From the NCBI GenBank assembly GCA_030550095.1, contig JAUQQA010000029.1, forward strand, positions 1 to 32,169: 32,169 nucleotides of DNA. Reading direction: 5' to 3'. Positions 1 to 32,169 of this stretch are shown here, one piece after another. Position 1 is the first letter of the stretch. Each line of letters begins with the position of its first letter. The notes beneath the pieces were generated by a model, which had not been told where the DNA came from, ran no database searches, and worked only from the letters and a program-made list of their open reading frames with translations. Origin of the DNA: Chloroflexota bacterium (GTDB lineage Bacteria; Chloroflexota; Anaerolineae; J036; Brachytrichaceae). Made by a program: the position numbers and the translations under genes.

Positions 1-2
1 TG

Positions 3-959
3 CGCCTACGTCCTGAGTTGAAAGAGAAGGTATGGGGTGGCAGCGCGCTTTTTTCGCTGCTCGGTCTGCCGCCCGCCGAGCAAAAACTCGGCGAGGCGTG
101 GATGATCTTCGAGAGCTTGCCCGTGCTCGACGCGGCATGGGCAGGGCAAACGTTGGCCTCGTTGACCGCTGCCCATCCCGAGACGATGCTGGGCGAAGCG
201 CTCGCGCGCAGCCGTCATGACGGCGTGCCACGCTTTCCCTTGCTGGCGAAGCTCATTGAGGCGCGCGAGTGGCTCTCGGTGCAGGTTCACCCCGACGATG
301 CCTATGCGCGGGCGCGTGAGCACGTGCCGTACGGCAAAGCAGAGGCGTGGTACATCATCCGCGCAGATGCAGATGCGCGCATCATCCACGGCGTGCGCGA
401 ACCGCTCACGCGCGAGCAGCTCGTTGCAATGGCACGGGACGGCACACTGCAAGCAAAGCTCGAGGCGGTCCCCGTCCGCGCTGGCGATGTGGTGCTGAAC
501 TTGCCGGGGACCATTCACGCGCTCGGTCCTGGCATTGTGCTCTACGAAATTCAGCAGTCCTCGGATCTCACCTATCGCCTCTACGATTGGGGGCGCCCCT
601 CTTCTGCTGGGCGAGCGCTGCATCTGGAGCAAAGCGCCGAAGTTTCCACGCTGGAGCCGCTGGAGACGCACATCTTGCAGCCCGAGCGCATCTCGCGCAA
701 TGGAATGCTCGGCGAGCGGCTAGTGCAGACAGCATACTTCACCACCGAGCGCTGGGTCCTTGAGGGTGCGCTTGTGCACGACACAGAGGCGCGTAGCCCA
801 CACTTGCTCACTGCGTTGAGAGGCGCTGGTCGCGTGGTTAGTGCGCACGGCGAGACAGCGCTAACGCCGCAAGCCTCTGTGGTGGTGCCAGCGGCTTGCC
901 GCGAATATGTGCTTGAGCCGACCGAAGCGCCGCTTGAGGTGCTGCTCAGCTATTGCTGA
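3..959 (+). CDS. manA: Mannose-6-phosphate isomerase, type I (5' end just outside window)
   Basis: Interconverts fructose-6-phosphate and mannose-6-phosphate in the cytoplasm, feeding GDP-mannose and glycan synthesis. The cupin-type metal site is visible: a QVHPDD motif supplies Gln and His ligands, GKAEAWYII supplies Glu, and GTIHALGPG supplies the second His, followed by EIQQSSDLTYRLYDWGR. The short (about 318 residue) Bacillus-like form matches this length. The frame is open to the window edge and reads RLRPELKEKVWGG, the usual N-terminus of the family. The real start therefore lies a few codons upstream, and the TTG at 18 is an internal Leu. The gene converges on the aminotransferase and their 3' ends overlap by 10 bp. 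Glycosyltransferase genes elsewhere in the window fit a role in supplying mannose. Confidence 0.93.
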   Translation, partial: RLRPELKEKVWGGSALFSLLGLPPAEQKLGEAWMIFESLPVLDAAWAGQTLASLTAAHPETMLGEALARSRHDGVPRFPLLAKLIEAREWLSVQVHPDDAYARAREHVPYGKAEAWYIIRADADARIIHGVREPLTREQLVAMARDGTLQAKLEAVPVRAGDVVLNLPGTIHALGPGIVLYEIQQSSDLTYRLYDWGRPSSAGRALHLEQSAEVSTLEPLETHILQPERISRNGMLGERLVQTAYFTTERWVLEGALVHDTEARSPHLLTALRGAGRVVSAHGETALTPQASVVVPAACREYVLEPTEAPLEVLLSYC

Positions 960-2320
960 CTCGGCACGGCTTGCGTTGCGCGCGCAATAGCCTCCTCGAC
1001 GACATCCAGCCCTTCGTGCAGCTGGGCTTCGGTGATCACCAGCGGGAACAAAAAGCGCAGGCCGTTGGAATACAAACCGCAGCGGATCATCAGCACGCCG
1101 TTGCGCGCGATCTCTTGCACGAGCGCCAACGTTTGGTCGGCAGGGAAGGGAGCGCGCGTGTGCGGGTCAGTGACAAGCTCGATGGCGAGCATGGCGCCCA
1201 ATCCGCGCACGTCGCCGATGAGGGGGTAGCGCGCTTGCAACGCCAAGAGGCGCTGACGGGCGATGTTGCCAAGATGTTCGGCGCGGGCACAGAGGTTATC
1301 GCGCTCGATGATCTCGATGGCGCGCAGCGCTGCCGCGCATGCGATGGGGTTGCCGCTATACGTCCCACCAAGCCCACCCAGATGCACTTTGTCCATGAGT
1401 TCCGCGCGCCCGACTGTGGCGGCAATGGGCATACCTGCGCCAACGCTTTTGGCAATGGTGATGATGTCTGGCTCGATGCCGTAATGCTCAATGGCGAACA
1501 TCTTGCCAGTGCGCGCCATGCCGCTTTGCACCTCGTCCACGATCAGCACGATCCCATAGCGCGTGCACACCTCGCGCAAGCGCTGCATGAACACGGGCGG
1601 CACGGGGATAAAGCCGCCTTCGCCTTGCACAGGCTCGATGATCACCGCTGCCACGTGCTCGGGCATGACGTGTGCTACCAACACGCGCTCGAACGCCTCC
1701 CACACCAACTCGACCTTCTCCTCGTCAGTGAGCGAAGTGCCGATGCCGATGCGGTAGAGGTAGGGGAACGGCGCACGATACACCTCTGGCGCGAACGGAC
1801 CGAAGCCCTTCTTGAAGAGCGCGTACTTGCTGGTTAGCGTTTGCGTGAACAAGGTGCGCCCGTGATACGCGCCCTCGAAGGCGATCACGGCGGCACGACC
1901 CGTTGCCGCGCGCGCGATCTGCACGGCTTGCTCCACTGCCTCGGCGCCGGTGTTGGTGATCATCGCCTTCTTGGAGCCGCGGATGGGAGCGATTTGGTTG
2001 AGCTTTTCCGCGAGGGCAACGTGTGGCTCCGTGGTGGCGACCAGCCCGCAAACGTGGATCAGTTCCTCCGCTTGGGCGCGGATCGCCGCTACAACTTCAG
2101 CGGGCGTGTGGCCGACGTTCAGCGCGCCGATGCCACCCGCAAAGTCAATCAAGATGTTGCCGTCCACGTCCTCGACCAACGCGCCGTGAGCGCGGCGCAC
2201 GGCGATCGGCGTGGATTTGCCATAGCCAAGCGGCATCGCTGCCTCGCGCCTTGCGACCAGCGCGCGGCTGTTAGGCCCAGGGAGTTCAGTCTTGAGTTGG
2301 ATGAACTGGCGTGTTCGCAT
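950..2320 (-). CDS. gabT: Class III aminotransferase, 4-aminobutyrate aminotransferase type
   Basis: PLP-dependent omega-aminotransferase of 456 residues. It most resembles GabT, which moves the amino group of GABA to 2-oxoglutarate giving succinate semialdehyde. Visible landmarks are NTGAEAVEQAVQIAR (phosphate and cofactor binding, near 123-137), GAYHGRT (150-156), EPVQGEGG (229-236), DEVQSG with the pyridine-nitrogen Asp near 262, and TIAKSVGAGMP with the Schiff-base Lys near 291. I chose the ATG at 2320 because the longer ORF begins inside the preceding lipoprotein gene; the ATG lies 8 bp after that gene's stop. It is last in a run of minus-strand genes. Substrate choice within class III (GABA, 5-aminovalerate, ornithine) cannot be fixed from sequence alone. 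Confidence 0.85.
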   Translation of the reverse strand: MRTRQFIQLKTELPGPNSRALVARREAAMPLGYGKSTPIAVRRAHGALVEDVDGNILIDFAGGIGALNVGHTPAEVVAAIRAQAEELIHVCGLVATTEPHVALAEKLNQIAPIRGSKKAMITNTGAEAVEQAVQIARAATGRAAVIAFEGAYHGRTLFTQTLTSKYALFKKGFGPFAPEVYRAPFPYLYRIGIGTSLTDEEKVELVWEAFERVLVAHVMPEHVAAVIIEPVQGEGGFIPVPPVFMQRLREVCTRYGIVLIVDEVQSGMARTGKMFAIEHYGIEPDIITIAKSVGAGMPIAATVGRAELMDKVHLGGLGGTYSGNPIACAAALRAIEIIERDNLCARAEHLGNIARQRLLALQARYPLIGDVRGLGAMLAIELVTDPHTRAPFPADQTLALVQEIARNGVLMIRCGLYSNGLRFLFPLVITEAQLHEGLDVVEEAIARATQAVPSQQ

Positions 2321-2328
2321 GACGAGGC

Positions 2329-3801
2329 TCACTGTGTCTTGTAGCAATCCACGATCACGTTGCGCGGGATGGTGGTGGTTTCGCCAGAGGCTTTGGTGAC
2401 GTAGATGGTGAACAAGTAATAGCCGCGCTCGGTGATGGTGAAGGTGTATTCGCCGCTGGGCAGCGTGAGCGGGATGCGCTTGCCTGCGGCGTCGTTCGGC
2501 GTGATGCTCGCCAAGTTGCCTGCGGGGCAGTTGCTGAAGATGCCCGGTCCAGGCACGGCGGTGATCTCAAGCTCGGCTTTCACTGCGCCGTTGATTTGCC
2601 ATTGCAGCGTTGCCGTCTTCGGCTCGCCGTTGTGCCCAAGCGGCACGTCGCCGATGTCGTCGCGCGGCGAGAAGCGCATGTTTTGGCTGTAGGGCAATAG
2701 GGCTGATGGCGGAATGGTGGTCGGCGTTGGTGTTGGCGGTTGCACTGGGATCAGCGTGACAGTGGGCTGGGGGCGATTGCTCCCACTTACGATGGGGACG
2801 TTGTTGGCATCGCCGACGAAGTCCACTAATTGCGCAAATACCCAGCCAACGTCATTGGGTGCGCCCGGGTAGTAGATTTGCCACCACAAGCCATCGGGTG
2901 TGCGCGCGCGCACCGAAGCAGTGGCGTTGTTTGTGTCTAGAGTGCCGAGGCGCTGCGTGTTCACATCGGGTCCTGCGCGCACGTTGACGAACTCTTGCCC
3001 CGCCTTCAGGCGCACGTAAGGCGGCTGCAAGGTCGCTGCGGCGGCAGGTGCGCTCGTTGGGGTAACGTTTTGAGGCGTTGGGTTTGCAACAGAGACGTTG
3101 GGATCCACGGTGGGCAGCGTGTTGGCATCGCCGCTTAGGCTGACCACACGCGCCGATACCCACCCGCGCCCATCAGGCGCCGTTGCGAAGTTCACCAAGT
3201 ACCACTGACCATCGGCAGTTTTGCCGATCACCGCTACGCTTTGCCCCGCGGTGACCTGTCCAAGCAAGCGGGCCTCGGTGCTGGGCTGCGCGCGCACGTT
3301 GAAGAACCCATTCTCCGGCAGCGGCGACGCCAGCACGGGCGCGGATGTGGGCGAAGGAGCAGGGGCGGGATTCTCCGCCGCGGTGGTTGGGATCGGCGTT
3401 GGGGGTGGTGCAGCGGGCGTGGCTTCTGGCAGTAGCGTGATGAAGAGCGCGTCGGAGACGACGATCACGTTGCCGTTGCTGTCCACGCCCTTCAGCTGGA
3501 TCACCGCAGTGCCTGCCTGCCCTGTGCTCGAGGGCCATGTAACGTCCACCACGAACGTATTGGGCGCCACGGGCTGGTCGATCACCGCAAACTTGAAGTT
3601 GTTGATGTACACCTCGGCTTGCCGCACGCCTGAGCCGCTCACCTCTCCCTCGATGCGCACTTCGTCGCCAAGGAAGAATTGCGCGTTCTGCGGCGGGGCG
3701 GTGAGGGTGGCGGAGGGCGGGGTGGGGCTGCTACAGGCGGCGAGCGTTGCACCAAGAACGCAGCTCAGCGCAAACGCGAGATGGCGCTGAAAGGAACTCA
3801 T
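2329..3801 (-). CDS. SH3-repeat cell-surface lipoprotein
   Basis: Predicted exported lipoprotein of 490 residues with no known catalytic domain. Residues 1-23 form a signal peptide ending in the lipobox LAAC (Cys23). Residues about 35-125 look like an Ig-like beta domain. Two bacterial SH3-type (SH3b) repeats follow a Pro/Ala/Thr linker, at about 163-225 and 265-332; each has an FNVRAQP or VNVRAGP start and a GWV ending. A second Pro/Thr linker (345-365) leads to a C-terminal beta-rich domain with Cys425 and Cys486. SH3b repeats usually bind cell-wall or surface polymers, so envelope attachment is likely but inferred. The start at 3801 puts the signal peptide at the N-terminus; the upstream in-frame extension lacks one. 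The gene follows the membrane protein gene by 11 bp. Confidence 0.8.
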   Translation of the reverse strand: MSSFQRHLAFALSCVLGATLAACSSPTPPSATLTAPPQNAQFFLGDEVRIEGEVSGSGVRQAEVYINNFKFAVIDQPVAPNTFVVDVTWPSSTGQAGTAVIQLKGVDSNGNVIVVSDALFITLLPEATPAAPPPTPIPTTAAENPAPAPSPTSAPVLASPLPENGFFNVRAQPSTEARLLGQVTAGQSVAVIGKTADGQWYLVNFATAPDGRGWVSARVVSLSGDANTLPTVDPNVSVANPTPQNVTPTSAPAAAATLQPPYVRLKAGQEFVNVRAGPDVNTQRLGTLDTNNATASVRARTPDGLWWQIYYPGAPNDVGWVFAQLVDFVGDANNVPIVSGSNRPQPTVTLIPVQPPTPTPTTIPPSALLPYSQNMRFSPRDDIGDVPLGHNGEPKTATLQWQINGAVKAELEITAVPGPGIFSNCPAGNLASITPNDAAGKRIPLTLPSGEYTFTITERGYYLFTIYVTKASGETTTIPRNVIVDCYKTQ

Positions 3802-3812
3802 CGTTGGCTCTC

Positions 3813-4439
3813 TCACGTTGAGTTGGGGTTGTGGTGCTGACGCAATTGTTGAACGATTGTAACACCCGCATAGCTGAGCGCGCTCCCCACAGCGAGGAGC
3901 GTGAGCCACCAGCCCCATCCAAGCATGACGGGCGAACCGTATAACGCTCGAATGAATGGGCGCACGGCGATAAAGCCAAACAGCGGCACAGCAGCCATCC
4001 CGCTGAGCATCACAAGCGCCAGCGCAGCACGGAACGGGTTGCTTAGAGAACGCCACGCGGCGATGACTGCAAGCACAGCCGTGAGCAGCGAGGCGAAAAA
4101 GCGTAGTTGGTGCTCAACGTCTTGGAAGGCGGTGAGGATGGCAGGATAGCCAGGCAACCCAAGCGCAGCGATGAAAAGCCCAAGCCCCATCCCCAGCAGC
4201 CGCCTCAGCCCTTGGGCGAGTGCGACGGCAGCTCCCCAGAGTGGTAGCAAAAACCACTCGTTCCAGAAGATGCCTGCGCCGGGCGTGTAGTTCGTGAACA
4301 CAGCAAGATCGTGAGCGCTCAGCGTGAGTGCTGCGGTGTGATGGGCCGCCCAGGGCGCAAAATGAGCCACCAGCAGGGCAAAGCCGAAGCAGCTCAACAC
4401 AAGGCGCGTTTGCGCAGGAACATCAGGTTGCGTGTTCAT
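3813..4439 (-). CDS. Multi-pass membrane protein of unknown function
   Basis: I do not recognise this family. The 208-residue product is very hydrophobic, with about six predicted membrane segments (near residues 12-30, 60-78, 85-100, 110-128, 135-160 and 170-192). It has no recognisable catalytic motif and ends in a polar tail rich in Gln, His and Asn. The ATG at 4439 overlaps the end of rimI by 17 bp; an alternative GTG sits one codon earlier. There is no clear Shine-Dalgarno sequence, so translation is probably coupled to rimI. The stop lies 11 bp before the SH3 lipoprotein start, so the two may be co-expressed envelope components. Confidence 0.7.
   Translation of the reverse strand: MNTQPDVPAQTRLVLSCFGFALLVAHFAPWAAHHTAALTLSAHDLAVFTNYTPGAGIFWNEWFLLPLWGAAVALAQGLRRLLGMGLGLFIAALGLPGYPAILTAFQDVEHQLRFFASLLTAVLAVIAAWRSLSNPFRAALALVMLSGMAAVPLFGFIAVRPFIRALYGSPVMLGWGWWLTLLAVGSALSYAGVTIVQQLRQHHNPNST
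3856..3864 (-). promoter_or_regulatory. Candidate internal promoter for the SH3 lipoprotein
   Basis: TACAAT (minus strand, 3856-3861) preceded by TGT gives an extended -10, 54 nt before the lipoprotein ATG and inside the end of the membrane protein gene. No clear -35. It could allow expression of the lipoprotein apart from tsaE-tsaB-rimI. Confidence 0.3.
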
Positions 4440-4947
4440 CACAGCACAGAGGAGGTAGCATAGCTGCCCAATCAGCGAGCTGCGCTTGGTATTCCAGCGT
4501 GTTGAATTGCGTCACGGTCATGAGCAGCGCGTCTTCGCGGTTGTTGGTGTAATAGGCCTTGCGCCGACCGACCACCTCAAAGCCGTGCGCAGCGTAAAGC
4601 TGCTGCGCGGCGAGGTTGCTCACGCGCACCTCGAGCGTCACGAAGGCAGCACTGCGCCGACGCGCTTCGAGCAGCAACGCCCGCAACAACGCGCGCCCGA
4701 TCCCACGCCGGCGGTGTTGAGGATGCACGGCAAGATTAGCAATGTGCGCCTCGTCCACCTGCATCCACAGCACGCCATAGCCCACCACGCCCTCCTCGCG
4801 TGCGACCCAAAGGCTAGCGTTGGGCTTGTGCAGCTCCTCGCGGAAGGCGCGCTCAGACCATGGATCGGGAAAGCACAGCCGCTCGATCTGCACGACGGCG
4901 TGAAGGTCGTCCTCGCGCATGTGCGCGAGGCAAAGCGCGCGGCTCAT
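4423..4947 (-). CDS. rimI: Ribosomal protein S18-alanine N-acetyltransferase (GNAT family)
   Basis: A GNAT acetyltransferase of 174 residues, expected to transfer an acetyl group from acetyl-CoA to the N-terminal alanine of ribosomal protein S18 or a similar substrate. The acetyl-CoA loop reads QHRRRGIGRALL (about residues 77-88), preceded by the beta-strand HIANLAVHP. RimI-like features are CFPDPWSE near the N-terminus and the late segment LEVRVSNLAAQQLYAAHGFEVVGRR, split here only by description. The start at 4947 overlaps the tsaB stop as ATGA. The tsaE-tsaB-rimI order is a common bacterial arrangement and is the best evidence for RimI over another GNAT. Confidence 0.88.
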   Translation of the reverse strand: MSRALCLAHMREDDLHAVVQIERLCFPDPWSERAFREELHKPNASLWVAREEGVVGYGVLWMQVDEAHIANLAVHPQHRRRGIGRALLRALLLEARRRSAAFVTLEVRVSNLAAQQLYAAHGFEVVGRRKAYYTNNREDALLMTVTQFNTLEYQAQLADWAAMLPPLCCDEHAT

Positions 4948-5594
4948 GCCTCGGCGGGGTAGATCGCGGCAAGCGAGTAGGCGTCGCTCACCTCGCCGTC
5001 GCGCCAACGCTCGTAGGCGAGATCGGCGAGGAAGCCAGCGCGGCGCAAACAGAAAGCAGGTGGCGCGACGATCACGCGCTGTTGGGCAAGCTCTATGAAC
5101 TCAGCGGGCATTTCGCCACAGACCCACAGCGGCGGCTCGAGTGTGCCGACCAGCTCGCGCCAATCTTGGATCCACCACTCGCTGGCAGCCGCAGGCGTGT
5201 TGCCCTGCCACTCATAGCGACAGGCAGCGACGCGCGCGCGCCCTGCTTCGAGCAGGACCAGCATCGGCAGGTGGTGACGCGGTTGCGCGGCAGCCAGCAC
5301 ATCAAATGCGGTTAAGCCGATCATCGGCAGGCCATGCACCAGGGCAATGCCTTTGCCAATGGCAAGCCCAGCGCGCACGCCCGTGAACGAACCAGGGCCG
5401 ATGGCGACGGCGACGACGTCCAAATCCTTGGGCGCCACCTGGCAACTGCGCAGCATCTCTTGAATGCGCGCACTGATGAGCGCCGTTTCTTGGCGCTGCG
5501 CCTCCCAGGTCAGTTCGGCGCGCAGGACATGACCGTCGCGCAGCGCAATGCTCGCGCGGCGGGTGCAGGTGTCGATGGCGAGGATGAGGCTCAT
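4944..5594 (-). CDS. tsaB: tRNA t6A biosynthesis protein TsaB (YeaZ)
   Basis: Non-catalytic partner of TsaD in N6-threonylcarbamoyladenosine formation at position 37 of ANN-decoding tRNAs. The 216-residue product starts with the actin-like ASKHA motif ILAIDTCTRRASIAL and has the family hallmark AVAIGPGSFTGVRAG (about residues 63-75). Length and motif spacing are normal. It sits 8 bp after tsaE and overlaps rimI by 4 bp, so the three are almost certainly one transcriptional unit. tsaD and tsaC are not in this window. Confidence 0.93.
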   Translation of the reverse strand: MSLILAIDTCTRRASIALRDGHVLRAELTWEAQRQETALISARIQEMLRSCQVAPKDLDVVAVAIGPGSFTGVRAGLAIGKGIALVHGLPMIGLTAFDVLAAAQPRHHLPMLVLLEAGRARVAACRYEWQGNTPAAASEWWIQDWRELVGTLEPPLWVCGEMPAEFIELAQQRVIVAPPAFCLRRAGFLADLAYERWRDGEVSDAYSLAAIYPAEA

Positions 5595-5602
5595 GGAGCG
5601 CG

Positions 5603-6106
5603 CTAAAACCCAAAGGTCCGCTTGCGAAACTCAAGCAACACTTGCCACGTCCGCGTGTCTTGCGTGGAGAAGACGAGATGGCGTTTGGTTTCACTCAACG
5701 GGGTGATCTTGACGTAGATCGCCTCAGGGGGGATGAGGCTCGCGGCGCGTTCGGGCCACTCGATCACCACGACGCCCTCCTCGGCGTCCAGGATCTCCTC
5801 AAGCCCCAAGTTGTGCAGCTCCTCCTCGCTGGTGACGCGGTAGAGATCTACGTGATACAACACGGCGTTATCGCTTGGGCGGCGATGGGCTTGGATGATG
5901 GTGAACGTGGGGCTGCGCAACACTTGCTCTGCGCCCCAGCCCTCGCCAATGCCGCGTGCAAGGCTGGTTTTGCCTGCGCCGAGTTCGCCCTGAATGGCGA
6001 TCACCGCATGGCGCGGCAGGAGCGCACCCAGCCGAGCGCCCAAGCGCCACGTTTGCTCTTCGCTATGGCTGGTGCACTCGACTGAGAGCGGCTCTAAGAT
6101 CGCCAT
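5603..6106 (-). CDS. tsaE: tRNA t6A biosynthesis ATPase TsaE (YjeE)
   Basis: P-loop ATPase of 167 residues that works with TsaB and TsaD to install t6A on tRNA. Seen directly: Walker A GELGAGKTS (residues 40-48), then LRSPTFTII with the conserved Ser-Pro-Thr, HVDLYR, and VVVIEWPER near the Walker B/lid region. All are family hallmarks. I chose the ATG at 6106 over the one 36 bp upstream because a TATAAT hexamer (6120-6125) falls between them and because family members start near this point. The nearest upstream gene, the thioredoxin-like lipoprotein, ends 60 bp earlier. Confidence 0.92.
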   Translation of the reverse strand: MAILEPLSVECTSHSEEQTWRLGARLGALLPRHAVIAIQGELGAGKTSLARGIGEGWGAEQVLRSPTFTIIQAHRRPSDNAVLYHVDLYRVTSEEELHNLGLEEILDAEEGVVVIEWPERAASLIPPEAIYVKITPLSETKRHLVFSTQDTRTWQVLLEFRKRTFGF

Positions 6107-6119
6107 AAGCTCAGCCGAG

Positions 6120-6125
6120 ATTATA
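6120..6125 (-). promoter_or_regulatory. Candidate -10 box for tsaE-tsaB-rimI
   Basis: A perfect TATAAT on the minus strand lies 13 nt before the chosen tsaE ATG. I see no convincing -35 at 16-18 bp. If used, the mRNA would have a leader of only about 6-7 nt. Chance occurrence is possible but less likely in DNA this GC-rich. Confidence 0.45.
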
Positions 6126-6166
6126 GGGCGCAGGGTGCGCAACAGAGGCTCGTGTGCGTGTCTGCC

Positions 6167-6556
6167 TCAGCGCAGCAGCGCCTCCAGGTCGGCGCGCAAG
6201 CGCTCGTAGGGGAAAACGCCGTTGCGCGTGGCGACCACTTCGCCTTTGGCGTTCACGAACACATACTGCGGTTGACCGAGAAAGCGGTACTTGGTCTTGG
6301 CGGCAGCGCTAGCGGGGTCGTCAATGTTGTAGCTCACAAACTGCACCTGCGCGCCGAATTCCTCGCGGAGCTTGGCGATCACTGGCTTCATGGATTGGCA
6401 ACTGCCGCACCAGGGCGCGTAGAACTCGATGAACATCGGCTTGCCCTCGGCGCTAGCGTTGGGTTGCGGCGCGCGCGCTGGCGCGCAGCCTGCGACGAAG
6501 ATGGCGAGGACGAAGGCGCCTCCAAGTGCAAGAAACAGGTGTTTCAGCGAATGCAT
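6167..6556 (-). CDS. Thioredoxin-like lipoprotein
   Basis: A small (129 residue) extracytoplasmic thioredoxin-fold protein. A hydrophobic signal ends in the lipobox VAGC (Cys24), followed by a short linker and a thioredoxin domain. The active site is APWCGSC (Cys50 and Cys53), with GQPQYVFVN containing the usual cis-Pro. CGSC differs from CGPC of classical thioredoxin; the change usually shifts redox potential, but the direction here is unknown. Likely partners are exported proteins needing disulfide reduction or haem/cofactor assembly. The gene lies 60 bp after the LCP gene and 60 bp before tsaE, so it may be separately transcribed. Confidence 0.85.
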   Translation of the reverse strand: MHSLKHLFLALGGAFVLAIFVAGCAPARAPQPNASAEGKPMFIEFYAPWCGSCQSMKPVIAKLREEFGAQVQFVSYNIDDPASAAAKTKYRFLGQPQYVFVNAKGEVVATRNGVFPYERLRADLEALLR

Positions 6557-6616
6557 ATAGCTTGCAAGTCTAGCGCGCGCGGTTGTGGTAGCAGGGCGTT
6601 TTTGCTATGCGCTCAC

Positions 6617-8092
6617 CTAAGGGCCGGCTTCAGGCAGTGGCACATCGCCGGCTGCCAACGCAGTGTTGGGGCAAGAGTCGTAGTTTGCGCCGAGCACAAT
6701 GCGCGCAACGGCAAGGCTGCTCGGGTCGGGTTGACCGATCACGTCGCGCTCGCTGACCTTGAAGATCGTTCTGAGGCGCGGGATTGGTGAACCCTTGCTG
6801 GTGGGGCTGTAGTTGATGATCTGGGTGCGCGTGAAGCGATCCTCGAGCGTCCCAAACGCCACCACCGAGAAGCCCTCCCACACGAGTCGCTCTGCCGCGA
6901 CAAGCTCCATGTCAGGGCGGCCAGAAGCGTTGTACACCTCCACGGGTGGGCGTGTTTGTGCTTGATTGCTGGCTGGTGGAGCAAGCGCCTCGGTGATGAA
7001 AGGCAGCAACTTCTCGGTGGGCAGCAACACCGATGCGCCGTCTGGGCGCTGGTAAGAGCGCACGATGGGCCACGTGATCACGCGGCTTTTCACCTCGGTG
7101 TCGTCTAGGCGACGCGCCACTTCGATCAAGGGTATCAGGTCGGTTGGCGAGAGGCTAGTCTCGATGGAGTCGCGCAGATCGGCATAGAGGCTCAGCGCGT
7201 TTTGTAGCCAGTTGCCCTCGCGCACTTTTCGCAGTGCTGCGCGGATCACTTTTTGCTGGCGCCGTGCGCGGTCGAAGTCTGTGGTGCTCCAGCGTGAGCG
7301 CGCGTACCAGAGCGCCTGTTTGCCGTTCAGTAGCGCTTTGCCGGGGTAAAGATCGAGATCGCTCTTACCTGTGGGGGAGTCTTTGTCGGGAAAGGTATCG
7401 TGCAGCTCGCATTCGACGAGCACCTCAACGCCGCCGAGCGTGTCAATTGCTTTGATGAAGCCGCTGAAGTCAACGCGCACATAGTGGTCAATGCGGATGC
7501 CGAAGTTTTTGCGCAGGACCAATGCGAGGTAACCCGCGCCGCCACCAGGATAACCCTCGATGTGCCCCATCTCGAAGACAGTGTTGATGCGGTCGGCGCG
7601 GCCGTTTGGAAAGCGCACTTGCAGGTCGCGCGGGAAGGAGAGCAAGCTGATCGCTGGGCGGTTAGGGTAGATGCTGGCGACGATGATCGTGTCTGTGCGC
7701 GCGAGACGTTGATCGGCGGCTGCGTCGGTGCCGAGCAACAGGATGTTCATTGTGCCTGGTTCTTGGGGGAGCAGCGGCGCATCGTTGGGGCTGAGGGCGC
7801 TTTCCTCGACCATCAGCGCAGGTGCTGGCGAGGGGAGCGCGGCGGGTGTCGGCGTCAGCGGCAAGGGTGAAGGCGAGGGGATGAGGGCGGGTTGCGGCGT
7901 CTCGGCTTGCGCTGGCGAAGTTTCCGGCGCAGCAACGAGAGCCAACGCCGAGGTTTGCTCTGGTGTCGGGAGCGGCGTGAGTTCGGCTTGCGAAGGCAGC
8001 GGGTTTTGGCTCCAACTAATCCCCAAGGTGATCGCTGAGAGCGCGAGAAGAATCAAAAAGGTCTCGGCGACGCGGATGATGCTGCGCTCCAT
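6617..8092 (-). CDS. LCP-family (LytR-CpsA-Psr) cell-envelope ligase
   Basis: LCP proteins transfer lipid-linked glycopolymers onto peptidoglycan or surface proteins outside the membrane. This 491-residue protein has one N-terminal membrane anchor (about 8-28) and a long Pro/Thr/Ser/Ala linker (30-112). The LCP domain starts at MNILLLGTD (115-123) and continues with RTDTIIVAS, LLSFPRD (conserved Arg-Asp) and GRADRIN. LALVLRKNFGIRIDHYV and YARSRWSTTDFDRARRQQ follow; the latter carries the conserved Arg cluster. A C-terminal LytR_C-like domain begins near 385 (VEVYNASGRPDMELVAAERL). The gene is divergent from the carbamoyltransferase. The acceptor and polymer are unknown; nearby glycosyltransferases are possible suppliers. 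Confidence 0.92.
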   Translation of the reverse strand: MERSIIRVAETFLILLALSAITLGISWSQNPLPSQAELTPLPTPEQTSALALVAAPETSPAQAETPQPALIPSPSPLPLTPTPAALPSPAPALMVEESALSPNDAPLLPQEPGTMNILLLGTDAAADQRLARTDTIIVASIYPNRPAISLLSFPRDLQVRFPNGRADRINTVFEMGHIEGYPGGGAGYLALVLRKNFGIRIDHYVRVDFSGFIKAIDTLGGVEVLVECELHDTFPDKDSPTGKSDLDLYPGKALLNGKQALWYARSRWSTTDFDRARRQQKVIRAALRKVREGNWLQNALSLYADLRDSIETSLSPTDLIPLIEVARRLDDTEVKSRVITWPIVRSYQRPDGASVLLPTEKLLPFITEALAPPASNQAQTRPPVEVYNASGRPDMELVAAERLVWEGFSVVAFGTLEDRFTRTQIINYSPTSKGSPIPRLRTIFKVSERDVIGQPDPSSLAVARIVLGANYDSCPNTALAAGDVPLPEAGP

Positions 8093-8103
8093 GACTTGTG
8101 CGA

Positions 8104-8132
8104 ATTAAAACCGATTTGGGCAGTGAGCGCAA
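8104..8132 (-). promoter_or_regulatory. Candidate promoter for the LCP gene
   Basis: On the minus strand TTGCGC (8127-8132) is followed after 17 bp by TTTAAT (8104-8109). The -10 matches consensus at 5 of 6 bases, the -35 at 3 of 6. The ATG lies 11 nt beyond the -10, so the leader would be only a few nucleotides. Confidence 0.4.
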
Positions 8133-8174
8133 GGGGGCAAATGGCGGGGCACGGGCAATGAAAGCAATGAAATG

Positions 8175-8183
8175 TGCTACATT
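8175..8183 (+). promoter_or_regulatory. Candidate extended -10 for the carbamoyltransferase gene
   Basis: TGC followed by TACATT gives an extended -10 (TGn plus 5 of 6 consensus bases), which can act without a strong -35. The predicted start of transcription is near 8190. A good Shine-Dalgarno GGGAG (8206-8210) lies 8 nt before the ATG at 8219. Confidence 0.4.
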
Positions 8184-8218
8184 GGTGCGCACGAATTTCT
8201 GAGCAGGGAGCAAGACGC

Positions 8219-9298
8219 ATGGCACCTCGCAAGATTGACTTACGCGGTCGAGACTTCATCAGTGATCTCGATTTTTCCGTTGAGGAAGTGGAGGCGGTGC
8301 TCGACCTTGCCGCGCGTCTAAAGAAGGAATATCGCAGCGGCAAGCCGCACAGCAAGGAGTTCATGTTGCGCGACAAAACGCTTGCCTTGTTGTTCTTCTT
8401 CACGAGCACGCGCACCCGTGGCTCGTTCGAGGCTGGCATGGCGCAGCTCGGCGGGCACGCTGCCTTCATTGACAGCGACACCACACAAATCGCCCACGGC
8501 GACACCGCAAAAGAGATCGGGCAGATCTTCGGTCGCTACTTCAACGGCATTGCGATTCGCCAGTGCGATTGGGGCGTGGGCAACCGCTACATCAACGAAG
8601 TGGCGCAGCATAGCCCCGTGCCCGTGCTCAACATGCAATGCGATGTGTACCATCCCTTCCAAATCCTCGCCGATCTCATGACGTTGCGCGAGCACAAGGG
8701 CAAGGACCTGCGCGGCAAGAAGATCGCCGTGAGTTGGGCCTACGCTGCCAGCTATCAAAAGCCGATCAGCGTGCCCCAATCGCTCATCATTCAGCTCACG
8801 CGCTTTGGGATGGACGTGGTGCTGGCGCATCCGCCGGAATACAAGCTCATGCCCGAAATTCTCCAGCTCGCCGAGGAGAACGCTAAGGCAAGCGGTGGCT
8901 CCTTCACCATCACCCACGACATGGACGAGGCGTTCAAAGATGCCGATGCGGTCTATCCCAAGTCTTGGGGCGCGCTGCTCACCACCACTGATCCCAACGA
9001 GAGCGCTGAGATCGGCAAGCGCTACAAGGATTGGATCTGCGATGAGCGGCGCATGCGCTTGGCAAAGCCAGATGCGATCTACATGCATTGCTTGCCCGCC
9101 GATCGTGGGCTGGAGGTTACCGACGCGGTGATTGACGGACCGCAGTCAGTGGTGTATGAGCAGGCGGAGAACCGCTTGCACGTGCAGAAAGCGGTGATGG
9201 TGATGACGTTGGGCAGCTACGTGCACGTGCTCTCGTCGTCAAAGCGCGCTAAGCGCAAGGCAAAGCCCCCTGCTCGGAAGACGACGCGCGCACGATGA
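8219..9298 (+). CDS. Knotted-type carbamoyltransferase (YgeW / N-acetylornithine carbamoyltransferase-like)
   Basis: Member of the aspartate/ornithine carbamoyltransferase family, which joins carbamoyl phosphate to an amino group. The 359-residue product has the carbamoyl-phosphate loop STRTR (63-67), a QIAHGDTAKE segment (90-99), NMQCDVYHPFQ (138-148), and HCLPADRGLEVTD (290-302). The region WAYAASYQKPISVPQ (173-187) and YPKSWGA (246-252) resemble YgeW and acetylornithine-type enzymes, whose chain is knotted, rather than plain OTC. The C-terminal EQAENRLHVQKAV is OTC-like. After residue 338 comes a Lys/Arg-rich tail not expected in the family. The ATG at 8219 has a GGGAG site. It overlaps the following glycosyltransferase by ATGA. 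Automatic pipelines may call it argF; the substrate (ornithine, acetylated ornithine or another) is unresolved. Confidence 0.85.
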   Translation: MAPRKIDLRGRDFISDLDFSVEEVEAVLDLAARLKKEYRSGKPHSKEFMLRDKTLALLFFFTSTRTRGSFEAGMAQLGGHAAFIDSDTTQIAHGDTAKEIGQIFGRYFNGIAIRQCDWGVGNRYINEVAQHSPVPVLNMQCDVYHPFQILADLMTLREHKGKDLRGKKIAVSWAYAASYQKPISVPQSLIIQLTRFGMDVVLAHPPEYKLMPEILQLAEENAKASGGSFTITHDMDEAFKDADAVYPKSWGALLTTTDPNESAEIGKRYKDWICDERRMRLAKPDAIYMHCLPADRGLEVTDAVIDGPQSVVYEQAENRLHVQKAVMVMTLGSYVHVLSSSKRAKRKAKPPARKTTRAR

Positions 9299-10911
9299 GC
9301 CATCGCACACGCGCGATCGCGAAAGGCTTCTTACTTGTGGTTGTGGCTGCGGCGCTGGCAGTGCTTGCCGCGCCGCAGCTCGTATACCCCTTCGGTCATG
9401 ATCAGGGGATCTATGCCGCCTGCGGCGACGTGATCCGCAAGGGCGGCGTGCCCATCCGCGATTGTTTCGAGAGCAAAGGGCCGGGGGTAATGGTGATCTA
9501 TGCGTTGGCGCTCTCGATCCATCACAGCACCGTCGCGGTGCACGCTTTCACGTTGGCGTGGCAGGCGCTGACAGCAGTGGCGGTTGGGTTGACTGCGCGC
9601 GCGCTCTTCGCGCCGGCTGCTGCCTTGCCCGCTGCTGTTGCGTACTGGCTGATCTACGCCGGCATCAACTACTGGTCCATGAACCAGGCTGAGACGTTCT
9701 CGAACCTCTTCATCACGCTCAGCCTGTTGTTGAGCTGGCGCGCGGCGCAGCATGACCGTCGCGTGCTTGCCTTCCTCGGCGGCGTGGTTGCTGGCATTTT
9801 GCTGTGGTTCAAGTACGTGTTCGGGTTGCTTCTTGCGGCGGTTGGGGTGGGGCTGTTGTTCCAGCGATGGGCGCGCGCGCGTGAGGTGCGATCGGCGGTC
9901 GCTCTCGGCGCAGCGTTTGCTGCGGGCGCGCTCGTCGTTAACGGAGCGGTGCTCGGCTACTTTGCGCTCGTCGGCGGCATCCCGGCGCTGGTGGAGCAGT
10001 TCGAGGTGTTCCGTGAGCTGTTCCCGCTCGGCCCGCCGCGCACGCTGCCGGAGATCGCGCAGATGCTCTGGCGTTTCATGGACAACGGCGCCGACCTCAC
10101 CGCAGACTACAAGCCCACCGTCGCACAGTGGATTTTCGTCGGCGGTGGTTTTCCGCTGCTCTTTGTTGTGAGCGGCTTGGGGCTGCTTGCTTGGGCGCGA
10201 CCGCTGATTGGTGAAGGGGGGGCGCGCATCATGTATCTCATTGCGTTGTTTGTTGCAGGGCTAGCAGTGGTGGTGATTCAAGCCAAATACGTGCAGTATC
10301 ACTTCACCATCCTGCATCCCACGCTCGCGATCGCCTTTGGGGGTGGCGCGGCAGCAGCTTGGCGCTGGTTGCGGGGCGCGCGCTTGCCGCTGCGTGTGGC
10401 AGGCGCGTTGGCAATGGTCGGGGCGCTCGCGGCGGTGGTGTTGCTCGCGCTGCGCATGGTGCCTTGGGTGTTGGACACTTACAGCAATGTAGTGGTGCAG
10501 CGCAAATCACTGCGCGAGATGCACTTGGAGAGCCGCGTGGCGATTCAGCTTTACCTCGCCGACTACATCGTGCAGCACACACAGCCCGACGACATGATCA
10601 GCTTGTTTGCCGATGCGCCGTGGGTGTACATGCTCACGCAGCGCCCTAATGCGACGCGCTTCCCGTTTGCTGACGTGTGGGCGCCTGCGCATGGCTCGCG
10701 CACCAACGCGCGCTTCAGCGAGCAGTTCTTCGAGGCCATCCAGCGCAACCGGCCCAAGTATTTCATCCTCACGGAAGACGACTACCCCTGGCTCGGTGTG
10801 CGCCACATTGACAATTACAAGCGCATTGCGCCGCTCTATGCCTTCATCGAGGCGAATTACCAATACGAAGTGAACATCGGCCCGTTCATCGTGTTTCGCC
10901 GGCGCGATTAG
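9295..10911 (+). CDS. GT39-like membrane glycosyltransferase
   Basis: Predicted polytopic membrane protein of 538 residues resembling the PMT/ArnT-type glycosyltransferases, which use lipid-phosphate sugars on the outer face of the membrane. After the first membrane segment (about 10-30) comes HDQGIYAACGDVI with Asp36 at the place of the usual DEG motif. GGVPIRDCFESKGPG (50-64) follows, matching the family's GGxxYRDxxxxKPPG loop. About ten more hydrophobic stretches follow, and a soluble C-terminal part (about 400-538) is predicted. The start overlaps the carbamoyltransferase stop by 4 bp, so the two are co-translated although no shared pathway is obvious. The 3' end overlaps that of the convergent DUF2723 gene by 4 bp. 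Confidence 0.75.
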   Translation: MSHRTRAIAKGFLLVVVAAALAVLAAPQLVYPFGHDQGIYAACGDVIRKGGVPIRDCFESKGPGVMVIYALALSIHHSTVAVHAFTLAWQALTAVAVGLTARALFAPAAALPAAVAYWLIYAGINYWSMNQAETFSNLFITLSLLLSWRAAQHDRRVLAFLGGVVAGILLWFKYVFGLLLAAVGVGLLFQRWARAREVRSAVALGAAFAAGALVVNGAVLGYFALVGGIPALVEQFEVFRELFPLGPPRTLPEIAQMLWRFMDNGADLTADYKPTVAQWIFVGGGFPLLFVVSGLGLLAWARPLIGEGGARIMYLIALFVAGLAVVVIQAKYVQYHFTILHPTLAIAFGGGAAAAWRWLRGARLPLRVAGALAMVGALAAVVLLALRMVPWVLDTYSNVVVQRKSLREMHLESRVAIQLYLADYIVQHTQPDDMISLFADAPWVYMLTQRPNATRFPFADVWAPAHGSRTNARFSEQFFEAIQRNRPKYFILTEDDYPWLGVRHIDNYKRIAPLYAFIEANYQYEVNIGPFIVFRRRD

Positions 10912-13469
10912 CAGGGCAAGTACACCATGCCCTCATAGCGCTCGTCAAGCGGCGGCAGCACAAAGCGCGTGTTGCTTTCGTACACCACGACGCTACACCG
11001 CAGCGCGCCGCGGTAGCCGTCCAGAGGGATGGGGTGTGGGTCGCTCACGCGGGCGCCACGGATCCACTTCAAAGTGGGCAACGCGCCTAATGCGGGCACA
11101 CCGTCATGGGTGCGGTAGAACCCTTCGCCTGCCGCGCGCACTGAGACGATGTAATCGCGCGTGAGGTTCTGCGCTGCTGCCCACTCCAAACTGAGCGTCA
11201 ACTGTTCATCGGTGCGCTGGGCGCGCGAGCCGAACAACACCAGTTGGTCGCCAAAGGCGATATAGCGCTCGCCGTCCCAAAATCGGGGGAGCCGCCTGCC
11301 TTCAAGCCAAAGCTCTTCCATCGTTGGCGCGAGGTCGAAAGGGAGCGAAGCAAAGGTGGCGGCTTCGGATGTGGGTGCTGCTGGTACCTGTTGGGTTGCT
11401 GCGATGGGCTGACCGCGCGCGTCGCGCAGCGTGATCGCGCGTGCTTGCGCGCTGAGCCGCCAATGCGTCCAAAGGCGCAAGCGACCTTCAAGCCCTGTGT
11501 CGTAGTCCACGCCGATCAAGGTAGGCGCCTCGGGACCTAAGCTCAGCTCCAAAGCGCGCTGCGTGATTGGTGGCGTGCGGCGAGGCACAACTTCGATCGC
11601 GCCGATAGGCTCGTACTCGCGCCCTGCAGCGCTCAAGTGCGCGGCAAATCCTTGCTCCGTTTGGCGATAAACCCCTGCTAAGACCGTGTATCGCCCAGGC
11701 GGCAGATCGAGCGGCACGCCGAGCACCAACCGCTTGGCGGCAAAGCCTTCGTGCACCGGCGTGAGGCGCGTGTCGGCGTTTGCGGCTAGGCGACCATCAG
11801 GGCGCAGAATGCGCACTGTGAGCGCGTCGTCGGCGCTGGCGCTTGGCGCGAGCGCGCGCCAGCTCACGTCCACGAATATCACGGCGCCGTGCTCAGCGCG
11901 CGGGCTGCGTGTGCTCAAGAGGGCGCGTACCTCCCAACGATCCCCAAAGCGCAGCGCCAGCCCCGGCGTTGTGGAGAAGGGTTGCGTGCTTACTTGCCAG
12001 CTAGGCACATGCGGCAGCGGGCGGCTGAACAAAGCAGCGCGGGCAAAAGCGTCTTCGAAAAAGCTGGTGACGAACGTCGGGCGTTCTGGCGCGAGTGCAG
12101 CGGCGCGTTCGGCAAAAGTCTCGGCGTAGCTTTGCGCACCGCGAGGGGGCACATACTCCACGCGCACATCAGGGCGCACTTGCTCAATGGACTGCAATGC
12201 CCATAGCGGCGTTGCCTCATGCCACTGCGCGAGGATCGTGCTCGCTTGTGGCGCAGCGCGTAGCACAGCCTCGGCGTTCTGATGCACGCTGCGGTCGTCT
12301 GCGAGGTCTAGGAAAGCAGGCAAACGGTTCAATCCTTCGCCCCATACCCACACAAGCATCAAGCCGCAGCCGATCCAGCCCATCCACCGGGCCCAGGCGC
12401 GGCGCGCGCTCAAGAGCGCTGCCCAGCCGGTGCCCATCATGGCGCTCAGCAGCACCCAGGCGGGCAAGGCATACTCCACTGTTTGCGGAGCGCGATAGGT
12501 CAACGTGACGAAGCCATGCACGAGCAGGGCGAGCGTCCATGCAATCCCGAGCGCGGGCAAGTGCAGGCTGGTGAGCAGAACGCCGAGGAGCACCGCCCAG
12601 CGCAGCTCTGCGCCGAATTGAAAGCGCATCAAGCTCGGCACGAGTGCGAGGCGCTCAGGGAGTGCCTCGCGGTTGGCGAAGGCAAACATGTCGCCAGCGA
12701 AGCCGCGCGCCAACATGTGATCGAGCAACCCTTCCAGCGTGCCCAAGCTGCCGGGCGCAAAAGGCGCGCGAGCAGCATCTCGCAGCGGCAGGTAGAGCCA
12801 CACAAGCTGGGTGAGCAACAACATGCCCACAGCGCTCAGGAGCGCGCGCGGATGCGCGCATTTGGCGCGCAGCAGGCGAAGCAGCACCAAAGCCGCAATC
12901 ACCGCGCCGCTGAACACAAGCGAAGGATGATGGGCTATGCCCAGCCCGAGCGCCAACGCCAGCCACATCCACAGGTGCGCCTCTGGACGTGTCTCCGCAC
13001 GCGCTGAGATCCACACGAAAAGCGCGGTAAAGAACGCCGTTAGGCTGCGGATGTTCGTGGTCGTGGCTTGTGCCCAAAACGTCGTGCTGAATGCAAGCAT
13101 CGAGGCAGCCAGCGTGCCGCCGAGCAGTGAGCCGACCCATGCTGTGCCGCGTCGTTCAAGCACGCGCTGGGCGGCGCTGCCGATCAGCGCTACCGCCAAC
13201 GCAGAGGCGAGCGCAGAGAGAAACGCCGTGCGCGCGTAGGGTGAACCGAGCGGCGCTTGCATGAACGCTCCCGCGAGCAGGGAGAACAACGGATAACCGG
13301 GTGGGTGCGCGACGCCGAACGTGAAGGCGACAATTTGAAGCTCGCCGCTGTCAGCCGGTTCGACGTCGCCGTGAAGGGTGAGCGTGTAGAGCAGCAACGG
13401 CGCCGCGAAGATCACCGCGCGCCAGATCGCCAGCCACTGGTGGCGTGTGCGTGCGTTCTCAAGAGGCAT
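10908..13469 (-). CDS. DUF2723-family membrane protein, TMEM260-like putative O-mannosyltransferase
   Basis: Large (853 residue) integral membrane protein. Soon after its first membrane segment (about 17-32) it carries DVEPADSGELQ (35-45) and GVAHPPGYPLFSLLAG (52-67), which define DUF2723. Members include the eukaryotic O-mannosyltransferase TMEM260, and the family is placed among GT-C glycosyltransferases. About ten further membrane segments extend to near residue 390. The rest (about 400-853) is a soluble, probably extracellular, beta-rich region. I chose the ATG at 13469, 11 bp inside the GT4 gene, because the longer ORF adds a Cys/Arg-rich stretch that is only the other reading of the GT4 gene. 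Sugar donor and acceptor are not known. Confidence 0.85.
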   Translation of the reverse strand: MPLENARTRHQWLAIWRAVIFAAPLLLYTLTLHGDVEPADSGELQIVAFTFGVAHPPGYPLFSLLAGAFMQAPLGSPYARTAFLSALASALAVALIGSAAQRVLERRGTAWVGSLLGGTLAASMLAFSTTFWAQATTTNIRSLTAFFTALFVWISARAETRPEAHLWMWLALALGLGIAHHPSLVFSGAVIAALVLLRLLRAKCAHPRALLSAVGMLLLTQLVWLYLPLRDAARAPFAPGSLGTLEGLLDHMLARGFAGDMFAFANREALPERLALVPSLMRFQFGAELRWAVLLGVLLTSLHLPALGIAWTLALLVHGFVTLTYRAPQTVEYALPAWVLLSAMMGTGWAALLSARRAWARWMGWIGCGLMLVWVWGEGLNRLPAFLDLADDRSVHQNAEAVLRAAPQASTILAQWHEATPLWALQSIEQVRPDVRVEYVPPRGAQSYAETFAERAAALAPERPTFVTSFFEDAFARAALFSRPLPHVPSWQVSTQPFSTTPGLALRFGDRWEVRALLSTRSPRAEHGAVIFVDVSWRALAPSASADDALTVRILRPDGRLAANADTRLTPVHEGFAAKRLVLGVPLDLPPGRYTVLAGVYRQTEQGFAAHLSAAGREYEPIGAIEVVPRRTPPITQRALELSLGPEAPTLIGVDYDTGLEGRLRLWTHWRLSAQARAITLRDARGQPIAATQQVPAAPTSEAATFASLPFDLAPTMEELWLEGRRLPRFWDGERYIAFGDQLVLFGSRAQRTDEQLTLSLEWAAAQNLTRDYIVSVRAAGEGFYRTHDGVPALGALPTLKWIRGARVSDPHPIPLDGYRGALRCSVVVYESNTRFVLPPLDERYEGMVYLPC

Positions 13470-14568
13470 GACGTTGCTGGGCGACGCGACGAAACACCGC
13501 GAGCGTCTCCCAGGCTGTGCGCTGCCAGGTGAACTGCGCCGCGCGCAACAAGCCGCGTTGGCGCAGGCGCTCGTTAAGCTCATCCTCGATGCAGGTGGCG
13601 ATCAAAGCCCCTGCCATGCTGCGCGCATCAAGCGGATCAACCAGCATCCCCGCGTTGCCGACCACTTCAGGGATGCTTGTGGCGTTGCTGCCAACCACGG
13701 GCGTGCCACAAGCCATTGCCTCCAGCGCAGGCAAACCAAATCCTTCATACGTCGAGGGGTACAGAAACGCACGCGCACCCGCGTAGAGCGCTGGCTTATC
13801 CTCTTCAGCGACGCGGCCGATGTAGCGCAGATACTCGCTCACCTCAAGCGTCTCTGCCATTTGCGCAAGCGTCATGCGTTCGCCGCCATTGGTGACGACG
13901 GGGGTGTGCGGCTCTGCGTTGACCACCAGCGGGAACTCTTCGCCGATGGATTCGCCACACCACACGTAAACCTGAAGCAGCGTCTCGATGTTTTTGCGGG
14001 CGTCGTAGCCGCCGAGGTAAAGCACGTAGGACTCAGGCAGATCGTAGCGTTCGATCACGCGCTGACGATCCGTCTCTTCGATGTTGGGCGTGTAGCTGCT
14101 GTCCACAGCCAAGGGCACGACGTGCACGCGCTGCGCTTCCACAGGCAACAGGCGTAAGATGTCCTGCCTGCTGAATTCGGAGTCGGTGAGAATCGCTGCG
14201 GCGTTAGCGGCTGCTGCGCGCACTAAGCTGGCGTAGGCGCGCTGCAACACACCACCGCGATACGCGGGCAGCGCAAGCGGGATCACGTCGTGGATGGTGA
14301 CAACCACAGGCACGCTGCACTGTAACGGCGGCGCCCAGTAGGGCACGAAAGCAAGGTCAGCGCTCATTTTCTCGGCTGCGCGCGGAAACTCGACCTGCTC
14401 AAAGTGCAGCTTTGCCCAATCCCCACGACGGCGCGGCGTTACCACCTCAAGCGTCAAATCGGGCGCAAGCTGTGCAAGCGCCTCGAGCAAACGAGCGGCA
14501 TACTGCCCGCTGCCAGTCACCGCTGCCTCGGAAGTAGCTAGAAACCAGCCGTTGACTGCAATACGCAT
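13459..14568 (-). CDS. Glycosyltransferase family 4
   Basis: Cytoplasmic GT-B glycosyltransferase of 369 residues. The N-terminal domain opens with RIAVNGWFL and a Gly-rich acceptor loop (VTGSGQYAARLL, 17-28). TIHDVIPL (91-98) and LTDSEFSRQDI (127-137) follow. The C-terminal donor domain has LYLGGYDARKNIETLL (183-198) with the phosphate-binding Arg-Lys, and YPSTYEGFGLPALEAMACGTP (270-290, described in part) with the EX7E-type glutamates. The start ATG at 14568 is preceded by GAGG. It overlaps the DUF2723 gene at its 3' end, so an assembly step followed by a membrane-side transfer is a reasonable inference. Divergent from the HTH regulator. Confidence 0.88.
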   Translation of the reverse strand: MRIAVNGWFLATSEAAVTGSGQYAARLLEALAQLAPDLTLEVVTPRRRGDWAKLHFEQVEFPRAAEKMSADLAFVPYWAPPLQCSVPVVVTIHDVIPLALPAYRGGVLQRAYASLVRAAAANAAAILTDSEFSRQDILRLLPVEAQRVHVVPLAVDSSYTPNIEETDRQRVIERYDLPESYVLYLGGYDARKNIETLLQVYVWCGESIGEEFPLVVNAEPHTPVVTNGGERMTLAQMAETLEVSEYLRYIGRVAEEDKPALYAGARAFLYPSTYEGFGLPALEAMACGTPVVGSNATSIPEVVGNAGMLVDPLDARSMAGALIATCIEDELNERLRQRGLLRAAQFTWQRTAWETLAVFRRVAQQRHAS

Positions 14569-14581
14569 CGCCTCAAGCCGC

Positions 14582-14587
14582 TACAAT
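14582..14587 (+). promoter_or_regulatory. Candidate -10 box for the double-HTH regulator
   Basis: TACAAT (5 of 6 consensus) lies 11 nt before the ATG at 14599. No -35 is seen at 16-18 bp; a TTGACT at 14552 is 24 bp away and inside GT4 coding sequence. No Shine-Dalgarno precedes the ATG. Confidence 0.4.
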
Positions 14588-14598
14588 CCTCGCTGATT

Positions 14599-15303
14599 AT
14601 GCACGAACCGACCGCGCATGATGAAGCTTTGCGAAGCCTCGGTGCCCGCTTGCGCTACGTCCGCGAGACGCGCGGCTATACACTTGCCCAATGCGCTGAG
14701 CGCAGCCGCATCCCTGTGCAGCGCTTGCGCAGCTACGAGGAAGAAAAAGCAGAGCCTTCGTTGCCTGAGATCGAGGCAATTGCCTACGCGCTGAACGTCT
14801 CGGTGCAAGCCCTTGTGGGCGAAGCGCCGTTGCTGTTGCACACGACGAAGCCCGAGAACCTTGCGCAGTGGGTCAAGCTGCGTCATCAAATCATCGGCGC
14901 GCTTTTGAGCAAGGCGCGTTCGGAGCGCAAGGCAACGCTCAAGGAAGTGGCGCAGGCAACGGACCTAAAGCCTGCTCAGCTCAGGCGCATTGAGTCTGGG
15001 CAGCCGGTATCCCTCTCTGTGCTCCAGAAGCTCATGGCGTACTACGGGCTAACCTTGGAGCAACTGCTTGACCTTGGGGTGGGGCACATCGGTGAGGCGC
15101 AACTGCACACGTGGCAATGTGAGCAGTTGGCGCGCTTGGAGCCAGAGCTGCGCAAGTTCGTCACACAGCCAGACGCTGCGCCCTACCTCGAGGTCGCGCG
15201 CCGCTTGAGCGAGCTGCCCGCTGGAACGCTTGGCGCGTTTGTGCAAGCGCTTGCTCACCTTGATGCTCTCGCGCTGGTGCAGAGCAGCTCTGCTGAGAGA
15301 TAG
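14599..15303 (+). CDS. Transcriptional regulator with two XRE-type HTH domains
   Basis: A 234-residue DNA-binding protein. The first Cro/CI-type helix-turn-helix is at about residues 15-70 (LGARLRYVRETRGYTLAQCA, then RSYEEEKAEPSLPEIEAIA). A second, more diverged copy is at about 95-155 (ALLSKARSERKATLKEVAQA, then LRRIESGQPVSLSVLQKLM). The C-terminal about 75 residues are alpha-helical with no recognised ligand domain. Two HTH units in one chain could allow binding to paired sites as a monomer. Target genes are unknown; the metal-uptake operon starts 81 bp downstream on the same strand but has its own promoter-like element. Confidence 0.82.
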   Translation: MHEPTAHDEALRSLGARLRYVRETRGYTLAQCAERSRIPVQRLRSYEEEKAEPSLPEIEAIAYALNVSVQALVGEAPLLLHTTKPENLAQWVKLRHQIIGALLSKARSERKATLKEVAQATDLKPAQLRRIESGQPVSLSVLQKLMAYYGLTLEQLLDLGVGHIGEAQLHTWQCEQLARLEPELRKFVTQPDAAPYLEVARRLSELPAGTLGAFVQALAHLDALALVQSSSAER

Positions 15304-15345
15304 CGCAGCGAAGCCTCACCACAGGCGGTGAACGATGCGCAAGCG

Positions 15346-15365
15346 TATAATTGAGAAACGTTCTC
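15346..15365 (+). promoter_or_regulatory. Promoter and candidate operator of the metal-uptake operon
   Basis: A perfect TATAAT (15346-15351) is followed at once by the palindrome GAGAA-ACG-TTCTC (15353-15365), which covers the expected transcription start. A repressor bound there would block initiation. The half-sites loosely resemble the TGAAAAT-type Zur boxes of some bacteria (about 9 of 14 positions by eye). An AGAGGTGA ribosome site (15373-15380) precedes the znuA ATG. Confidence 0.5.
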
Positions 15366-15384
15366 GCTTGTGAGAGGTGAAGTC

Positions 15385-16452
15385 ATGAAGCGCATTGCAT
15401 GGGCATGGTTTCTTGCCTCGGCGCTGTTAGCAGCATGTGCAACGGCGACGCCCGCTGCGCCTGCGCCTGCGAATGAGGCTACTCTCCCTTCAACGCCTGC
15501 ATCAGCTCCTTCCTCTGCTGCTGCCGAATCGGCAGCAACACCAGAGGCTAATGTGGCAGAGGCTGCGCAGCCCCTCAAGTTGGTGGCGAGTTTCAGCGTG
15601 ATCGCGGACTGGCTGCAAAACGTCGCGGGTGAGCGCGCGACGATCATCGCGCTTGCTGGTGCAGAGGCCGAGCCGCATGAGTACGAGCCAACGCCGCAAG
15701 ACTCAGTGCGCCTTGCTGAAGCCGACCTTGTGTTTGAGATCGGCGCGGGGTTTGAGACATGGCTTGATCGCCTGTATGAAGCCTCAGGATCGCGCGCGCA
15801 ACGCGTGGTGCTCAGCGAAGGCTTGGAACTTCGCCCCTTTGGTGGGCACGAACATGAGCACGAGCACGGCGAGGGTGAACACAAGCAAGAAGAGGGCGAA
15901 CACAAACACGAACACGAGCACGGCGAGTTTGACCCACACGTGTGGCAGAACCCGCAGAACGTGATCAAGATGGTGGAGCGCATCGCGGAAGCGCTAAAAG
16001 CAGCTGACCCTGCGGGCGCAGAAACGTATGCGCGCAATGCGGAGCGCTACATCGAGCAGCTCAGCGCCCTCGATGCGGAGATCGAGCAGCTTGTGTCGCA
16101 GATCCCGAAGGAACGCCGCAAGATCGCCACGTCGCACGAGGCGCTCGGGTATTTCGCCGATCGCTACGGCTTTGAGATCATTCCCATCTTCATCGCGCCG
16201 GGTGAGTTGAACCAGCCTTCAGCCCAAGCCATCGCAGAGGTGGTGAAGCGGTTGCGCGAGGAAGAGGTAACGGTGATCTTCGGCGAGAGCGTAGGCGACG
16301 TGCCTGCTTTGGAGTCCATTGCGCGCGAGTCGGGCGCTAAACTGGGTCCCGTGTTGTTCACGGACGCGCTCTTTGCGCCTGGCAAACCAGGAAGCACGTA
16401 TCTCGATGCGATGCGCTACAACGCGCGCACGCTGGTGGATGTACTTCGGTGA
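15385..16452 (+). CDS. znuA: Zinc/manganese ABC transporter substrate-binding lipoprotein
   Basis: Captures divalent metal outside the membrane and delivers it to the permease. The 355-residue chain has a signal peptide with lipobox LLAAC, an Ala/Pro/Thr linker, and a cluster A-I metal-binding fold. Expected ligands are His98 (AEPHEYEP), His185 (DPHVW) and His251 (ATSHEALGYFADRYG). A carboxylate is expected near the C-terminus (FTDALF or the preceding ESVGD). Between ligands one and two is a His/Glu-rich loop (residues 155-179, 11 His) typical of zinc-specific ZnuA proteins and thought to collect zinc. I chose the ATG at 15385 over GTG at 15370 for its SD and its signal peptide. It overlaps znuC by GTGA. 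Confidence 0.92.
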   Translation: MKRIAWAWFLASALLAACATATPAAPAPANEATLPSTPASAPSSAAAESAATPEANVAEAAQPLKLVASFSVIADWLQNVAGERATIIALAGAEAEPHEYEPTPQDSVRLAEADLVFEIGAGFETWLDRLYEASGSRAQRVVLSEGLELRPFGGHEHEHEHGEGEHKQEEGEHKHEHEHGEFDPHVWQNPQNVIKMVERIAEALKAADPAGAETYARNAERYIEQLSALDAEIEQLVSQIPKERRKIATSHEALGYFADRYGFEIIPIFIAPGELNQPSAQAIAEVVKRLREEEVTVIFGESVGDVPALESIARESGAKLGPVLFTDALFAPGKPGSTYLDAMRYNARTLVDVLR

Positions 16453-17234
16453 TCGCTCTCCCTTACGCTAAACGTTGCCGACCTGATCACGCTGCGCCGT
16501 TTGCGGTGGAGGCGCACGCGGTGCATGCGCGTTACGCAGGTGCTGCGCATCTTGCGCTTAGCGGCGTGAGCCTGCGCGTGCGTTGGGGCACCTGCTTCGC
16601 TTTGGTTGGACCGAACGGCGCAGGCAAATCCACGCTGCTGAAAGTGATCGCCGGCTTGCTCCCTGTGCAGGCCGGCGATTTGCGCGTGCTCGGGCACGAG
16701 GTCGGCGCTTGTCGCGCAGCGATCGCTTATCTCCCCCAGCGTTCCGAGATAGACTGGTCGTTCCCGATCTCTGTGCGGCGTCTGGTGCTCAGCGGGCGCT
16801 ATCCGCACCTTGGATGGTTGCGCTTGCCCTCGCGCGAGGATTGGCGTGTGGTGGATGCAGCCCTTGATCAGGTGGGGTTGCGCGATCTCGCTGAGCGACA
16901 GATCGGCGAGCTTTCAGGCGGGCAGCAGCAACGCGTGCTCTTGGCGCGCGCGCTTGCCCAAGACGCAACGTTGCTGCTGCTCGACGAGCCGCTGAACGCC
17001 GTGGATGTGACGACGCAGCGCATCATCAGTGAGGTGCTCCACGCGCTGGTGCAGCGCGGCAAGACGGTGATCGTCGCCACGCATGACCTCGATCGCGTGC
17101 AGCGCGAGTTTGACGACGCGCTGTTTCTCTCCGAGGGGCGCGTGGTTGCCGTCGGTGTGCACAGCGTGCGGGAGCGCACCCTGCAATGGATGCACGCAGC
17201 AAACGCGTTCGACGTGAGTCATGAGCGTGCTTGA
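16449..17234 (+). CDS. znuC: Zinc/manganese ABC transporter ATPase
   Basis: ATP-hydrolysing subunit of the metal importer, 261 residues. Walker A GPNGAGKST is at 54-62, the Q-loop in AYLPQRSEIDWSFP (93-106), the ABC signature LSGGQQQ at 155-161, Walker B LLLLDEP at 175-181, and the switch His in VATHDLDR. The PQRSEIDWSFPISV stretch is typical of the metal-chelate (Mn/Zn) import subgroup. It starts with GTG overlapping the znuA stop and ends 14 bp inside znuB, so all three subunits are translationally coupled. An extra 25-residue N-terminal stretch before the ABC fold is polar and may be partly non-native if translation starts later. Confidence 0.92.
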   Translation: MIALPYAKRCRPDHAAPFAVEAHAVHARYAGAAHLALSGVSLRVRWGTCFALVGPNGAGKSTLLKVIAGLLPVQAGDLRVLGHEVGACRAAIAYLPQRSEIDWSFPISVRRLVLSGRYPHLGWLRLPSREDWRVVDAALDQVGLRDLAERQIGELSGGQQQRVLLARALAQDATLLLLDEPLNAVDVTTQRIISEVLHALVQRGKTVIVATHDLDRVQREFDDALFLSEGRVVAVGVHSVRERTLQWMHAANAFDVSHERA

Positions 17235-18033
17235 GCCATTCCAATATGCCTTCATGCGCTCGGCTGCGCTTGCGGGGCTTGTGGTTGGGGTGACGTGCGC
17301 GCTGGTGGGCACGTATGTGGTGCTGCGGCGCATGGCGTTCATCAGTGACGCGCTCGCGCACACTGTGCTGCCAGGGCTGGTGATCGCATACCTAAACCGC
17401 TGGAGCATGACCCTCGGCGCATTGGTGGCAGGCGTGATCACAGCACTGGGCATCGGCTGGCTCTCGCGGCGGCGCGAGCTGCGCGAGGACACCGCCATCG
17501 GCATCATGTTCACCGCCATGTTCGCGCTGGGCATTTTGCTAATGAGCGGCGTGCGCACCTATCGCGACCTCGCGCACATGCTGTTTGGGAACATCCTCGG
17601 CGTCACGCAGGCGCAGCTATTGCTGTTCAGCGCCGTCGCTGTTGGGGTGATCGTGGCGTTGATGGCGTTGCACAAGGAGCTGGAGCTGACCTCGTTCGAT
17701 CCGCTGCACGCGCAGGTGATCGGCATCAATGCTGATCGGTTGCGCTACGTGTTGCTTGTGTTGGTTGCGCTTGCGGTGGTGGGGGCGGTGCAGTTAGTGG
17801 GTGTGGTGCTCACCAGCGCGTTGCTCATCGTGCCGCCAGCGACGGCGGCGTTGCTGGCGAAACGCTTGCCGCTGGTGATGCTCCTCGCTGTGTTGATCGC
17901 GGTCTCCTCCACGTGGGTAGGGCTGCTGCTTTCGTACTACTACGATGTGGCTTCGGGCGCAGCCATCGTGTTGGTGTGCATCGTGTGCTTTGGCGTTGCC
18001 TGGGGATGGCGTCAGATAAGGCGCGCGGTGTAA
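17221..18033 (+). CDS. znuB: Zinc/manganese ABC transporter permease (ABC-3 family)
   Basis: Membrane channel subunit, 270 residues, with about eight hydrophobic segments. Family features include ALVGTYVVLRRMAFISDALAH near residues 22-42 (described in part), LPGLVIAYL, and a SFDPLHAQVIGI coupling segment (about 159-170), where the ATPase docks. The start ATG overlaps znuC by 14 bp. The stop is 9 bp before the NurA start. Metal preference is inferred from the His-rich ZnuA partner rather than from this protein. Confidence 0.9.
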   Translation: MSVLEPFQYAFMRSAALAGLVVGVTCALVGTYVVLRRMAFISDALAHTVLPGLVIAYLNRWSMTLGALVAGVITALGIGWLSRRRELREDTAIGIMFTAMFALGILLMSGVRTYRDLAHMLFGNILGVTQAQLLLFSAVAVGVIVALMALHKELELTSFDPLHAQVIGINADRLRYVLLVLVALAVVGAVQLVGVVLTSALLIVPPATAALLAKRLPLVMLLAVLIAVSSTWVGLLLSYYYDVASGAAIVLVCIVCFGVAWGWRQIRRAV

Positions 18034-18042
18034 ACTGGCAAC

Positions 18043-19269
18043 GTGCTTAGTGCGGAGACCTTCAACCGTTTGGTCGAAGGCATGCGGCGTGCGCACAGCG
18101 CTCGCCAAGCAAGCTTGACCGTGCTCGCGCACTACGCCGCGCTTGCAAATAGTGATGCAGCAGCGCTGCGTCGGCGTTGTGAGGTGGCGCGCGAGCGCGT
18201 GCCTGAGTGGAGCGGAACGACAGGGTTTGTGGAATCCCCTGCGCGCAGCTATGCCTTTGGAGAGACCCCCTTGCCGAGCACGCCGTGGGTGTTGATCGCG
18301 GTGGACGGATCGCAGATCTTCCCGAGCCGCCACAAACCCTATCTCTATGGCTACGCGCGCGCGCAGTGCCAAGCCATTGCCTACAACGCGCAAGACGAGC
18401 GTCAGCAGGCGTTCGTGCGCGACCTGAGCGCGCCGATGCGTGCGAAGGAGCGCGTGTTCACGGAGGAAGAGCTTGTCGAGCCGAGCACAGGCGAGCTACA
18501 GGCGCAGCGTGTCGCGCTTGAGCGCAGCTTGTTGGAGCTGGAGGCACTAGCGGAGGCGTGTACTCAAGCGCGTGAACATGGTTTGCAGCCGCTCGCCTTG
18601 GCAGATGGCATGTTGATCCCTTTTGGCTTGCTTGGTGCGCGGCTGAACGAGGGATATGCCCCAGCGCTGGAGCGCTTGCTCGCCGCGCTGCAGGAGATGC
18701 GCAAGAGCCAAGCATGGGTGTGTGGCTATGTGGATCGCCCTAACAGCCAAGCCCTCGTGCAGACGATCATGCTTTCTGACCTAGACCCTGATGCCCCTGA
18801 TTTCGCGCGTCAACTGACGCAGCGCCTCAGCGCGATGCGCGGGGTGTTGGATCGGCATTTGCTCGAGCGCTTGCTCCCGCCCAAACATCACACAGCGCCG
18901 TTTGTTCCCGCGTGGCGCATCAATGCCTTGCTCGAGCAGAGGGGCGTTGCGGTGCACGCGTTCTACGCAAACTTCGGCGCGCCAGAGATCGCAGGCGCGC
19001 CCAAAACGGTCATTGCGCGCTTAGAAGTGCCCGCATGGTGTGCGGATGTGCCTCTGTTGCAGACGCTGTGCGCTGTGGTTGATCGGCAGGTGCAATTCGC
19101 CAATGGTTACCCCCTGCTGCTCGCAACAGCGCACGAGGCGGTTGCCGTAACGCGCGCCCTTGAGCGCACTGTTGACCAGGCGCTACACGCGCAATTGGCT
19201 GCTTCGGGCATTGTGCCAGAGATGCCCTCCTTCAAAGAGCAGCTGAAGGAAGCGGAATTTGAGGCATAG
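18043..19269 (+). CDS. nurA: NurA-domain nuclease
   Basis: NurA is a 5'-3' DNA nuclease that in archaea works with the HerA translocase in double-strand-break end resection; homologues occur in several bacterial phyla. The 408-residue product has the key catalytic motif VLIAVDGSQIFPS (83-95, Asp88), a second LALADGMLIPFGLLGARL block near 198-215, and a late LLLATAHEAVAVTR helix, in the right order for NurA. Start: a GTG 9 bp after znuB, with no Shine-Dalgarno; TAAACT just before it could be a -10. No HerA-like ATPase is in this window. Its place behind a metal importer is probably incidental, though NurA needs Mn2+ in characterised cases. Confidence 0.8.
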   Translation: MLSAETFNRLVEGMRRAHSARQASLTVLAHYAALANSDAAALRRRCEVARERVPEWSGTTGFVESPARSYAFGETPLPSTPWVLIAVDGSQIFPSRHKPYLYGYARAQCQAIAYNAQDERQQAFVRDLSAPMRAKERVFTEEELVEPSTGELQAQRVALERSLLELEALAEACTQAREHGLQPLALADGMLIPFGLLGARLNEGYAPALERLLAALQEMRKSQAWVCGYVDRPNSQALVQTIMLSDLDPDAPDFARQLTQRLSAMRGVLDRHLLERLLPPKHHTAPFVPAWRINALLEQRGVAVHAFYANFGAPEIAGAPKTVIARLEVPAWCADVPLLQTLCAVVDRQVQFANGYPLLLATAHEAVAVTRALERTVDQALHAQLAASGIVPEMPSFKEQLKEAEFEA

Positions 19270-19311
19270 GTCAAGGGTCTGCTGTGTGCGCAGCGCCCAG
19301 GTGTGTGCGCG

Positions 19312-20616
19312 TTAGGTCTCGGTGGCTGGAGAAGTGTGTGCGCCTGGCGCGTGCGTATCGGCGCGCAACATTTCCAAGATCGCGCGGGCGCGCTCCATGC
19401 GGATGTTGCGCTCAGCGACGAGCTGCGCTGCGACGCGCTCGATCTCCTCGCCGCTTGCGCCGGCGCTCATCGCCACTTGCCGCGCGTGGAGCGCCATGTG
19501 CCCTTGTTGAATGCCTTCCATTGCCAGCGCGCGGATCGCTGCGAAGTTCTGCGCCAGCCCGACACAGGCGATCACCTCAGCTAGCTCGCGCGCGCTTCGC
19601 ACACCGAGCATCTGAAGCGCGAGCTGCGCCAGCGGATGGGCGCGCGTTGCGCCGCCGACAATGCCCACCGCAAGCGGCAGCTCGATGCGACCTTCGAGAT
19701 CGCCCGCGGCGTTGACGCGCCAGGTGGCGAGGGCAGTGTAGCGCCCGCTGCGCGCAGCGTATGCGTGTGCGGCTGCCTCGACCGCGCGCCAGTCGTTGCC
19801 CGTGGCGATCACCACTGCGTCCACGCCGTTCATGATGCCTTTGTTGTGCGTGGCAGCGCGGTAAGGGTCGGCTTCGGCAAAGCGCGAGGCCTCTTCGATG
19901 TGTTGCGCGATGAGCGCCGGCGGCAGCGTGTTGTCTTCGCGCGCAGCCAGCAGATCGGCGCGAATGGTGCACGTCGCCCACGCAAGGCGGCGGTCGCTTA
20001 AGTTCGAGAGGATGCGCAAGTTTGTGCGCCCGTTGCTGAGCTGCGCTAACTTAGGTGCGAGCGCTTCACAGGCGGTGTTGACCAAGTTCGCGCCCATTGC
20101 ATCGCCGCAGTCGTAGAGCACGTGCACCACGAGCATAGGCGGCGGACCTTCCAAGGTGCGCACTTCGATCCCAAGGGCGCGCGCGTGGCGGCTGCGCGTG
20201 CTCGTGTTCTCCACATTCAACCAGTGCAGCAGCGCTTGTTCTTCTGCGAGGATGCGCGCGCGAGCTGTGTCGAAGTCAGGCACGTCGAGCAGTTGCACCT
20301 GCCCGATCATCACTGGCTCGGTGCTGCCAGCGCGGAATCCGCCAGAAGCAGCCGCGAGCTTTGCAGCGTAGCTGCATGCAGCGATGACGCTTGCTTCCTC
20401 GATCACCATGGGCACAGCGGGGATGCTGCGCCCGTTGACGATGAAATGCTGCGCCACGCCGAGCGGCAAACCGAACACGCCGATCACGTTTTCGATCATG
20501 TGATCGGCTTGCTCGAGCGAAAGCCCCGCGCGCAACGTAGCGATTTGCGCCTCGCTTAAGCCGAGCGCAGCCGCGCGCGCATGAGCAGGGAGATCGCGCA
20601 GACGCGGCGCGCTCAT
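19312..20616 (-). CDS. mvaA: Hydroxymethylglutaryl-CoA reductase, class II
   Basis: Reduces HMG-CoA to mevalonate, or runs the reverse reaction in degraders, using NAD(P)H. The 434-residue protein carries class II landmarks: ENVIGVFGLPLGVAQ (42-56), IEEASVIAACS with the catalytic Glu near 73-74, DAMGANLVNT (172-181) and THNKGIMNG with catalytic Lys259. TGNDW has Asp275, and GHMALHARQ has the general-acid His377. I chose the ATG at 20616, which overlaps the ROK kinase stop as ATGA; the longer frame upstream is out of register with that gene. Class II includes both biosynthetic (Gram-positive) and degradative enzymes. With no other mevalonate gene here, the direction is not decided. Confidence 0.92.
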   Translation of the reverse strand: MSAPRLRDLPAHARAAALGLSEAQIATLRAGLSLEQADHMIENVIGVFGLPLGVAQHFIVNGRSIPAVPMVIEEASVIAACSYAAKLAAASGGFRAGSTEPVMIGQVQLLDVPDFDTARARILAEEQALLHWLNVENTSTRSRHARALGIEVRTLEGPPPMLVVHVLYDCGDAMGANLVNTACEALAPKLAQLSNGRTNLRILSNLSDRRLAWATCTIRADLLAAREDNTLPPALIAQHIEEASRFAEADPYRAATHNKGIMNGVDAVVIATGNDWRAVEAAAHAYAARSGRYTALATWRVNAAGDLEGRIELPLAVGIVGGATRAHPLAQLALQMLGVRSARELAEVIACVGLAQNFAAIRALAMEGIQQGHMALHARQVAMSAGASGEEIERVAAQLVAERNIRMERARAILEMLRADTHAPGAHTSPATET

Positions 20617-21632
20617 GTGGGTTGTGCCATGCCCTCGAGCGCGTCGAAGGCGAACATCGCTGCGCCGACCACGCCGGCGCGGTCGCCCAACTTGGCGGGG
20701 GCGATCTTCACGCGTTCGATCTGATGCTTGTTGATCGCATGCTGGCGCGCGAGCGCTTCGATGCGCGGCAGCATCCACTCACCAAGCGCTTCGATCACGC
20801 CACCGCCGTACACCAGCACTTCAGGATCGAAGGCGTTGATCAGCGATGCCGCGTGCAAGCCGAGGTAATGCGTTGCGCGTTCGAGCACCTCGATGGTGAG
20901 CGCGTCGCCCTTTTTGAGCGCTTTGGCGAGGATGCCGCTGGTGATCGTGGTGCTCTCTTTCTCTTGCAGCAGCTCGGGGATGATGCTTCGGCGTCCTTCG
21001 CGCAGCGCGGCGCGAATTTCGCGCTCGATGGCGCTGCGGCTGGCGAGCGCCTCAATGCCGCCGCGCGTGCCGCTGCCAGGCGCGTAGGGCCCATCTGCGA
21101 GGGTGACGATGTGCCCGATCTCCCCTGCGCTGCCGCGAAACCCCTCCCACACGCGGTCGTTGAGGACAATGCCGCCGCCAATCCCTGTGCCGATGAACAC
21201 GGCGACCATGCTGTGTGTCCCCTTGCCAGCGCCGAAGCGATGCTCGCCGATCGCAGCCGCGCGCACGTCGTTGGTGAGCGTCACGGGCACATCGTGCCAA
21301 TGTCGCAGCGCTTTACTCAGCGGCACGCGATCCCAACCAGGCAAGTTGGGCAAGCTGATCACCAAGCCGTGAGCGTTGTCCACCACACCTGGCGCACCCA
21401 CCCCGATCGCGGCAATCTGTGACTTGTCGATCTCCGCATCTTCCAGCGCCTCATCCATGGCTTTTTCGATGCGCTGAATCACCGCTTCGGGTCCTTTCTC
21501 GGCATGGGTGGACTTTTTGCCCGTGCCGAGCACGTGCCCTTTTGCGTCCACCACAGCGGCAAGGATTTTGGTGCCGCCGAGGTCCACCCCGATCACGACG
21601 TGCGCGTGCGTGTTGCGGTTGTGTTTTGGCAT
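20613..21632 (-). CDS. glk: ROK-family sugar kinase (glucokinase-like)
   Basis: Phosphorylates glucose or another hexose with ATP in the cytoplasm. The 339-residue chain has phosphate motif 1 GVDLGGTKILAAV (15-27), VGAPGVVDN (78-86), LTNDVRAAAIGE with catalytic Asp122, FIGTGIGGGIV (147-157) and GSAGEIGH (167-174). A closing adenosine segment VYGGGVIEALG is also present. At the place of the ROK zinc motif CxCGxxGCxE, residues 181-194 read GPYAPGSGTRGGIE: the expected cysteines are absent, although Glu and the preceding His174 remain. The ATG at 21632 lies 11 bp after the ilvD stop. Exact sugar specificity is inferred from similarity only. Confidence 0.85.
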   Translation of the reverse strand: MPKHNRNTHAHVVIGVDLGGTKILAAVVDAKGHVLGTGKKSTHAEKGPEAVIQRIEKAMDEALEDAEIDKSQIAAIGVGAPGVVDNAHGLVISLPNLPGWDRVPLSKALRHWHDVPVTLTNDVRAAAIGEHRFGAGKGTHSMVAVFIGTGIGGGIVLNDRVWEGFRGSAGEIGHIVTLADGPYAPGSGTRGGIEALASRSAIEREIRAALREGRRSIIPELLQEKESTTITSGILAKALKKGDALTIEVLERATHYLGLHAASLINAFDPEVLVYGGGVIEALGEWMLPRIEALARQHAINKHQIERVKIAPAKLGDRAGVVGAAMFAFDALEGMAQPT

Positions 21633-21643
21633 GGCCGCGAGCG

Positions 21644-23350
21644 TTAGTGTGTCAACGCGCCGTAGCAAGCAGGCCCAACCATCTGCGCATATTTCGCCAA
21701 TGCGCCGTGCGTGTAACGCGGCTGTGGCGGTTGCCATTGCTTCAGGCGCGCCTGAATTTCTGCGTCAGGCAAGTGCACCTCGAGCTTGCCGTGCAGCGGG
21801 TCGCTGGCGTCAATCTCGACGATGTCGCCGTCGCGCAGGATGGCGATGGGGCCGCCGACGAACGCCTCGGGGCCGATGTGCCCCACCATCAAGCCGCTTG
21901 TCGCGCCGCTAAAACGCCCATCGGTGAGCAGCGCGACCTCTTGCCCAAGCCCTTGGCCACGAATCGCAGCCGTGACGGCAAGCATCTCCGGCATGCCCGG
22001 CGCGCCCTTCGGGCCGACGTAGCGGATCACCACCACATCGCCAGGCTTGATCTCACGGCGGGCAACCGCTTCGGCGCAGGATTGTTCATCGTCGAACACG
22101 CGCGCAGGACCGATGTGGCGCAGCTTCTTGAGGTTCGCCACCTTCACCACGCCGCCCTCTGGCGCCAAGTTGCCCCTCACGATCACCATGCCGCCCGTCT
22201 CGCGCAAGGGGCGTGTCACGGGATACACCACATCTTGGTTGGGTAGCTGCTCGGCGTTAGGCACGTCCTTGAGGTTCTCGGCAAGCGTCTTGCCAGTCAC
22301 CGTCAAGCAGTCGCCATGCAGCAGCCCCGCGTCGAGCAGCGTCTTCATCACCACGGGCACGCCGCCGATGCGGTGTAGGTCTTCCATGACGTATTTGCCG
22401 CCGGGCGTCATGTCGGCAATGTGAGGGGTGCGCGCGTTGATGCGGATGAAGTCGTCGAAGGTGATCGAGATGCCAAGCTCGTGCGCGATCGCGGGCAGGT
22501 GCAGCGCGACGTTGGTTGAGCCGCCCATCGCAAGCGCGACGGCGATCGCGTTCTCAAACGCCTCCTTGGTCATGATGTCGCTGGGGCGGATGCCGCGCTC
22601 CAGCAAACGCATGAGCGCCTTGCCGCTTTCATAGGCAAAGCGCTTGCGCTCCTCATCCACTGCTGGCGGTGAGGCACTGCCGGGCAGCGACATGCCGAGC
22701 GCTTCGCCGACGCTTGCCATGGTGTTCGCCGTGAACAAGCCGCCACACGAGCCAATGCCAGGGCAGGCGACGCACTCCAGCTCATACAGGTCTTCTTCTG
22801 TGATCAAGCCAGCTTCGTACTGTCCTACTGCTTCGTACACCGTTTGAATGGTCACGTCGCGCCCGCGGAACTGACCGGGTTTGATCGTGCCGCCGTAGAG
22901 GAAGATGCTGGGCAAATTCAGCCGCCCGATCACCATGAGCATCCCTGGCAGGCTTTTATCGCAGCCTGCCATGGCGAAGAGCGCGTCGTAGCAATGCGCG
23001 CGCATCATGAGCTCCACCGAGTCGGCGATCACCTCGCGGCTGATCAGCGATGCCTTCATCCCCTCGTGTCCCATCGCGATGCCGTCGCTGACGGCGATGG
23101 TGACGAACTCGCGCGGTGTGCCGCCCATCTCGCTGATCGCGCGCTTTGCCTCTTGCGCGAGGAAACTAGACGACATGTTGCATGGCGTGGCTTCGTTCCA
23201 TGTGTGCGCGACGCCGATGAGGGGTTGATTCAATTCTCTGTCGCCCAAGCCCATCGCGCGCATGAAAGCGCGGTGCGGAGCGCGGGCAGGACCATCGAAT
23301 TCACGGCTTTGCGTGCGAAGACGCTCGGTTGGCGTGTGCTCACGGATCAT
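21644..23350 (-). CDS. ilvD: Dihydroxy-acid dehydratase
   Basis: Dehydrates 2,3-dihydroxy-isovalerate and -methylvalerate in valine, isoleucine and pantothenate synthesis, using an iron-sulfur cluster. The 568-residue length is normal. The three cluster cysteines are visible as TPCNM (Cys57), [11 protein letters not shown] (Cys130) and GIGSCGG (Cys202). [11 protein letters not shown] (88-98) and [19 protein letters not shown] near the C-terminus are the remaining signatures. Weak SD AAGG lies upstream of the ATG. No other branched-chain biosynthesis gene is present; it heads a likely unit with the ROK kinase and HMG-CoA reductase. The sufCBD operon nearby makes the cluster this enzyme needs. 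Confidence 0.95.
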
Positions 23351-23390
23351 GGCAAGCGACCTTCGGAGATGAAGCAGGTTGATGGGGGTG

Positions 23391-23426
23391 ATTGTAACGC
23401 CTGATAGGTCGCTAGCTATCAGATAG
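23391..23426. promoter_or_regulatory. Palindrome cluster and candidate -10 upstream of ilvD
   Basis: The 81-bp gap between the alcohol dehydrogenase stop and ilvD holds CTGATAG (23401-23407) and its exact inverse CTATCAG (23416-23422), separated by 8 bp. The second arm overlaps the palindrome CTATC-A-GATAG (23416-23426). On the minus strand TACAAT (23391-23396) follows directly, placing the repeats just upstream of a possible -10. No T-run follows, so a terminator is unlikely; an operator with three GATAG half-sites is a better reading. Confidence 0.4.
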
Positions 23427-23431
23427 CCGGA

Positions 23432-24595
23432 TCACAGCGCGCGCGTGAGGATGGCGATGCGATCCGCTTGTGTGAGGGCGACGGGATTTGTGCGCATGCT
23501 GCTTGCGTGGGCTGCGCGCTCGGCGATCGCGGGGAAGTCGTCTGGGCGGATGCCGTAATGGCGCAGCGGTGGAATGTGCAATTCGTCCGCAAGGGCGTGG
23601 AGCCATGCAGCGCCGTCCTCGGGGGTGGCGTCTGCGCGCCCTGTGAGCATGCGGGCGACTTCGGCGAAGCGGGCAAGCGCGGGAGCGGTGGGTTCATGCG
23701 CGCGCAGCAAGCGCGCGTTTTCCTCGAACACGAACGGCAAGAGGCGCGCGCACACGGCGCCATGTGGCGCTGCGAACATGCCGCCGATCGGTGCGGCGAA
23801 GCCGTGCACGGCGCCAAGCCCTGCATTGGCGAGCGCCATGCCGCTGAACAAGCTTGCCAAGCTCATTGCGCTGCGCGCCTCGAGGTCGTCGGGGTGCGCA
23901 ACGACACGCGGCAACGCGCGCGCTGCGCGTGGGATCGCCTCGCGGCATAGCGCGTCTGTGAGCGGGTTTGCGCGTGTGGAGAGAAAGGCCTCGATGAGCT
24001 GCGTGAGCGCGTCCATGCCGCTCGCTGCGGTCGTCTCGGGCGGCAGCGAGACACACAATGCCGGGTCCACGATTGCAGCGCGTGGCAGCAGCCAAATGTG
24101 GCGCAGGCTCACCTTCACGCGGTGTTCTGGCGAGGTCAACACCGCGTTGCGCGTGGCTTCTGCGCCGCTGCCCGCGGTGGTCGGGATAGCAATGCACGGC
24201 AGCGGCGGATGTCGCAGCGGTTGCGCCTTGCCGATCACCTCAAGGTAGTCCAGCGGATCACCAGGGTTCGTGGCGAACGCAGCGATCGCTTTTGCAGCGT
24301 CTAGCGCTGCGCCACCCCCGAATCCAATCACCACGTCGCAGCGCGTCGCGCGAGCCTGCTCAGCGCCTTGTTGAGCTTCGGCGATGGTCGGCTCGCCAGC
24401 GACGCTGAAAAGATGCACCCGCACACCGCTTGTGCGCAGCGCGTCCAGCAGCGGCTGCGCGCGTGCTGGGTTCCGCCCAGTGACAACCAGCGCGGTGGTG
24501 CCCAGCTCAGTGACGAGCGGCGCAGCCTGCGCCAACATGTCAACACCGAAGAGGATTCGCCCGGCTGTTGCAAACTCAAAGCGGTGTGTGCTCAT
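23432..24595 (-). CDS. Iron-containing (type III) alcohol dehydrogenase family protein
   Basis: NAD(P)-dependent oxidoreductase of 387 residues, acting on an unidentified alcohol, aldehyde or related carbonyl compound. Seen: the nucleotide loop GFGGGAALDAAK (91-102), PTTAGSGAEAT (138-148), and the metal region GMDALTQLIEAF (193-204) with Asp195. AVHGFAAP has His264 and APHGA has His278. The second usual ligand, a His four residues after Asp195, is Gln199. This subtype with Gln occurs in the family, so activity is not excluded. The ATG overlaps the upstream membrane protein gene by 4 bp. It could also be annotated as a maleylacetate-reductase-like or lactaldehyde-reductase-like enzyme. Confidence 0.82.
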   Translation of the reverse strand: MSTHRFEFATAGRILFGVDMLAQAAPLVTELGTTALVVTGRNPARAQPLLDALRTSGVRVHLFSVAGEPTIAEAQQGAEQARATRCDVVIGFGGGAALDAAKAIAAFATNPGDPLDYLEVIGKAQPLRHPPLPCIAIPTTAGSGAEATRNAVLTSPEHRVKVSLRHIWLLPRAAIVDPALCVSLPPETTAASGMDALTQLIEAFLSTRANPLTDALCREAIPRAARALPRVVAHPDDLEARSAMSLASLFSGMALANAGLGAVHGFAAPIGGMFAAPHGAVCARLLPFVFEENARLLRAHEPTAPALARFAEVARMLTGRADATPEDGAAWLHALADELHIPPLRHYGIRPDDFPAIAERAAHASSMRTNPVALTQADRIAILTRAL

Positions 24596-25383
24596 GACGT
24601 GTACACCTCAAAGTTTGCGACGAACTGCAACACGTTGCCGAGCGCTAAGCGCACCTCATACACCCCAGGCGCAAATCCGCCTTCTGGTGACCAGGTGATG
24701 TGTCCGATCCCGATAGCTTCGCGCGGTAGCTGCACGGTGTCGAAGTACACGCTGCTGCCATCGCGGAACCAGGTGTGGCGCAGCAGGGCGTTGGGCGGCA
24801 CATTGCGATACTCGAAGACGACGTAGAGGGTCTGCGTGCCGCTGATGAAGCGCGTCGCCGAGTGAACCGGCATGCCGCGCTCGTCCAGCGCTTCGGCGAT
24901 GCCGATGAGCTGCAGGCGGCGCTCGTTGTTCAGCGTGGGTGTTGCGATCAACGGCGTCAGTTGCACGAGGGGCGTTGCCGTGGCAGGGAGAGGCGTTGGC
25001 GATGGCGAAGGGGTGGGTGTGGGCGTCGGCGTTTCGGTGGGCTGCGGAAGGGTTGGTGTTGGCGCGGGCGGAGCGGTGGGTATTGTGTGAGGCGCCTCTG
25101 CCACTGCGATCGGGGTGCTCGACGCCGCAGGCGCAGTGCCAAGTTGAGGCGAGGTGGGGCTACGAAGCACCTCGGCGACGATTAGAAACACGACACCGAG
25201 CACCAACGTTGCAAGCGCGCGCATCCCTTGGCGCCCTGCGTGGCGCCGGCTCGCGCGGCGTTGGCTGTAATAGGCAGCGCGCTTTCCACGCTCATGGGCA
25301 CGGATGGTGCTGATAAAGAAAAGCGCGCTGGCGACGAACATCAGCAGCGCAGCAACAACGAACACCTCGCGAGGCGCGCTCAC
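24592..25383 (-). CDS. Membrane-anchored protein with Pro/Thr-rich linker, unknown function
   Basis: I do not recognise the family. The 263-residue product has two hydrophobic segments (about 6-26 and 55-73) flanking a basic cytoplasmic loop (28-54, many Arg). A repetitive Pro/Thr/Ser linker (about 75-150) joins these to a folded C-terminal domain (about 152-263). That domain contains ISGTQTLYVVFEYRNVPPNA and RHTWFRDGSSVYF, suggesting an Ig-like extracellular beta-domain. The start is GTG with GGAG 5 nt before it. The stop overlaps the alcohol dehydrogenase ATG. Such linker-borne surface domains are common in Chloroflexota. Confidence 0.72.
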   Translation of the reverse strand: MSAPREVFVVAALLMFVASALFFISTIRAHERGKRAAYYSQRRASRRHAGRQGMRALATLVLGVVFLIVAEVLRSPTSPQLGTAPAASSTPIAVAEAPHTIPTAPPAPTPTLPQPTETPTPTPTPSPSPTPLPATATPLVQLTPLIATPTLNNERRLQLIGIAEALDERGMPVHSATRFISGTQTLYVVFEYRNVPPNALLRHTWFRDGSSVYFDTVQLPREAIGIGHITWSPEGGFAPGVYEVRLALGNVLQFVANFEVYTS

Positions 25384-25580
25384 AACGACTCCAAGTTTAA
25401 CAGAAGGCGTTGAAGCGCATTTAAACGAATTCCCTGCCTTTTCCCTCTGGCTTAAAACTTTGTGAACCTTCAGAAGGCAAGGGCCTCGCAGTTATACTGC
25501 TGTCAAATTCAGGTTTAGCCTCAGTTGATTCCAAAGGCTATCCCAAAACGCCCAACACACGAGAACAGGAGTGAACGACC
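25384..25580. promoter_or_regulatory. Divergent intergenic region with suf operon promoter and leader
   Basis: The longest non-coding stretch in the window (197 bp), AT-richer than its surroundings. On the plus strand TTCAGA (25469-25474), an 18-bp spacer and TATACT (25493-25498) form a promoter-like pair, 4 of 6 and 5 of 6 matches. The palindrome CCTTC-A-GAAGG (25467-25477) covers the -35. A wider imperfect inverted repeat pairs 25432-25440 with 25474-25483. In the leader, TAGCCT (25516-25521) and AGGCTA (25535-25540) can form a 6-bp stem. AGGAG (25567-25571) is the sufC ribosome site. Confidence 0.5.
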
Positions 25581-26390
25581 GTGAGCGCCTGGTTCGAGAT
25601 CCGCGATTTGCACGTCAAGGTCGCTGAAGGCGACCGCGAGATCATCAAGGGGCTGAACCTCACCATGAACGAGGGTGAGATTCACGCCATCATGGGGCCG
25701 AACGGCAGCGGCAAGAGCACGCTTGCCTACACCATCGCCGGCCATCCCGGCTACGAAGTGACGGAAGGCGACATCCTCTTCAAGGGGCAGAGCTTGCTGG
25801 AAATGGAGCCAGACGAGCGCAGCCGCTTTGGGGTGTTCCTTGCCTTCCAATACCCTGTGGCGATCTCAGGGGTGACTGTTGCGAACTTCTTGCGCACAGC
25901 GATCAACGCGCGCATCAAAGCCGAAGCTGCGGCGAAGAACGGCGGCGTTGTGCCGCATGATGTGAAGGGCATTCCCATCCCCGTCTTCACCAAGCAACTG
26001 CGCGAAGCATTGCAGCTGCTCAAGGTCGATCAAAGCTTCGCAGGTCGTTACCTCAACGACGGCTTCAGTGGCGGCGAAAAGAAGCGCGCGGAGATCTTGC
26101 AAATGGCGATGCTCAAGCCCGAGTTGGCGATCCTCGACGAGACCGACTCAGGGCTAGACATTGACGCGCTGCGCATCGTCAGCGAGGGCGTGAACACGCT
26201 GCACGACCAGAACCCCAAGATGGGCGTGCTGGTGATCACCCATTACCAGCGCCTGCTCAACTACATCAAGCCGCAATACGTGCATGTGATGATCGACGGG
26301 CGCATCGTCGAGAGCGGCGGCCCAGAGCTGGCGCTGCACCTCGAGGAGAAAGGCTATGACTGGCTGAAAGAGCCAGAGGCAACGCAATGA
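25581..26390 (+). CDS. sufC: Fe-S cluster assembly ATPase SufC
   Basis: ABC-type ATPase of the SUF scaffold complex; it binds SufB and SufD and drives the conformational change for iron-sulfur cluster assembly in the cytoplasm. The 269-residue chain has Walker [10 protein letters not shown] (39-47), Q-loop [11 protein letters not shown] (88-98), signature GFSGGEKKR (161-169) and Walker [14 protein letters not shown] (183-195), all typical of SufC. The start is GTG with AGGAG 9 nt before it, in keeping with the first residues [12 protein letters not shown]. It is first of the three-gene operon and 21 bp ahead of sufB. Confidence 0.96.
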
Positions 26391-26411
26391 TTTGGTCTGG
26401 AGGGTTTTGCA

Positions 26412-29042
26412 ATGGCAGAGGGAAAGTCTCAGGTCTCAGTGAATGAGGAGTATCTGGAGAAGTACGGCTTTGCCGAACCGGAGAACTACGTCTTCAAGAG
26501 CCGCAAAGGGCTTGACGAGCAAATCATCAAAGAGATCTCCTGGATGAAAGGCGAGCCGGAGTGGATGACCAAGTTTCGCTTGGCGGCGTTTGAGGTTTTC
26601 CGCAAGAAGCCGATGCCCAACTGGGGGGGCGAAGCGCTGAAGGAGATCAACTTCGACGACATTTACTACTACATCAAACCCACCGACCGCCAAGCAACAA
26701 GCTGGGATGAGCTGCCGCGCGAGATCAAGGAGACCTACGACCGCCTGGGCATCCCCGAGGCAGAGCAAAAGTATCTCGCCGGCGTCGGCGCGCAGTACGA
26801 GTCTGAGGTGGTGTATCACAACCTCGCCAAGGAGCTGGAGGCGAAAGGGGTGATCTTCCTCGACACTGACAGCGCGCTGAAGGAGTACCCTGAGCTGTTC
26901 CGTCAATACTTCGGCACCATTGTGCCTTACACCGACAACAAGTTTGCAGCGCTGAACAGCGCGGTATGGTCGGGTGGCTCGTTCATCTATGTCCCGCCGG
27001 GCGTGAAGGTGGAAATGCCGCTACAGGCGTACTTCCGCATCAACGCCAAGAACGTTGGGCAGTTTGAGCGCACGCTGATCATCGTGGACGAAGGCGCGCA
27101 GGTGCACTACGTCGAAGGTTGTACTGCGCCTGTTTACTCCAGCGACTCACTGCACAGCGCAGTGGTGGAGATCATCGTGAAGAAGGGCGCGCGCTGCCGC
27201 TACACCACCATTCAGAACTGGTCCACAAACGTGTACAACCTCGTCACCAAACGCGCAGCCGCCTACGAGGGCGCGACGATGGAGTGGGTGGACGGCAATT
27301 TAGGGTGCCTTGCCGAAGGTTCACTCGTGACCACGCCTGAAGGCGTGAAGCCTATCGAAGCGCTGGAAGTGGGGGAGCGAGTGCTTTCGTATGATGAGCG
27401 CACAGGGCAACTCTGCTTCCGCCGCGTGTTGGCGAAGCGCTTCTCGGGGTATCAGCGCGTGCACACGGTCTCGGTGGGTGAGCGCAAGCTGCGCGTGACG
27501 GCGAACCACCCGTTCTTCTCGTTCACCTACGACCCGAACGCGCCGAAGAAACGTGGTCGCTATCGCCTTGCCTACGTGCGCGCCGATCGGCTCACGCGCG
27601 CTATCGTCCCGCGCACTTCGATTGACTATGGGCGTCCGCATCCGCTTGTGCTGCCCGCAACAAGCACCACGTTCATCTCGCGCAACCAGTACGCGGAGGC
27701 GTTCTTGGCGCACCGCGAGCGTCCATCGCGGCTTGCTGGCGTCGTGAGCACCACAGACGCGTTGATGTGGCTGTTCGGCTACTGGGTGGGCGATGGCAAC
27801 ATCGAGGTCCAGGAAGCGCAAACCGAGGGTGTGATCCGCTGGGCAAAGGTTGGCTTCTCCACACCGGCAAACGACCGGGCGCGTGAGCGCTTGGTGCAAA
27901 TCATGGCCTCTGTGGTCGAGGCGGAGCCGACCGAACGTCGTGACGGTGCGCATCTCGCTTGGAACAGCGTAGAGCTGGCAGCGTTCTTCCGCTTGAACGG
28001 TTTCAGCGGCAACGCCATGACCAAGCGCGTTCCACAGTGGGTGTGGTCGCTCCCCGAGTCGCAACGCCTTGCTTTCATCGCTGGCTATCTGGACGCAGAT
28101 GGGCACGTGAGTGGTGGACGCTTCCACCTTAAGTCGGTCAACCGCGCTTTGCTTGAGGATGTTGCTTCGCTCCTGGTGACGCTCGGTATCACGCCACGGA
28201 TCCGCGCCGAGTTCGAGACGCCGCGCACGGTCACCATCGGTGATGTTCAATGCACCGCCCACGGTGCCTACCACCTCTCGTTTGCGATAGATGCGCGCTT
28301 CTTCGCGCACCTTAGCCCTGCGCTGCGCTCCAAAGCCGAGCGGCAGCTTCGCAGGATTGCTCAGCGCCGTCGCGTGGGTCGCTCCTCCATCGCGCTGAGC
28401 GAGGCGCTCGAGGTTGTGCGGGTGCAAGTGTCGCCGCTCTCGGAGGAGTTAGTGCCCACGTGGGACATCGAGGTGGAGGAGACGGGCAACTTCGTGTCGC
28501 AGGGGTTCATCGTGCACAACTCCAAGCTCACTATGAAGTATCCCGCCGTGTACCTCATGGAGCCGGGCGCACATGGCGAGATCCTCTCGATCGCCTTCGC
28601 GGGCAAGGGGCAACATCAAGACGCGGGCGGCAAGGTCGTGCATGCCGCGCCTAACACCACCAGCAAGATCATCAGCAAGTCCATCAGCAAAGATGGCGGG
28701 CGCACCAGCTACCGCGGCTTGCTCAAGGTGTATCGCGATGCGGAGAACAGCCGCAGCAACGTGGTCTGCGACGCGCTCTTGCTCGATGAACGCAGCCGCA
28801 GCGACACCTACCCCTACATCGAAGTGGACACCGACAAGGTGATCATCGGGCACGAGGCAAGCGTGAGCAAGATCGGCGAGGAGCAGCTCTTCTACGCCAT
28901 GAGCCGCGGCATCAGCGAGGAAGAGGCGAGCACCATGGTTGTCTCTGGCTTCATCGAGCCGCTGGTGAAGGAGTTGCCGATGGAGTACGCCATGGAGATG
29001 AACCGCCTGATCGCGTTGCAGATGGAGGGTACGGTTGGCTAG
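26412..29042 (+). CDS. sufB: SufB precursor interrupted by an intein
   Basis: SufB is the scaffold on which the iron-sulfur cluster is built together with SufC and SufD. The open frame codes for 876 residues, roughly 400 more than SufB needs. Residues 1-298 and 704-876 (471 in total) read as ordinary SufB: AVWSGGSFIYVPPGVKVEMP, VHYVEGCTAP, YTTIQNWSTNVYNLVTKR, then SKLTMKYPAVYLMEPG and RSDTYPYIEVDTDKV. Residues 299-703 are an intein (separate entry) that must be spliced out to give active protein. A strong GGAGGG site lies 7 nt before the ATG. SufD follows after 19 bp. There is no frameshift; the whole precursor is one continuous frame. Confidence 0.95.
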   Translation: MAEGKSQVSVNEEYLEKYGFAEPENYVFKSRKGLDEQIIKEISWMKGEPEWMTKFRLAAFEVFRKKPMPNWGGEALKEINFDDIYYYIKPTDRQATSWDELPREIKETYDRLGIPEAEQKYLAGVGAQYESEVVYHNLAKELEAKGVIFLDTDSALKEYPELFRQYFGTIVPYTDNKFAALNSAVWSGGSFIYVPPGVKVEMPLQAYFRINAKNVGQFERTLIIVDEGAQVHYVEGCTAPVYSSDSLHSAVVEIIVKKGARCRYTTIQNWSTNVYNLVTKRAAAYEGATMEWVDGNLGCLAEGSLVTTPEGVKPIEALEVGERVLSYDERTGQLCFRRVLAKRFSGYQRVHTVSVGERKLRVTANHPFFSFTYDPNAPKKRGRYRLAYVRADRLTRAIVPRTSIDYGRPHPLVLPATSTTFISRNQYAEAFLAHRERPSRLAGVVSTTDALMWLFGYWVGDGNIEVQEAQTEGVIRWAKVGFSTPANDRARERLVQIMASVVEAEPTERRDGAHLAWNSVELAAFFRLNGFSGNAMTKRVPQWVWSLPESQRLAFIAGYLDADGHVSGGRFHLKSVNRALLEDVASLLVTLGITPRIRAEFETPRTVTIGDVQCTAHGAYHLSFAIDARFFAHLSPALRSKAERQLRRIAQRRRVGRSSIALSEALEVVRVQVSPLSEELVPTWDIEVEETGNFVSQGFIVHNSKLTMKYPAVYLMEPGAHGEILSIAFAGKGQHQDAGGKVVHAAPNTTSKIISKSISKDGGRTSYRGLLKVYRDAENSRSNVVCDALLLDERSRSDTYPYIEVDTDKVIIGHEASVSKIGEEQLFYAMSRGISEEEASTMVVSGFIEPLVKELPMEYAMEMNRLIALQMEGTVG
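27306..28520 (+). mobile_element. SufB intein with LAGLIDADG homing endonuclease
   Basis: A 405-residue self-splicing protein element, residues 299-703 of the SufB precursor. Block A is CLAEGSLVTTPEGV, starting with the nucleophile Cys299. Block B is VTANHPFFSF with Thr363 and His366, the TxxH splicing motif. Endonuclease block C is LFGYWVGDG (454-462) and block E is AGYLDADGH (557-565): two LAGLIDADG motifs about 100 residues apart, both with acidic residues intact, so the nuclease may be active. Block F/G is TWDIEVEETGNF then GFIVHN, ending in His702-Asn703, with Ser704 as the +1 nucleophile. All class 1 splicing residues are present. Base composition resembles the host gene. Confidence 0.95.
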
Positions 29043-29061
29043 TCTCACAGGAGCAACTACC

Positions 29062-30351
29062 ATGTCGCTACTTGCCCCCCTGTTGAAACCTGCACCTGTG
29101 GTCAAGGCGGGCGAGCTAGGCCGTGAGCTTGTGCAAGCGTACAGCGCCGCACTCGGCGATCCCGAATGGCTCGCTGATCGGCGCATGGATGCTTTCCGCG
29201 TCTTCCGCGACACGCCTGCGCCCAACCGCCACGATGAGCTCTGGCGCCGCGTGGACCTGAGCTTGTTTAAGCTCGACCAGATTCTGGCTGCGGTGGACCC
29301 TGTGACCAATGGGCTATCCATTGAGCTGCACGCACCGATGAGCGCTGAGATGCTGCACGAGCAAGGCGTGATCTTCACCACCTTCGAGGACGCCGCGCGG
29401 CATCACGTTGACCTGATGCGGCGCTACTTCATGACCGAGTGCGTGAAGGTCACCGACGCCTACTTCGCTGCCCTACACGGTGTGTTTGTGCACGGCGGTG
29501 TGGTGCTCTACGTGCCAGCAGGCGTGAAGATTGAGACGCCGTTCCGCGTCTTCACGCGGATGCGTGCCGATCAGCGCACCGGCTTCGGTCACACCTTGGT
29601 CGTGCTTGAGGAAGGCGCACAAGCCACGCTGATCGAGGACTACGCCACTGAAGGCACGCCCGCGCCAGACGCGCCGCAAGCGATGTACGACGGCGCAGTG
29701 GAGATCATCCTGCACAAAGGTGCGCAGCTCGACTACGTGAGCATCCAGGACTGGGCGCGCAATGTGTACAACTTCACCACTGAGCGCGCGCGCGTGCACG
29801 AAGGCGCCACGTTGCATTGGGTGATCGGCGGGCTAGGCAGCAAGTTCACCAAGAGCCTGATTGAGGCTGACCTGATCGAGCCACACGGCACAGCGCTGCT
29901 CAGCGGCGTGTACTTCGCTGACTCGCGCCAGCAGTTGCACTACGACACGCAGCAAAACCACATCGCGCCAGCGTGCAAGAGCGACCTGCTCTACAAGGCA
30001 GCGCTGCGCGATGAGGCGCGCACGGTTTGGCGCGGCAACATCCGCGTCTTCCCTGGCGCGCAGAAGACGGATGCCTACCAAGCAAACCGCAACTTGCAGC
30101 TCTCCAAGCGCAGCCGCGCCGATTCGATCCCCGGCTTGGAGATCGAAGCCGATGACGTGCGCTGCACGCACGGCAGCACGGTGGGCACGCTCGAAGAAGA
30201 ACCGATCTTCTACCTTCGCTCGCGCGGCATTCCCTACAACGAAGCGCGCCGATTGGTGATCGAGGGCTTCTTCGCCCCTGTGATCGAGCGCATTCCGCTG
30301 CAGGAGACGCGCGAGCGCCTATTGGCGGAGATCGCTAAGAAGATCGGCTAA
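29062..30351 (+). CDS. sufD: Fe-S cluster assembly protein SufD
   Basis: Paralogue of SufB that completes the SufBC2D scaffold and aids iron entry. The 429-residue chain shows the SufB/SufD beta-helix region: GVFVHGGVVLYVPAGVKIETP, HTLVVLEEGAQATLIEDYA, DYVSIQDWARNVYNFTTERA and HWVIGGLGSKFTKSLIEADL, followed by SRADSIPGLEIEADDVRCTHG and the terminal EEEPIFYLRSRGI. I chose the ATG at 29062 for its AGGAG site; the TTG at 29035 overlaps sufB and lacks one. It ends 27 bp before a strong terminator, closing the sufCBD operon. sufS, sufU and sufT are not present. Confidence 0.93.
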   Translation: MSLLAPLLKPAPVVKAGELGRELVQAYSAALGDPEWLADRRMDAFRVFRDTPAPNRHDELWRRVDLSLFKLDQILAAVDPVTNGLSIELHAPMSAEMLHEQGVIFTTFEDAARHHVDLMRRYFMTECVKVTDAYFAALHGVFVHGGVVLYVPAGVKIETPFRVFTRMRADQRTGFGHTLVVLEEGAQATLIEDYATEGTPAPDAPQAMYDGAVEIILHKGAQLDYVSIQDWARNVYNFTTERARVHEGATLHWVIGGLGSKFTKSLIEADLIEPHGTALLSGVYFADSRQQLHYDTQQNHIAPACKSDLLYKAALRDEARTVWRGNIRVFPGAQKTDAYQANRNLQLSKRSRADSIPGLEIEADDVRCTHGSTVGTLEEEPIFYLRSRGIPYNEARRLVIEGFFAPVIERIPLQETRERLLAEIAKKIG

Positions 30352-30378
30352 CTTCGTCACAAGGCTGCACGAACGACG

Positions 30379-30413
30379 CACGGCTGACCAACATCTGGTC
30401 AGCCGTGTTTTTT
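30379..30413 (+). terminator. Rho-independent terminator of sufCBD
   Basis: A perfect 12-bp stem, CACGGCTGACCA (30379-30390) and TGGTCAGCCGTG (30396-30407), with loop ACATC is followed directly by six T residues (30408-30413). It lies 27 bp after the sufD stop. This is the only strong intrinsic terminator I found. Confidence 0.95.
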
Positions 30414-30514
30414 CGTTTGTCCTTGGCTTGTGCAACCTATGCAAGCGGCTAGGGCGAAAACTAGCCCTGTGGCGATCAGCAGGGGCAGATGGGTGAGTAC
30501 AACGTAAACCAGCC
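30414..30514 (+). promoter_or_regulatory. Upstream region of the pyruvate oxidoreductase gene
   Basis: This gap holds a 6-bp hairpin, GGCTAG (30447-30452) with CTAGCC (30461-30466), and a weak -10-like TACAAC (30498-30503) 11 nt before the ATG. No Shine-Dalgarno sequence is apparent. A start of transcription downstream of the terminator is expected. Confidence 0.3.

Positions 30515-32169
<1,655 letters not shown>

What the first reader, a model, noticed from the sequence alone, without database searches (positions are those of the whole stretch)
29819..29860. Homologous site in SufD is intact
SufB is interrupted between Gly and Ser of GNLG/SKLTM. The paralogous position in SufD, encoded next door, reads GGLGSKFTKS and is not interrupted. 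The endonuclease thus either distinguishes two related sites in the same operon or has never reached SufD. The sequence differences around this Gly-Ser bound its recognition specificity.
Basis: partly seen in the sequence, partly recalled or inferred. Interest (0 to 1): 0.5.

Follow-up and report, generated by a model that had tools for sequence, protein, structure and literature searches.

The report
Uninvaded SufD copy of intein site
A mobile protein-splicing element interrupts the iron-sulphur scaffold gene sufB but not the matching spot in its sister gene sufD next door; this is what is expected of a site-specific element, and not by itself a surprise.

Summary
SufB (26412-29042) carries a 405-aa LAGLIDADG intein (27306-28520) between Gly and Ser of VDGNLG/SKLTMK. 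SufD reads VIGGLG/SKFTKS uninterrupted, junction after base 29838, and alignments support equivalence. Ten of 23 bases at least 95% conserved in 55 intein-bearing SufB sites differ in this SufD, all 8 or more bases from the junction, but the same bases are equally conserved in 90 intein-free SufB sites, so they reflect SufB's protein, not proven endonuclease contacts. No sampled SufD carries an insert there (0 of 132); of 54 loci with related inteins in a species-level collection 53 have it in SufB, none in SufD. Most likely SufD is not a homing target. One lead: in the host family all nine intein-bearing SufB alleles use TCN for the +1 serine, 11 of 17 empty ones AGC, and this SufD has AGC; few evolutionary events underlie it. 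Low interest.

The parts
29827..29850 (+). SufD GGLG|SKFT, position paralogous to the SufB intein site, uninterrupted; Gly|Ser junction after base 29838
29062..30351 (+). sufD, 429 aa (TIGR01981 273.7 bits, cut-off 222)
26412..27305 (+). sufB N-extein, 298 aa, ends VDGNLG
27306..28520 (+). SufB intein, 405 aa, Cys1...His-Asn, with two LAGLIDADG motifs (LFGYWVGDG, FIAGYLDADG)
28521..29042 (+). sufB C-extein with stop, starts SKLTMKYP
25581..26390 (+). sufC-like ATPase gene just upstream; named by me from its translation, not run against a family library

Best explanation
The SufD site is the ordinary paralogous position in the SufBD beta-helix and is empty because the intein is a site- and allele-specific homing element of sufB. 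Its endonuclease is most likely adapted to the strictly conserved SufB sequence, of which SufD lacks ten of 23 near-invariant bases, so it probably does not cut SufD well. Even a cut there would rarely lead to insertion, because sufD shares too little homology with the flanks of the intein for repair by copying. Across species the SufD position is variable and often lacks the Ser/Thr/Cys needed for splicing, so it is not a target that a homing cycle could use. Shown: equivalence by sequence, emptiness, the base differences, lack of long shared runs, absence of SufD inteins in the sample. Inferred: that the nuclease is active and that it does not cut SufD.
For: SufB +4 to +8 is nearly fixed and SufD is not: T100 M98 K100 Y99 P100 percent in 152 SufB rows (six mis-joined rows still included) against T55 K81 S30 F32 I38 in 132 SufD rows; mean pairwise identity over +-20 bases 0.76 in 90 intein-free SufB and 0.49 in 132 SufD. 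Identity to the window's empty SufB site over 40 bases: 54 intein-bearing SufB 26-36, 90 intein-free SufB 25-35, 132 SufD 9-24. Ten of 23 bases at least 95% conserved in 55 intein-bearing SufB sites differ in the window's SufD. Longest shared run within 500 bp is 12 bases. +1 is Ser, Thr or Cys in 74 of 132 SufD. 0 of 132 SufD have an insert at the site. Of 54 genome-contig loci with a related intein 53 have it in SufB and one holds neither gene. Inteins sit at conserved sites (passages of PMC2814812). Two phage intein endonucleases cut partner sites with 75% and 100% identity over +-20 bases and were specific for the partner gene (passages of PMC5050341).
Against: The separation is narrow: 24 of 40 for this SufD against 25 for the least similar empty SufB, and in intein-free relatives a species' own SufB and SufD sites share up to 28 of 40. 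Over +-12 bases the SufD site (15 of 24) is no worse than 37 of 90 intein-free SufB sites. Every near-invariant SufB base from -5 to +13 is present in this SufD, and its -1 Gly and +1 Ser would permit splicing. LAGLIDADG endonucleases tolerate substitutions (passage of PMC10643990). No cleavage was measured.
Confidence: 0.8

Rival explanations
1. The endonuclease does cut SufD at some rate, but breaks are repaired from a sister chromosome or by end joining and the intein is never copied in, so the empty site says nothing about specificity. (Overlaps with the best explanation, which allows it as second barrier.)
For: All near-invariant SufB bases from -5 to +13 are kept in SufD; no long shared flanks for copying; cut targets without homologous flanks showed damage and microhomology end joining in Haloferax (passages of PMC10643990).
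Against: Repeated self-cutting of this operon should be costly (inference); 10 outer near-invariant bases differ.
Confidence: 0.12
2. The +1/+2 dinucleotide is what matters: TC at the serine codon marks a cuttable allele and AG (as in SufD) a resistant one.
For: In the host family 9 of 9 intein-bearing SufB alleles have TCN at +1 and 11 of 17 intein-free ones AGC (Fisher p 0.0024, not corrected for kinship). In one genus four intein-bearing alleles have TCC or TCT and five empty ones AGC. SufD of the window has AGC.
Against: The tree has only 4 changes of intein state and 4 of codon class. Across the wider sample the association is weak: 47 TCN and 9 AGY with intein, 62 and 27 without, p 0.075 (six mis-joined rows dropped, one empty row with Gly at +1 not counted). 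The same pattern arises if flanking bases travel with the intein or with an empty allele during gene conversion.
Confidence: 0.15
3. The endonuclease is dead and the question of SufD does not arise; the intein is only inherited.
For: Some relatives have altered motifs: L065 LDAAG, L041 GEG. Inserts of only 438-564 bp occupy the same site in seven others; the one translated, 152 aa, has no LAGLIDADG motif that I can see. Within the family the inteins group by genus.
Against: The window copy keeps both motif aspartates and the domain evolves with dN well below dS. Relatives at 53-68% identity lie in other classes of the phylum, and at 48-62% in contigs titled as other phyla. The family's intein tree joins the g6 and g8 inteins (support 88), whereas the hosts' SufB/SufD tree joins g6 with g1, so some transfer is likely.
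Confidence: 0.1
4. SufD once carried the intein and lost it.
For: None found.
Against: 0 of 132 SufD with an insertion at the site; the longest tract shared between the genes within 500 bp is 12 bases, so no trace of conversion.
Confidence: 0.02

Closest known systems
Mycobacterium tuberculosis SufB intein
   Same: Intein with an endonuclease domain in SufB, Cys at position 1 and a nucleophile at +1 (passages of PMC8891592)
   Different: It follows Gly252, with His at -5 and Cys at +1. By my inference that is the HYVEG/CTAP position; in the window that position (SufB residues 236/237) is uninterrupted and the intein sits 62 residues further on at GNLG/SK
[quoted passage not shown]
   Same: Several intein sites in one gene, endonucleases that accept sites of related species, and flanking residues that travel with the intein (passages of PMC10643990)
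   Different: Two sites in one gene, not the same site in two paralogous genes
PI-PkoII (2cw7) and the endonuclease of 1dq3 (PI-PfuI, name recalled)
   Same: The only two solved sequences matched by the intein at E up to 0.01 (2.1e-6 and 1e-5)
   Different: Other host genes; best matched stretches are only 60-68 residues of the endonuclease half

Membership tests
SufD (TIGR01981) | profile score over the curated cut-off | tested here: met
   273.7 bits, cut-off 222; the same protein stays below the SufB cut-off (264.4 against 346.4)
SufB (TIGR01980) | profile score over the curated cut-off | tested here: met
   696.9 bits against 346.4, in two stretches
Intein with LAGLIDADG endonuclease | Cys/Ser at position 1, His-Asn at the end, Cys/Ser/Thr at +1 (definition recalled) | tested here: met
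   C1 ... HN | S
Intein with LAGLIDADG endonuclease | profile matches to intein splicing and LAGLIDADG models | tested here: inconclusive
   LAGLIDADG_3 57.8 bits over 22.5 and TIGR01443 23.0 over 15.6 are met; PF14890 Intein_splicing 27.5 bits is below its cut-off of 35.8
Intein with LAGLIDADG endonuclease | in frame, interrupts a protein whose relatives lack the insert | tested here: met
   same site empty in 90 SufB rows and occupied in 56
Intein with LAGLIDADG endonuclease | splicing and DNA cleavage activity | not testable with these tools
   needs an assay

The most novel reading that the evidence does not exclude
Since TCN and AGY serine codons cannot be exchanged by one synonymous change, this would be a stable, protein-silent immunity to an intein.
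Probability: 0.1. Interest if true: 0.45.

Novelty: new member of a known kind. Interest (0 to 1): 0.15.

Why it matters
A paralogous, uninvaded site about 1.3 kb downstream of the intein is a convenient natural control for assays of intein endonuclease specificity, and the family offers many empty and occupied SufB alleles for the same test. It does not change what is known about inteins. The coincidence of the +1 serine codon class with intein state in one bacterial family is a testable hint about co-conversion tracts or target choice.

Tried and rejected
Chance resemblance of the two sites was rejected: gap-free alignment around the site in a 35% identical paralogue pair, and profile alignment to solved SufB and SufD. 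An intein elsewhere in SufD was considered because several SufD hits lie in very long open frames; each of those that I fetched aligns as one uninterrupted piece. A TCN rule for all relatives was considered and weakened by nine intein-bearing alleles with AGY. A short-tract trace of co-conversion in the genus was looked for: identity between intein-bearing and empty alleles dips at codons 299-306 (0.81 against about 0.89 in the neighbouring windows), but with few events this is only suggestive. The motif check at the end used too strict a pattern and is not used. The SufB precursor model is weak (mean pLDDT 74.9, pTM 0.52) and carries no argument here. The phylum-wide profile search gives match counts for its 400 genomes but lists only the best rows, so SufD in most of those genomes was not inspected one by one; 65 genomes with extra or odd hits were. 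Hosts of the weaker intein matches were not all checked. Other phyla were sampled only through the pattern-based scan. Why the sites near residues 130 and 237 of SufB attract other inteins was not pursued.

Full report
What is there. The window holds a suf operon: a sufC-like gene 25581-26390, sufB 26412-29042 and sufD 29062-30351. SufB is interrupted by a 405-aa intein, bases 27306-28520, between VDGNLG and SKLTMKYP. It starts with Cys, ends with His-Asn, is followed by Ser, and holds two LAGLIDADG motifs; LAGLIDADG_3 and the C-terminal splicing model pass their cut-offs, the Pfam splicing-domain model does not. SufD reads VIGGLG|SKFTKS at the paralogous place, junction after base 29838. The own genome (2.35 Mb, 67 contigs, 97% complete) has one SufB, one SufD and one copy of this intein.

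Equivalence. A direct alignment places the two Gly-Ser pairs together without a gap in the 50 residues on either side. A profile of 23 SufD proteins places the pair on Gly-Ser of E. coli SufB and on Gly-Gly of E. coli SufD. The predicted SufD (mean pLDDT 91.5) puts it in a turn between two strands of the beta-helix, and Foldseek matches chains of solved SufB and SufD. No residue-level structural superposition was run.

How the sites differ. Over +-20 bases 24 of 40 are equal, over +-9 bases 10 of 18. To compare, sites were read from the window and 173 fetched loci (L034-L146 and L153-L212), identical rows counted once: 132 SufD sites, and 146 SufB sites after dropping six mis-joined rows, 56 with an insert and 90 without. 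The SufB site is nearly fixed as protein, the SufD site is not. Of 23 bases between -21 and +24 that are at least 95% conserved in 55 intein-bearing SufB sites, the window's SufD differs at ten: -15, -14, -9, -8, +14, +17, +19, +20, +22, +23. None lies within seven bases of the junction. The same ten are 99-100% conserved in the 90 empty SufB sites, and third-position entropy is alike in both groups (1.17 and 1.14 bits). So the differences list what an endonuclease could use, but the conservation itself comes from SufB. The margin is small: SufD shares 24 of 40 bases with the window's SufB site, the least similar empty SufB 25, and in some intein-free relatives the own SufB and SufD sites share 28. 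Over +-12 bases SufD (15 of 24) is not worse than 37 of 90 empty SufB sites.

Why SufD is empty. Three limits probably act together. First, poor recognition at the outer bases (inferred). Second, homing is repair by copying from the intein-bearing allele through homologous recombination; sufB and sufD share no run longer than 12 bases within 500 bp. Haloferax targets cut without homologous flanks showed damage and microhomology end joining (passages of PMC10643990). Third, in 58 of 132 SufD the residue at +1 is not Ser, Thr or Cys, so an intein of this kind could not splice there; among 37 operons whose SufB carries the insert and whose SufD could be read, 18 SufD have Ser, one Thr and 18 neither. 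The window's own SufD would pass the third limit.

Survey. Of 132 SufD none has an insertion at the site (131 with no gap, one lacking a codon). In a profile search of 60 genomes, the own one included, nine SufB are split at this site and no SufD-type hit is split by a long insert. In the phylum 31 of 400 genomes hold a match to the intein at E <= 1e-8. A species-level genome scan gave 54 loci: 53 with the intein in SufB (50 at this site; L136, L139 and L143 near residue 130) and one weak match without SufB or SufD; none in SufD. At least eleven of them are contigs already met, and the scan finds loci by two short peptide patterns, so it misses distant ones. Six viral loci matched weakly (22-29%) and hold neither gene.

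Serine codon. In the host family all nine intein-bearing SufB use TCN for the +1 serine and 11 of 17 empty ones AGC. In the genus labelled g6 the empty clade nests within intein-bearing lineages (midpoint-rooted tree) and the codon changes with the intein state. The simplest reading is that flanking bases travelled with the intein or with an empty allele during gene conversion; a target preference is possible. Over the wider sample the association is weak, and nine intein-bearing alleles have AGY.

Is the endonuclease alive? Both motif aspartates are kept in the window and in 10 of the other 12 inteins compared; L041 and L065 have changes. The domain is under purifying selection in the pairs compared. 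The family's intein tree and SufB/SufD tree disagree on the placement of g6, which suggests some transfer. Activity was not tested.

Literature. Full-text searches for intein with SufD gave the same five papers; passages read in two do not describe a SufD intein, the other three were seen in the listing only. SufB inteins are known, for M. tuberculosis at another site (passages of PMC8891592). I did not find a published name for the GNLG/SK site in the listings; those papers were not read for it, apart from passages of PMC8891592 and PMC5050341.

Verdict. Observation confirmed, interpretation partly supported, ordinary finding with a useful natural control.

Noticed in passing
L065, L064, L037 and others: SufB in relatives has three intein sites (near residues 130, 237 and 298 of the window's extein numbering); some genomes carry two or three inserts in one SufB, up to a 1652-aa open frame.
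   Followed up: partly
L069:2388-2843, and L136, L137, L140, L142, L143, L144: Short inserts of 438-564 bp at the same SufB site; the one translated (L069, 152 aa) shows no LAGLIDADG motif by eye.
   Followed up: no
L038-L041 against L042, L045, L046, L052, L053: Within one genus the empty SufB clade has AGC and the intein-bearing lineages TCC or TCT at +1; the state seems to change together with the intein.
   Followed up: partly
L213 (G000:C9 near 85438): A second LAGLIDADG-containing intein in the same genome, in what reads as a ribonucleotide reductase (named by me from its sequence, not run against a library).
   Followed up: no
L114: A full-length relative (62%) of the intein in SufB of a contig titled Candidatus Gottesmanbacteria, grouping with inteins of Chloroflexi contigs; binning error not excluded.
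   Followed up: partly
L065:508-1698: Intein with an altered second LAGLIDADG motif (LDAAG) on a long branch, as expected for a decaying endonuclease.
   Followed up: no
L042 (G016): SufB broken into pieces by frame shifts near residues 242, 410 and 426, probably sequencing errors.
   Followed up: no
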